From positions 1 through 64,000 of the forward strand of contig NZ_JOAK01000002.1 of assembly GCF_000720455.1 (NCBI RefSeq): a DNA stretch of 64,000 nt, read 5' to 3'. Positions 1-64,000 of this stretch are shown here, in pieces. The position numbers were made by a program, and so were the translations under genes. Source of the stretch: Streptomyces virginiae. GTDB lineage: Bacteria; Actinomycetota; Actinomycetes; Streptomycetales; Streptomycetaceae. The notes beneath the pieces are model-generated. The model saw only the letters and a program-made list of their open reading frames with translations. It searched no databases and was not told where the DNA came from. Each line of letters begins with the position of its first letter. Positions within the stretch are counted from its first letter, which is position 1.

Positions 1-100
1 TGTCCCCGCAGGACGAGCGCGCACCACCGGGCACAACCGAGACAGGCAGCACCGCGCGAGCCGAGGAGACACTCCGGCGGGGCACCGCCCCACACCACCG

Positions 101-144
101 AGCCCCGCCGGCGATTGAGGCGCGGGGCCTGGGGCAGAGCCCCA
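101..144 (+). repeat. GC-rich dispersed (REP-like) repeat, copy 1
   Basis: This element contains two nested inverted repeats: a GCCCCGC arm pairing with GCGGGGC, and GGGGC-AGA-GCCCC. A copy about 95% identical lies at 39225-39269 in the opposite orientation, inside accA1. Units of this kind are, from general knowledge, common between Streptomyces genes. Here it lies downstream of the minus-strand regulator that ends at 166, where it could act as that gene's terminator. Confidence 0.7.
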
Positions 145-165
145 GAACACCAGCCGAGGCCGGCG

Positions 166-1491
166 TCAGACAGAGGCGTGGCGGGTCAGGAACGCTCCCA
201 CGCGCGGGGACCGCTGGTGGGGGACGAGGGCCGCGGCCGTACCCGCGAGCATCGACCGCACCCGCGTCGACTGCACCTCCGTCAGCAGGTCCAGCACCCG
301 CCCACCGGCCCAGGCGGCCTCGTCGGGCGCGTCCGCCCGGGCGAGGTCACCGGCCAGCTCGGCGGTGTAGAGCGCCACGTTCCGGGCGAAGTGCGGGTCC
401 TGCAGGTCCGCCGCCCGCCGCGCGTGCCGGGCCGCGCGGGCGTGTTCCCCGAGCGTCGACCAGCAGCGCGCCTCCAGCGACTCCAGCTCGGCCTCGCCGA
501 AGAAGGACATCCACTCGGGGTCGGCCTCCGCCGGTCCCCGGGAGAACTCCCGGTGGGCCCGCGTCAGCGACTCCTCGCAGGCCTTGCGGTCGTCGAGCCC
601 CGCCCACCCGCCTGCCTCCCGCAGGGCGAGCAGCGCCAGCAGCCGCGGTGAGCCCAGGCCGGCCGCGGCGCGCCGGCCCGCCTGGGCCGCCCGTACCGCC
701 TCGCGCGAGCGACCGGTGTCCCGGGCCAGGAAGGACATGTTGCTGAAGGCGTGCGCCTCCAGGCCCGAGTCCCGGGCCACCCGGGCCGTGGCCAGCGCCT
801 CCGCGTAGTGCGAGCGGGCGTCGTCGAAGCGGCCGGAGTCGTGGGCCAGCCAGCCGACCGAGACGGCCAGTTCACCGGCGCCCGCGTGCAGCCTGTCCTC
901 GGTGGACTGCCGCGTGGCGCCGGCGTCGAGCAGGGCGTAGGCGGTCCGCAGGGGCTCGGACGCCTTGCGGTAGAGGGCGTCCGCCCCGTGCCGGTCGTCC
1001 AGCAGCCGGATCCGGCGTACGGCGTCCTCGACGGCGGCCGCCTCGGACTCGCCGGCGCGTGCGGGCAGCCGGCGGGTGTCGCCGAGCAGGGTGAGGCCGA
1101 GCGTCGCGGCCGCCACGGTCGCGGAGCCGCCCGCCATGAACGCGCGACGCAGCACGTCGCTCTCCTTGGCACTGGAAGGGGAACGGGGGACGGGGACGGA
1201 CACGGGGTGCGGGCCGCGCTGCGCCGAGCGCCCGCGGACGCTCTCGCGGGGGGAGAAGCCCAGGTCGGCCAGGGTGTGGCCGGGGAACATGTGGAGGAAG
1301 ACCCGTTCGTAGGCGTAGTTGGGGCAGCGGATCTCGCCGGACTCGACCCGGCCGATGTAGCGCGCGTCGCAGGAAACCGTTTCTCCGATTTCCTTCGCCG
1401 CCCGGCGCACCAGGGCCGCGAACTCGGCAGGGGAGTGCTGCCCGCGCAGCCGCCGGAACGTGGAGTTGGGTGAGTGGGGGAACGCCGCCAT
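166..1491 (-). CDS. XRE-type DNA-binding regulator with TPR-like C-terminal region
   Basis: About 441 residues. The N-terminal 75 residues contain a predicted Cro/XRE-like helix-turn-helix (SPAEFAALVRRAA ... YIGRVESGEIRCP). A Ser/Pro linker follows, then a short hydrophobic stretch after an RRAFMAGG motif near residue 115. The rest is an alpha-helical, Ala/Arg-rich region with the A/L/G/Y spacing of tetratricopeptide repeats. The overall plan resembles Streptomyces NsdA-like regulators, but I cannot assign a specific member. The start at 1491 was chosen because a GAGAGG ribosome-binding site lies 8 bases before this ATG; an upstream ATG at 1560 has none. The RR-plus-hydrophobic segment looks like a Tat or anchor sequence, but it follows a DNA-binding domain, so export is unlikely. 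Targets are unknown. Upstream at 1594-1608 is a GTTT...AAAC inverted repeat that could be an operator. Confidence 0.75.
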   Translation of the reverse strand: MAAFPHSPNSTFRRLRGQHSPAEFAALVRRAAKEIGETVSCDARYIGRVESGEIRCPNYAYERVFLHMFPGHTLADLGFSPRESVRGRSAQRGPHPVSVPVPRSPSSAKESDVLRRAFMAGGSATVAAATLGLTLLGDTRRLPARAGESEAAAVEDAVRRIRLLDDRHGADALYRKASEPLRTAYALLDAGATRQSTEDRLHAGAGELAVSVGWLAHDSGRFDDARSHYAEALATARVARDSGLEAHAFSNMSFLARDTGRSREAVRAAQAGRRAAAGLGSPRLLALLALREAGGWAGLDDRKACEESLTRAHREFSRGPAEADPEWMSFFGEAELESLEARCWSTLGEHARAARHARRAADLQDPHFARNVALYTAELAGDLARADAPDEAAWAGGRVLDLLTEVQSTRVRSMLAGTAAALVPHQRSPRVGAFLTRHASV

Positions 1492-1729
1492 GGACGTGAC
1501 CTCTCTGGCAAGGAACGCAGCGCCGGTGCGGTGGGTGGTGAAGCTGGGCCCGGCGCGCATGAACGTACCGCCAGCGACGGGGTGTTCACGCGATGTTTAG
1601 CTACAAAACGGATATCTCACCCGCGATCCGCCATGAACTGCCATCCTTTGCGGCGTCTTGGTGCCGCACCCGTTGACGTTCCCGTGCGTTGAACTCATGC
1701 GGATACGGATCGAGGAGGGGTTCCCCTTG

Positions 1730-2143
1730 GTGGAGGCCGGCATGGAGAGCACTGGAACGAACACCGCACCCGAGCCCGGCGCGGCCCCGGACCTTGACCT
1801 GGTGACCGTGCCCGCCCGCCAGGGCCTGGAGGCGGTGGACATCATCCGTCGCGCCGCCGGCCGGTCCGGCCCGGTGGGGCCCGTTCTGCACGACGGGTCC
1901 GGCGACACCCTCGGCTTCCTCGTCCCGCCCGGCACCGCCGATGCCTGGGACCTCCCGGGCAGCGCGTGCACGCAGTCCGACGGGCGGGGGATGCGCTTCG
2001 GCGATGCCGTCTCGCCCACCGCGGGCGCCACGGGCTGGCTGCTCCCGCCGGAGGCCGTCGGGCCGGTGACCGACCCCGAGGTGCTGCGTGCTGCGCTCGG
2101 CGAGGCGGCCCGGCTGATCGAGGCCGCGGACAACTGCCGCTGA
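1730..2143 (+). CDS. conserved hypothetical protein
   Basis: About 137 residues, with no recognised family. The sequence is acidic, Pro/Ala-rich and lacks a signal peptide or membrane segment. A GAGGAGGGG ribosome-binding site at 1712-1720 sits 9 bases before GTG 1730, so I prefer this start over the in-frame TTG 1727, ATG 1742 and ATG 1697. ATG 1697 would place the ribosome-binding site inside the gene. It is divergent from the XRE regulator and 31 bases upstream of the methyltransferase-fold gene, so it may share a transcript with it. Function unknown. Confidence 0.6.
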   Translation: MEAGMESTGTNTAPEPGAAPDLDLVTVPARQGLEAVDIIRRAAGRSGPVGPVLHDGSGDTLGFLVPPGTADAWDLPGSACTQSDGRGMRFGDAVSPTAGATGWLLPPEAVGPVTDPEVLRAALGEAARLIEAADNCR

Positions 2144-2174
2144 CCGCTCCCGGCCGGCCGCCCCGCACAATGGG

Positions 2175-3056
2175 GTGGTGGCGGGCAAGGACAGGAACAA
2201 GGGCAGGCAGCGCGGGCGCGGCGGCGCGGAGGCGGTCGTCGGGCAGGTGGACGGCGGCCGGGCGGAGCTGGAGCCGGACCGTGAGCGCCCCGGCGCCTGG
2301 ACCCTGCTGATCGACGGCGCCCCGCAGTCGCACGTCGACCTGAACGATCCCGCGTACCTGGACTTCTCCTACCAGCGGCGGATCGGCCACCTCATCGATC
2401 TCGCGGCGCCCGCCCGCCGGCCCCTGAACGTGGTGCACCTGGGCGGCGGCGCCCTCACCCTCGCCCGCTACACGGCCGCGTCCCGCCCCCGTTCCACCCA
2501 GCAGGTGGTGGAGATCGACGCCGCCCTGGTGGCCTTCGTACGGGAGCACCTGCCGCTGGACCCGCAGGCGCGGGTCCGGATCCGGGCGGTGGACGCGCGG
2601 GCCGGTCTGGCCAAGGTGCCGGACGGCTGGGCGGACCTGGTGATCGCGGACGTGTTCAGCGGGGCGCGCACCCCGGCGCACCTGACGAGCACCGAGTTCC
2701 TGGACGACGTACGCCGGGCGCTGGCGCCCACCGGGTGGTACGTCGCGAACCTCGCGGACGGGCCACCGCTGACGCACCTGCGCGGTCAGATCGCGACGGC
2801 GGCGTCCCGGTTCACGGAGCTGGCGCTGGCCGCGGATCCGGTGGTGTGGCGGGGGAAGCGTTTCGGCAACGCCGTGCTGGTGGCGGCCGACCGGGAGCTG
2901 CCCGTCGCGGAGTTCACCCGCCGGGTCGCGAGCGACCCGCATCCGGGCCGGGTCGAGCACGGCCGGGCGCTCGCGGACTTCGCGGGCGGCGCGGCCCCGG
3001 TCGCCGACGCCTCCGCGGTGGCCTCGCCGCAGCCGCCGTCCTCCGTCTTCCGCTAG
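2175..3056 (+). CDS. spermidine synthase-family methyltransferase-fold protein
   Basis: About 293 residues with a Rossmann-type SAM-binding fold. A glycine-rich loop HLGGGALTLARY lies near residue 82, the acidic motif VVEIDAALV near 105, and the DVFSGA segment near 157, in the order seen in spermidine synthase and related aminopropyl/methyl transferases. The first 25 residues are basic and Gly/Arg-rich, unlike classical SpeE. Actinobacterial proteins of this type are usually annotated as spermidine synthases, but the true substrate is not evident, so a polyamine role is only inferred. Two GTG codons at 2175 and 2178 are both possible starts. The gene is convergent with the LysR regulator, with 16 bases between the stop codons. 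Confidence 0.75.
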   Translation: MVAGKDRNKGRQRGRGGAEAVVGQVDGGRAELEPDRERPGAWTLLIDGAPQSHVDLNDPAYLDFSYQRRIGHLIDLAAPARRPLNVVHLGGGALTLARYTAASRPRSTQQVVEIDAALVAFVREHLPLDPQARVRIRAVDARAGLAKVPDGWADLVIADVFSGARTPAHLTSTEFLDDVRRALAPTGWYVANLADGPPLTHLRGQIATAASRFTELALAADPVVWRGKRFGNAVLVAADRELPVAEFTRRVASDPHPGRVEHGRALADFAGGAAPVADASAVASPQPPSSVFR

Positions 3057-3072
3057 GGGGTGTCTTCGGCCG

Positions 3073-3984
3073 TCACGCGGAAGGGCTCCCGAGTTCCTCC
3101 GCCACCCGGGCGAAGGCGCGCACGACGCCGCTGCGGTCCGTGGTGCTGGACCACACCAGCGCCCACTGGGTGCTCGGGGCGTCGCGGAGGGGTACGTAGG
3201 TGATGCCGGGGTAGGGGAAGTATCGGGTGGAGTGCTGTGGCAGGGGGCTGACGACCTTTCCGTCCGCGACGAGGGCGAGCACCTCCTGCAGGGTGCGCGC
3301 CGTCGGACCCCGCTTGACCAGCCGTCCGTTCGGCGTCCGTCTCGGCGTCAGCGCCTCCACCCAGTAGGGCGGTGCCGGGCTGCCGAGATCGGCTACAAGG
3401 TGGTCGTCGAGCTGCTCCCACGTCACGGAATCGAGGACGGCCAGCTCGGAATCGGCGGGAACGGCGAGCACGCGCCTTTCGGTCATCACCACCGGGCCGA
3501 CGATCAGATCGGTTTCCTGTACCGGTAGCCACAGGATCTGTGCGTCGACCTCATCGGCGCGAACAAGACCGAACGGATCGGAAAGCCGGGACTCTATCAA
3601 TTGGACTTCGCCGCCGTCGTGGCGTGACTTGAATTCCTCGATCAAAGGCCGAATTTCATGGCCCATGGCTCCGAGGACCCCCACCCGCAACGCCGCTCCC
3701 ACCCCCCGGGCCGAGCAGTTCGCCCTCACGAGCGCGTCCTGGAACAGGTCCCGCGCATGCGCAAGGTCGTCACGAAGGCGGCGGCCGATCGGGGTGAGGC
3801 GCACGGTGCGGGTGGTGCGCTCGAACAGGGTTGCCCCGGTGGATCGTTCCAGCTTCCTGATGACCTGGCTGACCCGGGCCTGAGTGATGTGCAACCGCTC
3901 GGCCGTCCGCCCGAAGTGGAGCTCGTCCGCCAGCGCCAGAAAGACCTCTACGTCCCGCAGTTCCAACTCGGAGCCCCCGTGCAT
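3073..3984 (-). CDS. LysR-family transcriptional regulator
   Basis: 303 residues, the usual size for LysR regulators. A winged helix-turn-helix occupies residues 7-70 (LRDVEVFLALADELHFGRTAERLHITQARVSQVIRKLE, read in pieces), followed by a linker helix and a periplasmic-binding-protein-like effector domain to the C terminus. LysR proteins often act on the divergent gene. Here that is the small secreted protein beginning at 4102, and the 117-base gap would hold the operator. Effector and regulated function cannot be told from the sequence. Confidence 0.88.
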   Translation of the reverse strand: MHGGSELELRDVEVFLALADELHFGRTAERLHITQARVSQVIRKLERSTGATLFERTTRTVRLTPIGRRLRDDLAHARDLFQDALVRANCSARGVGAALRVGVLGAMGHEIRPLIEEFKSRHDGGEVQLIESRLSDPFGLVRADEVDAQILWLPVQETDLIVGPVVMTERRVLAVPADSELAVLDSVTWEQLDDHLVADLGSPAPPYWVEALTPRRTPNGRLVKRGPTARTLQEVLALVADGKVVSPLPQHSTRYFPYPGITYVPLRDAPSTQWALVWSSTTDRSGVVRAFARVAEELGSPSA

Positions 3985-4101
3985 TGATAACTCGCGCTTA
4001 TCGAGATGACCCCAGATTTTACGTAGATCACCCTCCCGTCAACTGGATAGCGTGAAGTCGATCAGTGAGGCCGAATTCATCACAAAGGAGCCCCCCGGAC
4101 C

Positions 4102-4515
4102 ATGAACAAGCTCGCCAAGATCGCCGCGACAGCGGCTTCCGCCACCGCCCTTCTCGCCCTCGCCGGTGCCCCCGCAGAGGCGGCGGCCACGGCGTACAAC
4201 ACGCGCTCGGTGACGCTGGTCGCGGACCCGGTCGCGACCATGCCGGACGCCTGTGTGACCAGGGACGTCTACCTGGCGACCGGCGACTACAAGTGGTCGC
4301 AGATCCTCGGCGGCGCGCGCATCCCCAACCGTGACATATACATCGCGGCCGGCTGGTACACCTGGAAGGACTGCATCATCACCCGCAACGGCTTCTACAA
4401 CCAGCAGTCCTGGCTGTCCAAGCCGGGCTCGGCCACCGCCACCCTGGCCGACACCAACGAGCTGCACCTCTCGGGGACCTACACCTTCGGATCGGAGCTC
4501 GCGCCGAAGTTCTGA
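4102..4515 (+). CDS. small secreted protein, family not recognised
   Basis: 137 residues. A clear Sec signal peptide (MNKLAKIAATAASATALLALAGAPAEA, ending in an AXA site near residue 27) is followed by about 110 residues rich in Tyr, Trp and Asp. There is one probable disulfide pair (DACVTRD and WKDCIIT). An AAGGAG ribosome-binding site lies 13 bases before ATG 4102. A strong terminator follows the stop codon, so the gene is probably monocistronic. It may be controlled by the divergent LysR gene. No function is proposed; the mature size and cysteine pair would suit a small extracellular inhibitor or structural protein. Confidence 0.75.
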   Translation: MNKLAKIAATAASATALLALAGAPAEAAATAYNTRSVTLVADPVATMPDACVTRDVYLATGDYKWSQILGGARIPNRDIYIAAGWYTWKDCIITRNGFYNQQSWLSKPGSATATLADTNELHLSGTYTFGSELAPKF

Positions 4516-4530
4516 GACAGGGTGTGATCC

Positions 4531-4567
4531 GTGAAGGGCCGGCGCCAACGGGGGTGCGGCCCTTCAC
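4531..4567 (+). terminator. intrinsic terminator of the secreted-protein gene
   Basis: A perfect 10-bp stem, GTGAAGGGCC pairing with GGCCCTTCAC, starts 16 bases after the stop codon of the small secreted protein. It can serve both strands because the minus-strand gene also ends nearby, at 4582. Confidence 0.75.
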
Positions 4568-4581
4568 GGAGTACGCCGCCC

Positions 4582-5136
4582 TCAGGGGTCGACGATCTCG
4601 ACCATCGGCGGGTGGTCGTGCCAGGTGCAGAACACCGACACCTCACGGCCGTCCCGGGTGAAGGTGACCCGGATCCAGAAATCCTGCTTCCACACCTGCA
4701 TCCGCCAGCCGGCCGCCGGCGTCGCCGAGACCAGCTCGGCCGAGGAGTCGCCGAGGGAGAAGGTGACCCTGCCGCCGGACACCGGATAGGCCTGCACCTT
4801 CCCCGAGTCCTGGCCGCCCTCCCGCTGCCGGCCGTCCGGGGAGGCGGAGGGCTTCTGCGAAGGCTTGTCGGCGGAGGCTCCGGCGGACGGCGACGCGGTC
4901 GCGCCGGGCGACTGCGAGGGCGAGGGCGAGGGCGAGGCGGACGGGGCCGGCGACGGGGATCCCTGAGGCTGCGCGCGCTGGGTCGAGGAGGACAGCGGCT
5001 GCCCGGTCAGCGGCACCGCGAGCGGCCGGTCGTAGGCCGTGCCCGACATGACGGTGTGGACGCCCCACCAGCACAGCGTCACCGCCGCCCCGGTCGCGAG
5101 CATCCAGGCCATGGCATGCACAAGTCCTCTTCGCAT
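4582..5136 (-). CDS. membrane-anchored protein with Pro/Ser-rich stalk
   Basis: About 184 residues. One N-terminal transmembrane or uncleaved signal segment (residues 9-30, TGAAVTLCWWGVHTV) is followed by a low-complexity Ser/Pro/Gln stalk (about residues 45-100) and a C-terminal globular part of 80 residues ending HDHPPMVEIVDP. The topology suggests an extracytoplasmic domain held off the membrane by a flexible linker. ATG 5136 was chosen, but ATG 5112 has an AGAGGA at a plausible distance and could be used instead. It is divergent from the two-component genes beginning at 5216, so it is a candidate accessory or target of that system. No enzyme family recognised. Confidence 0.7.
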   Translation of the reverse strand: MRRGLVHAMAWMLATGAAVTLCWWGVHTVMSGTAYDRPLAVPLTGQPLSSSTQRAQPQGSPSPAPSASPSPSPSQSPGATASPSAGASADKPSQKPSASPDGRQREGGQDSGKVQAYPVSGGRVTFSLGDSSAELVSATPAAGWRMQVWKQDFWIRVTFTRDGREVSVFCTWHDHPPMVEIVDP

Positions 5137-5215
5137 CAGGGCACATACTGCACCACGCGCCACAACAGTGGCCCGACACCCCGTGCGGTCGCCCGGATGG
5201 ACTACGGTGCGGCCC

Positions 5216-5905
5216 ATGGCAAGTGTGCTCGTGGTCGAGGACGACCAGTTCGTACGTTCCGCCCTCATCCGGCACCTGACCGAGGCCTCGCACACCGTGC
5301 GGAGCGTCGGTACGGCCCTGGAGGCCCTGCGCGAGGTCGCGCACCACCGCTTCGACGTGGTCATCCTCGACCTCGGCCTGCCCGACCTGGACGGATCCGA
5401 GGCGCTCAAGATGCTGCGCGGCATCACCGACGTCCCCGTGATCATCGCCACCGCGCGCGACGACGAGGCGGAGATCGTCCGGCTGCTCAACGACGGCGCC
5501 GACGACTACCTGACCAAACCTTTCTCCGTCGAACACCTCTCCGCCCGGATGGCCGCCGTCCTGCGCCGCGCCCGGGCCGCCGCCGGGGCCGAACCGCCCT
5601 CGCGCGTCCTGCGCGTCGGCGGCCTCGCCATCGACCCGCTGCGCCGCCAGGCCGAACTCGACGGGGCGGTGCTGGACCTCACCCGCCGGGAGTTCGACCT
5701 GCTGGCCTTCCTCGCCGGCCGGCCGGGCGTGGTCGTGGCCCGGCGCGAACTGCTCGCCGAGGTCTGGCAGCAGTCGTACGGGGACGACCAGACCATCGAC
5801 GTCCACCTGTCCTGGCTGCGCCGCAAGCTCGGCGAGACCGCCGCCCGGCCGCGGTACCTGCACACCCTGCGCGGGGTCGGCGTGAAGCTGGAGCCACCGC
5901 AGTGA
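5216..5905 (+). CDS. OmpR/PhoB-family response regulator
   Basis: 229 residues. The receiver domain (1-115) has the acidic pair D9/D10, the phosphorylation site D52 in VVILDLGLPDLDG, T79 and K101 in the TKPF motif. The C-terminal winged-helix DNA-binding domain (about 130-225) ends with the typical LHTLRGVGVKLE. The gene precedes the histidine kinase by 7 bases, so the two form a co-transcribed pair. ATG 5216 is the first start that gives the canonical receiver N terminus. The signal sensed is unknown; the divergent stalked membrane protein is a possible partner. Confidence 0.92.
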   Translation: MASVLVVEDDQFVRSALIRHLTEASHTVRSVGTALEALREVAHHRFDVVILDLGLPDLDGSEALKMLRGITDVPVIIATARDDEAEIVRLLNDGADDYLTKPFSVEHLSARMAAVLRRARAAAGAEPPSRVLRVGGLAIDPLRRQAELDGAVLDLTRREFDLLAFLAGRPGVVVARRELLAEVWQQSYGDDQTIDVHLSWLRRKLGETAARPRYLHTLRGVGVKLEPPQ

Positions 5906-5912
5906 TGCCGCG

Positions 5913-7319
5913 ATGAGATGGGCCCTGGTCAAGGTGTGCCTCGCGGTCACGGCCATGGTGGTCGTGGCCTTCGCCGTACCGCTCGGTCTCGTCGTCCAGG
6001 AGATGGCCAGCGACCGGGCGTTCTCCAACGCCGAGCGGCAGGCCGCCACCATCGGGCCGACCCTGTCGATCACCACCGACCCGGTGCAGCTGCGCAAGGC
6101 GGTGGAGTCCACGCAGATGGGCGCCGCCCGGCGGATGGCCGTACACGTGCCCGCGATCGGCGACAGCGCGCCCGTGAGCATCGGCGAGGGCCGGGCGGGC
6201 GAGCGCGCCGTCGCGGAGACCCGGCGGATGGGGCGGGCCACGACGGCCAAGGTGTCCGGCGCGGGCTCCGCGCTGCTCCAGCCGACCGCACTGGGGTCCG
6301 GCGACATCGCCGTGGTGGAGATCTTCGTACCGGAGAGCGAGGTCAGCAACGGAGTCGCCACGGCCTGGCTGGTCCTCGCGGGCGTCGGACTGGCCCTGAT
6401 CGTCGGCTCGGTCGCGGTCGCCGACCGGCTCGGCGCCCGGCTGGTCCGGCCGGCCGAGCGGCTCGCGGACGCCGCGCACCAGCTCGGTGAGGGACGGCTC
6501 GGGGCACGGGTGCCCGAGGCCGGGCCGAAGGAACTGCGCTCGGCGGCCGTCGCGTTCAACGCGATGGCGGACCAGGTCGTCGAGCTCCTGGCCAACGAGC
6601 GGGAGCTGGCCGCCGACCTGTCGCACCGGCTGCGCACCCCGCTGACCGTGCTGCGGCTCAACACGGCCTCCCTCGGGGACGGCCCGGCCGCCGAACAGAC
6701 CCGGGCGGCGGTGGAGCAGCTGGAGCGCGAGGTCGACACGATCATCCGCACGGCCCGGGAGCAGCGACCGGCCACCGGACTGGTCGGAGCGGGGGCGGGG
6801 GCGGGATGCGACGCCTCCGAGGTGATCCGCGACCGGATGGACTTCTGGTCGGCGCTCGCGGAGGACGAGGGCCGAGAGGTGCGGCTGGCGGGCGTGGACC
6901 GTACGGTACGCATCCCGGTGGCGCGGCCCGAACTGGCCGCCGCCCTCGACGCCATGCTCGGCAACGTCTTCCGGCACACCCCCGAGGGCACCCCCTTCGC
7001 GGTGGACGTCCACGACGCGGGCGACGCGGTGATCGTGCTCGTCTCCGACGCGGGCCCCGGCATCTCCGACCCGGACGCCGCCCTGCGCCGCGGCAACGAC
7101 GGCGGCCGGGACGGGTCCACGGGCCTGGGCCTGGACATCGTGCGCCGGGTCGCGGAGTCGACCGGAGGCGACGTACGGCTGGGGCGTTCGGTCCTCGGCG
7201 GCACCGAGGTCCGGGTGTGGATCGGCCTGGACGGCCGGAGCGCGGGCGGCCCGGGCGCGGGGCGGACCGGCCGCGGCCGACGCGGCAACCGACGTAACCG
7301 GGGGCGCGCCACGCCGTGA
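5913..7319 (+). CDS. sensor histidine kinase, HAMP type
   Basis: 468 residues. Order of parts: a transmembrane helix at 7-30, an extracytoplasmic sensor of about 115 residues, a second membrane helix around 150-172, then a HAMP linker. The dimerisation/phosphoacceptor box is ELAADLSHRLRTPL with His near residue 235. The ATPase domain has an N box (LDAMLGNVFRHTPEG), G1 (DAGPGI) and G2 (GSTGLGLDI). It should phosphorylate the response regulator encoded just upstream. The last 35 residues are Gly/Arg-rich and disordered. Ligand unknown. Confidence 0.92.
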   Translation: MRWALVKVCLAVTAMVVVAFAVPLGLVVQEMASDRAFSNAERQAATIGPTLSITTDPVQLRKAVESTQMGAARRMAVHVPAIGDSAPVSIGEGRAGERAVAETRRMGRATTAKVSGAGSALLQPTALGSGDIAVVEIFVPESEVSNGVATAWLVLAGVGLALIVGSVAVADRLGARLVRPAERLADAAHQLGEGRLGARVPEAGPKELRSAAVAFNAMADQVVELLANERELAADLSHRLRTPLTVLRLNTASLGDGPAAEQTRAAVEQLEREVDTIIRTAREQRPATGLVGAGAGAGCDASEVIRDRMDFWSALAEDEGREVRLAGVDRTVRIPVARPELAAALDAMLGNVFRHTPEGTPFAVDVHDAGDAVIVLVSDAGPGISDPDAALRRGNDGGRDGSTGLGLDIVRRVAESTGGDVRLGRSVLGGTEVRVWIGLDGRSAGGPGAGRTGRGRRGNRRNRGRATP

Positions 7320-7371
7320 CCGGGGGCGCGCCTAGCAGGCGGGATGTCCTCGTCTCGGTACGGTCCGCGGC

Positions 7372-7536
7372 ATGGACACCCTCATCTTCGGCGGGCTCCT
7401 CGCCACGCTGATCGCCATGTACCGGGAGACGTCCCGGATGGTCGTGCTCGGGGCGTGGTGGGTCATGCTCATCGCCGTCTTCCTGCTGATGGCGCACCAC
7501 ATCACCAGCAGCCTGGCCCTGACGCTGAGCTACTGA
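7372..7536 (+). CDS. DUF5993-type small membrane protein
   Basis: 54 residues, MDTLIFGGLL...LALTLSY. Two hydrophobic helices flank a short YRETSR loop and a conserved HHI(T/S)SSL end. The size, the two-helix plan and the position directly in front of a DsbB-like gene match the DUF5993 family as I know it. The stop is 2 bases from the DsbB-like ATG, so the pair must be co-translated. A role as a small subunit or assembly factor of the thiol-oxidising membrane protein is inferred, not shown. Confidence 0.7.
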   Translation: MDTLIFGGLLATLIAMYRETSRMVVLGAWWVMLIAVFLLMAHHITSSLALTLSY

Positions 7537-7538
7537 CC

Positions 7539-8189
7539 ATGGCCACGATCGAGAGCCTCATCCCGGAGACCGCGCCCGACGCCGCGCCGCCGGGCAAGGT
7601 CCAGTACTGGTTCGCCTGCCTCTTCGCCATCGGCTGGACGGGTGTGGTCTGCGTCGGCCTCTTCCAGCAGTTCAGGGTCTGGGAGCACCCGTGCCCGCTC
7701 TGCGTCGTGCAGCGGATGTTCATGCTGCTGGCGGCGATGGGAGCGGCGTACATCGTCCGCACGGCGCTGCTGCGCGGCTCGGTGACGGGCCGCCACTACA
7801 TGACGGGCTGGGGCCTGGCGCTGGTCGCGGTGGCCGGAGGCTCCTTCGCGTCCTGGCGGCAGACGACGCTGCACATCCTGCCCGGTGCGAAGGGATACGG
7901 GAGCGAGGTGTTCGGGCTGCACCTGTACGTGTGGGCCCTGATCCTCTTCCAGGCCTCGGTGCTCGTCATCGGCATCGTCCTGGCCACCGCGCACACGACG
8001 GCGGACCGCAGCGTTCCGGCGACGGGTCCGGGGCTGCTGCGGACGGCGGGGCTGTTCGCGCTGTGGTTCCTGGGCGCCGTCATCGCCGTGAACATGGTGC
8101 TCGTCTTCCTGGAGGAGGGCTACCACTGGTTCCTCCCGGATCACCCGAACCGGTACCGGTTCTTCGACGAGGTCGGGATGCTGGGCTAG
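7539..8189 (+). CDS. DsbB-like disulfide-bond formation membrane protein
   Basis: About 216 residues with four or five predicted membrane helices. The CPLC motif (in WEHPCPLCVVQRMFMLL, near residue 53) at the start of the second helix is the quinone-facing redox pair of DsbB. After CPLC I see no further cysteine, so the second periplasmic pair that classical DsbB uses to oxidise DsbA is missing. The long C-terminal tail ends HPNRYRFFDEVG. It probably takes part in thiol oxidation at the membrane with the DUF5993 protein in front of it. The unusual cysteine content makes the partner uncertain. Confidence 0.78.
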   Translation: MATIESLIPETAPDAAPPGKVQYWFACLFAIGWTGVVCVGLFQQFRVWEHPCPLCVVQRMFMLLAAMGAAYIVRTALLRGSVTGRHYMTGWGLALVAVAGGSFASWRQTTLHILPGAKGYGSEVFGLHLYVWALILFQASVLVIGIVLATAHTTADRSVPATGPGLLRTAGLFALWFLGAVIAVNMVLVFLEEGYHWFLPDHPNRYRFFDEVGMLG

Positions 8190-8234
8190 CGGGTGCCCGC
8201 CCGGGCTCCCGTACCGACCGGAAGGAAGCAGCAG

Positions 8235-8897
8235 ATGCGCTACGCAGTCCTCGGCACCGGGATCGTCGGCCGCACGGTGGCCGCCCGGCTGGACTCCCTG
8301 GGCCACCAGGTCGTCATCGGGACCCGGGATCCGGACGCCACCCTCGGCCGGGCCGAGTACTCGGACTGGCAGGAGGTCCACCCCGAGGTGGGGCTGGCCG
8401 GGTTCGCGGAGGCCGCGCGGGACGGCGAGGTCCTCGTCAACGCCACCGGCGGGCAGGTCAGCGTCGCCGCGCTGACGGAGGCGGACGCGGCCCACCTGGA
8501 CGGCAAGATCCTCATCGACATCGCGAACCCGCTGGACTTCTCGGGCGGCTTCCCGCCGGGCCTGGACCCGGTGGACGACGACAGCCTGGGCGAGCTGATC
8601 CAGCGGACGTTCCCGGGGCTGCGGGTGGTCAAGACGCTGAACACGATGAACTGCCAGATCATGGTGGACCCGGCGCGGGTCGCCGGCGAGCACCACGTGT
8701 TCGTCTCGGGGGAGGACGCGGACGCCAAGAAGGCGGTGCGTGAGCTGCTGCACTCCTTCGGATGGCCGGAGTCGAGCGTCCTCGACCTCGGCGGCATCGA
8801 GACGGCCCGGGGCACGGAGATGCTGCTGCCGGTCTGGCTGCGCCTGATGAGCGCGCTCGGCCACACGGACTTCAACTTCCACATCCAGGGCGCCTGA
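8235..8897 (+). CDS. NAD(P)-binding oxidoreductase, F420/NADP-type Rossmann domain
   Basis: 220 residues. The N-terminal dinucleotide-binding loop is VLGTGIVGRTVAARL (residues 4-18), and the phosphate-binding GTRDP follows at 34-38. This arrangement is that of NADP-oxidoreductase, coenzyme F420-dependent, and of pyrroline-carboxylate reductase N-terminal domains. The protein ends without an added dimerisation domain, so it belongs to the short form often annotated as NADPH-dependent F420 reductase-like. A GAAGGAAG ribosome-binding site lies 7 bases before ATG 8235. Substrate unknown; it lies 45 bases downstream of the DsbB-like gene and may be on the same transcript. Confidence 0.78.
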   Translation: MRYAVLGTGIVGRTVAARLDSLGHQVVIGTRDPDATLGRAEYSDWQEVHPEVGLAGFAEAARDGEVLVNATGGQVSVAALTEADAAHLDGKILIDIANPLDFSGGFPPGLDPVDDDSLGELIQRTFPGLRVVKTLNTMNCQIMVDPARVAGEHHVFVSGEDADAKKAVRELLHSFGWPESSVLDLGGIETARGTEMLLPVWLRLMSALGHTDFNFHIQGA

Positions 8898-9016
8898 CGG
8901 GGCGGTGGTGCGGGGCCGGCCGGGGCGGTCCGGGCGCCCTACGGCCCGGACGGGGGCGCATATGTTGCCGCGCCCCCGGCCCGCGCCGAGGGTGGGCGTG
9001 ACGGAAGGAGCCACGC

Positions 9017-9316
9017 ATGAGGGTCATGCTCAGGGCGCACATGGACACGGTCGCCACCAACGAGTCCATCAGGACCGGAGGCCTGCCCCAGGCCATGCGT
9101 ACGCTGATGGACAGGGTGAAGCCGGAGGCGGCCTACTTCGGGCTGCACGAAGGCGTGCGCTCCTGCTGGATCGTCTTCGACCTCCAGGACAGCTCGCTGA
9201 TGCCGTCGCTGATGGAGGACCTGTTCCTGCAGTTCAACGCCGAGGTCGAGGTCGCCCCCGTGATGAACGCCGAGGACCTGGCGAAGGGCCTGGCGGCCAT
9301 GAAGTCCTCACCCTGA
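9017..9316 (+). CDS. conserved small protein, function unknown
   Basis: 99 residues, soluble, no signal peptide. The alternating beta/alpha pattern (MRVMLRAHMDT ... SCWIVFDLQDSS ... FNAEVEVAPVMNAEDL) is typical of dimeric ferredoxin-like alpha/beta-barrel proteins, but this is a guess from pattern only. The AAGGAG ribosome-binding site 6-7 bases before ATG 9017 is strong. No clear operon partner. Confidence 0.7.
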   Translation: MRVMLRAHMDTVATNESIRTGGLPQAMRTLMDRVKPEAAYFGLHEGVRSCWIVFDLQDSSLMPSLMEDLFLQFNAEVEVAPVMNAEDLAKGLAAMKSSP

Positions 9317-9356
9317 CGCTCTGTCCCGTGCCCTCTTCCGGCAGCCCGCCCGCGGA

Positions 9357-11053
9357 TCAGTAGGCGTCGTACTCGCCGAACCAGTCGACGACGTAGTGGA
9401 CCTCCCGGGTGCTCTGGTTCCACAGGTCGACGACCTCGTGCGGGCCGGGCTTCGCCTGGACCAGGTTGGAGACGTCCTTGCCCGCCGTCCAGTTCAGCGC
9501 GGAGGTGGAGGGGCGGGGCGGCGGAGTCGGACGGCCGTTGCGGTACGCGTCCATCGAGTACGGGTCGGGGGCGACGGAGAGGTGACCCGCTCCGGTCGTG
9601 CCGGCGACGGTGAGGTTCAGGACGTAGGCCTCGATGGGGAGGTCGCCGCGGTTCATGGAGTCCATGTTCATCGGGTAGTACCCGCCGGCGAGGCAGGGCC
9701 AGCTGCCGGCGGGCAGGCGCCTGGAGTCCATCAGCCGCCATGGCGCGCCCTTCCAGATGCCGGGCGTCGTGCTGGTGAAGGCCGCCTTGCTGCCGGCGCC
9801 GTAGTAGCCGACGACATCGATGATGACGTCCGTCCCGGCCCAGGCGCCGTTGCGGACGTTGATCTTCCCGTCGGCGCCGACGGGGACGATGACCGAGTTG
9901 GCGACCGTCTGGCCGGGAGTGAAGTTCAGGTGGAGGTGGACGGGGCCGCCTGACCACTCGGGAAGACCGTCAGGTGGCCGGCCTGCTTCGGGTCGGTGAC
10001 GGTGACGTTGAGCGCCACGGCGGTCGCCCCGGCCGGGATGCCGCTCCTGCCGGTGATCTGGACGCCGAAGGTGCCCTGTCCGGCGACCTGCCCGCGCGCC
10101 GTGCCGAGGCCTTCGCGGGTGTCGACGAAGCGGACCGGGTTCAGCGAGGTGTAGCCGTCGGCGGCTGCACGGTCGAAGTAGCCGGTCACGTCGGCGATCA
10201 GGTCCACCGCCTTCCAGCCGCCGTTGTACAGCTCGATGCACCCGTCCTTGCCGACCGGAACGATCACCTGGTTCGGGACGGTCTGGCCGGCGTCGTAGTT
10301 CAGGTTCGAGCTCTCGGGCCGTTCCCTGCCCGAGGGATAGACGCTGACGTGCCCGGCGGCGGTGGTGTTGGTGACCGTGACGTTGAGGACCACCGCGGCG
10401 ACGCCGGCCGGTACCTTCGCGCTGCCCGCGATCTTCAGCCTGACCGGCGTGTACGCACCCACCTTGGCCTTCGCCGCGCCGGTGCCGGTCCGGGTGTCGA
10501 GCAGCCGGGTGGGGGCGTGCGGTACGAAGAAGGAGCCCGCTGTCGAGAACTGGAGCTGGTTGGCCGCCTGGACGTGGTTCACGCTGTCCGTCGCGGTCAC
10601 GGTGATGGTGTAGTCGCCGGGCCGCGGGTAGGTGTGCCTGACGTCGCGCAGGATCTCACCGCCGTTGGTGGTGGCTTGGTGCGTCGTGCCGTCGCCCCAG
10701 TCGATGGTGACCTCGTGGGGGACGGGCGCGCCGTTGTAGAGGTTGACGCCGAAGGACACGCTGCGCGCGGTCCTGATGTCGGCCCACATGGCGAGTTCGA
10801 GGTTCGAGGCGTCGGCGGACCCCTGCGCCGAGGCGCCCTTCGCCCCGGCGCCGGGCAGGACCGTGCGGACCGTGCGCTCCCCCGGGCTGCGGAAGGTTCC
10901 GCTCTCGGAGGCGGCCGCCTCGTCGGGAGCGGACTCGGGGGGCGGTGCGGAAACGCCGGGTGTCGCGGGGCCGGCGGCCTGTGCCGTGCCCGGTAGGAAA
11001 CCTGCGCCGACCGCGAGAGCGGCAGCTGAGACAACGAGTCGGCGACTGCGCAC
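9357..11053 (-). pseudogene. secreted PKD-domain protein with three C-terminal DTR repeats, split by a frameshift
   Basis: Two overlapping frames encode one protein. The first (11053 down to 9926) has a signal peptide (ending GTAQAAG), a PKD domain (about 90-165) and two complete or partial copies of a ~115-residue repeat beginning LLDTR/FVDTR and containing AVVLNVTVT...GH(V/L)(S/T)V(Y/F)PSG. It stops in the second copy right after PSTST. The next frame resumes with LNFTPGQTVANSVIVPVG and carries the rest of copy 2 and copy 3 to the stop at 9357. By comparison with copy 1 (SSNLNYDAGQTV), a single base is missing near 9928-9940 within a GGTGGA repeat, so an AAC codon is lost. It is either a real disruption or a sequencing error. 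Such repeat proteins are extracellular; the substrate is unknown. Confidence 0.8.
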
Positions 11054-11160
11054 CGGCCCCCCAATTCCGTTGTTGAACAGACGATTTCGAACCGGTTCAG
11101 CCTAGCGATCGACCCGGACATGTCATACGCCTTTCCGGGCCTGGTCGGGGCACGGTCTGA

Positions 11161-12447
11161 TCACGTCGGGTCCGGGCCGCCGCCCGGACCGGGCGGGGCG
11201 GCGGACCGGTTCCTTCCGTGTGCCGTCAGGGCGGGGGCGAGGAGCGCGGAGGCGGTGACCGCGGCGCAGGAGAGCGTGAAGGCGGCCCGGTGGCCGTGGG
11301 CGGCCGCCAGGGGGCCCGCGAGGGCCGCGGCCAGGGCCTGACCGAGGATGAGGCCGCTGCCGATCACGGTCATGGCCTCGCCCATCCGCTCCGCCGGGCC
11401 GGACCGTTCCACCAGACCGAACAGCGCGATCAGGTGCGGTGCCACGGCCAGCCCGATGCCCGCGACGGCGAAGGCGGCCGCCCACAGTCCGGACACCCAC
11501 AGCAACGGCAGGGTGAGCAGCGCCTGGAGGGCGATCGTCCACCGCAGCCGCACGGTCAGGTCCGCCGAGCCGGGCCGGGCGACCGTGATGAAACCGGCGA
11601 TCGAGCTGGTCACGGCCATGGCGGCCCATACGAGTCCGGCAGCGCCGGGCTCGCCCAGCGACGCGGCGAGCGCGTTGACGCCCGTGTTGGCGCCGCTCCA
11701 CGCGGCCCCCTGCAGCACGGCCATCGTGAACAGCAGCACCAGCCCGGGGGACCACAGCCGTACGCCGGCCCGCTCGCCGGGGGATCCGGCGGCCGGGCCC
11801 GGAGCGGTCGGGTGCACCGCGAACAGGGTGCCGAACACCAGGATCAGCCCGGCCGCGAGGACGAGCGCCGAGGCGGGGTGGACGGTCACGGCCAGCACGC
11901 CGGCCAGCGCGGGGCCGACCATGAAGCCGACCTCGTCCAGGGTGGTGTCGAAGGACAGCGCCGAGCCGAGCACCGCCTTGTCCCCGTCGGCCAGCCGTGC
12001 CCAGCGGGCCCTGGCGAGCGGGCCGACCTGCGGGACGGTGAGGCCGGCCGCGGCGGCGAGCGCCGGCCGGGCGGCCGGCGGCAGCCCGCCGAGGACGGCT
12101 GCGACGAGGGCGAGGAGGACGGCGGCGTTCGCGGCGCAGGCGAGGAGCAGGACGGGGCGGTGCCCGCGCAGGTCGGCGAGCCGGCCGATGACGGGGCCGC
12201 CGAGGGCCTGGCCGAGCCAGAGCGCGGCGGCGACGGGGCCCGCGGCGCCGATGCCGTCCCGTCCGGTGATGAGCAGGAGCGTGCCGATGGGGCACAGCGC
12301 TGCGGGGAGCCGCGCGAGGAATCCGTAGAGGGGGAGGGCGGTGCCGCCGAGGGCGAGCACCGCGCGCAGCCCGCCGGGAGGGGGTGCGGGCGTGGGTACG
12401 GGTACGGGCGCAGGTGTGGGGATGGGCGCGGGCGAGGGCTGGGACAC
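11161..12447 (-). CDS. MFS transporter
   Basis: 428 residues with about 12 predicted membrane helices in two sixes. The loop between helices 2 and 3 carries the GRLADLRGHRPVLL form of MFS motif A. The N terminus has a 25-residue Pro/Ala/Thr-rich extension. GTG 12447 was chosen because a GGAGG ribosome-binding site lies 7 bases upstream; longer in-frame reading upstream has no start signal. The gene follows the MarR regulator on the same strand after a terminator, so it could be regulated by it, as efflux genes next to MarR genes often are. Substrate unknown. Confidence 0.82.
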   Translation of the reverse strand: MSQPSPAPIPTPAPVPVPTPAPPPGGLRAVLALGGTALPLYGFLARLPAALCPIGTLLLITGRDGIGAAGPVAAALWLGQALGGPVIGRLADLRGHRPVLLLACAANAAVLLALVAAVLGGLPPAARPALAAAAGLTVPQVGPLARARWARLADGDKAVLGSALSFDTTLDEVGFMVGPALAGVLAVTVHPASALVLAAGLILVFGTLFAVHPTAPGPAAGSPGERAGVRLWSPGLVLLFTMAVLQGAAWSGANTGVNALAASLGEPGAAGLVWAAMAVTSSIAGFITVARPGSADLTVRLRWTIALQALLTLPLLWVSGLWAAAFAVAGIGLAVAPHLIALFGLVERSGPAERMGEAMTVIGSGLILGQALAAALAGPLAAAHGHRAAFTLSCAAVTASALLAPALTAHGRNRSAAPPGPGGGPDPT

Positions 12448-12528
12448 GGACAACCTCCAACCGCGCGCCGACCCTCCCGTTTCTCCGGCGCGCGCCGTTG
12501 CCCGTCGCCCCGGACCGTACTGCCGCGG

Positions 12529-12563
12529 CGGCCCCTGTGGAAGCCCTCCCGCGGCAGGGGCCG
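12529..12563 (-). terminator. terminator hairpin after the MarR gene
   Basis: CGGCCCCTG pairs with CAGGGGCCG across a 17-base loop, directly after the MarR stop codon on the minus strand. An overlapping CTGCCGCG/CGCGGCAG pairing gives an alternative fold. Confidence 0.6.
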
Positions 12564-13064
12564 TCAGCCGGGCTCGCCCGAGGTCAGCCGCTTGGCCTGG
12601 GTCCGTCCCACCTCGGCGGCGCGGTGCAGGTAGTCGGCGATGACGGCGAGTTCGGAGTCGGAGTAGCTCTCCAGTACGGCGCCGAAGGCGCGGCCCGGGG
12701 TGTCCCACGCCGCGCCGATGCGCCGGCGTGCCTCGGGGGAGAGGGCGACGAGGGAGCGGCGGCGGTCGTTCGGGTCGGCCCGCCGCTCGACGATGCCGGC
12801 TTTGACCATCCGGTCGACGAGGCGGGTGGCGGAGCCCGAGGTCAGGCCGGTGAGGCGGGCGATGTCGCCGGTGCTGACGGGGCCGGGCTCCATGTCGAGC
12901 AGGGCGATGCACTGCATGTCGGTGGGATGCAGGCCGACCGAGTCGGCCATGGCCTGGTTGAAGAGGGAGTAGTCGGCGTAGTGCCGCTGGCTCTCGGTGA
13001 CGATGCGCGCGAGCAGCTCGGCGCGGCTCCACTCATCACCCGTACGAGGGGAATCGGTTGACAT
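12564..13064 (-). CDS. MarR-family transcriptional regulator
   Basis: 166 residues with the winged-helix MarR plan. The recognition region is PVSTGDIARLTGLTSGSATRLVDRMVKAGIVERR (residues 63-96), followed by the wing DPNDRRRSLVALS. It is divergent from an NmrA-like oxidoreductase at 13183. The 118-base gap contains a repeated ATCTGTGT motif 32 bases apart, a good candidate operator for autorepression and repression of the oxidoreductase. The ligand is probably a small aromatic or electrophile by family analogy only. Confidence 0.88.
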   Translation of the reverse strand: MSTDSPRTGDEWSRAELLARIVTESQRHYADYSLFNQAMADSVGLHPTDMQCIALLDMEPGPVSTGDIARLTGLTSGSATRLVDRMVKAGIVERRADPNDRRRSLVALSPEARRRIGAAWDTPGRAFGAVLESYSDSELAVIADYLHRAAEVGRTQAKRLTSGEPG

Positions 13065-13087
13065 CGGATTCTCCGTGCTCCAAATTT

Positions 13088-13127
13088 ATCTGTGTGACGC
13101 AGAGGATGTGTAGTGCAGAATCTGTGT
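13088..13127. promoter_or_regulatory. candidate MarR operator region between divergent genes
   Basis: The octamer ATCTGTGT occurs at 13088-13095 and again at 13120-13127, that is 32 bp (about three helical turns) apart, each followed by a G/C-rich GACGCA- or CGCGTA-type half. It lies in the only shared promoter region of the MarR regulator and the oxidoreductase. Repeat spacing on one face of the helix is what a dimeric repressor would need. Confidence 0.45.
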
Positions 13128-13182
13128 CGCGTAGTAATCCTAGCGTCAGTCAGCACCCTCACTCCAGAAAGAGGAACCAGTC

Positions 13183-14001
13183 ATGTCCATTCTTGTGACC
13201 GGCGGCCGCGGTGCCGTCGCCCGCGGTCTCGGCGGCCTGCTCGCCGCCCACGGCATCCCGTACCGCCTGGGCTCCCGTGAGCGGGACACCCCCGGTGCGG
13301 TCCAATGCGACCTCACCGATCCGGCGACGTATCCCGGCGCCCTCGCCGGCATCCGTTCCGTCTTCCTCTACGCCGAGGCGTCCGGCATCGAAGCCTTCGT
13401 CGAGGAGGCCGTCACGGCAGGAGTGGAGCACGTCGTGCTCCTGTCTTCTTCCTCGGTGCTCGCGCCGCATGCAGCCGACAGCCCGCTGTCGGCCTCCCAC
13501 CTCGTCGTCGAGCAGGCACTCTCGGCCTCCCCGCTGCGCACCACCGTGCTGCGGCCGGGGTCCTTCGCGAGCAACGCCCGGGGCTGGGCCTGGTCGCTGA
13601 AGTCGGGCCGGCCGGTCCGCCTGCCCTACCCCGGCGCCTACTGCGACCCCGTGCACGAGGCCGACCTGGCCGAATCGGCCCTCGCGGTCCTCACCGACCC
13701 GGCCCTGTCCGGCCGCGCGTACACGCTGACCGGCCCGCAGTCGCTGACCTTCGCGGCCCAGATCTCGATACTCGGCGAAGTCCTCGGCCGGTCCATACCC
13801 TTCGAGGCCGTCTCGGCCGAGCAGTGGAAGGCCGAGGTGGACGGCTACGTCCCCGGCCCCTACGCCGACGCGCTCCTGGAGTTCTGGGCCTCCTCCGACG
13901 GCCTCCCGGTCGAGATCACCGGCGCCGTCGAGCAGCTCACCGGCCATCCGGCCCGCACGTTCAGGACCTGGGCCGAGGACCACGCCGACGTCTTCGCGTG
14001 A
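13183..14001 (+). CDS. NmrA-like NAD(P)H-binding oxidoreductase
   Basis: 272 residues. The start MSILVTGGRGAVARGLGGLL holds the GxxGxxG dinucleotide loop of atypical short-chain dehydrogenases. A later YCDPVHEADLAE segment and the C-terminal GYVPGPYADALLEFW are typical of NmrA/quinone-reductase-like proteins that sense or reduce small molecules. The gene is divergent from its likely MarR regulator. It converges on bglC with only 2 bases between the stop codons, leaving no room for a terminator. Substrate unknown; quinone or aldehyde detoxification is the usual guess. Confidence 0.82.
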   Translation: MSILVTGGRGAVARGLGGLLAAHGIPYRLGSRERDTPGAVQCDLTDPATYPGALAGIRSVFLYAEASGIEAFVEEAVTAGVEHVVLLSSSSVLAPHAADSPLSASHLVVEQALSASPLRTTVLRPGSFASNARGWAWSLKSGRPVRLPYPGAYCDPVHEADLAESALAVLTDPALSGRAYTLTGPQSLTFAAQISILGEVLGRSIPFEAVSAEQWKAEVDGYVPGPYADALLEFWASSDGLPVEITGAVEQLTGHPARTFRTWAEDHADVFA

Positions 14002-14003
14002 CG

Positions 14004-15407
14004 CTACATGACCCCCTTCCGGGCCAGGCGGGCGTACCAGTGGGCGCTGGAGCGCGGCGTGCGGACCTGGGTGTCGTAGTCGACGTGCACGATGCCGAAG
14101 CGCTTGCTGTATCCGTAGGACCACTCGAAGTTGTCCAGCAGCGACCAGAGGAAGTAGCCGCCCACGGGGGCGCCGTCCGCCAGCGCGCGGTGGACGGTGG
14201 CGAGGTGGGCCTCCAGGTAGGCGATGCGCTGAGGGTCGTGCAGGTCCGGGGCGTAGGCCGCGCCGTTCTCGGTGACCATCAGCGGCAGGCCGGGTGCCTC
14301 GTGGGTGAAGCGCATCAGCAGGTCGTACAGGCCGGTGGGGTCGATCGACCAGCCCATGTCGGTCTGTTCGCCCGGGGGCTGGTGGAAGGCCACCGCGTCC
14401 GCGGCGGGCCAGGGGGAGTGGGACGTGGCGCCGTGGCCGTCGGCGCGCGGGCCGGCCCCGTCCGGGGCCGCCGACACCACCGCCGGGGTGTAGTAGTTCA
14501 CGCCGAGGAAGTCCAGCGGCTGGCGGATCAGCGCCTCGTCGCCGGTGCGGACGAACGACCAGTCCGTCAGGGCGGCGGTGTCCGCGAGCAGGTCCTGCGG
14601 GTAGGCGCCCTGCAGCAGTGGCCCGGTGAAGATCCGGTTGGCGAGCGCGTCGATACGGCGGGCCGCGTCCAGGTCGGCCGCCGAGCCGGTCAGCGGCCGC
14701 ACCGCGCTGGGGTTGAGCGCGATCCCGACCCGGGTGCGGGCCGGCAGGGCCGTCGCGGCCAGGCCGTGGGCCAGGTTGAGGTGGTGTGCGGCGCGCAGCG
14801 AGTCGGCGGGCGAAGTGCGACCGGGGGCGTGCACGCCGGAGGCGTAGCCGAGGAAGGCGCTGCACCAGGGCTCGTTGAGGGTGGTCCACAGCTCCACGCG
14901 GTCGGCGAGAGCGTCCGCGACCTGCCCGGCGTACTGGGCGAAGGCGTAGGCGGTCTCCCGCTCCGGCCAGCCGCCGGCGTCCTCCAGCTCCTGCGGGAGG
15001 TCCCAGTGGTAGAGGGTCACGCAGGGCTGGATGCCGTGGGCGAGCAGCTCGTCGACCAGCTCGTCGTAGAAGCCGATCCCGCCGGCGAGGACCCGCGGCC
15101 AGGACACCGAGAAGCGGTAGGAGCCGAGGCCCAGTTCGGCCATGAGGGCGACGTCCTCGCGCCACAGCCGGTGGTGGTCGACCGCGACGTCGCCGGTGTG
15201 ACCGCCGTACACCTTGCCCGGGGTGCGGCAGAAGGTGTCCCAGATGGACGGCCCGCGCAGGGCGGCCGCGCCCTCGATCTGGAAGGCGGCCGTGGCGGTG
15301 CCCCACAAGAACCCGTCGGGGAAGCGGAGTTCCCCGGCCTGAGCCGTCGCCTTCGACGTGTGCGACGCGTTCGACGTGTCCGTCGCGTGCGTCGGGGTGT
15401 CAGTCAT
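14004..15407 (-). CDS. bglC: GH1 beta-glucosidase (BglC), cytoplasmic
   Basis: 467 residues, normal for glycoside hydrolase family 1. The fold starts [19 protein letters not shown] after a 30-residue Thr/Ser-rich leader. The acid/base Glu is in TLNEPWC (about residue 180) and the nucleophile Glu is in MVTENGA (about 378). There is no signal peptide, so it hydrolyses imported cellobiose and cellotriose to glucose in the cytoplasm. ATG 15407 overlaps the cebG stop by 4 bases (ATGA), so it is the last gene of cebEFG-bglC. In Streptomyces this enzyme also removes the inducer of CebR. Confidence 0.92.
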
Positions 15408-16228
15408 CCCTTTACCGCTCCCTGCATGATGCCGCCGACGATCTGGCGGCCGAAGACGAGGAACACCAGCAGCAGCGGGAGCGTGCCCAGCAGCGCACCC
15501 GCCATGATCACGGACTGGTCGGGGATGTAGCCCCGGCCCAGCCCGGTCAGGGCCACCTGTACCGTCGGGCTGCCGTTCTGGGTCAGCGCGACGATCGGCC
15601 AGAAGAAGTCGTTCCAGGACATGACGAAGGTCAGCATCCCCAGCACCGCCATCGCCGGCCGGGCCGCCGGGAAGACCACGTGCCACATGACCCGCAGGGA
15701 GCTCGCCCCGTCCGTGCGGGCCGCCTCCACCAGTTCCGTCGGCAGCGCGTGCACCAGGTACTGGCGCATGAAGAACACCCCGAAGGCGCACACCAGGGAC
15801 GGCAGGACCACCGCCTGGAGCCGGTCGGTCCACGACAGCTTCGCGATCAGCATGTACAGCGGCACCACGCTCAGCTGCGGCGGGATCAGCATCGTGCCCA
15901 CCACCATCGCCATCAGCATCCGGCGTCCGCGGAAGCGGAGTTTGGCGAAGGCGAAGCCCGCCAGCGTGGAGAAGAGGACCGTCCCGACGGTGACCGTGCC
16001 CGCCACGATCACCGTGTTCAGCAGGGCCGTGCCCATGTTGGCGTCGGTCCAGGCGATCTGCAGGTTGCGTCCCAGGTTGCCGCCGAACCAGAACGGCGGC
16101 GGGGTCTGGGCCAGGCGCGTGTTGGTGCGGGAGGCCGCGATCGCCGTCCACAGGAGCGGGAAGAGCGAACCGGCGGTGAAGAGGCCGAGCACCACATAGG
16201 TGAGCCGGCCCGCGCGCAGCGTTCTCAT
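15404..16228 (-). CDS. cebG: cellobiose/cellotriose ABC transporter permease CebG
   Basis: 274 residues, six predicted membrane helices, with the permease EAA loop ([25 protein letters not shown], read in parts, near residues 155-180) that contacts the ATPase. It is one of the two MalF/MalG-type permeases of a CUT1 carbohydrate importer. It overlaps cebF upstream and bglC downstream by 4 bases each. No ATPase gene is present in the cluster; in Streptomyces the shared MsiK ATPase, encoded elsewhere, energises this importer. Confidence 0.92.
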
Positions 16229-17220
16229 CGCGAGTCCCCCCGTCCGCGCAGCAGCCGCGCCGCTCCGGCGATCAGCAGCAGGATCAGGAACATCGCCCAG
16301 GCGATCGCCGAGGCCCGCCCCAGGTGCAGGTTCACCCAGCCCTGCTCGTACAGGTACAGCCCGAGCGTCTGGAACTGGTGGTCCGAGCCGCCCGTCGCGC
16401 CCGCGCCGCCGTTGAACAGCAGCGGCTCACCGAACAGCTGGGTCGCCCCGATCGTCGACACCACACAGGTGAAGAGGATCGTCGGCCGCAGCGAGGGCAC
16501 GGTGACGTGCACGAACTGCTGCCAGCGCGAGGCCCCGTCCAGCGCGGCCGACTCGTACAGCTCGCCGGGCACGGCCTGCATGGCCGCCAGGTAGATCAGC
16601 GCGTTGTAGCCGGTCCACCGCCAGATCACGATGGTGGACACCGCCAGCTGGGAGGCGAAGGTGCCGTTCTGCCAGTCCACCGCCCCGAAGCCGACCGCCG
16701 AGAGCAGCCAGTTGATCATCCCGTAGTCCCGGCCGAAGAGCAGCACGAAGACGAGGGTGGCCGCCGCAACCGAGGTGGCGTACGGGGTGAGTACGGCGAC
16801 CCGGAAGAACGCCGAGCCCCGCAGCCGGTAGTTGAGCAGATGGGCCACGCCCAGCGCGATCGCCAGCTGCGGCACCGTCGAGAGCAGGCCGATGGTGACC
16901 GTGTTGCGCAGCGCGTTCCAGAAGAACTCGTCGTCCCACAGCCGGGTGAAGTTGCGCAGCCCCACCCACGTCATGCTGTCCGGATCGGTCAGCTCCACCT
17001 GGTGCAGCGCCGCCCAGCCCGTGTACAGCAGCGGGAACAGCCCGAAGACGGCGAAGAAGAGGAAGAAGGGCGCCACGAAGGCGTACGGGCTCCAGCGCAG
17101 GTCCCAGCGGTAGCGGCGCGAGCGCCACACCTGGCCCGGCCGGCCACGGCCGCCCCCCTCCGCCGCAGCCCGCTCCGGGGCGGCGGCGGAGGGGGACAGG
17201 AGTGCCGTCTCGTCCGTCAC
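16225..17220 (-). CDS. cebF: cellobiose/cellotriose ABC transporter permease CebF
   Basis: 331 residues. A 45-residue cytoplasmic N-terminal extension precedes six membrane helices. The EAA-type loop ([21 protein letters not shown]) is near residue 225. GTG 17220 lies 7 bases after the cebE stop, and its Shine-Dalgarno overlaps that stop, suggesting translational coupling. It forms the membrane channel with CebG. Confidence 0.92.
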
Positions 17221-17227
17221 CGGCGCC

Positions 17228-18580
17228 TCACTGGTCCAGGGCGTTGTCGATGGCCTTCACCGCGGCCGCCCAGCCCTCCTGCGGGCTGCGGCCCTTCTGG
17301 TCGACCTGCAGCATCCCGATGTCCGCGAGGTTCTGCGAGATCACGAGGTCCTTCGGCCCCACCGGGGCCACGGGCACCCCCTGGGCCGCCTTCGAGAAGA
17401 TCTCGCCGATCGGCGCCCCGCCGAAGTACTCGTGCTTCGCCCCCGACACCGCCGGCAGCTTGTACGCGGCGCTCGCGCTCGGGAAGCTGCCCCGCTTCTC
17501 GAAGAGCTTCGCCTGCTGCTCCGGAGCGGTCAGCCAGGCCGCCAGCTTCGCCGCCGCCTCGGCGTTCTTGCCCGCCTTCGGGACCACCAGGAAGGAACCG
17601 CCCCAGTTGCTGGGCTTCGGCGCCTGCGCCACGTCCCACTTGTCCTTGCCCGACGGACCCGCCTTGTCCTGGATGTAGCCGAGCATCCAGGCCGGGCAGG
17701 AGACCGTCGCGAAGGCACCGTTGGCGAAGCCCTGGTCCCAGCCCGGAGTGAACTGCTGCAGCTTGGCGCTGAGCCCCTCGGTGGCGAAGGACGCCGCCAG
17801 GTCGAAGGCCCCGCGCACCGCCGGGTTGGTCTTGTAGACGACCTTGCCCTGCTCGTCGTAGAACCGCTGGGCGCTGCTGCCCGTCACCGCGGCCATGACC
17901 CCCGACGCCGAGTCCACGAAGGCCTTGCCGTCGCCGGCCTTCGCCTTGTACGCCTTGCCCGTCTCCAGGTACTTGTTCCAGTCGCCCGCCCACAGCGCGC
18001 CGACCGCCTCCCGGTCCGAGGGCAGCCCGGCCGCCTCGAACAGGTCCTTGCGGTAGCAGATGCCCTGCGGGCCTATGTCGGTGCCGAGGCCGACCGTGGC
18101 CCCGCCCTTGGCCGCGGGCGCCGTGCCCTGCGCCCACTTCCAGGGCAGGTACGCGGCCTTGTCCACGCCGGGTGCCTTGCCCAGGTCCACCAGCTTGTCG
18201 GCCTGGGTCGCGGTGATCTCGGCGATGTTGTTGACCTCGACGGCCTGGATGTCGGCGAGCCCGCTGCCCGTCCCCAGGTGCGTGAGGAGCTGGGGGTAGT
18301 AGTTCTCGTTGCGCTCGATGGAGGTCTGCTCGATGCGGATCCCCGGGTTCTGTGCCATGTACTCGTCGTAGAGCCCGGCCTCCTGGAGGCCGAAGGCCCC
18401 GAAGACGCCCACGGTCAGGGTGGTCTGCCCCTTTCCGCCGGCCGAGGAGGGACCCGCCTTCGGGTCCGTCTCGGGGTCCTGCGCGCACCCCCCGAGCAGC
18501 AGCGCGGCGGCGCCCGCCGCGGCGACCGCCGTGACGAGGGTTCTTCGGGCTCGTGCTCGGGCCGGGGACTGGGCTCGCAT
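17228..18580 (-). CDS. cebE: cellobiose/cellotriose-binding lipoprotein CebE
   Basis: 450 residues. A lipoprotein signal peptide with an Arg-rich n-region (RARARR) ends in the lipobox LLGGC (Cys about residue 32). The mature part has the two-lobe family 1 solute-binding fold, with WDQGFANGAFATVSCPAWMLG and DKWDVAQAPKP segments typical of sugar binders. It captures cello-oligosaccharides outside the cell for CebFG. A GGAGG ribosome-binding site precedes ATG 18580. The CebR operator lies 52 bases upstream of the start. Confidence 0.93.
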   Translation of the reverse strand: MRAQSPARARARRTLVTAVAAAGAAALLLGGCAQDPETDPKAGPSSAGGKGQTTLTVGVFGAFGLQEAGLYDEYMAQNPGIRIEQTSIERNENYYPQLLTHLGTGSGLADIQAVEVNNIAEITATQADKLVDLGKAPGVDKAAYLPWKWAQGTAPAAKGGATVGLGTDIGPQGICYRKDLFEAAGLPSDREAVGALWAGDWNKYLETGKAYKAKAGDGKAFVDSASGVMAAVTGSSAQRFYDEQGKVVYKTNPAVRGAFDLAASFATEGLSAKLQQFTPGWDQGFANGAFATVSCPAWMLGYIQDKAGPSGKDKWDVAQAPKPSNWGGSFLVVPKAGKNAEAAAKLAAWLTAPEQQAKLFEKRGSFPSASAAYKLPAVSGAKHEYFGGAPIGEIFSKAAQGVPVAPVGPKDLVISQNLADIGMLQVDQKGRSPQEGWAAAVKAIDNALDQ

Positions 18581-18631
18581 GGGTTCCTCCCTGAAGGGTG
18601 GGCGACAACGTGGGGGTGTCGTGTGACACAG

Positions 18632-18649
18632 TGTGGGAGCGCTCCCACA
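18632..18649. promoter_or_regulatory. CebR operator
   Basis: A perfect 18-bp palindrome, TGTGGGAGCGCTCCCACA, contains the 14-bp CebR box TGGGAGCGCTCCCA known from Streptomyces. It lies between the divergent cebE and cebR starts, so one site can repress both. Cellobiose or cellotriose releases CebR in characterised species. Confidence 0.93.
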
Positions 18650-18685
18650 GTAGTCAAGGGGTAGATTCACAACCGGGAGGAAGCC

Positions 18686-19729
18686 ATGAACGGGAACGGG
18701 CGCAGCGGGGGACGGCCGACCCTGGAAGAGGTCGCGGTACGCGCCGGAGTCGGGCGCGGCACCGTGTCCCGGGTGATCAACGGGTCCTCCAAGGTCAGCG
18801 AGCAGACCAAGGCCGCGGTCGAGGCGGCCGTGACCGAGCTGGGGTACGTGCCGAACCGCGCGGCCCGCGCCCTCGCGGCCAACCGCAACGACGCCATCGC
18901 CCTCGTGATCCCCGAGCCCGAGGCCCGGTTCTTCGCGGAGCCGTACTTCTCCGAAGTGGTCCGCGGGGTCGGGGCCGCCCTCGCGGAGACCGACATCCAG
19001 CTCGTCCTCACCCTGGCCGGAAGCGACCGCGAGCGCCGCCGCCTCGCGCAGTACCTCTCCGGGCACCGCGTCGACGGCGTGCTGCTGGTCTCCGTCCACG
19101 CCGGGGACCCGCTCCCGGAGCTGCTGGCCGAGCTGGGCATCCCGACGGTCATCAGCGGCCGCCGTTCCGCCGCCGAGACGCTGCCCTGCGTGGACTCCGA
19201 CAACCTGGCGGGCGCCGCGGAGGCCGTACGCCACCTGCTCGACCGGGGCCGCCGTACGATCGCCACGATCACCGGCCCGCTGGACGTGTACGGGGCCCAC
19301 TGCCGGCTCGACGGCTACCGGCAGGCCCTGGCCGCCGCCGGCCGGCCCGTCGACGAGCGGCTGGTCGCGGTCGCCGACTTCACCGAGGAGGGCGGCCGCC
19401 GGGCCATGCGCGAGCTGCTCGAACGCAACCCCGCCCTCGACGCGGTCTTCGCCTCCTCGGACGTCATGGCGGCCGGCGCCCGGCGGGAGCTGCGTGCCGC
19501 CGGGCGCCGGATCCCGCAGGACGTGGCACTCGTCGGCTTCGACGACTCGGTGGTGGCCCGGCACATGGACCCGCCGCTGACGAGCGTCCGCCAGCCCATC
19601 GAGGAAATGGGCCGGACCATGGCGAGGATGCTGCTGGAGCGCGTCGCGGGACGGCGGGGAAGCGCCGCGAACGCGGGCGGCCCGGCGGTCGTCCTGCAGA
19701 ACAGACTGGTGGTCCGGGAGTCCTCCTGA
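18686..19729 (+). CDS. cebR: LacI-family repressor CebR
   Basis: 347 residues. The LacI helix-turn-helix is TLEEVAVRAGVGRGTVSRVINGSSKVS (residues 11-37) with the hinge helix ending NRAARALAANR. A periplasmic-binding-protein-like sensor domain follows to the end. It controls cebEFG-bglC through the palindrome 37 bases upstream of its start. In plant-pathogenic species its homologue also controls thaxtomin genes, but no such genes are visible here. A GGGAGG ribosome-binding site supports ATG 18686. Confidence 0.93.
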   Translation: MNGNGRSGGRPTLEEVAVRAGVGRGTVSRVINGSSKVSEQTKAAVEAAVTELGYVPNRAARALAANRNDAIALVIPEPEARFFAEPYFSEVVRGVGAALAETDIQLVLTLAGSDRERRRLAQYLSGHRVDGVLLVSVHAGDPLPELLAELGIPTVISGRRSAAETLPCVDSDNLAGAAEAVRHLLDRGRRTIATITGPLDVYGAHCRLDGYRQALAAAGRPVDERLVAVADFTEEGGRRAMRELLERNPALDAVFASSDVMAAGARRELRAAGRRIPQDVALVGFDDSVVARHMDPPLTSVRQPIEEMGRTMARMLLERVAGRRGSAANAGGPAVVLQNRLVVRESS

Positions 19730-19752
19730 CCACCCCGGCCCCGGAACATGCA

Positions 19753-19788
19753 GAAGGCCCCGGTCCGCTTCCGCGGATCGGGGCCTTC
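19753..19788. terminator. bidirectional terminator between cebR and tRNA-His
   Basis: A 16-bp stem, GAAGGCCCCGGTCCGC with GCGGATCGGGGCCTTC, has one mismatch and a TTCC tetraloop. It lies 24 bases after the cebR stop and just downstream of the tRNA gene on the other strand. Confidence 0.85.
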
Positions 19789-19794
19789 CCACAG

Positions 19795-19868
19795 GGTGAG
19801 TGACGGGACTTGAACCCGCGGCCACCTGGACCACAACCAGGTGCTCTACCAACTGAGCTACACCCACC
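19795..19868 (-). tRNA. tRNA-His(GTG)
   Basis: The minus strand folds as a full cloverleaf. The acceptor stem GTGGGTG pairs with CACTCAC, the D arm contains AGCTCAGTTGGTAGAGC, the anticodon stem CCTGG/CCAGG encloses loop TTGTGGT with anticodon GTG, and the T arm is GCGGGTTCAAGTCCCGT. An extra G at position -1 (19868) faces C73 (19795), the special identity element of tRNA-His. CCA is not encoded. Confidence 0.96.
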
Positions 19869-19972
19869 ATGTCCGGTCGAAACCGACCGGCCGAAGAAAA
19901 GGGTACAGGGTCCGGGAGGGTGCTCGCTCCACCCTTTTCCCGCACCCCCCTCCGGAGGGCCGGCGCGCGGAC

Positions 19973-20575
19973 CTACGCGCCCGGCGCCGTGTGCTTGGCC
20001 GCGATGCTGCGGGCCGTGTCCGAGTCGGGCCCGGGCTGCGGCACGAAGACCGCCTCCCGGTAGTAGCGCAGCTCGGTGATGGAGTCCTGGATGTCCGCCA
20101 GCGCCCGGTGGTTGCCGTTCTTCGGGGGGCTGTTGAAGTAGGCCCGCGGGTACCAGCGGCGCGCCAGCTCCTTGACCGAGGACACGTCCACGATCCGGTA
20201 GTGCAGGTAGCTCTCCAGGGCGGCCATGTCGCGCAGCAGGAAGCCGCGGTCGGTGCCGACCGAGTTCCCGCAGAGCGGCGCCTTGCGCGGTTCCTTCACG
20301 TGCTCCCGCACGTACGCCAGGACCTGCGCCTCGGCGTCCGCGAGGGTGGTTCCTCCGGCCAGCTCGTCGAGCAGGCCGGAGGCGGTGTGCATCTCGCGGA
20401 CCACGTCGGGCATGGTCTCCAGGGCCGCGTCCGGCGGGCGGATCACGATGTCCACGCCCTCGCCGAGCACGTTGAGCTCCGAGTCGGTGACCAGTGCGGC
20501 CACCTCGATAAGTGCGTCGTCCGTCAGCGAGAGCCCGGTCATCTCGCAGTCGATCCACACCATGCGATCGTTCAT
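19973..20575 (-). CDS. orn: oligoribonuclease
   Basis: 200 residues, a DEDDh 3'-5' exonuclease. Exo I is WIDCEMTGL (residues 7-15), Exo II lies around [13 protein letters not shown], and Exo III is [11 protein letters not shown] near residue 158. It degrades di- to penta-ribonucleotides, including pGpG from c-di-GMP turnover, and its mutation affects Streptomyces development. ATG 20575 is chosen because [14 protein letters not shown] matches the family N terminus and GGTGGGA precedes it; the GTG at 20584 would overlap that signal. It lies 105 bases after adpA on the same strand, with two hairpins between. Confidence 0.95.
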
Positions 20576-20586
20576 GTGTCCCACCT

Positions 20587-20616
20587 TATGCGGTCCCTTG
20601 CGGAGCGGACCGCATA
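20587..20616 (-). promoter_or_regulatory. leader hairpin immediately upstream of orn
   Basis: A perfect 10-bp stem, TATGCGGTCC pairing with GGACCGCATA, ends 11 bases before the orn ATG on the minus strand, directly next to the orn ribosome-binding site. It could be a second terminator for adpA read-through or a structure affecting orn translation. Confidence 0.6.
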
Positions 20617-20620
20617 TGCG

Positions 20621-20658
20621 GAAGGTCCCCCGTCGGCGGTGACCGACGGAGGACCTTC
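20621..20658 (-). terminator. terminator of adpA
   Basis: The pairing GAAGGTCC-CCGTCGG with CCGACGG-GGACCTTC forms a 15-bp stem with one internal mismatch and a six-base loop. It begins 22 bases after the adpA stop on the minus strand. Confidence 0.8.
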
Positions 20659-20680
20659 GCTGTCGTACCCGTTGTGGGGG

Positions 20681-21853
20681 TTACGCGTGTTCGCGCAGGA
20701 CCCGGCCCGGGGCGTACAGCTCCGTGACCGTGGGACCCGCAGCGGCCAGGGCCGCCGCCGCCCGGTGGGGCTGCGGAGTGCGCTGGTGCGGAACCGGCCC
20801 GCCGGAGATCTCCGAGACCTGTGCCACGTCGGCCTGCGGGCGGCGTGCCCGGTAGGCGGAGCGGTACGCGGCCGGGGAGGACCCCAGCTGCCGGCGGAAG
20901 TGACCGCGCAGGGCGACCGGCGAGCGGAACCCGCAGCGTCCGGCGACCTCGTCGACCGAGTAGTCGGAGGTCTCCAGCAGCCGCTGGGCCTGCAGCACCC
21001 GCTGCGTGATCAGCCACTGGAGCGGCGCGCTGCCGGTGAGCGAACGGAACCGCCGGTCGAAGGTACGCCTGCTCATGTAGGCGCGGGCGGCGAGGGTCTC
21101 CACGTCGAACTGCTCGTGGAGGTGTTCCAGCGCCCAGGCGACGACCTCGGCCAGCGGGTCGGCACCGATCTCCTCCGGCAGCGACCGGTCGAGGTAGCGC
21201 TCCTGTCCGCCCGTGCGGCGCGGCGGCACGACGAGCCTGCGGGCCAGGGCCCCGGCCGCCTCGCTGCCGTGGTCGGTGCGCACGATGTGCAGGCACAGGT
21301 CGATTCCGGCCGCCGTGCCCGCGGACGTGAGCACATCGCCGTCGTCGACGAACAGTTCGCGCGGGTCGACGTGCACGGACGGGTAGCGCTTGGCCAGCGT
21401 CGGCGCGTACATCCAGTGCGTCGTCGCGGGCCGGCCGTCCAGCAGACCGGCGGCCGCGAGCACGAAGGCCCCGGTGCACAGTCCGACGATCCGGGCCCCC
21501 TCCTCGTGCGCCAGACGCAGTGCGTCGAGCGCCTCCGGAGGCGGCGGTGAAGTGATGGAGCGCCAGGCGGGAACGACGACCGTGCCTGCCCGGGCGATCG
21601 CCTCCAACCCGTATGGCGCGGTCAGTTCGAGTCCGCCGGTGGTCCTGAGCGGACCGTCCTCACCGGCGCACACGAGCAGTCGGTAGCGTGGAACTCCCGC
21701 GTCCTGCCGGTCAATGCCGAACACGGATAGTGGAATGGAGCTCTCGAAGATCGGTCCGCCGCTGAAGAGCAGCACCGCGACGATCTCCCTGCGGCGACGC
21801 CCCGCGAGCTTCCGGCCGGCGTCTGCGACGACGGCGGTGGAATCCTGGCTCAT
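20681..21853 (-). CDS. adpA: global regulator AdpA (BldH), without a TTA codon
   Basis: 390 residues. The N-terminal DJ-1/PfpI-like dimerisation domain (about 24-205; VVPAWRS, GLCTGAFVLAAAGLL) is followed by an AraC/XylS DNA-binding domain (about 235-335) with ARAYMSRRTFDRRF and a CGFRSPVALRGHFRR second helix-turn-helix. AdpA governs morphological differentiation and secondary metabolism. In other streptomycetes the gene carries a TTA leucine codon between the domains that makes it depend on bldA tRNA. Reading every line from 20681 to 21853, I find no TAA trinucleotide on the plus strand, so no TTA leucine codon exists in this gene. A consensus AdpA site lies 238 bases upstream of the start. 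The neighbour orn is the expected one. Confidence 0.96.
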   Translation of the reverse strand: MSQDSTAVVADAGRKLAGRRRREIVAVLLFSGGPIFESSIPLSVFGIDRQDAGVPRYRLLVCAGEDGPLRTTGGLELTAPYGLEAIARAGTVVVPAWRSITSPPPPEALDALRLAHEEGARIVGLCTGAFVLAAAGLLDGRPATTHWMYAPTLAKRYPSVHVDPRELFVDDGDVLTSAGTAAGIDLCLHIVRTDHGSEAAGALARRLVVPPRRTGGQERYLDRSLPEEIGADPLAEVVAWALEHLHEQFDVETLAARAYMSRRTFDRRFRSLTGSAPLQWLITQRVLQAQRLLETSDYSVDEVAGRCGFRSPVALRGHFRRQLGSSPAAYRSAYRARRPQADVAQVSEISGGPVPHQRTPQPHRAAAALAAAGPTVTELYAPGRVLREHA

Positions 21854-22090
21854 GGCGCTAAGCCCCCCTTGGGTGTCGCGACTCCTTGGTCTGGTCGCAC
21901 CTGCACGTTTCCCCTCGGCCTTGCACGTGGATCCCCCGCCGTAAATACATGATCGAATCTACTGCGTCCCGTGGTGTCGGCGTGACAAGTTCAGCACGCA
22001 GCGCTATGTCGACTTCTCAACTTGGCGAAAAGCATTCGATCAGGAAGCGTTCCACTCCGCTACCCGGGTGGGAAGCGCGGATCGCGCCTG

Positions 22091-22100
22091 TGGCCAGTAC
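22091..22100 (+). promoter_or_regulatory. candidate AdpA-binding site upstream of adpA
   Basis: TGGCCAGTAC fits the published AdpA consensus TGGCSNGWWY at all ten positions. It is in the 376-base gap between adpA (start 21853) and the divergently placed small membrane-protein gene, where autoregulation would act. The rest of 21854-22229 shows AT-rich patches (near 21950 and 22020) but no gene. Confidence 0.5.
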
Positions 22101-22229
22101 CCGTAGGGCCAAAACGCCCCCCGGCGAATGTCGTCGCTGGTGGTGGGGGGGTCGGTGGGACATTCCGGCAAGGTGGGCACCCTGCCGGGAAGTTGGCTGA
22201 AAACGTGCGGGTGTGGGTGTGCGAATGAG

Positions 22230-22655
22230 TCAGTCGTGCGGGGAGGCGGAGTCGGAGGTGCGGCAGCCCCGGCGGCCCGGGGTGCCACCGCGCGAGTGCC
22301 GCCGGCGGTGTGCGGACGCGGGGCGCTCCCGCGCGCGGACGCGGGCCGCGGCCCGTTCCGACTGCCGCAGCAGGACCAGGCAGGCGGCCGTGACGGCGAA
22401 CAGGCCGAGGGTGGCCAACGCCGCCCCGCCCAGGGTCGTTCCGTAGACGACGAGGACCACCGGGACGAGCAGACAGCTGAAGGCGGCCCAGCGCACGACG
22501 TCACCCGCGGGGTCGTCGTGCGGGCGGCCGGAGGGCTGCACGGACGGGTGAAGCGGCTGACGCGCAGAGGCGGCGAAGTGCGCGCCCGGGTCGGGGAAGT
22601 GGACGGACTGGGTCGGCTGAGCTGGCTGGTCGGGGTGAACCGGATGGCCGGGCAC
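22230..22655 (-). CDS. small membrane protein, conserved beside adpA
   Basis: 141 residues. A His/Pro/Gln-rich N-terminal 50 residues is followed by two hydrophobic helices (WAAFSCLLVPVVLVVYG and ALATLGLFAVTAACLVLL) and a basic Arg-rich tail. GTG 22655 has GGGAG 6 bases upstream. No enzymatic motif is present. It reads towards adpA on the same strand but is separated by 376 bases. Confidence 0.68.
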   Translation of the reverse strand: MPGHPVHPDQPAQPTQSVHFPDPGAHFAASARQPLHPSVQPSGRPHDDPAGDVVRWAAFSCLLVPVVLVVYGTTLGGAALATLGLFAVTAACLVLLRQSERAAARVRARERPASAHRRRHSRGGTPGRRGCRTSDSASPHD

Positions 22656-22978
22656 GGCGTACTCCCTGCGGGCTCTTCCTGAACGGTCGGACGCATGTCC
22701 AACGCCGCTCGGCGGGGCTCGGTCACTGCGCGCACGGGTGGCAACTCCCCGCTGCCGTCACTGGCTGTAGGGGACAGCGGCCATTGCCAAGGCGCGCTCG
22801 CTCCGGCATGCTCCCTGGGACGCTCTCCAAGTGCGGCAAGCCCTGTGCAGGACAGGAGTGTCGCCGTACCCTGGTGGGTATGGGCTTGGGAAGATGCTTC
22901 CCGGACAGAGCTCCGTCACACTGCGTCGCCGATATCGCCCCTGTTGCTTCCTCCAAGGACCTCTTCGCCGAGACACCC
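22656..22978. other. divergent intergenic region
   Basis: Between the small membrane-protein gene and the universal-stress-protein gene I see no gene. An in-frame ATG at 22880 could extend the stress protein by 33 residues. It has a TACCCT hexamer 7 bases before it that could serve as a -10 box for a leaderless message. Confidence 0.4.
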
Positions 22979-23512
22979 ATGGCCGGTCACGAATTCTCCG
23001 AACCCGCGGACCGCAAGCGCAAACGGCTCGCCGACCCCGCGTCGGCCGCCGAGCTGCGCGCGGTGGAACAGACACGCTCGCCCTGCGACCCGGCCTTCCG
23101 GCACGGCGTCGTCGTGGGATTCGACGGATCCACCTCCAGTGAGCGCGCGCTCGCCTACGCGATCGGCATGGCCCGCCGCTCCGGATCCGGTCTGATCATC
23201 GTCCATGTCGCCAACCGGCTGCCCACCACCGTGTGGGCCGGCTGCGAGCCGCCCGTCTTCGTGGACGTACCGGACCACCGCACCGAGGTGCTCGGGCTGG
23301 AGCTGGCGTGCGCCGACTACCTGGCGGAAGTGCCGTGGATCCTGGTCGAGCGCGGCGGTGACATCTGCCATGAGCTGGAGGAGGTCGGCCGGGAGTATTC
23401 GGCCGACGCCATCGTGGTCGGCTCCACGCACGGGATCGTCGGCCGGATCTTCGGCTCGGTGGCCGGCCGACTCGCCAAGCGCGCACAGCGACCGGTTGTT
23501 GTCATTCCGTGA
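22979..23512 (+). CDS. universal stress protein (UspA family)
   Basis: 177 residues with one USP domain from about residue 42. VVVGFDGSTSSERALAYAI starts the fold, and the ATP-binding loop is VVGSTHGIVGRIFGSVAGRLAKRA near the C terminus (G-2X-G-9X-G(S) pattern). It therefore likely binds ATP. The N-terminal 40 residues are charged and not part of the fold. ATG 22979 gives the usual start MAGHEF; the upstream ATG 22880 remains possible. It lies 98 bases before an acetate-type transporter on the same strand. Confidence 0.88.
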   Translation: MAGHEFSEPADRKRKRLADPASAAELRAVEQTRSPCDPAFRHGVVVGFDGSTSSERALAYAIGMARRSGSGLIIVHVANRLPTTVWAGCEPPVFVDVPDHRTEVLGLELACADYLAEVPWILVERGGDICHELEEVGREYSADAIVVGSTHGIVGRIFGSVAGRLAKRAQRPVVVIP

Positions 23513-23610
23513 CCGGCTGTTAAGCCGATTGTGCGGTTGTGCCCCCGTGTAAAGGGTAGATAAATGCTGCTGGGACGCAGCAAACAACTGCAGATCGAAG
23601 GGAGCCCGCC

Positions 23611-24180
23611 GTGGACAATGGTGTCTCTGCGGGAAGCACGGCCTCGACTTCGACCCTCGGGAACATCGCCCTGGGTCTCACCCTTCTCGCATTCGGTATC
23701 GGCCACACCGGTGTCATCGACGGCGTGTCCGCTGCCAGCTCCGTGTCGCTCGCGATGTACGTCGGCGGCGCCGCCCTCTTCCTCCTCGGCCTCGTGGAGT
23801 ACCGCGGCGGCAACGGATTCAACGGCACCGCGTTCGCGGGCCTCGGCATCTTCTGGTTCACGTGGGCCAAGGGGGCCGGCGGTTCTGCCTCCGACGAGGC
23901 CGCCGGAACGTTTCTTGTCCTGTTCGCCATGCTCGCGCTGACCCTCACGGTCGCCGCCGCGAGCGGCCTGTTCAGCCAGGGCGTCTACGCCCTGCTGACC
24001 CTCTCCCTCGTCCTGCTGGCCATAGCCTCGTTCATGGACAGCGGCGGGCTGGCCAAGGCGGGCGGCTGGGTCGCCGCCGTCTCCGGACTGCTGGCCTGGT
24101 ACGGGGCCACCGCGGCCCTGGCGCACTGGCCGATGGCCGTCGGCAAGGCCGGGCGGAGCGGCGCGGTCGCCGCGAGCTGA
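23611..24180 (+). CDS. GPR1/FUN34/YaaH-family (acetate/succinate) transporter
   Basis: 189 residues, six predicted membrane helices and short loops, the size of SatP/YaaH proteins. The pattern of glycines (ALGLTLLAFGIGHTG, MYVGGAALFLLGLVEYRGGN, FTWAKG) fits the family, although the first helix lacks the classical NPAPLGL start motif. It probably moves acetate or small carboxylates. GTG 23611 is preceded by GAAGGGAG. Confidence 0.78.
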   Translation: MDNGVSAGSTASTSTLGNIALGLTLLAFGIGHTGVIDGVSAASSVSLAMYVGGAALFLLGLVEYRGGNGFNGTAFAGLGIFWFTWAKGAGGSASDEAAGTFLVLFAMLALTLTVAAASGLFSQGVYALLTLSLVLLAIASFMDSGGLAKAGGWVAAVSGLLAWYGATAALAHWPMAVGKAGRSGAVAAS

Positions 24181-24204
24181 GCGGCCGCGGGCTGAGCGGA
24201 ACGC

Positions 24205-24241
24205 GGAGAGCCCCCGTGCGCGGTGCGCACGGGGGCTCTCC
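24205..24241. terminator. bidirectional terminator between the transporter and glmS
   Basis: A perfect 16-bp stem, GGAGAGCCCCCGTGCG with CGCACGGGGGCTCTCC, has a five-base loop and lies between two convergent genes. Confidence 0.92.
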
Positions 24242-24265
24242 CGTGTCCGGTGAGCGCCGGGGCTG

Positions 24266-26083
24266 CTACTCGACGGTGACCGACTTCGCCAGGTTGCGCG
24301 GCTTGTCGATGTCCCGGCCCATGGCCAGGGCCGTGTGGTACGCCAGCAGCTGGAGCGGGATGCCCATGAGGATCGGGTCCAGCTCGTCCTCGTTCTTCGG
24401 GACCACGATGGTGTGGTCCGCCTTCTCCTGCTCGCGGTGGGCGACCGCGAGGATCCGGCCGCTGCGGGCCTTGATCTCCTCCAGCGCCGCGCGGTTCTTC
24501 TCCAGCAGGTCGTCGTCCGGGACGATCGCGACCGTCGGCAGCGAGGGCTCGATCAGGGCCAGCGGGCCGTGCTTGAGCTCGGAGGCCGGGTAGGCCTCGG
24601 CGTGGATGTAGGAGATCTCCTTCAGCTTGAGGGAGGCCTCCAGCGCCACCGGGTAACCGCGCACCCGGCCGATGAACATCATCGACTTGGCCTCGGCGAA
24701 CTCGGCCGCGAGCTTCTTGATGTCCTCTTCGCCGTCGAGGATCTCCTGGATCTGCGCGGGCAGCTTGCGCAGGCCCTCGATGATCCGCTTGCCGTCGGTG
24801 ACCGACAGGTCCCGGATGCGGCCCAGGTGCACGGCGAGCAGCGCGAAGGCCACGACCGTGTTGGTGAAGCACTTGGTGGAGACGACGCAGACCTCGGGGC
24901 CGGCGTGCACGTACACGCCGCCGTCGGCCTCGCGGGCGATCGCGGAGCCGACCACGTTGACGACGCCGAGGACGCGGGCGCCCTTGCGCTTGAGCTCCTG
25001 CACCGCCGCGAGCACGTCGTAGGTCTCACCCGACTGGGAGACCGCGATGTAGAGGGTGTCGGGGTCCACGACGGGGTTGCGGTAGCGGAACTCGGAGGCC
25101 GGCTCGGCGTCCGCGGGGATGCGGGCCATGCCCTCGATGAGGCCGGCGCCGATCAGGCCCGCGTGGTACGAGGTGCCGCAGCCCAGGATCTTGACCCGGC
25201 GGATGCCGCGCGCCTCGCGCGGGTCCAGGTTCAGGCCGCCCAGGTGGACCGTGTTGAAGCGGTCGTCGATCCGGCCGCGCAGCACGCGGTCGACCGCGTC
25301 GGGCTGCTCGGAGATCTCCTTGTGCATGTAGGTGTCGTGACCGCCCATGTCGTAGGAGGCGGCCTCCCACTCCACGGTCTCCGGGGTGGCGTTCGTCGTC
25401 GTGCCGCTCGTGGTGTACGTGCGGAAGTCGTCGGCCTTCAGGGTGGCCATCTCGCCGTCGTTCAGGGTGACGACCTGGCGGGTGTGGGCGATCAGCGCGG
25501 CGACGTCGGACGCGACGAGCATCTCCTTCTCGCCGATGCCGAGGATGACCGGCGAGCCGTTGCGGGCGACGACGATGCGGTCGGTGAAGTCGGCGTGCAT
25601 CACGGCGATGCCGTAGGTGCCGTCGATGGCCTTGACGGCCTCGCGGACCTTCTCCTCCAGGGTGTCGGCCTGGGAGCGGGCGATCAGGTGGGTGATGACC
25701 TCGGTGTCGGTCTCGGACGCGAAGACGACGCCCTCGGCCTCCAGCTTGGCGCGCAGCTCGGCGGCGTTGTCGACGATGCCGTTGTGGACGACGGCGACCT
25801 TGTTCTCCGGGTCCAGGTGCGGGTGCGAGTTCACGTCGCTCGGGGCGCCGTGCGTGGCCCAGCGGGTGTGGGCGATGCCGGTGGTGCCGGCGAAGCGCTT
25901 GGGGACCCGGGCCTCCAGGTCGCGGACGCGGCCCTTGGCCTTGACCATCTTGAGCGCGCCGGCCTTCGGGCTGTTCACGACGATGCCCGCGGAGTCGTAC
26001 CCGCGGTACTCCAGCCGCGCCAGGCCCTCCAGCAGCAGCGGTGCCACATCACGCTTTCCGATGTAACCGACGATTCCGCACAT
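24266..26083 (-). CDS. glmS: glutamine-fructose-6-phosphate aminotransferase GlmS
   Basis: 605 residues. The N-terminal glutaminase domain begins MCGIVGYIG, where Cys2 becomes the catalytic nucleophile after Met removal; this fixes the start at 26083 rather than 26125. AGGAGGGG precedes it. Two SIS domains (about 285-425 and 455-595) bind fructose-6-phosphate (CGTSYHA, SQSGET) and the protein ends LAKSVTVE. It makes GlcN-6-P for peptidoglycan. It lies 71 bases after a small conserved gene that has a dre-like site in front, so it may belong to the DasR/N-acetylglucosamine regulon. Confidence 0.96.
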   Translation of the reverse strand: MCGIVGYIGKRDVAPLLLEGLARLEYRGYDSAGIVVNSPKAGALKMVKAKGRVRDLEARVPKRFAGTTGIAHTRWATHGAPSDVNSHPHLDPENKVAVVHNGIVDNAAELRAKLEAEGVVFASETDTEVITHLIARSQADTLEEKVREAVKAIDGTYGIAVMHADFTDRIVVARNGSPVILGIGEKEMLVASDVAALIAHTRQVVTLNDGEMATLKADDFRTYTTSGTTTNATPETVEWEAASYDMGGHDTYMHKEISEQPDAVDRVLRGRIDDRFNTVHLGGLNLDPREARGIRRVKILGCGTSYHAGLIGAGLIEGMARIPADAEPASEFRYRNPVVDPDTLYIAVSQSGETYDVLAAVQELKRKGARVLGVVNVVGSAIAREADGGVYVHAGPEVCVVSTKCFTNTVVAFALLAVHLGRIRDLSVTDGKRIIEGLRKLPAQIQEILDGEEDIKKLAAEFAEAKSMMFIGRVRGYPVALEASLKLKEISYIHAEAYPASELKHGPLALIEPSLPTVAIVPDDDLLEKNRAALEEIKARSGRILAVAHREQEKADHTIVVPKNEDELDPILMGIPLQLLAYHTALAMGRDIDKPRNLAKSVTVE

Positions 26084-26154
26084 ACGGTCTTGCCCCTCCT
26101 GAAGTTCGGTTCGTGTACCCGTCACCCGCCCGCGGCCGCGCCGGCCGCGGCCGG

Positions 26155-26460
26155 TCAGCCGTAGACGATGCGGCGCAGCTGTCGGAGCGAGAGCTCCGGA
26201 GGCGCCACGGCGCGGTGCGGCAGCTCGGCCGCGATCCGCTCGAAGATCTCCGCGTTCACGGCTCCGCCGGCCTGCAGTTCACGGTGGCGGCGGCGGACGA
26301 AGTCCTCCGTCGTCTCGTCGAAGTAGGCGAGCACGTCGAGGACCACCCGGGCCGCTTCGCCCCGCTGCAGCGAGGTGCTGCGCACCAGGTGTTCGACGAG
26401 ATCGTCATAGGACGGGCGGCGGTCGAGCACCCGTAGATATTGACTGCTCCAGCCGCCCAA
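26155..26460 (-). CDS. conserved helical protein upstream of glmS
   Basis: About 101 residues if started at TTG 26460 (GGWSSQYLRVLDRRPSYDDLVEHLV...), or 122 from ATG 26523. The shorter form is preferred because the longer leader would run through a perfect terminator-like hairpin at 26468-26493 and the dre-like site. The protein is alpha-helical and charged, ends LRQLRRIVYG, and has no membrane segment. Function unknown. It lies 71 bases upstream of glmS on the same strand. Confidence 0.68.
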   Translation of the reverse strand: MGGWSSQYLRVLDRRPSYDDLVEHLVRSTSLQRGEAARVVLDVLAYFDETTEDFVRRRHRELQAGGAVNAEIFERIAAELPHRAVAPPELSLRQLRRIVYG

Positions 26461-26467
26461 CGCAAAG

Positions 26468-26493
26468 ATCCTGCCCGATTCCGGGCAGGATCT
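26468..26493 (-). terminator. hairpin between the DUF4429 gene and the glmS-upstream gene
   Basis: GATCCTGCCC and GGGCAGGATC form a perfect 10-bp stem with a six-base loop, followed on the minus strand by TTTGCG. It can end the DUF4429 transcript. Its 3' arm also contains the AGGA that would be the ribosome-binding site of the TTG 26460 start, so it might control that start. Confidence 0.6.
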
Positions 26494-26494
26494 C

Positions 26495-26510
26495 TCTGGT
26501 CTGGACCAGT
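26495..26510. promoter_or_regulatory. DasR-like (dre) operator
   Basis: TCTGGTCTGGACCAGT contains the 14-bp palindrome CTGGTC-TG-GACCAG, broken only at the central bases. It matches the dre consensus ACTGGTCTAGACCACT at 13 of 16 positions. It is upstream of the small gene and glmS and next to a GH20 hexosaminidase, the type of gene DasR controls. The site overlaps no coding sequence if the small gene starts at 26460. Confidence 0.6.
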
Positions 26511-26527
26511 GGAATGGATGCATCCGG

Positions 26528-27415
26528 TTAGAATCTACGCAAAACGGCCTGCTTGGCTGCCGCGAACTCATCGGCCGTGAGCACCCCCGTCTGGTGGAGC
26601 TCGCCCAGTTCCCGCAGCCGTCGCAGCAGCGCGTCGTGGTCCTCCGCGACGCCGACCGCCGGCGCGGCGAGCTCCTTCGGAGGGGCGTCCTCGACGGGCC
26701 GGTCCTGCGCCGGCGCCGCCGGGTGCGGCAGCCGCATCGCCACCGCCGCGGCGACCAGCGCCATCAGCGGGTCCTTCTTGAAACCGAACAGCTCCACCGT
26801 GTGCGGGTCGTACTTGGGCGCGGCCGGCTGCGGGGCGCCCGCCAGACCGAAGCGCAGCCAGCCGTTCTCGAGCCCCTTGGCCGGGGCCCACTCCACGGTC
26901 CGCAGATCCGTGACCCGGAACTCGCGCGGCCCGCCGGAGCGCTTGGCCTCCTCGGTCGTCCAGTTCCACTCCAGCGCGACCCGGTCGCCGTCGAAGGTGA
27001 CGGTCCCGTCGCCCGCGCCCACCGCTATCGGCACGCTGGGACCGGGCAGCAGATAGGTCTCCGACGGACCCGGATCCACCTGATCCAGCAGCAGGGCGTT
27101 GCGCACCTCGTCCACGAAGTACTCCGCGACCCCCGTCCGGTCCGGCTCCACGCTCAGCCGGTACGGGTCGGAGGCCTCCGGCAGCCGTCCGCCCGTCACC
27201 TGGGTCAGCGGGTCGGCCCCCTCCCGCAGCCGCAGGCGCAGCCGTCCCGCCTTGCGGCCCGGCTCGTAACTGATCCCCGCGAGCGCGTGCAACGGCACGA
27301 GCACTTCGCCCAGGGTCTGCCGCAGCAGGCCCACCCCCTTGTCGCGGCCCGGCACGATGCGCACCGCGTCGCCGTCGAACGTCCAGGTTCCGTCCTTCTG
27401 GATGATTTCCGCCAT
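26528..27415 (-). CDS. DUF4429-domain protein with C-terminal SHOCT motif
   Basis: 295 residues. Two similar halves each contain a beta-rich module. The first is TWTFDGDAVRIVPG...GVGLLRQTLGEVLVPLHALAGISYEPG, the second GTVTFDGDRVALEWNW...FRVTDLRTVEWAPAKG. This is the duplicated DUF4429/PH-like plan. The last 30 residues (LLRRLRELGELHQTGVLTADEFAAAKQAVLRRF) form a SHOCT oligomerisation motif. No enzymatic role is known. ATG 27415 was chosen for MAEIIQKDGTW; it is divergent from the hexosaminidase with only 52 bases between the starts. Confidence 0.82.
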   Translation of the reverse strand: MAEIIQKDGTWTFDGDAVRIVPGRDKGVGLLRQTLGEVLVPLHALAGISYEPGRKAGRLRLRLREGADPLTQVTGGRLPEASDPYRLSVEPDRTGVAEYFVDEVRNALLLDQVDPGPSETYLLPGPSVPIAVGAGDGTVTFDGDRVALEWNWTTEEAKRSGGPREFRVTDLRTVEWAPAKGLENGWLRFGLAGAPQPAAPKYDPHTVELFGFKKDPLMALVAAAVAMRLPHPAAPAQDRPVEDAPPKELAAPAVGVAEDHDALLRRLRELGELHQTGVLTADEFAAAKQAVLRRF

Positions 27416-27449
27416 TCGGCGATTCTCCCACCGCACAGGACGGGCCAGT

Positions 27450-27461
27450 TGGCCTATACCT
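27450..27461. promoter_or_regulatory. weak dre-like motif and -10 region before the hexosaminidase
   Basis: TGGCCTATACCT shares 9 of 12 bases with the dre core TGGTCTAGACCA. It contains TATACC, which fits a -10 box 7 bases before ATG 27468, so the message may be leaderless. If DasR binds, it would cover the promoter. Confidence 0.35.
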
Positions 27462-27467
27462 GGGCAC

Positions 27468-29057
27468 ATGAGAGTCCTGCGACGCGCGCTCGGTACCCTC
27501 CTCGTCCTCGGTGCCGTCTCCTGCACCGCCGCCCACGGCGACGACGCGAGTGCCGGCGACGACCCGCCCGCGGCCCTCGCCCCCTTCGAGCGGCTCCTGC
27601 CGGCGCCGGTCTCCGCGCGTGCCGAGGGCCCCGGCTACGCCTTCGGGCCCGGCACGGTCATCCGTACGGGGCCGGGCGCGGGCGAGGAGGTCCGCCGGGT
27701 GGGAGAGCTCCTCGCGGAGCAGCTGCGCGGGCCGAGCGGACTGCCGCTGCCGGTCGTCGACGGGGCCAGGGGCGACGGGATCCGGCTCAGGATCGACGGC
27801 CGGGGCGGGGAGGCCGGCGATCCGGACGACGAGGGCTACCGGCTGGAGTCGGGGCCGAGCGGTGTCGACCTCGTCGCGCGGACCCCGGCGGGTCTGTTCC
27901 GCGCGGGCCAGACCCTGCGTCAGCTGGTGCCCGTGGCCGGGCCCGGGACGGTGCCGGGCGGCACGGTCACCGACCGGCCGCGGTTCGCCTACCGGGGCGC
28001 GATGGTGGACATCGCACGGCACTTCTTCACGGTGGAACAGGTGAAGAGGTACGTGGACCAGCTCGTCCAGTACAAGGTCAACGCGCTGCACCTGCACCTC
28101 ACCGACGACCAGGGCTGGCGCCTGGCGATCGACTCCTGGCCGCGGCTGGCGCAGTACGGCGGCGCGAGCGAGGTCGGCGGCGGCCCCGGCGGACACTGGA
28201 CGAAGCAGGAGTACCGCGAACTGGTGGCCTACGCGGGCGAGCGGTACGTGGACGTCGTCCCGGAGATCGACATGCCGGGGCACATGAACGCGGCGCTGGC
28301 CTCCTACGCCGAGCTGAACTGCGACGGGAAGGCGCCCCGGCGGTACACCGGGACCAAGGTCGGCTTCAGCTCCCTGTGCGTCGGCAAGGAGCGGACCTAC
28401 GAGTTCGTCGACGAGGTGCTCGGGGAGCTGGCCGAGCTGACGCCCGGCCGCTACCTGCACATCGGCGGCGACGAGGCGCACGCGACGCCGGCGGCCGACT
28501 ACGCGGCCTTCATGGACCGGGCGCAGGAGGTGGTGGGCCGCCACGGGAAGACGGTGGTGGCCTGGCACCAGCTGGCGTCGGCGCGGCCCGCGGCCGGGGC
28601 CGTGCTCCAGTACTGGGGCCACGACAAGACCTCCGCCGCGGACCGGTCGGCCGTGGCGGCGGCCGCGAAGGCCGGGCACCCGCTGATCCTGTCCCCGGCG
28701 GACCGGGTGTACCTGGACATGAAGTACGAGGCGGCGACGAAGCCGGGACTGGCGTGGGCCGGCTACGTCCCGGTGGCACGGTCCTACTCCTGGAACCCGG
28801 GCGCCTACCTGGCCGGGGTGCCGGAGTCCGCGGTGCTCGGGGTGGAGGCCCCGCTGTGGACGGAGAACGTCGCGACGCGGGCCGAGTGGGAGCTGATGGC
28901 GTTCCCGCGGGTGCTGGGCCTGGCGGAGCTGGGCTGGTCCCCGGCGGCCGCCCTCGACTGGACCTCGTACAGCCGCCGCCTGGCCGCCCAGGCCCCCCGG
29001 CTGGACGCGCAGGACATCACCTACCACCGGGCCCCGGACGTTCCGTGGTCGCGGTGA
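27468..29057 (+). CDS. GH20 beta-N-acetylhexosaminidase, lipoprotein-like
   Basis: 529 residues. A short signal sequence ends in LGAVSC, a probable lipobox (Cys about residue 19). An N-terminal GH20b domain (about 40-165) precedes the TIM barrel. FAYRGAMVDIARHFF opens the barrel, and HIGGDEA (about residue 330) contains the catalytic Asp-Glu pair that supports substrate-assisted hydrolysis of terminal GlcNAc. It would release GlcNAc from chitobiose or muropeptides at the cell surface. GlcNAc metabolites are the signal for DasR, whose candidate sites lie close by. Confidence 0.93.
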   Translation: MRVLRRALGTLLVLGAVSCTAAHGDDASAGDDPPAALAPFERLLPAPVSARAEGPGYAFGPGTVIRTGPGAGEEVRRVGELLAEQLRGPSGLPLPVVDGARGDGIRLRIDGRGGEAGDPDDEGYRLESGPSGVDLVARTPAGLFRAGQTLRQLVPVAGPGTVPGGTVTDRPRFAYRGAMVDIARHFFTVEQVKRYVDQLVQYKVNALHLHLTDDQGWRLAIDSWPRLAQYGGASEVGGGPGGHWTKQEYRELVAYAGERYVDVVPEIDMPGHMNAALASYAELNCDGKAPRRYTGTKVGFSSLCVGKERTYEFVDEVLGELAELTPGRYLHIGGDEAHATPAADYAAFMDRAQEVVGRHGKTVVAWHQLASARPAAGAVLQYWGHDKTSAADRSAVAAAAKAGHPLILSPADRVYLDMKYEAATKPGLAWAGYVPVARSYSWNPGAYLAGVPESAVLGVEAPLWTENVATRAEWELMAFPRVLGLAELGWSPAAALDWTSYSRRLAAQAPRLDAQDITYHRAPDVPWSR

Positions 29058-29063
29058 GCGGAA

Positions 29064-29083
29064 GGCCCTCGCGCCGGAGGGCC
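29064..29083 (+). terminator. terminator after the hexosaminidase gene
   Basis: GGCCCTC and GAGGGCC form a 7-bp stem 7 bases after the stop codon. Confidence 0.6.
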
Positions 29084-29120
29084 GGAGGGGCCGGAGGGGC
29101 CGGAGAGGCCGGAGGGGCGG
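29076..29120. repeat. short GC-rich tandem repeat
   Basis: Four imperfect units of about 10 bases (GGGGCCGGAG type) follow one another between the convergent hexosaminidase and desD genes. They contain no open frame of interest. Such units can expand or contract by slippage. Confidence 0.6.
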
Positions 29121-29124
29121 GGAC

Positions 29125-29160
29125 GTGACCGCGAAGAGGGCCGTCTGACGTCGCGGTCAC
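29125..29160. terminator. inverted repeat between hexosaminidase and desD
   Basis: A perfect 10-bp stem, GTGACCGCGA with TCGCGGTCAC, has a 16-base loop. It could stop transcription from either side. Confidence 0.55.
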
Positions 29161-29179
29161 GCCCTCACACCGGCGGGAC

Positions 29180-29216
29180 GGGGCGGGTGCCGAGGGACCG
29201 TGTCGACACCCGCCCC
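29180..29216 (-). terminator. terminator of the desABCD operon
   Basis: A perfect 10-bp stem, GGGGCGGGTG with CACCCGCCCC, lies 11 bases beyond the desD stop codon on the minus strand. Confidence 0.8.
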
Positions 29217-29226
29217 GCCCCGTGTC

Positions 29227-31008
29227 TCACCGTCGGGCGAAGGGCGCGACGGGGTTCTTGAGGTTGCCGACCAGCTGGAGGGCGGCGGACGGGTCGGAGA
29301 GGTCGACCATCTGCTTGTTGTTGCGCAGCTGGAGGCGGTTGAGGCAGGACAGCTGGAACTCCTCCGCGAAGAAGTCGTAGCGCTCGAACTTCTCGGCGAG
29401 GGCCGGCATGGACTCCTGGTAGTCGTGGGCGCAGTCGGCCACGGCCCGCCAGAAGGTGTCCTCCGTGCAGATGCCCTCGGTGACGAGGATGGAGGACAGG
29501 AAGCGGAAGAAGCAGTCGAAGACGTCCGTGAAGATCGACAGCAGCTTCATGTCCTCCGGGACGTCCGCCCGGATCCGCTCGACCGCGGGCGGCAGCACCG
29601 CGTCCGCGTCCATGATGACGATCTCCTCGGCGATGTCCTTGAAGATCGCGCGCTGTACGACGCCGTCCTTGATGACCAGGATGGTGTTCTCGCCGTGCGG
29701 CATGTACGCGAGGTCGTACTGGTAGAAGCAGTGCACCAGCGGCAGCAGGTAGGCCTTCAGGTACGGCTTCAGCCACTCGGCCGGGGTGAGGCCGGACTCC
29801 TCGATGAGGGCGCCGACGAACGACTTGCCCTCGGCGTCCACGTGGAGGAGCGAGGCCATGGTGGCCAGGCGCTCGCCGTCCCCGAGGGAGTTCACGGGGG
29901 ACTCGCGCCACAGGGCCGCCAGCATCTTGCGGTACGGCGAGTAGCGGTCGGTGGCGCGCTCGTACTGCAGGTGCCGGTAGCCGATCGCCGCCCGCTCGCG
30001 GATGATCGAGAAGTCGACGGCCCGCAGGACCTCGTCGGACTCGATCAGCTGGTGGAGCCAGTCGTTGATGGCGGGGGTGGCCTCCATGTAGGCGGCCGAG
30101 AGGCCCCGCATGAAGCCCATGTTCAGGACGGAGATGGCCGTCTTGACGTAGTGCTTGGTCGGGGTGGTGGTGTTGAAGAACGTACGGATCGACTGCTGCG
30201 GGAGGTAGGCGTCCTCGCCCTCGCCGAGCAGGACCAGCCGGCGGTTCGCGATCTCCGCGGCGAAGGTGATCGTGGTCTTGTTCCACCACTGCCAGGGGTG
30301 GACCGGGAAGAGGAGGTAGTCCGCCGGGTCCAGGTCCAGGGTGCGCAGTTTCGCCGCGAACAGCTCGACCGCCGCGTCGCCCAGCTCGGCGCGCATGAAG
30401 CTGTCGTGCTCCAGGCCGGCGCCCGCCGTGAAGGTGGCGACGTCCTTGTGCGCGGCGGCCCAGATCAGGTGCACCGGGCTCGCGGCCTCGGGGGCGTACG
30501 CGTGGTACTCGTGCACGCCGAAGCCGAGCCGGCCGTTGTTGGCGACGAAGCAGGGGTGGCCCTCGGTCATGCCGGTCTCGATGTCCTGGAAGGAGGACTT
30601 CGCCAGCACGTCGGCGGAGATCTGCGGCTTGGTGTACTTGAAGGCCGAGCCCGCCAGGGTGGAGGAGATCTCCTCCAGGTAGACCGGCAGGACCTCCGCG
30701 CTCAGCCCCAGGGTCCGCTGGAACTCGATGTGGAAGTCGAGGGCGTCCAGCGGCAGCGACTCGCCGTCCCGCAGCCGGGTGATGGCGGCCTCGTCCACCG
30801 CCCAGTGGTCCAGGACCTGCCGGGTGGCCTCGAAGTGGTACTCCACCGCACCGTCGTCGGAGACGACCGAATAGCGGTCGCCGCCGAGGGACACGGGGGT
30901 CAGGAGGCGCTCGTGCGCGAACTCGGCGATGGCCTTGCGGACCAGGGCGCGGTTGGCGCGGGCCCACAGCTCGGGGGAGAGGTGGGAGACGGCGTCGGAG
31001 AGGCTCAT
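29227..31008 (-). CDS. desD: desferrioxamine synthetase DesD (IucA/IucC family)
   Basis: 593 residues, an NRPS-independent siderophore synthetase. The IucA/IucC domain covers about 140-400 (TEGHPCFVANNGRLGFGVHEYHAYAPE, KTAISVLNMGFMRGLS) and the FhuF-like C-terminal part follows (HGENTILVIKDG). It uses ATP to oligomerise and cyclise hydroxy-succinyl-cadaverine units into desferrioxamines such as E. ATG 31008 overlaps the desC stop by 4 bases. It is the last gene of desABCD. Confidence 0.95.
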   Translation of the reverse strand: MSLSDAVSHLSPELWARANRALVRKAIAEFAHERLLTPVSLGGDRYSVVSDDGAVEYHFEATRQVLDHWAVDEAAITRLRDGESLPLDALDFHIEFQRTLGLSAEVLPVYLEEISSTLAGSAFKYTKPQISADVLAKSSFQDIETGMTEGHPCFVANNGRLGFGVHEYHAYAPEAASPVHLIWAAAHKDVATFTAGAGLEHDSFMRAELGDAAVELFAAKLRTLDLDPADYLLFPVHPWQWWNKTTITFAAEIANRRLVLLGEGEDAYLPQQSIRTFFNTTTPTKHYVKTAISVLNMGFMRGLSAAYMEATPAINDWLHQLIESDEVLRAVDFSIIRERAAIGYRHLQYERATDRYSPYRKMLAALWRESPVNSLGDGERLATMASLLHVDAEGKSFVGALIEESGLTPAEWLKPYLKAYLLPLVHCFYQYDLAYMPHGENTILVIKDGVVQRAIFKDIAEEIVIMDADAVLPPAVERIRADVPEDMKLLSIFTDVFDCFFRFLSSILVTEGICTEDTFWRAVADCAHDYQESMPALAEKFERYDFFAEEFQLSCLNRLQLRNNKQMVDLSDPSAALQLVGNLKNPVAPFARR

Positions 31009-31592
31009 ATCGACACCCCCTGGGTGATGCCGGTGGCGGCCTCGAACTGCGCGCGGGTGCAGAAGCTCAGCAGCGCTTCCTTCTCCGGCTTGGTGACGCG
31101 GCGCTCCGGCACGAAGCCGACGGCCTCGTTCAGGGCGTGCACGGCGGTGTTGGCGACGTCCGGCTCGACGACGACGCGGACGGTCGCCGGATCGGCGAAC
31201 ACCGCGGCCATGACGGTGGTGATGACCGCGCGGGTGAACCCGTGCAGCGGCCGGTCGCTGGGCGCGACGAGGAAGTGCATGCCGACGTCGCCGGGCTGGG
31301 CCTCGTACAGGCCGACCAGCTCCAGCTCGCTCGGGTCGTACGTCTCCATCAGGAAGGCCGGGCGGCCCTCGTGCAGGCCGATGTAGGCCTGGTGGTGTTC
31401 GTGGGCCGTGATGCGCATGTACTCGCGCTCCACGTCCGGCAGAGAGGCGTCCTGCATCATCCAGAACGAGGCCTTGGGGTGCGTGACCCAGCCGTGGAGC
31501 AGCTCCGCGTCGGCGAAGGGATCCAGGGGGCGGATCGCGAAGTCCCCGAGGACGGAGTCCGTCCGGGAGTAGAGGGTGTCGGTGGTGCTCAT
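31005..31592 (-). CDS. desC: acyl-CoA:hydroxycadaverine acyltransferase DesC
   Basis: 195 residues, a GNAT-type acyltransferase of the siderophore AlcB/IucB class. The conserved H-rich segment is [21 protein letters not shown] and the core strand is [22 protein letters not shown] (residues 105-126, quoted in part). It adds succinyl or acetyl groups to N-hydroxycadaverine. Four-base overlaps with desB and desD indicate tight translational coupling. Confidence 0.94.
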
Positions 31593-32890
31593 GCGTGGGT
31601 GCCTTCCGGGGCGGCGAACTGCTGGAACGCGATGGACTTCTCGACCTTGTAGTACTCGCGGCCGAGCAGCTCACCGACGATGTACGCGTTGCGGTAGGCG
31701 GCCATGCCCAGGTCGGGGGAGGTCAGGGAGTGGTTGTGGGTGGTGCCGTTCTGGAGGTACACCCCGCGGCCCGTGGTGTCGACGCTGTAGTTGCGGGCGG
31801 CGTCCAGGCGCCCGCGGCCGTCGAAGTTCAGGCGGTCCCGGACCGGGTTCAGGAAGTCGGGGGTGCGGTACTTGTAGCCGGTGGCGAGGACCAGGCCCTC
31901 GGTGGCGAGGGAGAAGTCCCGCTCCTGCTCCTCCTGGCGCAGCCCGAGGGTGTAGGTGCCCGTGGTGGTGTCGTACGCCGTGCTGTTCAGCGAGGTGTTG
32001 GTCAGCAGGGTCGTCGGCACCGCGCCCGGCATGGAGATCTTCTTCTGGTAGAGCAGGTCGAAGATGGCGTTGATCAGGTCGCCGTCGATGCCCTTGAAGA
32101 GGTTCTTCTGCTGGGTCTCCAGCCGGTAGCGGGTGTCCTCCGGGAGGGCGTGGAAGTAGTCCACGTACTCGGGGGAGGTCATCTCCAGCGTCAGCTTGGT
32201 GTACTCCAGCGGGAAGAAGCGCGGGGAGCGCGTGACCCAGTTGAGCTGGTAGCCGTACACGTCGATCTCGGCGAGGAGGTCGTAGTAGATCTCCGCGGCG
32301 CTCTGGCCGGAGCCGATCAGGGTGATGGACTTCTTCTTCTGCAGCTCCGCCTTGTTCGGCATGTAGGCGGAGTTGTGCAGGAAGTCGCCGCCGAGGCCGG
32401 CGCAGGCCTCAGGGACGTACGGCGTGGTGCCGGTGCCCAGGACCAGGCGGCGGGCGCGGTGGGTCTCGCCCTTGTCGGTGCGGACCTCGTACAGGGCGGC
32501 GGCCTCGTCGTAGGTGACCTCGGTGACGGAGGTCGAGTACAGGACGTTGTCGAGCCGGTCGGCGGCCCAGCGGCAGTAGTCGTTGTACTCGGCGCGCAGC
32601 GGGTAGAAGTTCTCCCGGATGTAGAAGGAGTACAGCCGGTCCTGGTCCTTCAGGTAGTTCAGGAAGGAGAAGGGCGACGTCGGGTCGGCGAGGGTGACCA
32701 GGTCCGACATGAAGGGCGTCTGGAGGTGCGCGCCGTCCAGGAACATCCCCGCGTGCCACTCGAAGTGCGGCTTCGACTCGATGAACAGGCCGCTCAGCTC
32801 GTCGATCGGCGCGGTCAGGCAGGCCAGTCCCAGGTTGAAGGGACCGAGGCCGATGCCGATGAAGTCGTGGGGCTCAGTGGTGGACGGCAA
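31589..32890 (-). CDS. desB: cadaverine N-hydroxylase DesB
   Basis: 433 residues, a flavin-dependent N-hydroxylating monooxygenase. The FAD site is [14 protein letters not shown] (residues 11-24), the NADPH site [15 protein letters not shown] is near 205, and the C-terminal LATGYKY motif is near 345. It converts cadaverine to N-hydroxycadaverine. The only plausible start is TTG 32890, which lies inside the last codons of desA (17-base overlap) behind GGGAG. Confidence 0.94.
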
Positions 32891-34364
32891 GGGATTCTCC
32901 CAGGAACTGCTCGGCGTGTGCGGCGAGGAGGTCGAGGACGGCTGCGATGTCGGCCGTCGTGGTCTGCGGGTTGAGGAGGGTGAACTTCAGGTACTGCTTC
33001 CCGTCCACCTTGGTGCCGGCGACGACGGCCTCGCCGGAGGCGAAGAGCGCCTTGCGGGCGTGGAGCTGGGCCTCGTCGAGGAGTTCTGCGGGGACGTCGT
33101 CGCCGGGCAGGAAGCGGAAGACGAGGGTGGAGATCTGAGGTTCGACGACGACCTCGAAGCGCGGGTCGGCGGTGATGACGTCGTAGCCGGCGGCGGCGAG
33201 GTCGATGACCTGGTCGAAGAGCGAGCCGACGCCGTCGGCGCCCATGATGCGCAGCGTCATCCAGAGCTTGAGGGCGTCGAAGCGACGCGTGGTCTGGATG
33301 GACTTGTCGACCTGGTTGGGGATCCGCTCCTCTGCCATCCGCCGCGGGTTGAGGTAGTCCGCGTGGTACGTGGCGTGCTTGAGGGTGTCGCGGTCGCGGA
33401 CCAGCATCGCGCTGGAGCTGACGGGCTGGAAGAACGACTTGTGGTAGTCGACCGTGACCGAGTCGGCGTGCTCGATGCCGTCGAGGAGGTGCCGGCGGGT
33501 GGGGGAGACCAGCAGTCCGCAGCCGTAGGCGGCGTCCACGTGCATCCACGCGGAGTGCTCGGCGGTCAGGCGAGCGATCTCGGGGAGCGGGTCGATGGAC
33601 CCGAAGTCGGTGGTGCCGGCGGTGGCGACGACGGCCATGGGGAAGAGGCCCTCGGCGGCGCAGTTCTCCAGCTCCAGCGCGAGGACGGAGGTGTCCATGC
33701 GGCGGTTGCGGTCCACGGGCACGGAGATGACGGCCTCGTAGCCCAGGCCCAGCATGGCGGCCGACTTCTGCACGCTGAAGTGGCTGGCCTCGGAGGTGAA
33801 GATGCGCAGCTTCGGGAGGAGTTCGGCCTTGGTCAGGCCGATCCCGGCGTCCATGGCGCGCTTCATGACGATGCGGCAGGCCTCGTCGCGGGCCAGCAGC
33901 AGGGCGTGGAAGTTGGACTGGCTGCCGCCGGAGGTGAAGATGCCGTCCGCGTTCTCCCCGAGGCCGATGCGGCGCGTGGTCCAGTCGATGAGGCGGCGCT
34001 CGATGAGCGTGCCGCCGATGGACTGGTCCCAGGTGTCGAGGGAGGAGTTGACGGCTGCCATGACGGCCTCGCCGACCACCGCGGGGATGACGACCGGGCA
34101 GTTGAGGTGGCCCAGGTAGCGCGGGTGGTGGAAGTAGACGGCGTCGCGGAGGTAGACGTCCTCCAGCTCGGCCAGCGCGGCGGAGGAGTCGCCGAGCGGG
34201 GTGTCGAGGTCGATCCCGTTGATGACCGGGGCGAGTTCGTCGACGGATATGCCGGTGTGGGGCCGTTCGGTGGTGGCGAGCTTGGCGGCGACGCGGTCGA
34301 CGCCCTCGGTGACAGAACGGCGGTAGATATCCGCGGTCGTCTCGTTCAGCAGATGCTGGCGCAT
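32874..34364 (-). CDS. desA: lysine decarboxylase DesA (PLP group II)
   Basis: 496 residues. A fold-type I PLP decarboxylase with [16 protein letters not shown] (residues ~140-155), HVDAAYGCG (Asp contacting PLP) and the Schiff-base lysine in [11 protein letters not shown]. It makes cadaverine from lysine, the first step of desferrioxamine synthesis. ATG 34364 follows GGAGGAAAG; an adjacent TTG at 34367 is less likely. It heads desABCD, and its iron box is 50 bases upstream. Confidence 0.95.
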
Positions 34365-34414
34365 CAACTTTCCTCCGGGCAGGGGGGAGAAGGGGAGGGT
34401 GGGGTGTGTGATGT

Positions 34415-34433
34415 TTAGGTTAGCCTAACCTAA
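34415..34433. promoter_or_regulatory. iron box (DmdR1/IdeR operator) of desABCD
   Basis: TTAGGTTAGCCTAACCTAA is a perfect 19-bp palindrome and matches the DmdR1/DtxR consensus TTAGGTTAGGCTCACCTAA closely. It lies upstream of desA, so iron-loaded DmdR1 would shut off siderophore synthesis. Confidence 0.95.
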
Positions 34434-34449
34434 CAAAATGGCCAAATGA

Positions 34450-34481
34450 AGATGGGCCCTGGTTTCGACCAGGGCCCATCT
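34450..34481 (-). terminator. terminator after desF, UUCG tetraloop
   Basis: A 14-bp stem, AGATGGGCCCTGGT with ACCAGGGCCCATCT, closes a TTCG loop 31 bases after the desF stop and separates it from the desA promoter. The UUCG loop makes this hairpin unusually stable. Confidence 0.92.
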
Positions 34482-34511
34482 CGAACTGCTGTGGAGGGAA
34501 GGGGGAGCTGA

Positions 34512-35411
34512 CTACAGCTCGGAAGCGGGGTCCTCGCTGGGAGCCTTGCCCGCGTACGCCTCGGCGAGGAGCTGCTCCTCGCTCGCGCCGAGCCGCCAGT
34601 AGCCGGTGAAGCGCACCGAGCGGCGGTCGACGGATCGTTCCTGCACGAAGTGGCGGCGCACCGCGCGCACCGTGCCCGCCTCGCCCGCCAGCCATGCGTA
34701 CGGGGCCGCCGCGGCCGGCGGCCGCGCCGAGCGGACCGCGTCCAGCACCCGGGCGGTCCGCTCCCGGTCGTCGCCCTCGCGCACGATCCACGTGATGTCC
34801 GCGTCGGCGAGCGTGTCGAGTTCGAGCCGGTCGTCCTCGTGCGGGACCTCGAACCAGGCCCGGACGCGGGTGCCCGCGGGCAGCCGGTCCAGGATCCCGG
34901 CCGCGGCCGGCAGGGCGGTCTCGTCCGCGTACATCCAGACCGCGTCGGTGCCGGCCGGGGGCTGGAAGCGCACGGACTTGTTCTCGGCGACGGCCGGGCC
35001 GATGGCCAGGATCCGGCGGCCGGCGCTCGCGCGCCCGGCCCAGTGGGAGGCGGGGGACGAGTCCCCGTGCAGGACGAAGTCGATGTCGACCTCGACGGCT
35101 CCCCGGTCGTCGCGGCGCTGCTCGCGCACGGTGTAGGAGCGCATCACCGGCCGCTCGGCCTCCGGCATGCCGCGCCAGGCGGTGAACCAGGTGTCCTCGT
35201 CCGTGGACGGCAGCACGGTGTGCTCCACGCCGGACGGGGGCAGGAAGAGCGACAGGCTCTGGTCGAAGCCGCCCGAACGGAAGTCCGCGAGGGTCTCCCC
35301 GCCGAAGGTGACCCGCAGGAACGAGTGACCCAGACGGCGCGTACGCAGCACTTCGAGCGCGAAGAAGCGGAAGTGCGAGGCGGCCGGGGTGTCGGACGCG
35401 GTGACGGTCAT
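34512..35411 (-). CDS. desF: siderophore-interacting FAD protein DesF
   Basis: 299 residues, a SIP-family ferric-siderophore reductase. The N-terminal FAD-binding domain carries the RSYTVR motif near residue 90 and the C-terminal NAD(P)H-like domain has LAIGPAVAE and WLAGEAGTVRAVRR. It reduces Fe(III)-desferrioxamine so that the iron can be used. It is downstream of desE on the same strand, but two strong hairpins lie between and no iron box precedes it, so its expression depends on read-through or an unrecognised promoter. Confidence 0.9.
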   Translation of the reverse strand: MTVTASDTPAASHFRFFALEVLRTRRLGHSFLRVTFGGETLADFRSGGFDQSLSLFLPPSGVEHTVLPSTDEDTWFTAWRGMPEAERPVMRSYTVREQRRDDRGAVEVDIDFVLHGDSSPASHWAGRASAGRRILAIGPAVAENKSVRFQPPAGTDAVWMYADETALPAAAGILDRLPAGTRVRAWFEVPHEDDRLELDTLADADITWIVREGDDRERTARVLDAVRSARPPAAAAPYAWLAGEAGTVRAVRRHFVQERSVDRRSVRFTGYWRLGASEEQLLAEAYAGKAPSEDPASEL

Positions 35412-35453
35412 GCGGAAGGTCCCCCCTGGAACTCGGTACGGCCTGAGGCGGGT

Positions 35454-35511
35454 CCAGGGCGTGTCCGCGTGGACACGCCCTGGGAGCGGGCGCCCGGGGT
35501 CACCGGGCGCC
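35454..35511 (-). terminator. two tandem hairpins between desE and desF
   Basis: On the minus strand, a 9-bp stem (35489-35497 with 35503-35511, GGCGCCCGG/CCGGGCGCC) starts 10 bases after the desE stop. It is followed by a perfect 13-bp stem CCAGGGCGTGTCC/GGACACGCCCTGG (35454-35466 with 35471-35483). Together they form a strong terminator or an attenuating region. Confidence 0.85.
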
Positions 35512-35520
35512 GCGCGAGGG

Positions 35521-36561
35521 TCAGGCGACCTTCTTGGCGTTCTGGATGGCCTTCGCGAGGTCCTCGAGGATCTGCGCGCACTTGTCGTACGAGAAGATCG
35601 GCTCGGTGGTGCGCGGGGCGACCTGGCCGGCCTTCACGGCGGGCATCTCGGCCCAAGTGGCCTTGGCCTTCAGCTCCTCCGGCTGCAGGGTGCCGGTGCG
35701 GTTGTCGAGCAGGACCAGGTCGGCCTTGTACTTGCCGGCGTTCTCCCAGCTCAGGCTCTCGAAGAAGCCGCCCTCGTCGAGCTTCTCGGGGGTGACGAAC
35801 TCGACGCCGAGGGTCTTGAAGTACTTCAGGTCGGCGGAGGTGTCCGGGGTGGAGGCGTAGAACAGGTCGGCGGAGCCGGAGCCGACGAGGACCTTGATGC
35901 CCGGGTTGGCCTTGGTGGCCTCGCGGACCTTGGCGGCGGCGGCCTCGAAGCGGGCCTTGCCGTCGACGGCGGCCTTGGCGTTCATGTCGGCGCCCAGCGA
36001 CTTGGCGAGGTCCGCCGTGCGCTCCAGGGCCTTGTCCATGGAGACGTTGCCGCCCACGCCGATCGCGGCGGCCGGGGCCAGCTTCAGGATCTTGTCCTTG
36101 GAGGCCTCGGGCACGTACCAGTACGAGCCGTCCCAGGTGTTGGTGACGAGCAGGTCGGGCTGGAGGGAGGCGTACTCCTCGACGTTGAACTCGTCGTAGA
36201 CGTTGCCGATGATCTTGACCTTGGAGATGTCCATCGAGCCGGCCTGGACGTCGGGCTTGCCGTCGGCGGTCTTGGTCGGGCCGAAGACGCCCTTGACCGG
36301 GACGCCGTAGTCGTGCAGCGCGGCGGCGGTGCCGGTGAACGCGACGATGTTCTTCGGCGTGGACTTGGTGCTGACGTCCTTGCCGAGGTCGTCCTTGAAG
36401 GTCCAGGGACCGGAGGACGCGGCGGCGGTGCTGCCCTTGTCGCCGTCACCCTTCGCCGAGTCGGTGCCTCCGCAGGCGGCGAGCACGGCGACGAGGCCGA
36501 GGGCGCCGCCCGCGGCGACGAAGCCGCGACGGGTGAAGGAGAAGTTGCGGGACTTGGGCAT
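35521..36561 (-). CDS. desE: ferric-desferrioxamine-binding lipoprotein DesE
   Basis: 346 residues. The N terminus has a twin-arginine-like motif (SFTRRGFVAAGG) and a lipobox LAAC (Cys near residue 30). The mature protein is a class III periplasmic-binding (FhuD/BtuF-like) receptor, with NIVAFTGTAAALHDYGVPVKGVFG and EEYASLQPDLLVTN segments. It captures ferrioxamine at the cell surface; no permease or ATPase genes are beside it. An iron box 57 bases upstream of ATG 36561 controls it. Confidence 0.93.
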   Translation of the reverse strand: MPKSRNFSFTRRGFVAAGGALGLVAVLAACGGTDSAKGDGDKGSTAAASSGPWTFKDDLGKDVSTKSTPKNIVAFTGTAAALHDYGVPVKGVFGPTKTADGKPDVQAGSMDISKVKIIGNVYDEFNVEEYASLQPDLLVTNTWDGSYWYVPEASKDKILKLAPAAAIGVGGNVSMDKALERTADLAKSLGADMNAKAAVDGKARFEAAAAKVREATKANPGIKVLVGSGSADLFYASTPDTSADLKYFKTLGVEFVTPEKLDEGGFFESLSWENAGKYKADLVLLDNRTGTLQPEELKAKATWAEMPAVKAGQVAPRTTEPIFSYDKCAQILEDLAKAIQNAKKVA

Positions 36562-36617
36562 AATCGATGTCCGTTTTCGTGCGTACCGGGGCGGCCACCA
36601 GCGTGCCGTTCGTGGGG

Positions 36618-36636
36618 AAGGTTAGCCTAACCTTGG
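36618..36636. promoter_or_regulatory. iron box (DmdR1) of desE
   Basis: AAGGTTAGCCTAACCTT (36619-36635) is a perfect 17-bp palindrome of the DmdR1/DtxR type in front of desE. It shares the GGTTAGCCTAACC core with the desA box. Confidence 0.93.
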
Positions 36637-36692
36637 CCGAAAACGGTAAGGGGGCCCTAAGTTTTCTCCGGACCCCCTCACGCCACCCGCGC

Positions 36693-36708
36693 CCGCACGG
36701 GCGTGCGG
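36693..36708 (-). terminator. possible terminator of the leucine-catabolic operon
   Basis: CCGCACG and CGTGCGG form a 7-bp stem with a two-base loop directly after the acdH stop codon. A longer GCGCCCG arm overlaps. The loop is tight, so this is a tentative call. Confidence 0.4.
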
Positions 36709-36709
36709 A

Positions 36710-37870
36710 CTAGCCCGCGAAGCCCAACTCGCGTGCGATCAGCATGCGCTGGACCTCGCTGGTGCCCTCGCCGATCTCCAGGATCTTGGAGTCCCGCCAC
36801 ATTCGAGCCACCGGGTACTCGTTCATGAACCCGTAGCCGCCGTGGATCTGCGTCGCGTCACGGGCGTTGTCCACGGCCACCGTCGAGGAGTACAGCTTCG
36901 CGATCGCCGCCTCCTTCTTGAACGGCTCCCCGGCCACCAGGCGGGACGCCGCGTCGCGCCAGCCGATGCGGGCCATGTGGGCGCGCATCTCCATGTCGGC
37001 CAGCTTGAACTGGATGGCCTGGTTGTCGCCGATCGCCTTGCCGAAGGCGTGCCGCTCCCTGGCGTACTTCACCGACTCGTCCACACAGCCCTGGGCGAGG
37101 CCCGTGGCGAGCGCGGAGATGGCGATCCGGCCCTCGTCCAGGATCCGCAGGAACTGGGCGTAGCCGCGGCCCTCCTCGCCCACCAGGTTGGCCAGCGGGA
37201 CCCGTACGTCGTCGAAGGACAGCTCACGGGTGTCCGAGGAGTTCCAGCCGACCTTGGAGTACGGGGCGGCCACCGTGAAGCCCGGGGTGCCGGACGGGAC
37301 GATGATCGAGGAGATCTCCGGGCGGCCGTCCGCCTTGCGGCCCGTCACGGCGGTGACCGTGACCAGACCGGTGATGTCCGTACCGGAGTTGGTGATGAAG
37401 CACTTCGAGCCGTTGATGACCCACTCGTCGCCGTCCTTGACGGCGGTGGTGCGGGTGCCGCCGGCGTCCGAGCCCGCGCCCGGCTCGGTCAGGCCGAAGG
37501 CGCCCAGGACCTCGCCGGAGCACAGCTTCGGCAGCCACTGCCGCTTCTGCTCCTCGGTGCCGAAGAGGTACAGGGGCATCGCGCCGAGCGAGACCCCGGC
37601 CTCCAGGGTGATGGCGACGGAGGAGTCGACGCGGGCCAGCTCCTCCAGGGCGATGCCGAGGGCGAGGTAGTCCCCGCCCATGCCGCCGTACTCCTCCGGG
37701 AAGGGCAGGCCGAACAGGCCCATGCGGCCCATCTCGGCGACGATCTCGTAGGGGAACTCGTGCCGCTCGTACAGGTCGCCGATCTTCGGGGCGACCACGT
37801 CGTGGGCGAACGCCTCGACGGTACGGCGGAGTTCCTCGTGCTCAGGGGTGAGCCGGTGGTCGAGGGACAT
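36710..37870 (-). CDS. acdH: acyl-CoA dehydrogenase AcdH (isovaleryl/branched-chain type)
   Basis: 386 residues. N-terminal helical domain, FAD-binding middle strand domain with AFGLTEPGAGSDAGGTRTTA (about 125-145, quoted in part), and C-terminal helical domain. The active-site Glu is expected in the segment QIHGGYGFMNEYPVARMWRD / KILEIGEGTSEVQRML. Position after hmgL and accA1/accD1 points to isovaleryl-CoA or another branched-chain acyl-CoA as substrate. Spacing of 7 bases from hmgL shows one operon. Confidence 0.92.
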   Translation of the reverse strand: MSLDHRLTPEHEELRRTVEAFAHDVVAPKIGDLYERHEFPYEIVAEMGRMGLFGLPFPEEYGGMGGDYLALGIALEELARVDSSVAITLEAGVSLGAMPLYLFGTEEQKRQWLPKLCSGEVLGAFGLTEPGAGSDAGGTRTTAVKDGDEWVINGSKCFITNSGTDITGLVTVTAVTGRKADGRPEISSIIVPSGTPGFTVAAPYSKVGWNSSDTRELSFDDVRVPLANLVGEEGRGYAQFLRILDEGRIAISALATGLAQGCVDESVKYARERHAFGKAIGDNQAIQFKLADMEMRAHMARIGWRDAASRLVAGEPFKKEAAIAKLYSSTVAVDNARDATQIHGGYGFMNEYPVARMWRDSKILEIGEGTSEVQRMLIARELGFAG

Positions 37871-37877
37871 GGTGTGA

Positions 37878-38810
37878 CTACTCCTTGTGGGAGAGGGCGC
37901 GGACGGTACGGGAGGGGCTGGGGCGCCCCAGCCGTTCGGCCATCCACACGCTCGTGGCGGTGAGGGCGGCCAGGTCGACCCCGGTCTCGATGCCGAGACC
38001 GTCGAGCATCCACACCAGGTCCTCGGTCGCGAGGTTGCCCGTGGCGCTCTTCGCGTACGGGCATCCGCCGAGGCCGCCCGCGGAGGCGTCGACGGTGGTG
38101 ACGCCGTGCTGGAGCGCGGCGAGGGTGTTGGACAGGGCCTGGCCGTAGGTGTCGTGGAAGTGCACGCCGACGCGGTCGGTGGGGACACCGGCCTCGTTCA
38201 GCGCGGAGAGCAGGGCCTGGACATGGCCCGGGGTGGCGACGCCGATCGTGTCGCCGAGGCTCAGCTCGTCACAGCCGAGGTCGAGCAGGGCCTTGGCCAC
38301 GGAGACGACCTGGTGCACCGGCACGGCGCCCTCCCAGGGGTCGCCGAAGCACATGGACAGATAGCCGCGCACGTGCGCCCCGCCCTGCCGGGCCCGGGCC
38401 ACGACGGGCTCGAACATGGCGAGGGACTCGGCGACGGTGCGGTTGAGGTTGCGGGAGGCGAAGGTCTCCGTGGCCGAACCGAACACCGCGATCCGGGTGG
38501 CCCCGAGGGCGAGCGCGCGGTCCAGGCCGCGCTCGTTCGGCACGAGGACGGGCAGGGCCGCGTCCACGTCGGCGAGCAGCGGGAAGAGCTGCTCGGCGTC
38601 GGCGAGCTGGGGCACCCACTTGGGGTGCACGAAGCTGGTCGCCTCGATCGTGCTCAGGCCGGCGGCGGCCAGGCGGTGGACGAACTCCGCCTTGACCTCC
38701 GTGGGGACGGCCGTCTTCTCGTTCTGCAGGCCGTCGCGGGCGCCGACCTCGTGGATGCGGACCCGGGCCGGCAGGCCGGGGGCCGGGACGTTCATGGGCA
38801 GCCCGATCAC
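37878..38810 (-). CDS. hmgL: hydroxymethylglutaryl-CoA lyase
   Basis: 310 residues, a TIM-barrel HMGL-like enzyme. [14 protein letters not shown] (residues 20-33) holds the metal-binding Asp and substrate Arg, [13 protein letters not shown] supplies the two metal His residues, and [14 protein letters not shown] is the active-site loop with the catalytic Cys. It splits HMG-CoA into acetyl-CoA and acetoacetate, the last step of leucine degradation. GTG 38810 overlaps the accA1 stop as GTGA, so I keep this start over ATG 38795. Confidence 0.94.
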
Positions 38811-40864
38811 GCGTCCTCCTCCTCGTCCGGGGTGACGACGGCCAGCACCTGGTCCATGGCGACGGTGGTGCCGGGAGAGACGTCCAGCTCGGTGACCGTG
38901 CCCGCGTGCGGGGCGGAGATGACGTGCTCCATCTTCATCGCCTCGACGACGAGCAGGCTCTGACCGGCCGTCACCTTGTCCCCGACGGCCACCTTGACGA
39001 CGGTGACGGTGCCGGGCATGGGGGCGGCGAGGGTGTCGGCCCCCGCGCTCGCCGCGCCGTGAGCGGCCACCGGGTCGTGGCGCTGGACGTGCCAGGAGTC
39101 GGCGTCGCGGCCGAGCCAGGTCCCCTCCGGGGAGGTGGCGTGGCTGAAGCGGTGGGTGACGCCGTCGAGTTCGATGGTCAAGTGGTCGGCGGTGCGGACC
39201 GCGATCCGGGCTCGCGCCGGTGCGCCGGGGCTCTGCCCCGGACCCCGCGCCTCAATCGCCGGCGGGGCTGAATCCGCCCCGGCGAGGTCGGAAACGAGGA
39301 CCTCGGTGTCCCCGCCCAGGGGGCGGGTACGGACCTCCACCGGGTCCTGGCCCGGGAGGCGGAAGTGGTGGACGGTCCAGGCGGGGGTGCCGCCCAGGCG
39401 CCAGCCGCTCGCGGCGTCGAACGGGTCGGTCCACCCCGTCGCCCGCTGCTCCGGCGCGGTGCCCGCCAGCAGCGCGGCCGCCGCGTACACCTCGGCCGGA
39501 ACCCCCTCCGGGAGGAGCCCCGCGAGGTCCCGCTCGACCAGCCCCGTGTCCAGGTCCCCGGACACCACGTCCGGATGGGCCAGCAGCCTCCGCAGGAAAC
39601 CGGCGTTGGTCTGGACGCCCAGGATCACGGTGTCGGCGAGAGCGGCCCGCAGCATGCGCAGCGCGGCCGGCCGGTCCGGGCCGTGGACGATGACCTTCGA
39701 CAGCATCGGGTCGTACGTCGAGCCCACCGGCACGCCCGCCGTCAGGCCCGAGTCCGTACGGACCGCACCGCCCGACGGCTCCGACAGGGCCAGGACCGTA
39801 CCGCCGGACGGCAGGAAGCCGCGCGCCGGGTCCTCCGCGCAGACGCGTGCCTCGATGGCGTGCCCGGTCAGCCGGACGTCGTCCTGGGTGACGGGCAGCG
39901 CCTCGCCGGAGGCGACCCGCAGCTGGAGTTCCACCAGGTCCAGGCCGGTGATCAGCTCCGTCACCGGGTGCTCGACCTGGAGGCGGGTGTTCATCTCCAT
40001 GAAGTAGTAGGAGGACGGGTCGCCGCCGGGGACGATGAACTCCACCGTGCCCGCGCCGACGTAACCGCAGGAGCGGGCCGCGTCCACGGCCGCCGCGCCC
40101 ATCGCCGCGCGGGTCTTCTCGTCGAGCAGGACCGAGGGGGCCTCCTCGATGACCTTCTGGTGCCGGCGCTGCAGGGAGCACTCGCGCTCGCCGAGGTGCA
40201 CGACGTTGCCGTGGGAGTCCGCCAGCACCTGGATCTCGATGTGCCGGGGCCGGTCCACCCACCGCTCCACCAGGAGGGTGTCGTCGCCGAAGGACGAGCG
40301 GGCCTCGCGGCGGGCCGCCGCGATCTCCTCGGCCAGCACCGCCTCGTCGCGTACGAGCCGCATGCCCTTGCCGCCGCCGCCCGCCGAGGGCTTCAGCAGG
40401 ACCGGCATGCCGATCTCCGAGGCGGCCGCGACCAGTTCGGCGTCGGTGAGGCCGCTGCCCGAGGAGCCGGGGACCACGGGCACGCCCGCCGCCTTCACCG
40501 TCTCCTTCGCGCGGATCTTGTCGCCCATGAGGGAGATGGCGGAGGCGGGCGGCCCGATGAAGGCCAGTCCGGCGTCCGTGCAGGCCTGCGCGAAGACGGC
40601 GTTCTCCGCGAGGAAGCCGTAGCCGGGGTGGACGGCCTCGGCGCCCGTCCGCTTCGCGGCATCCAGCAGCCGCTCCACCGACAGGTAGCTCTCCGCGGCC
40701 GCCGCCGGGCCGATCCGGACGGCCGTGTCCGCCTCCCGTACGTGGCGGGCGTCCGCGTCCGCGTCGCTGAAGACGGCCACGGAGCGGATGCCGAGCTCCC
40801 GCAGGGTGCGGATGACCCGGACCGCGATCTCGCCGCGGTTCGCGACCAGAACAGTGCTGAACAT
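38807..40864 (-). CDS. accA1: methylcrotonyl-CoA carboxylase biotin-containing alpha subunit
   Basis: 685 residues. The biotin carboxylase domain (1-450) has the ATP-grasp loop [14 protein letters not shown] and [15 protein letters not shown]. The last 75 residues are a biotinyl carrier domain with the biotin Lys in EAMKMEH. It carboxylates biotin for transfer by the AccD1 partner. ATG 40864 ([14 protein letters not shown]) is the usual start. In the linker at about residues 530-555 a GC-rich dispersed repeat has been inserted and is translated in frame ([18 protein letters not shown]). It lies 16 bases downstream of accD1. Confidence 0.93.
39225..39269 (-). repeat. GC-rich dispersed (REP-like) repeat, copy 2, inside accA1
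   Basis: On the minus strand this stretch matches the intergenic copy at 101-144 at about 41 of 43 positions, including GCCCCGCCGGCGATTGAGG and GGGGCAGAGCCCC. It has no stop codon in the accA1 frame and encodes part of the linker between the carboxylase and biotinyl domains. Confidence 0.85.
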
Positions 40865-40880
40865 CAGTGAGGTCCTCACG

Positions 40881-42497
40881 TCACATACGGAAGATGCCGA
40901 AGCCCGAGTCGCCCAGCGGGGCGTTCGCGCACGCGGTCAGGGCCAGTCCCAGCACCTGCCGGGTCTCCATGGGGTCGATGACCCCGTCGTCCCACAGCCG
41001 CGCCGTGGCGTAGTAGGCGTTGCCCTGCTCCTCGTACTGGGCGCGGACCGGGGCCTTGAAGGCCTCCTCGTCCTCGGCCGGCCACTCCTGGCCGGCGCCC
41101 TCGATCTGGTCGCGCTTGACCGTCGCGAGGACCGAGGCGGCCTGCTCGCCGCCCATCACGGAGATCTTGGCGTTGGGCCACATCCACAGGAAGCGCGGCG
41201 AATAGGCCCGCCCGCACATCGAGTAGTTGCCGGCGCCGTACGAGCCGCCGACCACCACCGTCAGCTTCGGCACCCGGGCGCAGGCCACGGCCGTGACCAT
41301 CTTGGCGCCGTGCTTGGCGATGCCCCCCGCCTCGTAGTCGCGGCCGACCATGAAGCCGGAGATGTTCTGGAGGAAGAGCAGCGGGATGCCGCGCTGGTCG
41401 CACAGCTCGATGAAGTGGGCGCCCTTCTGGGCGGATTCGGCGAACAGGATGCCGTTGTTCGCGATGATGCCGACCGGGTGGCCGTGGATCCGGGCGAAGC
41501 CGGTGACCAGCGTCTGGCCGAACTCGGACTTGAACTCCTGGAAGCGGGAGCCGTCCGTGATCCGCGCGATGATCTCGCGGGCGTCGTACGGGGTGCGGGA
41601 GTCGACCGGGACCGCGCCGTACAGCCCGGCCGGGTCCACCTTCGGCTCCTCCGGGGCCTCGACCGACCAGGGCAGGGCCCCGCGCTCGGGCAGGGTCGCC
41701 ACGATGTTCCGCACGATCCGCAGCGCGTGCGCGTCGTCCTCCGCGAGGTGGTCCGTCACGCCGGAGACGCGGGAGTGGACCTCGCCGCCGCCGAGCTCCT
41801 CGGCCGTGACCACCTCGCCGGTGGCGGCCTTCACCAGCGGCGGACCGCCGAGGAAGATCGTGCCCTGGTTGCGGACGATGACGGCCTCGTCGCTCATCGC
41901 CGGTACGTACGCCCCGCCCGCGGTGCAGGAGCCGAGGACGGCGGCGATCTGCGGGATGCCGGCGCCCGACATGCGCGCCTGGTTGTAGAAGATGCGGCCG
42001 AAGTGCTCCCGGTCGGGGAAGACCTCGTCCTGCATCGGCAGGAAGGCGCCGCCCGAGTCGACCAGGTACAGGCAGGGGAGACGGTTCTCCAGCGCCACCT
42101 CCTGGGCGCGCAGGTGCTTCTTGACGGTCATCGGGTAGTACGTGCCGCCCTTGACGGTGGCGTCGTTCGCGACGATCACGCACTCGCGGCCGCTGACCCG
42201 GCCGATGCCCGCGATGACTCCGGCGGCGGGGGCGGAGCCCCCGTACATGCCCTCGGCGGCCAGCGGCGCCAGCTCCAGGAAGGGGGAGCCCGGGTCGAGG
42301 AGGGTGTCCACGCGGTCGCGCGGTAGGAGTTTCCCGCGGGCGGTGTGGCGGGCGCGGGCCTTCTCGCCGCCGCCGAGCCGGGCCGCGTCGAGCCGGGCGC
42401 GCAGGCCCTCGGTCAGCTCGCGGTGGGCGGCCTCGTTGGTCCGCCAGGCCTCGGACGCCGGGTCCGCGGCGCTCGTCAGCACTGGTGCCTGCTGCAT
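40881..42497 (-). CDS. accD1: methylcrotonyl-CoA carboxylase carboxyltransferase (beta) subunit
   Basis: 538 residues, a carboxyl transferase with two crotonase-like halves. The first oxyanion region is around [20 protein letters not shown]. The second includes [20 protein letters not shown] and [34 protein letters not shown] (quoted as two motif regions near residues 350 and 430). It transfers CO2 from AccA1 biotin to 3-methylcrotonyl-CoA. ATG 42497 has GGGAG upstream. It is the first gene of accD1-accA1-hmgL-acdH. Confidence 0.93.
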
Positions 42498-42540
42498 CGG
42501 TCGAGCTCCCTTGCTCGTTCCACTTGCTCGGTACACGTTG

Positions 42541-42586
42541 TTAATGAGCGTTAACGCTTCTGCGCATTAGGTTAACGACCGCTAAC
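42541..42586. promoter_or_regulatory. TetR-type operators of the leucine-catabolic operon
   Basis: AGCGTTAACGCT (42547-42558) is a perfect 12-bp palindrome. GTTAACGACCGCTAAC (42571-42586) is an imperfect inverted repeat of the same GTTA/TAAC halves, and TTAATGAG at 42541 adds another half. They lie between the divergent accD1 and TetR genes, so the local regulator probably represses both. Confidence 0.75.
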
Positions 42587-42609
42587 GGCCCTGTCTAGAA
42601 TGGTTTCCC

Positions 42610-43188
42610 ATGAGCACCAGAGCGGCCGCCCCGACCCGACGCGAGCAGATCCTCAGCGAGGCCGCCCGCCTCTTCGCCGCGCGCGGGTTCCACGGCGTAG
42701 GCGTCGACGAGATAGGGGCCGCGGTGGGCATCAGCGGCCCCGGCCTGTACCGGCACTTCGCGGGCAAGGACGCCATGCTCGCCGAGCTGCTCGTCGGCAT
42801 CAGCGAACGGCTGCTCACCGGCGGCCGCCACCGGGTCGCGGAGGCGGCGGGCGACCCGGGCCGGGTCCTGTCCTCCCTCATCGACGGGCACATCGACTTC
42901 GCGCTCGACGACCGGGCGCTGATCACCGTGCACGACCGGGAGCTCGACCGGCTGCGGGAGGCCGACCGCAAGCTCGTCCGGCAGCTCCAGCGCCAGTACG
43001 TGGAGCTGTGGGTGGAGGTCGTACGGGAACTGCACCCCGAGGTGGGCGAGGCGGAGGTACGGGTCGCCGTGCACGCGGTCTTCGGCCTGCTCAACTCCAC
43101 CCCGCACCTGGCGGCCCTGGGCCGGGAGGCGACGGAGTCGCTGCTGCGCCGCCTGGCCCACGGGGCGTTCGGGGCGCTGTCGGCATGA
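42610..43188 (+). CDS. TetR-family regulator of leucine catabolism
   Basis: 192 residues. The helix-turn-helix is ILSEAARLFAARGFHGVGVDEIGAAVGISGPGLYRHFAGKDAML (residues 15-58, quoted in part), the TetR_N pattern, with a ligand-binding helical domain behind. Its ligand is probably an acyl-CoA of the pathway. A TAGAAT -10 box (42597-42602) lies 7 bases before ATG 42610, so the message may be leaderless. It is divergent from accD1 and is the likely binder of the palindromes between them. Confidence 0.9.
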   Translation: MSTRAAAPTRREQILSEAARLFAARGFHGVGVDEIGAAVGISGPGLYRHFAGKDAMLAELLVGISERLLTGGRHRVAEAAGDPGRVLSSLIDGHIDFALDDRALITVHDRELDRLREADRKLVRQLQRQYVELWVEVVRELHPEVGEAEVRVAVHAVFGLLNSTPHLAALGREATESLLRRLAHGAFGALSA

Positions 43189-43253
43189 CCCGGGGCGTCC
43201 GCCGACCGGAATGGACGCGCCGCCTCCGGCTCGGCGGCGGCAGAATGGCCCGC

Positions 43254-44051
43254 ATGCCGAAGCCGATAGAGACGTCCGTCCCCAGCCGCGCCGAACTCAT
43301 CGACCACCTGGTCCGCACGCGCATCGCGGGGCAGGTCGCGACGCCGCGCGAGAACAACCTCTCCCACTACCGCAAGCTCGCCAACGGCGACCGGCACTAC
43401 TGGCTCGGCCTGGAACTGGGCGACCGCTGGACGGACGAGCAGGACGTGCTCGCGGTGATGGCGGAGCGGTGCGGGGTCGTGGACGACCCGGCGTTCCGGT
43501 TCGGCCAGGACACCATCGACCCCGAGCTGACCGTCGCCGGCCTGGACCGGCTGGCGGCGCGGCTGCGCAAGGCGGCGGCCGACCGGCAGAGCGTGCTGTT
43601 CGCCACCGGTCACCCCGGCGGCCTGCTGGACGTCCACCGGGCGACGGCGGCGGCCCTGCGCGCCGCGGGCTGCGAGATCGTGGTGATCCCGCAGGGCCTG
43701 AGCGCGGACGAGGGCTCGGTGTGGCAGTTCGCGGACGTCGCGGTGCTGGAGCGGGGCGCGACCCTGTGGCACACCCATTCGCCGGAGCCGATGGCCGCGA
43801 TCCTCGACGGCCTGACGGCTTCGAGCCGCCCGCAGCCGGACCTGGTCGTCGCCGACCACGGCTGGGCGGGCTGCGCGGCCCAGCGCGGCCTGGACGCCGT
43901 CGGCTACGCCGACTGCAACGACCCGGCCCTCTTCCTCGGCGAGGCCGAGGGCACCCTCCAGGTCGCGATCCCCCTGGACGACCACGTCCGCGACCCGCGC
44001 TACTACGACCCGCTGGTGGCGTACCTCCTCCACGCGGCGGGCCTGCACTGA
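43254..44051 (+). CDS. conserved protein, often annotated as a phosphatase
   Basis: 265 residues. The sequence has HYRKLANGDRHYWLGLELG near residue 45, VLFATGHPGGLLDVHRA near 120 and LVVADHGWAGCAAQRGLDA near 205. This pattern recurs in actinobacterial proteins labelled phosphatase, but I recognise no proven catalytic motif. No signal peptide or membrane helix is present. The start could be ATG 43245 or 43254; CAGAAT 8 bases before ATG 43254 could be a -10 box for a leaderless message. It is the last core gene before the accessory region. Confidence 0.72.
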   Translation: MPKPIETSVPSRAELIDHLVRTRIAGQVATPRENNLSHYRKLANGDRHYWLGLELGDRWTDEQDVLAVMAERCGVVDDPAFRFGQDTIDPELTVAGLDRLAARLRKAAADRQSVLFATGHPGGLLDVHRATAAALRAAGCEIVVIPQGLSADEGSVWQFADVAVLERGATLWHTHSPEPMAAILDGLTASSRPQPDLVVADHGWAGCAAQRGLDAVGYADCNDPALFLGEAEGTLQVAIPLDDHVRDPRYYDPLVAYLLHAAGLH

Positions 44052-44174
44052 CGCACGGACGGAGTCCCCGGTCGGAGCCCCCGGGCCGGAACGCCTTGCC
44101 GAGGAATCTCGGGCCGACTGCTTTCTTCACCACGCCCGCAGAATGGCCTCTAGACCTGCCTCCGCCGCTGTCGC

Positions 44175-44239
44175 TGCCATCAACTAGTGCCATCAAAGAG
44201 TCCTGATGCCCCACCAGTCTGAGCTGGTGGGGCATCAGG
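44175..44239. repeat. element-boundary structure, copy A (TGCCATCA pair plus hairpin)
   Basis: TGCCATCA at 44175-44182 and 44188-44195 (5 bases apart) is followed by a perfect 16-bp stem CCTGATGCCCCACCAG/CTGGTGGGGCATCAGG (44202-44217 with 44224-44239) and TTTT. The same arrangement appears at 44959 and 47001, the latter just after the integrase stop. I read it as the scar of an integrase 3' end and terminator, that is an attachment-site relic. It could also simply be a shared terminator module. Confidence 0.65.
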
Positions 44240-44258
44240 TTTTCACGCAGATAGTCTG

Positions 44259-44588
44259 TTACGTATCTTCAGGTACAGCCCAGAATCCAGATTCCTCGAA
44301 TCCCTCGCAGCCGTCATGCTTGAATTGAATAGTTCCGTCGAAGAGTGGCATCGAATTCATGCATGCTCCGTAATGCGCCGACTGCTCCGGAAAGTGGAAT
44401 CCAGAACCGACGCCCGCCGCACTGTTCGTCGTACCAGGACTATCGATATTCTGGATCGTCCGTGCGGCGATTCCTGTGCTGAATCCACCGGGCATGGATC
44501 TTATCGAGTTCGCCAGGCCTAAGACCACGACTGCGGCGCCACCTCCGGTTAGCTGCACGCCGAGGACGAACTGGCCCGCTACTACCAC
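44259..44588 (-). pseudogene. AT-richer minus-strand fragment, unassigned
   Basis: An open stretch of up to 109 codons, clearly less GC-rich than its surroundings. The C-terminal 85 residues (LANSIRSMPGGFSTGIAA ... FWAVPEDT) read as a plausible protein; the upstream part does not. It has no credible start signal. Orientation and base composition match the toxin tip and immunity gene at 47189-47900, so it may be a displaced toxin tip or the remnant of another immunity module. No family recognised. Confidence 0.35.
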
Positions 44589-44681
44589 CGCGTGGCCACC
44601 ACAGCGGCATCAGCGGTGAGGCGGGAGCACACCGGCTCGTTTTTGCGGCACTAGACGACCTTCGGACCGCTGACCGTCGGC

Positions 44682-44858
44682 ATGAAGGGCGTCGAGGACG
44701 CCATGGTCGTCGTGTCGCCTGCTCCTGCCCCTCTTCCCGAGGTGGTGCAGGTGGAAGAGGGTGGGCCGGTGGAGTTCGAGCGGGTGGTGTCGGCGAGTGG
44801 GAATCTGCAGGTCTGGGGCAAGCGGTTCTGGCTCGGTCTGGCCCGCTCAGGACCGAAG
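44682..44858 (+). pseudogene. transposase C-terminal relic (DDE type)
   Basis: The frame from 44682 contains VEFERVVSASGNLQVWGKRF, resembling the small beta-barrel at the C terminus of Streptomyces integrase-core (IS481-like) transposases. Both sides are missing, and the reading frame breaks into an integrase-tail relic at about 44858. The preceding 44590-44650 holds another short relic (DELARYYHRVATTAASAVRR) that I cannot place. Confidence 0.45.
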
Positions 44859-44955
44859 GTATCGACCTCCTCGGATGCGCCCTCCGCGCTCCCGCCGCCA
44901 CCGGAAACCCGACGACGGCAACGAACCGCCGCTCTGAGCAGCCCCCGTCCGCTGA
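44859..44955 (+). pseudogene. relic of an integrase 3' end
   Basis: ATCGACCTCCTCGGATGCGC at 44861 translates IDLLGCALRAPAATGN..., parallel to AIDTLNSALRTGNDS at the C terminus of the intact integrase at 45729-46997. It is followed by the same TGCCGTCA pair and hairpin. This indicates a second, earlier element of the same kind inserted here and later eroded. Confidence 0.5.
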
Positions 44956-44958
44956 CGC

Positions 44959-45021
44959 TGCCGTCAAGCACTGCCGTCACCCCGCGCAGAAGCCCCGCCA
45001 GGATGCACCTGGCGGGGCTTC
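44959..45021. repeat. element-boundary structure, copy B
   Basis: TGCCGTCA at 44959-44966 and 44972-44979 is followed by GAAGCCCCGCCAGG/CCTGGCGGGGCTTC (44989-45002 with 45008-45021). It is the closest relative of copy C downstream of the intact integrase. The 45022-45107 stretch beyond it shows nothing recognisable. Confidence 0.7.
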
Positions 45022-45107
45022 AGATTTGCGGTCGCCCACTCCGATCCAGTCCGCATCAGAGGATCACGACGCACCGCAATCCGAAGTGGCGACAGGATCC
45101 CACCCGC

Positions 45108-45290
45108 TTATCCCGTAACCAGCTCACGCATTCGCGCGATTAGATCACGAGATCCGAGGTCCGTCGACATTCGAACAAGCCGCCCGTAATGCTCCTCGCT
45201 AATCGACAACTCGTCCTCGTAAATCCATGAGCACATCGTGTCGAAAGCTAGGGCGAACTCTCCGGCCACCAGAAGGTCGCGCACGTCGAC
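45108..45290 (-). pseudogene. truncated MafI-like immunity gene
   Basis: The minus strand reads [20 protein letters not shown], then [20 protein letters not shown] and [16 protein letters not shown] to the stop. The pattern (VxDLxxxGE.xxAxxxxxxxL/IYEDxxxxS) is that of MafI-family immunity proteins of polymorphic toxin systems. The N-terminal third is missing: the homology ends at about 45290, exactly where the replication-initiator relic begins on the other strand. The insertion or deletion that brought the element here therefore cut the gene. Confidence 0.55.
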
Positions 45291-45296
45291 TGCGAC

Positions 45297-45555
45297 TGAA
45301 GACGCAGTGGCCCACATGCTGGGCTTCCGCGGCCATTTCTCCACCAAGACCCGCGCCTACTCCACCACCCTCGGCGTCCTCCGAGCCGCCCGCGCCGCCT
45401 GGCACCGCCGCCACACCCCTCCGCCCTCCCCGACCACCCTCGTCCTCACCCACTGGGCCTACGACGGCACCGGCCTCACCCCCGACCTCGAACGCCTCGC
45501 CGCACTCATCAACGGCGGCCCGACACGCGAACAGGCGGTGACAGCCGGTGCGTAA
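45297..45555 (+). pseudogene. C-terminal fragment of an AICE replication initiator (RepSA-like)
   Basis: The frame reads [20 protein letters not shown], then LGVLRAARAAWHRRH and ends in ALINGGPTREQAVTAGA. The first motif is the typical C-terminal zinc-ribbon-adjacent segment of Streptomyces pSAM2-type replication initiators. About 350-400 upstream residues are missing. The order rep-xis-int that follows is that of integrative elements of the AICE class. Confidence 0.65.
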
Positions 45556-45729
45556 CGACGAACTCCTCACCGTCCCCGAGGCCATGGCCCGCCTCAAGAT
45601 CGGCCGCTCTGCCCTCTACGACCTCCTGCGCACCCGCCGCCTGGCCTCCCTGACCTCGGCCGCGCCCGACGCATCCCCGCCCACGCCCTCGCTGACTACG
45701 TCCAGCACCACCTGGAAGAGGCCGCCTGA
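45548..45729 (+). pseudogene. xis: excisionase, frameshifted
   Basis: GTG 45548 overlaps the end of the rep fragment. The first 38 codons encode the MerR/excisionase helix-turn-helix (LLTVPEAMARLKIGRSALYDLLRTRRLASLT). One base appears lost near 45655: where family members read (I/V)GRARRIPAHALADYVQHHLEE, the normal frame runs into SAAPDASPPTP, while the +1 frame continues LGRARRIPAHALADYVQHHL to a TGA at 45727-45729 that overlaps the integrase ATG. The helix-turn-helix may be made, but the C terminus is wrong. Confidence 0.75.
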
Positions 45730-46997
45730 TGACCGCCCCCAAGCGCAAGAAGGCCCGCGCTAACGGCGAAGGCACCATCTACCAACGCAAGGACGGCCGC
45801 TGGGAAGCCGCCGGCTACGTCCTCGCTGCCAACGGCACGCGCAAACGCGTCCGCGTTTACGGCAGCACGCGAAGGGAAGCTGCCGACAAGCTCGCCGAGA
45901 AGATCGCCGACAGCAACCGCGGACTGCCCGTCGCCACCGCCGACAGCACCGTGGGCGACTACCTCACCTACTGGCTCGGCAGCGTCGCCGTCCACCGGCT
46001 TCGGGAGAACACCCACACCCGCTACGCCGCCTGCGTCAGCCTCCACCTCATCCCCGGACTCGGCACCAAGAAGGTCGCCCGCCTCACCGCCAAGGACATC
46101 CGCGCCTTCCTCGACCGCCTCCGCACCACCTGCCAGTGCTGCACCCAGGGACTCGACACCGAACGAAATCGGTGCTGCGCGGTCGGCGAGTGCTGCCAGA
46201 AGCAGCTGTCCGCTCTGACCGTGACTTACGTGCACTCGGTGCTGAAGTCGGCGCTGGAACACGCGGTCCGCGAAGACGAGCTGCCCCGGAACGTCGCCCG
46301 CAACGTCAAGACCACCACGCACCAGCCCAGGCGCTTCCGTCCGCTCACCGCAGTAGAGGCCCGTCAGTTCCTCGACGCGACCCGCGCCGATCGGCTCCAC
46401 GCGCTGTACGAACTCGCCCTCCGCACCGGACTCCGCAAGGGCGAACTCCTCGGCCTTCACTGGGAAGACCTCGACCTCGACGGGGGAACGGCGAGCGTTC
46501 GCCGCTCCCTCCAACGCACCCAGAGCAGCGGCCTGACAACCCTGCCCACCAAGACCCGTGCCTCCGAACGCCGCATCGCCCTACCGACCGAGTCCGTCCA
46601 CTCGCTGAAGAGCCACCAGCAACGTCAGGAAGTAGAGCGCAAGGCGGCCGGGGTCAGCTGGAAGGACAGCGGGCTCGTCTTCACCACGCCGACCGGCGGA
46701 CCGATCGACCCGGCCAACATGACCCGGCGCTTCGGCCGATTCCTCGACAGCGCCGGGCTCCGGCGCATCCGCTTCCACGACCTCCGGCACTCCACCGCCA
46801 CCCTGCTACTGGAACAGGGAGTGGACCTCGTCGTGATCAAGGAACTCCTCGGCCACGCCCACATCGGCGTCACTGCCGGCGTCTACGCCCACGTCCGGCT
46901 CCGCCTCCAACGCCAAGCCATCGACACTCTCAACAGCGCACTCCGTACGGGCAACGACAGCCCCGACGACCCACCCGCCGCGGCAATCGTCCATTGA
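45729..46997 (+). CDS. int: tyrosine recombinase (integrase) of an AICE-type element
   Basis: 422 residues. The SAM-like core-binding domain (about 70-200) contains a cysteine-rich insert (CQCC...NRCCAVGECC). The catalytic domain has Arg in ALRTGLRKGELLGLHW, HDLRHS (His-X-X-Arg), GHAHIG and the nucleophile Tyr in AGVYAHV; all are intact. The ATG overlaps the frameshifted xis stop. The boundary copy C begins 4 bases after its stop. No tRNA lies nearby, which is the usual target of such integrases, so the real attachment site is unclear. Confidence 0.92.
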   Translation: MTAPKRKKARANGEGTIYQRKDGRWEAAGYVLAANGTRKRVRVYGSTRREAADKLAEKIADSNRGLPVATADSTVGDYLTYWLGSVAVHRLRENTHTRYAACVSLHLIPGLGTKKVARLTAKDIRAFLDRLRTTCQCCTQGLDTERNRCCAVGECCQKQLSALTVTYVHSVLKSALEHAVREDELPRNVARNVKTTTHQPRRFRPLTAVEARQFLDATRADRLHALYELALRTGLRKGELLGLHWEDLDLDGGTASVRRSLQRTQSSGLTTLPTKTRASERRIALPTESVHSLKSHQQRQEVERKAAGVSWKDSGLVFTTPTGGPIDPANMTRRFGRFLDSAGLRRIRFHDLRHSTATLLLEQGVDLVVIKELLGHAHIGVTAGVYAHVRLRLQRQAIDTLNSALRTGNDSPDDPPAAAIVH

Positions 46998-47000
46998 CGT

Positions 47001-47061
47001 TGCCGTCACCGTTGCCGTCAAGAACCCCAGAAGCCCCACCGAAAACGCTCGGTGGGGCTTC
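47001..47061. repeat. element-boundary structure, copy C, after the integrase
   Basis: TGCCGTCA at 47001-47008 and 47013-47020 is followed by GAAGCCCCACCGA/TCGGTGGGGCTTC (47030-47042 with 47049-47061). It probably terminates int and marks the right end of the element. The 47062-47188 stretch is otherwise empty apart from a CCTACC/GGTAGG hairpin (47163-47185) that may end the immunity gene. Confidence 0.7.
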
Positions 47062-47188
47062 ATCGGCGGTATTGGAATCCCAGCTGGCCGAAGCTACCGA
47101 GAGTCAAACACCAATCTCACGAGAACCCACGCAGGGCCCTCCAGGGTGAATCCCGTGGAATTCCTACCTACGCCTTTCGGGTAGGTCA

Positions 47189-47581
47189 TTACAGATCATA
47201 CGGGTAGAGCTGAATTTCGGAGGCCCGGAAGGAAATGAAACCCTCCACAGGAAGCTCCGACCTTCGGTTAGGGATTTCAATCAGGAGAATGTCCGACCCT
47301 ACCCTGATCTCCACGACCGAATCATCACCATCGTCGAATCTGACAACTCGGCCCGTGATGAGGGTGGCAGAATCCGCCCCGACCTCCGAGAGGGAAGTAG
47401 CACCCGAGGGGCCCGCCGTCCAATCTGCGACCTCTTCCGGAACTTCGATCTCGACATCGAATTGACCTACTTCGGCGGGGTTCGACCCCATCCAGCGGCC
47501 AGATGCGATGCCAGACTCGCACTTGAAGCGCACGATCCCTTGCGATGGGGCTAGGACTTGCAGAACTTCTACTCTCATCAT
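47189..47581 (-). CDS. putative immunity protein of the RHS toxin
   Basis: 130 residues, acidic, beta-rich and cytoplasmic (MMRVEVLQVLAPSQGIVRFK ... SEIQLYPYDL), with no signal peptide. ATG 47581 overlaps the toxin stop in ATGATGA, so it is translated with the toxin. The GC content is well below that of the neighbours, like the toxin tip. By analogy with polymorphic toxin systems it should bind and neutralise the C-terminal tip in the producing cell. I recognise no immunity family. Confidence 0.75.
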   Translation of the reverse strand: MMRVEVLQVLAPSQGIVRFKCESGIASGRWMGSNPAEVGQFDVEIEVPEEVADWTAGPSGATSLSEVGADSATLITGRVVRFDDGDDSVVEIRVGSDILLIEIPNRRSELPVEGFISFRASEIQLYPYDL

Positions 47582-50500
47582 TTCACCCCCAAGGGAACTC
47601 GCTGCATCGTATTGCCGACAGTCCATGTGTTTGTGACGGAGTTCCAATCCCACGTCTCCATATGGAAGTGGAACTTCGTGGGCTTGCTGTTCATCTCATG
47701 ATCGCCCATCCGGATGCTACGGCGCCCATCGGAAGATACGAGACGGTTGGGATCCACCTGCCCAGTTCGCGGGTGAATATTTGTGTACGGGCCAGGCCCC
47801 AAGAAATCACTCCACGCCTGATCGGCCTGAGAAGGCTTAAGGGGCTTGGGGGCTGTGACCTCCGGCAGGTTTTTGACTGTTTCGGCAGGCGGACAGTTTG
47901 AATTGTGAACCAGGACCGGCGTAGCCCCTGCCAGCACATAGTACGTGTGGAAGTCGGCCACGGAGAAGTTGTAGGTCTTGACGTGGTCGGTGAATGCGCG
48001 GTTGTCCGTGACGATCGCAGTGGTTCCGCCTGCGGTTGCCAGGGTCATGCCCGGCCGGAGGTCGGCGGCCTCGACCCAGGACTTCTCAGAGGGCGACCAG
48101 AAGGGGTGCTCGTGCGTTGCAGTGATTTCGTCGATGCCGTCGGATGTGGCGATGGAGAGCTTGTTCAGTTCGCGATCGCCCTCCGTCCGGATGAGTTTCT
48201 CGACTGGTTTGGCTTCCGACTCGCCCGTAACCGGATCGGTGGCGAGAACGAGGTCGCCAACTTCGACCTCCTCGATCTTCTTCTGCGAGCCGTCCGCCAT
48301 GAGGACAAGCGTTCCGGCGAGGAAGCATTGCCCCCCCTTCGTCTTCCCCGGACGCAGGAATTTGGGGCCGGGAAGCAGATATGCGAAGAAACCGCCGCCG
48401 ATGGCAGCACCTGAATCGAGATCCAGACCCTGTTCCGTGGCCCAGTTGTCGAACATGTCACCCTCGTTGCACTCGGGTGAGGTATTCAGGAAGCACTCGG
48501 GCGAGATTGTCAGCTCGGCACTGAATTCGGCGCTGTGGATCGCTGCACTTGCAAACCCGGCTGCCGCATTTGCAGGCGGAGCCCCGTCGAAGCCCTTCGC
48601 CGGGGTGCAGAAGCGCACGCCGGCGCAGCGCTTGCCGTCGCCCTTCGGCGTCTTGGACGGCTTGGGAGGGGCGCTGCAGTTCTTCCAGCAGCGGCCCTCG
48701 TAGTACCTCTTGTGATGCTTGGTCGCGGCCTGGACGACGCTCTGGGGCGACGACTGGAAGCCGCGGTCCTCGTTGCCGCCCTCGAAGTACTTGAGGCCGT
48801 CAGGGTCGGAGTAGGTGAACGGGTTGTTAGCGGCGTAGGTGTAGCCGTGGAGTTGCTGGGAGTCGGTGAGGTCCATGATCGGGTCCACCGAGATGAAGCG
48901 GCCGATCAGGGGGTCGTACTCGCGGGCGCCGATGTGGGTCAGGCCGCTGTCGTTGTCCTTCGTGCCTCCGACGAAGGTCTTCTCGCCGGTCCACGTCGTC
49001 GGCTGGGTGCCGCGGGTCTCGCCGAACAGGCCCGTCTTGCGGCGGGTGACCGTCTGGGTCGCGTCGGCGGTCACCTGGGTGGTGCTGGTGTTGTGGTGGT
49101 CCGCGAAGGTGAAGGTGAGCTTGCCGCCTGTGCGGACGCCGACGTCGCCGTAGTAGCGAGTGCCGGTGATCGTGCCCGACTTGTCGAGCTTCAGCTCATT
49201 GCCGGACGGCAGGTACAGCGTGGTGCTGTCCTTCTCCTTGCGGAGGATGCGGTTGCCGGACGCGTCGTAGATGAACCCGTCGGTGGCGAGGCCCTGGACG
49301 AGGGACTTGAGGCGCCCCTCCGCGTCCCAGTCGAGGTACTGCGTTTCACCGGTGCCGCTCTTGCGGGTCTTGGTGTTGCCGGTGGCGTCGTAGGTGAATG
49401 TTTCGTCGTGCGGGGCGGTGCCGGTCTGGGTGACCTTCGGAAGGTCGTGCTTACCGGGCGTCGGGGGAGCGTAGGTGCGGACCGTGTCTGCGGTCGGGCC
49501 CGAGGCCGTCTTGTGCTTGGTCTCCGTCTTGCGGTTGCCGACGGCGTCGTAGGTGTACGTGGTCCAGTACGGGTCCTCGCCGCCGATGACGGTGGCCGAC
49601 GGGGTGGTCGCGCAGGTCTCACCCTCGTTGGTCCACGCCTCGGTGATGCGGCGCAGGGAGTCGAGGTTGACGCACTGGGTGTCCGTCGTCCGGGAGGCGT
49701 CCTGGCCATAGGCCGAGGCGATCGCCGTTACATTGCCGACGGGGTCATTGGTGTACTTGGTCTCCTCGATCCGCTGGGGTGCCAGGGCCCGGTCGACGAC
49801 GGTGCGGGTGAGGGCACCAGTGTGCTCGTCGTACTCGTTCGTCCGGTACAGGCTCTGGGTGGACGAGCCGAGCTCCTGGCGGATCGCGCGGCCGTAGTGG
49901 TCGTACGTCATCGCCCCGACGAGGCGACTGCTGCCGGCGCCCATGCTGTTGAGCAGGCCCGAGACGGTTTTGTAGGTGCTGCCGTGGGTCTCGGCCGGGA
50001 GGCCGCCCATGGCCGGGTGCCTGGTCGTGAGGACCTGGCCGGCGATGTTGTAGGTGTTCGTCCACTTGTACGTACCGGCCATCGCGCCGGTGTCGGGCGT
50101 GGACGGGATCGTGACCTGGGTTTCGAGCGGCTGGTAGAGGTCGTTGTAGGAAAGAACCTCCGAGGTGTACGCCTTGCCGTCGACATGGCGCGTGGACTTG
50201 GTGAGCTGCCCCTTGGCCACCGTGTCGTAGACGGACGACGTCAGCGTCGTCGCGCCCTGCTTCGTGGCGACGGCGCGACCGAGGTCGTCGTAGTCGGTGT
50301 GCAGAGTGATGCCTCGGGCATCCGTGACATCGGTGACGCGGTCCCCAGAGTCGTACGCCGTCTTGGAGACGCCCTTGTCGGGGTCGTTCACCTCGACCTG
50401 GCGGCCACGGACGTCGTAGGTGTACGTCCACTTGGCGTTGCCCGGGTCGGTGACCTGGGCCAGCTGACCGAGTTTGTTGTAGGTGTACAGGGTCGACTGC

Positions 50501-53500
50501 GAGGCGGTGCGCGCCGGGTCGGTGTACTGCTTGGTCTCGACCGTGCGCCCCAGTGCGTCGACGACGGTGGTGGTCGTAGTGCCGCCCGGGGGCGGGCTGA
50601 CCGTGGTGGTGTCGCCGGTGTAGCTGCTCGTGGTGCGCTTGGTCTCGGTACCGAACTTCTTCGCGATCACCGCCGTCGGGCGGCCGGCGCCGTCGAAGAA
50701 GGTGTCGGTGGAGGCGGGGTAGTTGAGTTCCTGTCCCGTGACCAGGTCGGTCGAAGGCGCGCCCTCGGCGTAGTACGTACCGGAGGAACGCCACGCCAGG
50801 CCGCGGGTGTCGTAGAACGTCTCCGTGACCAGACGGCCGGACAGGTCGGGCGACTGGGTCTGCGTCTGGCGCTCACGCAGCAGACCGTCGTGGATGGAGT
50901 GGACGACGGAGTACTTGTAGTCGTGCGTCAGGGTTTTTGACGTGACCACGTTGGGACCGCTGTTGCGGACGTTGTACTCGAACACCCGGCTCGGCAGGTC
51001 CGGGTTGGCCTCCTGGGTCCAGTTCGGGACCCAGACCTTCGTGACCCGGCCCAGTGCGTCGTACGCCGTCGTGACGACCTTGCCGTTGGGGTCGGTGACC
51101 TTGGTGGCCTGGCCGCGCAGCGGGTCGAGCTGGCTGGTGGCGGCGTGGCCGAGCGCGTTGGTCGCCGTCATCGACGTCGGGACCTCGCCGGTGGCCGGGG
51201 TGTACGCGGTGGTGGTCACCTTGCCGTAGGCGTCGGCGGCAGCCAGCGCCCGGCCGTACAGGTCGTAGCAGAGCTGGTCCTTGGCCGCGCCACAGGTGGA
51301 CGGGACACTCGACGCCGTGTCGTAGCCGTCGCCCTTGCCGTTGATCTTCTCGGTCTTCGTCACCAGACCCCGGCCGGGTACGGTGCCGAGCGTGCCGTTG
51401 TCGAAGTAGGTCCGGGTGTCGCTGATGACGTCCGCCGGACCGGCACCGGTCGTCCCGCACGGCAGCGCGACGGTCTTGACCTGGCTTTGCCGGTCCAGGA
51501 TCCACGTGGCCGTGTTGCGTGCGTAGGTGGTCGTGGTGCAGGACTCGTCACCGCTCTTGGCGGTGTCGCCGGTGCTCGACTGCCAGTCGGCCATGCCGTA
51601 CTCGTCGAAGTGCCGGCTGGTCTCGGTCGTCCGGGCACCACCGGTGACGGTGGTGCGGGTCGACTCCTTCTCGACGTTCGTCTTGTAGGAGGTGAGGTTG
51701 GGCAGCCCCGGTCGCAGCCGCTTGGCCACCTCGCCCGAACGCCACGGTGTGCTGGACGTCGCGCTCAGGAGCTTGGCCGTGTCGTCTCCCTCGTACGTCG
51801 CCGTCTCGCGGACCATGCCCGCGAACTCGGGCCGGTCGGTGACCGCGGTGCCTGTGCCGTCCTTGACGTCCTTGCCGTCGAGACCCCGGAAGTAGCGGGT
51901 CTCCGACAGCGTCTTCGGGTCACTGGCCGCACCGGTGCGGGTCTGGACGAGTTCGTAGCCGCGGGCGACGGAGTGGACGCGGTCCTCGGCCTTGATGAAC
52001 TCGCTGGTGTCCTTGTCCCAGGCCGCTCCGCCGACGTAGGTGTACGAGGTCACCTTGTCGGGTGTCGAGGCGAGGTTGTCGCCCTCCACGACCTGGTTGA
52101 CGACGTAGGTGTTGAACCAGTCGAGCTTGGAGGCATCGCCCTCCCAGGCCCACTTGACCGGGAAGCAGCGGGTGGTGTTCGTTCCGTCCGAGGCAGGAAG
52201 CGTGGTGGGTGTGCAGTCCTGTTGCGAGTAGGTGACACCGATGGTGCCGCCGGACTCGGTGTTGACCTGTGACATGCGCAGGCGGACGTACGGGGCCAGA
52301 CCGTCGCCGGTTTTGTCCACCCGGTTCGCCCGCTGTACGCCCTCGAAGGTGACCGGGTCGAGCGGGACGTCCTGCGCGGAGCCCGCCTTGGCCGTGCGGG
52401 AGATGGACTTAAGCCACATCGGGGTGGAGATGCCGTCGCCCGCCGGCGGGAAGTTCTGGTCCAGGGTCCAGGAGTCGACGTCCTGGTACGCGCCGCCGGT
52501 GAGGAGCTTGGTGTGGATGCCGGTCAGGCGCATCCGGGACCAGAACGTCGGTGAGTACTGGCCCTTGCACTCCGTCGAGCCGTCCTTGCAGAACAGGTCG
52601 TACGGGGAGTCCGGCCAGTTCTTCGCGTTGGCCTCGTCGAAGGTGCCGCAGTTGGTGAGGCAGCGCTCGTCGACACCGAACTTCACCTGAGCCATGGCCT
52701 TGCCGCTGTAGACGGCGTCGGAGCGCAGCCCGTAGTCGATGTGGTCGAGCCAGCCGCCGCGGACGTACTGCGTGACCGTTGCCTTGCCGGTGGTCATGTC
52801 GACGTTGCGGCCGTAGTTGTTGGTCTCGGTCTTCCAGTAGTACGCCATCGCGTCGCCGCCGGGGGTGACGACGTAGTCGAGCTGCCAGCGCCAGGCCTGC
52901 TTGCACGAGGCGCTCGCGAACGAGGCGTTGTAGCAGGGCTCACCCGCCTGGTTGCCGAAGACGGGCGCGGTCCAGGCCGAGTTCGTCGTCGGCGTGGAGG
53001 CGTCCTTCCAGCCCGGGAGACGGTTCAGACCGAAGAAGTACTGGGTACCGTCGGTCGTGGTGATCTTCCAGTGCTCGCCGTCGTTGTCGCCGTTGACGGC
53101 GCCGGTGAGCTTCTCGACCTTCTCGCCCGAGTCCGAGGCCGGGTGCCAGCCCTTGCCCTGCTCGTACACGAGCTCGGTCGACTTGCCGCCCAGGGACAAC
53201 GTGGCGTTGTCGTTGAACCAGCACTGGTCGCCGACCTTGGCGGTGTTGGTGCCACCGGTCTTGTCGTCGTTGCAGGGCTTGTACTTGCGCTCGATGAAGC
53301 CGGGCTCCCAGCTCCAGCCGTCACCGATCCATGAGCCCTGGCTGTTGGATATGCCCGTGCGGCCGTCGACGGACTGGGAGTTGTAGCCGAGCGAGATCTG
53401 CGGACCCAGACCGCCGGGCACCGCGGGGGTTGCGACCGGGTAGGACCAGGAGAAGGCGCCGGTCGAGCCGCCGGCGCTCCACGAGCCGGAGGGCTGCAGC

Positions 53501-54333
53501 GACGTCGCCTTGTAGTCACCTGTCGGGCCCGCGTCGCCCGCCGTCGTGGCGAGGACGGTCGCGCCGCCCGAAGCCGCGGATGCCGACTTTGCCGACACGC
53601 CTGCGGACTTGGCCGAAGAAGCCGTGCCCTGCGTGGTCACCTGCGCCGAGAGCTTGCCGGCGCGGGTGTCGTTCTGAGTCTGCAGTGGCTTCTGGGTACG
53701 GCACTCCGCGCGTTCCGGAGTCGTCAGCGCACACGCCGGAAGCTCCACCAGCCGCAGTCGGGAGGCGTAGTCGCCGCCGTATGCGCCGCGGAAGGAGTTG
53801 TAGTCCACCTCGACCTTCGCCGGCGCGGCTTGCGCACGGCCGTCCGACCGGCCGACCGACAGAAGGACGCCGTCAATGCCCGCCTTGCGCGCCGCGTCCT
53901 TGCCGACGACGGAGACCTTCACCTTCGACGGCGCTTCGGCCGCCTTGCCCGGCGGCACGTAGACCGCGACCGGGAGCTTGCCGGCCTGCGGCGAGCCCGG
54001 GTCGACGACCGGCCCGCGAGCGGCACCCGACAGGAACGACTTCGAGACCGGCTCCGAGGCAGCCGAAGTCAGGCTCACCTCCGCCGAACCGGCAGCCGGC
54101 CAGGAGACCTTCGGCGCCTTCCACGGAGTCGCACCCGCATCATCGGCCTTCTTCGCGCCACCCGCGCGGACCGGCTTGACCGGTACCGCCTTCGGCTGCT
54201 TGAGCTCCGGCAGCGACGGCTTGGATTTGCCATCCGCTACGGCTACAGCGCTGGGCAACAAGCCCGAGAGGACGGCTGCGGCCAACGCCACAGAAAGTCC
54301 TCGCGCACTGAATTTTCTCACACCCCACCCCAT
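47578..54333 (-). CDS. secreted RHS/HINT polymorphic toxin with a variable C-terminal tip
   Basis: 2251 residues. Signal peptide (1-32, ending SAVAVADG); linker; an SpvB/TcdB-like beta-propeller region (about 270-700, starting GAFSWSYPV); about 700 residues of RHS/YD repeats (1000-1740); and the RHS-associated core YDPLIGRFISVDP near 1803 with NPFTYSDPDGL. A HINT autoprocessing domain follows at 2000-2143, from CFLAGTLV to VLVHN. The last 108 residues (from CPPAETVKN) are a small tip with GDHEMNSKPTKFHFHMETWD. The HINT domain would release the tip. Base composition falls over the last 0.4 kb, as expected of an exchanged tip. The nearest start with a signal peptide is ATG 54333; its ribosome-binding site is weak. 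Confidence 0.92.
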   Translation of the reverse strand: MGWGVRKFSARGLSVALAAAVLSGLLPSAVAVADGKSKPSLPELKQPKAVPVKPVRAGGAKKADDAGATPWKAPKVSWPAAGSAEVSLTSAASEPVSKSFLSGAARGPVVDPGSPQAGKLPVAVYVPPGKAAEAPSKVKVSVVGKDAARKAGIDGVLLSVGRSDGRAQAAPAKVEVDYNSFRGAYGGDYASRLRLVELPACALTTPERAECRTQKPLQTQNDTRAGKLSAQVTTQGTASSAKSAGVSAKSASAASGGATVLATTAGDAGPTGDYKATSLQPSGSWSAGGSTGAFSWSYPVATPAVPGGLGPQISLGYNSQSVDGRTGISNSQGSWIGDGWSWEPGFIERKYKPCNDDKTGGTNTAKVGDQCWFNDNATLSLGGKSTELVYEQGKGWHPASDSGEKVEKLTGAVNGDNDGEHWKITTTDGTQYFFGLNRLPGWKDASTPTTNSAWTAPVFGNQAGEPCYNASFASASCKQAWRWQLDYVVTPGGDAMAYYWKTETNNYGRNVDMTTGKATVTQYVRGGWLDHIDYGLRSDAVYSGKAMAQVKFGVDERCLTNCGTFDEANAKNWPDSPYDLFCKDGSTECKGQYSPTFWSRMRLTGIHTKLLTGGAYQDVDSWTLDQNFPPAGDGISTPMWLKSISRTAKAGSAQDVPLDPVTFEGVQRANRVDKTGDGLAPYVRLRMSQVNTESGGTIGVTYSQQDCTPTTLPASDGTNTTRCFPVKWAWEGDASKLDWFNTYVVNQVVEGDNLASTPDKVTSYTYVGGAAWDKDTSEFIKAEDRVHSVARGYELVQTRTGAASDPKTLSETRYFRGLDGKDVKDGTGTAVTDRPEFAGMVRETATYEGDDTAKLLSATSSTPWRSGEVAKRLRPGLPNLTSYKTNVEKESTRTTVTGGARTTETSRHFDEYGMADWQSSTGDTAKSGDESCTTTTYARNTATWILDRQSQVKTVALPCGTTGAGPADVISDTRTYFDNGTLGTVPGRGLVTKTEKINGKGDGYDTASSVPSTCGAAKDQLCYDLYGRALAAADAYGKVTTTAYTPATGEVPTSMTATNALGHAATSQLDPLRGQATKVTDPNGKVVTTAYDALGRVTKVWVPNWTQEANPDLPSRVFEYNVRNSGPNVVTSKTLTHDYKYSVVHSIHDGLLRERQTQTQSPDLSGRLVTETFYDTRGLAWRSSGTYYAEGAPSTDLVTGQELNYPASTDTFFDGAGRPTAVIAKKFGTETKRTTSSYTGDTTTVSPPPGGTTTTTVVDALGRTVETKQYTDPARTASQSTLYTYNKLGQLAQVTDPGNAKWTYTYDVRGRQVEVNDPDKGVSKTAYDSGDRVTDVTDARGITLHTDYDDLGRAVATKQGATTLTSSVYDTVAKGQLTKSTRHVDGKAYTSEVLSYNDLYQPLETQVTIPSTPDTGAMAGTYKWTNTYNIAGQVLTTRHPAMGGLPAETHGSTYKTVSGLLNSMGAGSSRLVGAMTYDHYGRAIRQELGSSTQSLYRTNEYDEHTGALTRTVVDRALAPQRIEETKYTNDPVGNVTAIASAYGQDASRTTDTQCVNLDSLRRITEAWTNEGETCATTPSATVIGGEDPYWTTYTYDAVGNRKTETKHKTASGPTADTVRTYAPPTPGKHDLPKVTQTGTAPHDETFTYDATGNTKTRKSGTGETQYLDWDAEGRLKSLVQGLATDGFIYDASGNRILRKEKDSTTLYLPSGNELKLDKSGTITGTRYYGDVGVRTGGKLTFTFADHHNTSTTQVTADATQTVTRRKTGLFGETRGTQPTTWTGEKTFVGGTKDNDSGLTHIGAREYDPLIGRFISVDPIMDLTDSQQLHGYTYAANNPFTYSDPDGLKYFEGGNEDRGFQSSPQSVVQAATKHHKRYYEGRCWKNCSAPPKPSKTPKGDGKRCAGVRFCTPAKGFDGAPPANAAAGFASAAIHSAEFSAELTISPECFLNTSPECNEGDMFDNWATEQGLDLDSGAAIGGGFFAYLLPGPKFLRPGKTKGGQCFLAGTLVLMADGSQKKIEEVEVGDLVLATDPVTGESEAKPVEKLIRTEGDRELNKLSIATSDGIDEITATHEHPFWSPSEKSWVEAADLRPGMTLATAGGTTAIVTDNRAFTDHVKTYNFSVADFHTYYVLAGATPVLVHNSNCPPAETVKNLPEVTAPKPLKPSQADQAWSDFLGPGPYTNIHPRTGQVDPNRLVSSDGRRSIRMGDHEMNSKPTKFHFHMETWDWNSVTNTWTVGNTMQRVPLGVK

Positions 54334-54541
54334 GCTTCTAGAAAGATTTACGGCGCAGACTAACAGGCAGAATTCGCTAATCCGACATCCCGGGGAGAGT
54401 CCTGTTCGGGCCAAGGGGAACTTGTGGTCCATATGGGATGACACGCGTCTGACCGACCTAAAAATCGCAGGTCAGGGTGCGGGTGTTGTCGGGGGCTCCG
54501 AGTAGAGTCAGCCCCGTAGATATCGGGCAGATGGAGTTCGT
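54334..54541. promoter_or_regulatory. divergent promoter region of the toxin and the FG-GAP protein
   Basis: 208 bases with AT-rich patches near 54340-54380 and 54460. It has no gene. It must hold the start sites of the two large secreted-protein genes, so they can be co-regulated. I see no known operator. Confidence 0.55.
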
Positions 54542-57500
54542 GTGAGAAGAAGAGAGGCCCTACTCGGCGTGCCGGGTGGGCGGGGGATTTCACGGGTCAT
54601 TTCGATGGCTCTGGTAAGCGGAATGATCGCTACCGGATTGAGTGTGGTTAATTCTTCAACGATTGCCGTGGCGGCCACCGATCCGGTGGCCGAGGGGTCG
54701 ATGACCGCAGCGGACTTCGCGCTCGCCAAGGCGAAGGAGACCGGTCAGCCCTACGAGCTGACGTCCGCCCGGACCGAGAACTCGGACACCTGGGCGCTGC
54801 CGACCGGAAAGTGGTCGGTGAAGCGGCACGGGACGACGGTGCGCGTCCGCCGCGCCGGCGGCTGGGTGGCCACCGATCCGACGCTGCAGTTCGCGGTGGA
54901 CGGGAAGGTGAAGCCGAAGGCCTCGGCCGTCGCGATCGCCTTCTCCGGGGGTGGCACCGGTCCGCTGCTGACCGGGGTGAAGAACGGACGGACCCTGTCG
55001 TTCACCTGGCCGCAGGCGCTGCCCAAGCCGACGCTCGCCGCGAACGTGGCGACGTACGCGAATGTGCTCCCGGACGTGGACCTCCAGCTGAAGGCCGAGG
55101 TCGAGGGCTTTTCCCAGCTGCTTGTGGTCAAGACCGCCGCAGCGGCCAAGCACCCCGACCTCGCGACGCTCAAGTTCAAGCTCGACACGGTGGGCCTGAA
55201 CGTCACCAAGAACGCGACGACGGGTCTGCTGACCGCGACCAATCCGGCCGGCGAGATCATCTTCACCTCCCCTAACCCGGTGATGTGGGACTCCACCACC
55301 ACAGGAGGCGCCGCACAGGCACCCGCGCGTGTGGCGGCAGTGGCCAGCGCCGACGCCGGGGCGACCGGTGACCCTTCGGACGTCTTCGTGACGCCGTCCG
55401 GGGCCAAGAACGCCCAGATGCCCACCACGATCACGGGCGGCAACCTGGAGATCAAGCCCGACCAGGCCCTCCTGACGAGCCCCGCGACCAAGTACCCCGT
55501 CTACATCGACCCGTCGGTGGCGTGGGGCGAGCGGCAGAACTGGTCGTGGGTCTACCGCACGTGGGAGAACAACTCCTACTGGAACACCAAGGAGGACGTG
55601 CGGGTCGGCTACGAGTCCGAGACGAACGGGCTCTCACGGTCCTTCTTCCAGCTCGACACCTCCGCCGTCAAGGGCGCCCAGGTTTCCAAGGCGACGTTCC
55701 GGATCAAGGAAACCTGGTCCTGGTCCTGCACCCCCAAGCCCGTGGAGCTGTGGACCACCAACCCCATCTCGCGGGACACCACCTGGAAGTACCAGCCCGA
55801 TCGGCGCAACAAGCTCGACACGGTCAATGCGGCCAAGGGTCGGGCCGAGTGCGAAGCGGGCAACCTGGAGTTCAACGCCACCTCCGCAGTCCAGGAGGCG
55901 GCGTCCAAGGGCTGGTCCAACATGACCGTGGGCCTGTACGCGTCCAACGAGAGCGACCAGTACCACTGGAAGCGCTTCGACCCCAAGACCGTCACGCTGG
56001 AGATCGAGTACAACAACCCGCCCAGCACGCCGTCCGACCTGGGCATCGCGCCCTGGGTACCGTGTGAGCAGGGCGGCTCGGTCGGCAACACCATGGTCAG
56101 GCTCTACGCGACGGCCTCCGACCGTGATGCGGGGAACCTGAACACCGAGTTCCAGATCTTCAAGGCCGGTCAGAGCACCAACCCCGTCACCCAGACCATC
56201 CCGTCCAACAACGGCAAGTTCGCCACGTGGGTCGTCCCGGACGCCGCTCTCCCGGACGGTAGTTACACCTGGCGTGCGCGCACGACCGACCAGGACGGAG
56301 CCCAGTCCGGCTGGTCCCAGACCTGCAAGTTCACTGTTGACCGCACGAATCCGGCGGACGCACCGAAGATCACCTCGACGAAGTTCCCCGACGGCAGCAA
56401 GGGTTGGCCGCAAGGTACCGGCCAGGCCCGCGAGGAAGGGGACTTCACCCTCTCCTCCAACGGTGCCGACGGCGTCACCTGGTACGGCTACTACACCGAC
56501 TGGGACCCGCAGGTGAAGAGCACCACGGTCGCTCCCGGCGCATCGTTCACCGCGAAGCTCACCCCGCCCGGCGCCGGCCCGCACTTCGTCTACGCCTTCA
56601 GCCAGGACGCAGCCGGGAACCGGTCGGACACCAACGTGTACCAGTTCTACGCCGCCCGCAAGGACGCCGAGGACGGGCCCCACGACGTCAACGGGGACGG
56701 CTACCGCGACATCTGGAGCAACGACCTCTTCGGCAGCCTCCTGACCTACCACGGTCAGGGCAACGGCAAGGTCTCCGCGTCGATCGCCTCCTCCGAGTCC
56801 TTCACCGGTTCCCAGGTCGCCACGCTCGGGCGTGGGGACGACGACGCGTACAACGACCTGCTCGCCCTCCAGAAGCGGCCCGGTATGACCTCCAAGACGT
56901 TGTGGGTCTACAGCAACCAGGACGGCCAGGGCACCGTGGGCAATCCCACCGAGAAGAACGTGGGCCAGGCCAAGAACAACCACTGGTCCGACGCCGAGCA
57001 GATCATCGCCCCCGGCGACCTCAACTACGACGGGATCCCGGACGTCCTCGTCAAGCAGGGCGACAAGCTCTGGGCCTACTACAACACCTACTGGGGCAAC
57101 CTGGACGACGACAAGGACCCCGTGCTCGTCGGCGGGACGGACTGGAACAAGTACACGGTCGTCGCCCCCGGTGATGTCAACGGCGACCAGGTCCCCGACC
57201 TGTGGCTCAGGGACAACGCCACCGGCGACGTCTACAGCACCCACGGCAAGAAGGGCCTGGACGAGAGTCAGATCGTCGACCTGGCCAGCTGGGGTACCCA
57301 GACGCGTACCAAGGTGCACTCCGGCGTAACCCAGTCCGGTTATCCGCAGGTCGGTTCGTCCGGTGACCTCAACGGCGACCAGATCCCCGACCTGTGGGCC
57401 CGCCAGGCCGACAACACCATGGTCGGCTGGCCTGGCAAGCGCACCTCCGACGGCTCCACCGTCGGCTCCTTCACCGCCCAGTTCAAGCTCGACGGCGTAC

Positions 57501-58609
57501 CGGGCGCACGGATCCCCTCCGGCACCACCCTTGCCTCCGGGCAGGAGTTCCCCAGCGGAAACTCCAAGCTGCTGATGAAGTCCGACGGCAACCTCGTTCT
57601 GCTGAGCAAGGACGGCAAGCAGCTCTGGGCCACCGGCACCGCCGGGCACCCGGGTGCCACGGCGCGCATGCAGAGCGACGGCAGCTTCATCGTCCTGTCG
57701 GCCGACGCCAAGGACACCCTGTGGACCAGCAAGACCAGCACTCCGGGCTCGTACGCGCTGCTCCAGCCGCGTGGTGTGCTCGTCATCTACACCGCTTCGG
57801 GGCAGAGCCTGTGGAGCAGCGGCAGCCAGAGCCGGCCGGACTACAACGGCGACGGCTACACCGACGTGGCGGTGCGTGACGTCAACGGCCACCTCTGGAT
57901 CTACCCGGGGACCGGCGGTTCCGGCACCAACACGCTCGGCCAGCGGTACCTCGCAGGCAACGGCTGGTGGCGTGACTACTGGACGGACGTGCACTCCGCC
58001 GACCTCAACAACGACGGCTACACCGACGTCGTCACCCGCAACAAGTTCGGAGACCTGTACCTGTACCCGGGCACCGGCAGGGCGGGGACCGAGACGCTCG
58101 CCAACCCGGTCCTGATCGGCACGGGCTGGGACACCTACGCCGACCTCGGCTTCGGGGACCTCAACGGCGACGGCCGTACCGACGTCATCGGCCGCGGCGG
58201 CGACGGCAACCTGTGGGTCTACCCCCACAAGGGCGGCACCGGCACCGACACCCTGGGCAACCGCGTCTCCATCGGCGTCGGCTGGCACACCGGGTACTGG
58301 CCCAGCCTGCGGTTCGCCGACATGAACGGCGACAACAAGGTCGACATCATGGCGCACAGCAACAACGGCACCGGCAAGCTCCACCTCTACCCGAACACCA
58401 GCGGTACCGATTCCATCAGCTTCGGTGCTTCCGGCGTCATCGGGGAGGGCTGGTGGAACGGGGAGTGGACCCCTTACGCCGGCGACCTCAACGTCGACGG
58501 AAAGCCGGAGCAGGTCGGAGTCACCCGTACCGGGGACCTGTTCGACTTCCTCCCCGAGGGCAGAAGCCTGATCGGCGTCGGCTGGGTCGGATACGACATC
58601 CTCCTCTGA
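54542..58609 (+). CDS. large secreted protein with DNRLRE-like, FG-GAP and bulb-lectin domains
   Basis: 1355 residues. Signal peptide (about 1-45, ending SSTIAVAA). The N-terminal third contains VDLQLKAEVEGFSQLLVV and a DNRLRE-like beta domain (about 330-480). Then come fibronectin-like material, FG-GAP/VCBS repeats (about 715-960 and 1095-1350) with many calcium-binding loops such as DVNGDGYRDIW and DLNGDGRTDVIG, and between them a bulb-type lectin domain (990-1070; LLMKSDGNLVLL). It is extracellular and probably binds sugars or surfaces. It is divergent from the RHS toxin. GTG 54542 has GGAG upstream. Confidence 0.88.
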   Translation: MRRREALLGVPGGRGISRVISMALVSGMIATGLSVVNSSTIAVAATDPVAEGSMTAADFALAKAKETGQPYELTSARTENSDTWALPTGKWSVKRHGTTVRVRRAGGWVATDPTLQFAVDGKVKPKASAVAIAFSGGGTGPLLTGVKNGRTLSFTWPQALPKPTLAANVATYANVLPDVDLQLKAEVEGFSQLLVVKTAAAAKHPDLATLKFKLDTVGLNVTKNATTGLLTATNPAGEIIFTSPNPVMWDSTTTGGAAQAPARVAAVASADAGATGDPSDVFVTPSGAKNAQMPTTITGGNLEIKPDQALLTSPATKYPVYIDPSVAWGERQNWSWVYRTWENNSYWNTKEDVRVGYESETNGLSRSFFQLDTSAVKGAQVSKATFRIKETWSWSCTPKPVELWTTNPISRDTTWKYQPDRRNKLDTVNAAKGRAECEAGNLEFNATSAVQEAASKGWSNMTVGLYASNESDQYHWKRFDPKTVTLEIEYNNPPSTPSDLGIAPWVPCEQGGSVGNTMVRLYATASDRDAGNLNTEFQIFKAGQSTNPVTQTIPSNNGKFATWVVPDAALPDGSYTWRARTTDQDGAQSGWSQTCKFTVDRTNPADAPKITSTKFPDGSKGWPQGTGQAREEGDFTLSSNGADGVTWYGYYTDWDPQVKSTTVAPGASFTAKLTPPGAGPHFVYAFSQDAAGNRSDTNVYQFYAARKDAEDGPHDVNGDGYRDIWSNDLFGSLLTYHGQGNGKVSASIASSESFTGSQVATLGRGDDDAYNDLLALQKRPGMTSKTLWVYSNQDGQGTVGNPTEKNVGQAKNNHWSDAEQIIAPGDLNYDGIPDVLVKQGDKLWAYYNTYWGNLDDDKDPVLVGGTDWNKYTVVAPGDVNGDQVPDLWLRDNATGDVYSTHGKKGLDESQIVDLASWGTQTRTKVHSGVTQSGYPQVGSSGDLNGDQIPDLWARQADNTMVGWPGKRTSDGSTVGSFTAQFKLDGVPGARIPSGTTLASGQEFPSGNSKLLMKSDGNLVLLSKDGKQLWATGTAGHPGATARMQSDGSFIVLSADAKDTLWTSKTSTPGSYALLQPRGVLVIYTASGQSLWSSGSQSRPDYNGDGYTDVAVRDVNGHLWIYPGTGGSGTNTLGQRYLAGNGWWRDYWTDVHSADLNNDGYTDVVTRNKFGDLYLYPGTGRAGTETLANPVLIGTGWDTYADLGFGDLNGDGRTDVIGRGGDGNLWVYPHKGGTGTDTLGNRVSIGVGWHTGYWPSLRFADMNGDNKVDIMAHSNNGTGKLHLYPNTSGTDSISFGASGVIGEGWWNGEWTPYAGDLNVDGKPEQVGVTRTGDLFDFLPEGRSLIGVGWVGYDILL

Positions 58610-58622
58610 CCCCTGAAAGCCG

Positions 58623-58663
58623 GTGAGGGGGGTGAGATCCCGTTAGGATCTCACCCCCCTCAC
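58623..58663. terminator. bidirectional terminator between convergent genes
   Basis: A perfect 18-bp stem, GTGAGGGGGGTGAGATCC with GGATCTCACCCCCCTCAC, and a five-base loop. It is the strongest hairpin in the window. Confidence 0.95.
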
Positions 58664-58678
58664 TGCTTTCCGCAGGCT

Positions 58679-59932
58679 TCAGGAGCGGACGGCGACCTTG
58701 TCCCGTTCGCCCGCCTCGGCGGCCGAGGCCGGCGCTGCCGGGGTGCGGCCGGCGCCTCGCGCTCCGCCTCGGCGGCCGCCCAGGTCCTTCAGGCGCATCG
58801 CGGGCTTCTCCACGCAGTGCCACGACAGCATCGCCAGCAGGACGGTCACCGCGAGGCTCAGAGCGAGGTAGGGCAGCAGGCCCCAGCGGGCGAAGCCCAG
58901 GATGACCAGCACCTGTTCGACCACGAAGCCGTAGATGTAGATGCCGTACGAGTAGTCGTTGCGCGCGCCGATCCGGCGGAAGGGGGCCGGGAGACGGATC
59001 GCCAGCCACACCAGGAAGTAGGCGAAGGCCGGCAGGCCGACCACGAAGAGGAATCCGTAGTGCGCGCTGAGCACGAGCACCAGGAGCGAGGCGAGGCCGA
59101 GCACGTCGCTGACCGGTACACGCTCGCGGTACAGCTCGATGACCGTGCCCAGTGCGAAGGCGAACCCGAGGTAGATGACGAGGACCGGGTTCGTGAAGCC
59201 CAGTACGGGAAGGTCCACCGGGTGGAAGTAGGTGGCGTCGAACGAGCCCGCCCAGAAGCGGTCGCCGACGGCCTGCCTGACGACGAGCCAGCCCAGGAGG
59301 CCGGCGATCAGCAGCACCGCGCGCCGGGCGCGCGCGAGGACGCCCGTCAGGGCCAGGAGCGCCACGCCCCCGTAGCAGAGGACCTCGTAGTACAGCGACC
59401 ACAACGCCCCGTCGATGCTCCGGTCATGGGCGACACCCTGTGCCATCGCGTCGGACATCACGTTGGACACGTCGTTCTGGTTGAGCTGGATCGCCCCGTT
59501 CGACCGCAGGTATTCCACCGGCCCCCAGCCGTGCCCCCAAAAGCCGTCAAGCGTTCCGTGGAGTTTCCAGTACAGGACCGGAGCGGCGGCGAAAGCCGTC
59601 AGGAAAAGGCAGACCCACAGCCCGGGCAGCAGGCGCAAGGCGCGGTGCCACAGGAATCTTCCCAGCCCCAGCCGCACCCCGCTGCGCGTCACCAGGATTC
59701 CGGAGAGGATGAAGAATCCGTAGACCGACCACTTTCCGAGGTCCACCTGACCCTGGGTGAATGAGTGGCCGAATTCCGTCTTTCCGAATCCGAGCACACG
59801 CGCGTGGGAGACGACAACGGCCGTCGCCAGAACCAGCCTTATGAAGCCCAGGCTGTTGTTCCGGCCGGTCAGTAGTTCGGCAACGGTGCCGTGGGACCAC
59901 CGCCCCGACCGCCGAGAAGTGCGGTTGTCCAC
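58679..59932 (-). CDS. membrane acyltransferase (acyltransferase 3 family)
   Basis: 417 residues, about 10 membrane helices. NNSLGFIRLVLATAVVVSHA with the catalytic His (residue about 43) and WSVYGFFILSGILVTRS are the family's start. SLYYEVLCYGG is near 180 and CVEKPAMRLK closes the fold. It transfers acyl groups to extracytoplasmic sugars, glycolipids or polymers. The long tail is Gly/Arg-rich. GTG 59932 is the first plausible start. No partner genes identify the acceptor. Confidence 0.9.
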   Translation of the reverse strand: MDNRTSRRSGRWSHGTVAELLTGRNNSLGFIRLVLATAVVVSHARVLGFGKTEFGHSFTQGQVDLGKWSVYGFFILSGILVTRSGVRLGLGRFLWHRALRLLPGLWVCLFLTAFAAAPVLYWKLHGTLDGFWGHGWGPVEYLRSNGAIQLNQNDVSNVMSDAMAQGVAHDRSIDGALWSLYYEVLCYGGVALLALTGVLARARRAVLLIAGLLGWLVVRQAVGDRFWAGSFDATYFHPVDLPVLGFTNPVLVIYLGFAFALGTVIELYRERVPVSDVLGLASLLVLVLSAHYGFLFVVGLPAFAYFLVWLAIRLPAPFRRIGARNDYSYGIYIYGFVVEQVLVILGFARWGLLPYLALSLAVTVLLAMLSWHCVEKPAMRLKDLGGRRGGARGAGRTPAAPASAAEAGERDKVAVRS

Positions 59933-60054
59933 TTATGCGCCCATCCCCTGGTTCGGTCAACCGCAAAAGGCTGCCGGGGCCCGAGGCCCCCTGTCCAATC
60001 CACTTCGTGTGAAGTGGCGCAGGTCACGGTGGCCGTGCGCAGGTCCCCGCGAAG

Positions 60055-60930
60055 TCAGGTCCGCGGGATGCGGACCACGCCCTCCTGGATGACCGTGATC
60101 GCCAGGCGGCCGTCCTGGGTGTAGATGCGGGCCTGGCCCAGGCCCCGGCCGCCGTGGGCCGAGGGGGACTCCTGGTCGTACAGCAGCCATTCGTCCGCGC
60201 GGAAGGGCCGGTGGAACCACATCGCGTGGTCCAGCGACGCGCCGACCACGTCGCCCACCGCCCAGCCGCCGCGCCCGTGCGCGAGCAGGACCGCGTCGAG
60301 CAGGGTCATGTCGGAGACGTAGGTGGCGAGGCAGGTGTGCAGCAGCGGGTCGTCCGCGAGTTTGCCCTGCGTGCGGAACCAGACCTGCGAGCGCGGCTCC
60401 AGCGGTTCGCCGACCGTGCCCCAGGGCGGGGTGGTCGCGTACCGCAGGTCCACCGCGCCGCGCGCTTCGAGCAGCCGCTCGACGGTGCCCGGGTCGCGGA
60501 AGATCTCGCGGTACGGCGGCAGCGCCTCGGCGGCCGTCGGCAGGGACTCGGGGTCCGGTGCCGCCGGCATCGGGACCTGGTGCTCCAGCCCCTCCTCGTA
60601 CGTCTGGAAGGACGCGGAGAGGTGGAAGATCGGCTGGCCGTGCTGGACGGCGACCACGCGCCGGGTGGTGAAGGACCGCCCGTCGCGGATCCGGTCCACG
60701 GAGTAGACGATCGGCGCGCCGGAGTCGCCGGTGCGCAGGAAGTACGAGTGCAGCGAGTGCGGCAGACGGTCCGCGGGCACCGTGCGCCCGGCCGCGACCA
60801 GGGCCTGGGCGGCCACCTGGCCGCCGAACACGCGCGGCACCAGGGAGGTGCGGCTGGTGCCGCGGAAGATGTTCTCCTCGATCTGCTCCAGGTCGAGCAG
60901 ATCGAGGAGATCCGTCAGTGCCTCGTTCAA
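60055..60930 (-). CDS. tesB: acyl-CoA thioesterase II (TesB)
   Basis: 291 residues, a double hot-dog thioesterase. IFRGTSRTSLVPRVFGGQVAAQAL (residues 21-44, quoted in part) and SFTTRRVVAVQHGQPIFHLSASF are TesB signatures, and the catalytic Asp is expected in SLDHAMWFH near 230. It hydrolyses medium- and long-chain acyl-CoA. TTG 60930 lies 6 bases after the acyl-CoA dehydrogenase stop, so the pair is one operon; the start is weakly marked. Confidence 0.93.
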   Translation of the reverse strand: MNEALTDLLDLLDLEQIEENIFRGTSRTSLVPRVFGGQVAAQALVAAGRTVPADRLPHSLHSYFLRTGDSGAPIVYSVDRIRDGRSFTTRRVVAVQHGQPIFHLSASFQTYEEGLEHQVPMPAAPDPESLPTAAEALPPYREIFRDPGTVERLLEARGAVDLRYATTPPWGTVGEPLEPRSQVWFRTQGKLADDPLLHTCLATYVSDMTLLDAVLLAHGRGGWAVGDVVGASLDHAMWFHRPFRADEWLLYDQESPSAHGGRGLGQARIYTQDGRLAITVIQEGVVRIPRT

Positions 60931-60936
60931 GGGGAC

Positions 60937-62094
60937 TTACAGACCCATCGACTTGGCGATGATCGACTTCATGATCTCGCTGGTGCCGCCGTAGATGCGG
61001 TTGACGCGGTTGTCGGCGTACAGGCGGGCGATCGGGTACTCGTTCATGTAGCCGTAGCCGCCGTGGAGCTGCAGGCAGCGGTCGATGACGCGGTGCGCGA
61101 CCTCGGTGCAGAACAGCTTCGCGGAGGCGGCCTCGGCCGGGGTCAGCTCGACGGCGTCCAGGGCCTCCAGGGCGCGGTCCGCGACGGCCTGGGCGGCGTC
61201 CACCTCGGCCTGGCAGGCGGCCAGCTCGAACTTGGTGTTCTGGAAGTGCGCGACGGGCTTGCCGAAGACGGTGCGCTCCGTGACGTAATTCTGGGCGAAC
61301 CGGACGGCCGCGGCGGCCTGGGCGTACGCGCCGAAGGCGATGCCCCAGCGCTCGGAGGCCAGGTTGTGGCCGAGGTAGTAGAAGCCCTTGCCCTCCTCGC
61401 CGAGGAGGTCCTCGACGGGGACCTTCACGTCGACGAACGCCAGCTCGGCGGTGTCGGAGGTCTTCAGGCCGAGCTTGTCGAGCTTGCGGCCGATGGAGTA
61501 GCCCTCGGACTTGGTGTCCACGGCGAAGAGGGAGATGCCGAAGCGGCGGTCGTCCGCGCTCGGGGCGGAGGTGCGGGCGCAGACGATCACGCGGTCGGCG
61601 TGGACGCCGCCGGTGATGAAGGTCTTGGAGCCGTTGAGGACGTAGTGGGTGCCGTCCTCGGAGAGCTTGGCGGTGGTCTTCATGCCCGCGACGTCGGAGC
61701 CGGTGCCCGGCTCGGTCATCGCCAGTGCCCACATCTCCTCGCCGGAGACGAACTTCGGCAGGAAGCGCTTCTTCTGCTCGTCGTCGGCGAGCATCTTGAT
61801 GTAGGGCAGGGCGAGCAGCACGTGGACGCCGGAGCCGCCGAAGTTGACGCCCGCGCGCGAGGTCTCTTCGTAGAGGACGGCCTCGAACTTGTGGGTGTCC
61901 AGGCCCGCGCCGCCGAACTCCTCGGGAACGTTGATGCCGAAGACGCCCAGCTCGCCGAGCTTGTAGTAGAAGTCGCGCGGAGCCTGTCCGGCAGCGAACC
62001 ACTCGTCGTAGACGGGGACGACCTCGGCCTCGATGAAGGCGCGGATGGTCTCGCGGAACGCCTCGTGGTCCTCGTTGAACACCGTACGGCGCAC
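60937..62094 (-). CDS. acyl-CoA dehydrogenase
   Basis: 385 residues with the three-domain plan of the family. AMTEPGTGSDVAGMKTTAKL lies at about 125-145; the FAD-contacting region follows. The catalytic Glu is expected in the QLHGGYGYMNEYPIARLYAD / RIYGGTSEIMKSII segment. With the thioesterase it forms a small fatty-acid unit. GTG 62094 has GGGAG upstream. It is separate from the leucine-type acdH and has a different promoter. Confidence 0.93.
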   Translation of the reverse strand: MRRTVFNEDHEAFRETIRAFIEAEVVPVYDEWFAAGQAPRDFYYKLGELGVFGINVPEEFGGAGLDTHKFEAVLYEETSRAGVNFGGSGVHVLLALPYIKMLADDEQKKRFLPKFVSGEEMWALAMTEPGTGSDVAGMKTTAKLSEDGTHYVLNGSKTFITGGVHADRVIVCARTSAPSADDRRFGISLFAVDTKSEGYSIGRKLDKLGLKTSDTAELAFVDVKVPVEDLLGEEGKGFYYLGHNLASERWGIAFGAYAQAAAAVRFAQNYVTERTVFGKPVAHFQNTKFELAACQAEVDAAQAVADRALEALDAVELTPAEAASAKLFCTEVAHRVIDRCLQLHGGYGYMNEYPIARLYADNRVNRIYGGTSEIMKSIIAKSMGL

Positions 62095-62133
62095 GGCCGG
62101 CTCCCTTCGTCGCGGCGGTCCGCCGCCTAAATT

Positions 62134-62141
62134 AAGCGCTT
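62134..62141. promoter_or_regulatory. palindrome upstream of the acyl-CoA dehydrogenase operon
   Basis: AAGCGCTT, within TTAAGCGCTTGCTCA, is a short palindrome 40 bases upstream of the dehydrogenase start. Motifs of this kind are bound by TetR regulators of actinobacterial acyl-CoA genes, but I cannot name the regulator. No regulator gene is adjacent. Confidence 0.4.
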
Positions 62142-62219
62142 GCTCAGACTAAGTTACCGACGAGTTGGCCACGCTGTCCAGATGTGGTCGCACGCGCGTG
62201 CGTCACACCGGTGGCCGGA

Positions 62220-63617
62220 TCACTCCTGCCGCAGCGCGAACCACAGCTCCATCCGCACGTCCGGGTCGTCCGGGTCCCGCTCCAGCAGGACCGCGCAGCG
62301 CGCCACGCGCTGGCGCACGGTGTTGCGGTGGATCCCCAGGGCGGCCGCCGTACGGTCCCAGCTGCCGTGGTGCGCCAGCCAGGCGCGCAGGGTCTCGCGC
62401 AACGCGGGGGAGAGCGGACCGAGCAGAGCCTCGGCGTGGGCGCGGGCCTCGGCCCGCCCGACCAGGCCCGCGAAACCGGCGTCGGCGTGCCGGGCCAGCG
62501 GGGTGCGGGCCGCCTCCGCGCGCTGCAGGGCCCGCCCGGCCTGGGCGTCGGCCGCGGCCAGGGCGTCCGGCGCCGCGGGGGCGCTCACCCCCAGCCGCCA
62601 GCCCGGCTGCGCGCCCGGCTCCCGGTCGGTCAGCAGCCGTACGCCGCCCTCGTGCGGGTCCAGCAGTACGGTGCCCAGTGCGGCCGCGAGGGCCTGCGGA
62701 TCCCCGCTGCCGCGGGCGTGGACGGCGTACCACGGCCCGGCCGTCAGGGCCGCGGCCGGATCCCCGTCGAGCAGCAGCCGGGTCAGGGCCGCGGCCTCGG
62801 CGCCGGCGGGCCGCTCGGCGGTGAGCAGGGTCAGCAGTACGGCGGCCACCGAGGCCACGGTGTGGTCGCCGGGCGCGCGGGCCGGGGTCGCGGTGCCCAG
62901 CGCGGCCCGTCCGGCCAGGGCGTAGGCGGCCAGGTGGTGTCCGCCCGCCCGGTCCGTGGCCGTGGCGGGCCCGCCCTCGCGGCCGACCCGGGCCAGCAGC
63001 GCCGACAGTGCCTCCCGGGCCGGGGCGGGCAGCTCCGGGCCCGCCGTCCGGCCGCCCGGCCACAGGGCGACCGACCCGCCCAGGCTCGCGGCGAGCCGGG
63101 CCAGCACCGCCGGGACCGGATCGGGCCGGGCCGCGGCCGCCGCCAGGGCCTGCTGGGCCTCGGTGGTCCGGCGCAGCTCGCGGGTCCGGGCCTCCGCCGT
63201 CAGCCGCCCCACCGCTCTGGCGACCGCCGAGAACGGGGTCCGCGGCGGAACCTCCAGCAGGGGCAGCCCGTGCCGGGCGCAGGCCTCGGCCAGCGCCGCC
63301 GGGACCTCCTCGTGCACCGGGGCCACGCCGAAGCCGAGGGCGGCCGCCCCCGCCCCGGCCAGCCGGGCCACGTAGCCGTCGGGGTCCTCGGCGGGGCCCG
63401 CCCCGGCGGTCAGCAGCAGCTCGCCGCCGAGCAGGTAGGGGGAGGGGTCGGGCATCTCGGAGGCGTGCACGCCGTGCACCCCGGCGGCGGCCGGCCCGGC
63501 GAGGTGGCGCAGGCCGAGCTCCCGGTCGGCGAGCAGCGAGGCGAGGAGCACCGGCGGGGTGAGCGGCTCCCCGGCGGGGCCGTTGCCGTACTCCGGGTCG
63601 CGGGGAGCGGCGGGCAT
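62220..63617 (-). CDS. PucR-family transcriptional regulator
   Basis: 465 residues. The N-terminal PucR domain (about 10-130; LRHLAGPAAAGVHGVHASEMPDP, GGELLLTAG) is followed by a GGDEF-like middle (about 250-370). The C terminus is a PucR-type helix-turn-helix (LRAWLAHHGSWDRTAAALGIHRNTVRQRVARC). Such regulators control purine, amine or amino-acid catabolism. It is divergent from the agmatinase-family gene at 63735, which is the obvious target. ATG 63617 has ACGGAG 5 bases upstream. Confidence 0.9.
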   Translation of the reverse strand: MPAAPRDPEYGNGPAGEPLTPPVLLASLLADRELGLRHLAGPAAAGVHGVHASEMPDPSPYLLGGELLLTAGAGPAEDPDGYVARLAGAGAAALGFGVAPVHEEVPAALAEACARHGLPLLEVPPRTPFSAVARAVGRLTAEARTRELRRTTEAQQALAAAAARPDPVPAVLARLAASLGGSVALWPGGRTAGPELPAPAREALSALLARVGREGGPATATDRAGGHHLAAYALAGRAALGTATPARAPGDHTVASVAAVLLTLLTAERPAGAEAAALTRLLLDGDPAAALTAGPWYAVHARGSGDPQALAAALGTVLLDPHEGGVRLLTDREPGAQPGWRLGVSAPAAPDALAAADAQAGRALQRAEAARTPLARHADAGFAGLVGRAEARAHAEALLGPLSPALRETLRAWLAHHGSWDRTAAALGIHRNTVRQRVARCAVLLERDPDDPDVRMELWFALRQE

Positions 63618-63734
63618 GGATACTCCGTACACATCGGTAGGGCCAGATGGATGAAACGTACACTCCCCACCCTCCGGTGGCCCGCTTACGCTCGAAGGAC
63701 CGCACACGTCAGGCCAGAGAAAGAGGCACAGCCA

Positions 63735-64000
63735 TGAGCACGCAGCCGCGCGGACCCGTCGACTCCTCCCGCATCCCGCGCTACGCGGGCCCGGCGACCT
63801 TCGCCCGGCTGCCCCGCCTCGACGAGGTCGGCTCCGCCGACGTCGCCGTCGTCGGTGTGCCCTTCGACTCCGGCGTCTCCTACCGCCCCGGCGCCCGCTT
63901 CGGCGGCAACGCCATCCGGGAGGCCTCGCGCCTGCTGCGCCCCTACAACCCGGCGCAGGACGCCTCCCCCTTCGCCCTCGCGCAGGTCGCGGACGCCGGT
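63735..64000 (+). CDS. agmatinase/ureohydrolase family, 5' part (cut by window end)
   Basis: The first 88 codons are visible: [20 protein letters not shown]...ATFARLPR, then [20 protein letters not shown] and [18 protein letters not shown]. This is the start of the arginase/agmatinase/guanidinobutyrase fold. The metal-binding motifs are beyond the window, so the substrate cannot be decided. It is divergent from the PucR regulator. Confidence 0.88.

Follow-up and report, generated by a model that had tools for sequence, protein, structure and literature searches.

Absence of the TTA leucine codon from adpA in a clade of Streptomyces that retains bldA

In Streptomyces, the TTA leucine codon of adpA serves as a textbook example of a translational switch: the codon is rare, and translation waits at it for one special tRNA. 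The canonical gene carries this codon between its two domains, and Chandra and Chater recorded it in 14 of 14 streptomycetes as well as in Kitasatospora setae (PMC4255298). A paper of 2020 describes the TTA as conserved in all adpA sequences (PMC7026642), and a TTA map of 213 species calls the AdpA codon highly conserved and includes one orthogroup, not named there, in which 187 of the 213 have a TTA somewhere in the gene (PMC10327506). A few adpA genes without TTA are mentioned in PMC8653842, which cites Rabyk 2018, and one gene with no UUA at all, adpA-C of Streptomyces sp. C (WP_007264197), has been described (PMC8994273); TTA-free adpA is a kind of gene already known in print. Expression of adpA-C from a strong promoter gave more sporulation and more epsilon-poly-lysine in S. 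albulus (PMC8994273). The UUA is moved or doubled in adpA-SH (Streptomyces sp. HmicA12), adpASn (S. neyagawaensis) and S. albulus adpA, and the printed places of moved codons are near the start of the DNA-binding domain and near the stop (PMC8994273).

The adpA TTA is reported to be the main, but not the entire, cause of the S. coelicolor bldA phenotype (PMC4255298), and an S. ghanaensis bldA mutant still contained AdpA, although less of it (PMC3814723). One report, in which the role of the codon is said to remain "elusive", gives the same AdpA time course for TTA and TTG alleles (citing earlier work) and describes how a change from TTA to CTC turned an adpA transgene into a weaker activator (PMC7875965). 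These allele results suggest that the role of the codon may be wider, or narrower, than the gating of translation. Here, we describe a clade of Streptomyces whose adpA, like adpA-C, contains no UUA; adpA-C was described as one gene, whereas the case made here rests on a survey. Such a clade is a natural experiment, in that its species would have to time AdpA without that checkpoint. Together with six lineages in which the codon has moved, it offers a way to test whether the codon gates the timing of AdpA, sets the pace of folding, or can be dispensed with.

The window gene and its leucine codons

The window, a 64,000-nucleotide stretch of Streptomyces virginiae DNA, contains the features collected in Table 1. 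The family and domains of the adpA product are those of S. coelicolor bldH/SCO2792 and S. griseus adpA, with an N-terminal DJ-1/PfpI domain (PF01965, residues 28-192, 49.3 bits, cut-off 26.6) and a C-terminal AraC/XylS helix-turn-helix (PF12833, residues 254-332, 77 bits, cut-off 33.6). The sequence SRRTFDRR begins at residue 261; the DNA-contacting residues Arg262 and Arg266 known from print are given in S. griseus numbering (PMC8994273). The product is the only close AdpA match in its genome, the nearest paralogue being 52% identical. Seven paralogue loci were read in the same genome, and a TTA occurs only in the open reading frame picked at one of them (L004), which sits off the centre of its locus and may be a neighbouring gene rather than the paralogue. 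Orthology is further supported by the adjoining orn, since ornA lies directly 3' of adpA in S. coelicolor (PMC2936110). With 96-99% identity to the 21 nearest named genes in addition, the identification of this gene as adpA in the earlier note holds.

Table 1. Features of the adpA region, numbered along the window
Feature	Position	Strand	Description
orn (oligoribonuclease)	19973..20584	-	3' neighbour of adpA; NCBIfam equivalog NF003765, 268.7 bits, cut-off 106
adpA	20681..21853	-	390 codons plus stop, 390 aa; DJ-1/PfpI and AraC-type HTH domains; no TTA
Codon 245	21119..21121	-	CTC here; TTA site in 3/353 genomes without it at 225
Codon 225 (Leu of RSLPEE, inter-domain)	21179..21181	-	CTG here; TTA in 302/353 Streptomyces genomes and in 20/20 read from other genera of the family
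Codon 224 (Ser)	21182..21184	-	TCG here; rare TCT in most genomes with TTA at 225
Codon 137	21443..21445	-	CTG here; TTA site in 13/353 genomes without it at 225

A direct count of the 41 leucine codons of the window gene gave 25 CTG, 14 CTC, 1 CTA, 1 TTG and 0 TTA. The trinucleotide TAA does not occur on the plus strand of 20681-21853, so that TTA is absent in every frame; both this and the reading of the inter-domain leucine codons as CTC and CTG only, claimed in the earlier note, were borne out. At the site where the canonical gene is described as carrying its TTA, the window gene has CTG, preceded by TCG rather than TCT and followed by CCG. Unlike adpA-SH, adpASn and S. albulus adpA, the window gene has not moved its UUA but has none.

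By itself this absence would be expected by chance. The 38 gene-like open reading frames of the window hold a single TTA among 1,552 leucine codons, at codon 28 of a 2288-codon frame of uncertain start (47578-54444, minus strand) that has no NCBIfam match at E 1e-20. The absence acquires meaning only because 302 of 353 Streptomyces genomes, and all 20 of those read from other genera of the family, have TTA at codon 225. Sequencing error is ruled out, since the TTA is also missing from the gene in 24 further clade genomes and in 21 named relatives, two sets that may overlap, which have CTG, CTT or TTG at codon 225.

Distribution of the codon in the genus and family

A scan of GTDB species genomes returned 514 related stretches, of which the best 80, all from Streptomyces, were kept. 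Among these 80, 54 have codon 225 as the sole TTA of the gene. The 21 nearest relatives among them, 96-99% identical and comprising S. amritsarensis (the nearest, at 99%), S. katrae, S. cirratus, S. toxytricini, S. antimicrobicus, S. bambusae and strains that bear no species name, have CTG or CTT at this codon and a coding sequence free of TTA, so that the comparison with close relatives proposed in the earlier note extends the absence to all of them. The same 80 include strain H27-C3, which lies outside the clade and also has an adpA without TTA, and genes in which the TTA is relocated, to codon 137 in S. lasiicapitis, S. typhae and S. aurantiacus and to codon 245 in strain MZ04.

For a survey of the genus, 392 Streptomyces genomes were drawn, and an adpA match at E <= 1e-150 was obtained in 384 of them. 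The survey comprises one gene copy from each of 352 of these 392 and from one genome of the family search, 353 in all with that of the window included. The 40 drawn genomes outside it comprise 6 in which no match reached E <= 1e-140 and 34 that all come from 150 listed places, so that the sample is not perfectly even. A single TTA at codon 225 was found in 302 of the 353 genomes. Another 35 have none, 25 of them in the clade of the window and 10 elsewhere, and the remaining 16 carry it at another position, 13 at codon 137 and 3 at codon 245. The clade of the window is the largest TTA-free adpA group found in the survey. No gene among the 353 has two TTA codons, and neither the doubled codon nor the codon near the stop known from print was met. 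Alignments of fewer than 330 residues, which perhaps miss part of the gene, were obtained for 5 of the 353, and each of these has TTA at codon 225. The six genomes without a match at E <= 1e-140 are G211, G338, G049, G072, G111 and G351; G211 and G338 are 100% and 99% complete, and adpA there may be absent, broken up or highly divergent.

From the family search came 51 genomes outside Streptomyces, of which 20 were read; every one of the 20 has TTA at codon 225. Since these genomes and most of the genus share the codon, TTA is the ancestral state and its absence is a loss. The statement of the earlier note that all streptomycetes carry the codon between the two domains does not survive the survey, in which 35 of 353 genomes have no TTA and 16 have it elsewhere.

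Losses, moves and the setting of the codon

A tree of 356 of 360 genes, built after four short alignments had been dropped and with the three variable codons excluded, places the clade of the window on one branch with support 100. Its 46 rows combine named and unnamed entries that may duplicate species. The stem of the clade is long (0.145), and the clade is internally diverse (mean depth 0.113). On a second tree of 116 genes, rooted with six outgroup genes, 16 changes are needed, namely ten losses and six moves, three each to codons 137 and 245, and the well supported branches force these same numbers as minima. Supports on this tree are SH-aLRT values from a quick search with a single gene, and the counts of losses and moves could shift on a genome tree.

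The codon immediately upstream changes along with the TTA. An association scan of 345 codon columns against TTA at codon 225, with the clade of the window excluded (286 genes with the codon, 24 without), ranked codon 224 at the top with 0.89, all other columns reaching 0.54 or below. When named and unnamed loci are pooled, TCT occupies codon 224 in 254 of 286 genes with TTA versus 1 of 70 without. The genus survey gives 260 of 291 genomes with TTA at 225 versus 1 of 51 without, 11 of the 353 genomes having been dropped from this count for lack of an exact SLPEE motif (by subtraction, all 11 have TTA). TCT is otherwise the rarest serine codon of adpA (74/8,540), and in the 20 outgroup genes it is less dominant at this position (9/20). 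Independent pairs on supported branches agreed in direction in 14 of 15 cases (median p 1.2e-4). The relocated codons also tend to follow a T, in 8 of 13 genes at codon 137 versus 40 of 330 without TTA there and in 3 of 3 at codon 245 versus 69 of 346; these are raw counts, uncorrected for relatedness. The T-ending codons concerned are TCT, GGT and CAT. The preceding T is absent from six TTA codons in other genes of the neighbourhood.

We put the probability at about 80% that the TTA at codon 225, now CTG, was lost once in the ancestor of the clade and that translation of AdpA is now free of bldA. On this reading, the ancestral gene would have lost its only TTA together with the rare TCT that preceded it, and the mRNA, having no need for tRNA-Leu(UAA), would be translated whenever it is transcribed. 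The genome would keep bldA for the sake of its other targets. The arrow from BldA to AdpA would be gone at the level of the codon, and that from AdpA to bldA may remain; a rewired AdpA-BldA loop, as proposed in the earlier note, is possible. Judged from codon content, AdpA translation in these species is likely freed from direct dependence on bldA; it may still depend on bldA indirectly, through other TTA genes. The allele results of PMC7875965 and the AdpA remaining in the S. ghanaensis bldA mutant (PMC3814723) count against this reading.

That the codon is instead selected for itself and movable, one TTA in a T-TTA-C setting being needed and, once lost at codon 225, either regained at 137 or 245 or abandoned, is a serious possibility which we hold somewhat short of even odds. 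Moved UUAs have been published for single genes (PMC8994273). Among the 41 leucine columns of 356 genes, TTA is found only at codons 225, 137 and 245; its one-step neighbours TTG and CTA are common at other leucine columns (at codon 59, for example, in 91 of 356) and occur at neither 137 nor 245 in any of the 356. The probability that the six moves forced by well supported branches would fall on at most two distinct sites is 1.8e-5 if 36 leucine sites are equally open and 1.9e-3 if only the 11 other C-followed sites are, a subset picked post hoc. The lack of any doubled TTA and the enrichment of a T-ending codon before all three sites point the same way. Ten lineages, however, lost the codon without replacement and the TTA is therefore not required, and the six neighbourhood TTA codons that lack a preceding T also speak against such a setting. 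Furthermore, within five codons of position 137, two of the three moved lineages are closer to other moved lineages than to their sisters, and the same is true of two of three around codon 245, so that one event may have been spread by exchange of short tracts.

Exchange of this kind could also account for the losses, if a TTA-free tract such as CGG-TCG-CTG-CCG had been swapped between species for AGG-TCT-TTA-CCA in one step. Several neighbouring synonymous changes do accompany losses (between locus L309 and its sister L319, 5% of all codons are different, against 4 of the 21 that surround the TTA site), and the short-range likeness of the moved lineages is of the kind that exchange would leave. 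Nevertheless, the replacement codons vary by lineage (TCG, TCC or TCA at 224; CTG, CTC, CTT or TTG at 225), and most, though not all, of the neighbouring changes run towards G/C-ending codons, as under relaxed selection. The long stem and internal diversity of the clade likewise argue against recombination, which we regard as an improbable source of its TTA-free gene. We are similarly sceptical that the codon is dispensable, coming and going without effect while transcription, RNase III and protein turnover set the timing of AdpA. The 35 genomes without it and the equal time courses of the TTA and TTG alleles cited in PMC7875965 are consistent with that reading, but retention in 302 of 353 genomes of so rare a codon, accompanied by the rare TCT, tells against it.

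Rather than a fixed linker codon, the bldA switch of adpA might be a small movable module, NNT-TTA-C, whose T-ending neighbour is kept only with the TTA; we advance this tentatively and consider it rather doubtful. On this view, a linker codon acting purely as a folding pause would be disfavoured, because codon 137 lies within the DJ-1 domain. Any effect of the T-TTA-C setting on decoding by tRNA-Leu(UAA), whether favourable or not, is a guess, and an AT-rich cluster of rare codons that decays once unselected fits as well. Short-tract exchange may also lie behind the pattern at codons 224 and 225. The codon-224 link, the genus-wide count and the size of the clade were not found in the literature searched.

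bldA, other TTA genes and the adpA leader

The genome of the window contains an intact bldA, a tRNA-Leu with anticodon taa, which answers the question of its presence raised in the earlier note. A bldA match was obtained in 386 of the 392 genomes, including all 24 other members of the clade and the 10 further TTA-free genomes; the tRNA is therefore kept where adpA no longer needs it. ARAGORN assigned the taa anticodon in 11 of 11 matched loci tested, which include 6 from the clade and 2 from other TTA-free genomes. The six genomes without a match (G030, G112, G129, G134, G138 and G167) may have an assembly gap or a divergent bldA. An AdpA-site consensus matched perfectly upstream of bldA in 1 of 31 loci, with the genome of the window counted twice, and was uninformative.

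The tRNA still has work in the genome of the window, since another regulator there, an EAL protein, carries a TTA at codon 277. This protein is perhaps the c-di-GMP enzyme RmdB or CdgC, both names being guesses. The codon-277 TTA is present in this genome and in 3 of 10 others of the clade, and in 0 of 20 outside it; in 7 of those 20 the gene has TTA at one of four other positions, codon 410 in 4 of them. The TTA thus shifts place here too (loci L403, L434, L435 and L442). Its position was too variable for judging a clade-wide drift away from bldA.

The leader of adpA (21854-21960, minus strand) is strongly conserved across the genus and has a G-rich motif, GGGGGGCTTAGC, before the ATG. No Rfam family matched it at the gathering threshold. 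In many genomes an open frame with a GTG start, often of 22 or 25 codons, ends 4 nt before the adpA ATG; by a stricter rule it is found at 239 of 351 loci, and an early stop breaks it in some genomes. A coding test was negative (synonymous to non-synonymous changes 16/79 in frame versus 23/69 and 26/65 in the shifted frames), and the leader looks to be conserved as nucleic acid rather than as a peptide. In-frame TTA codons before the ATG (at -2 and -30) in some members of the clade lie outside the coding sequence and were not counted; in the three cases at -2 that were read, the TTA belongs to the leader motif CTTAGC, put in frame by a 2-nt difference.
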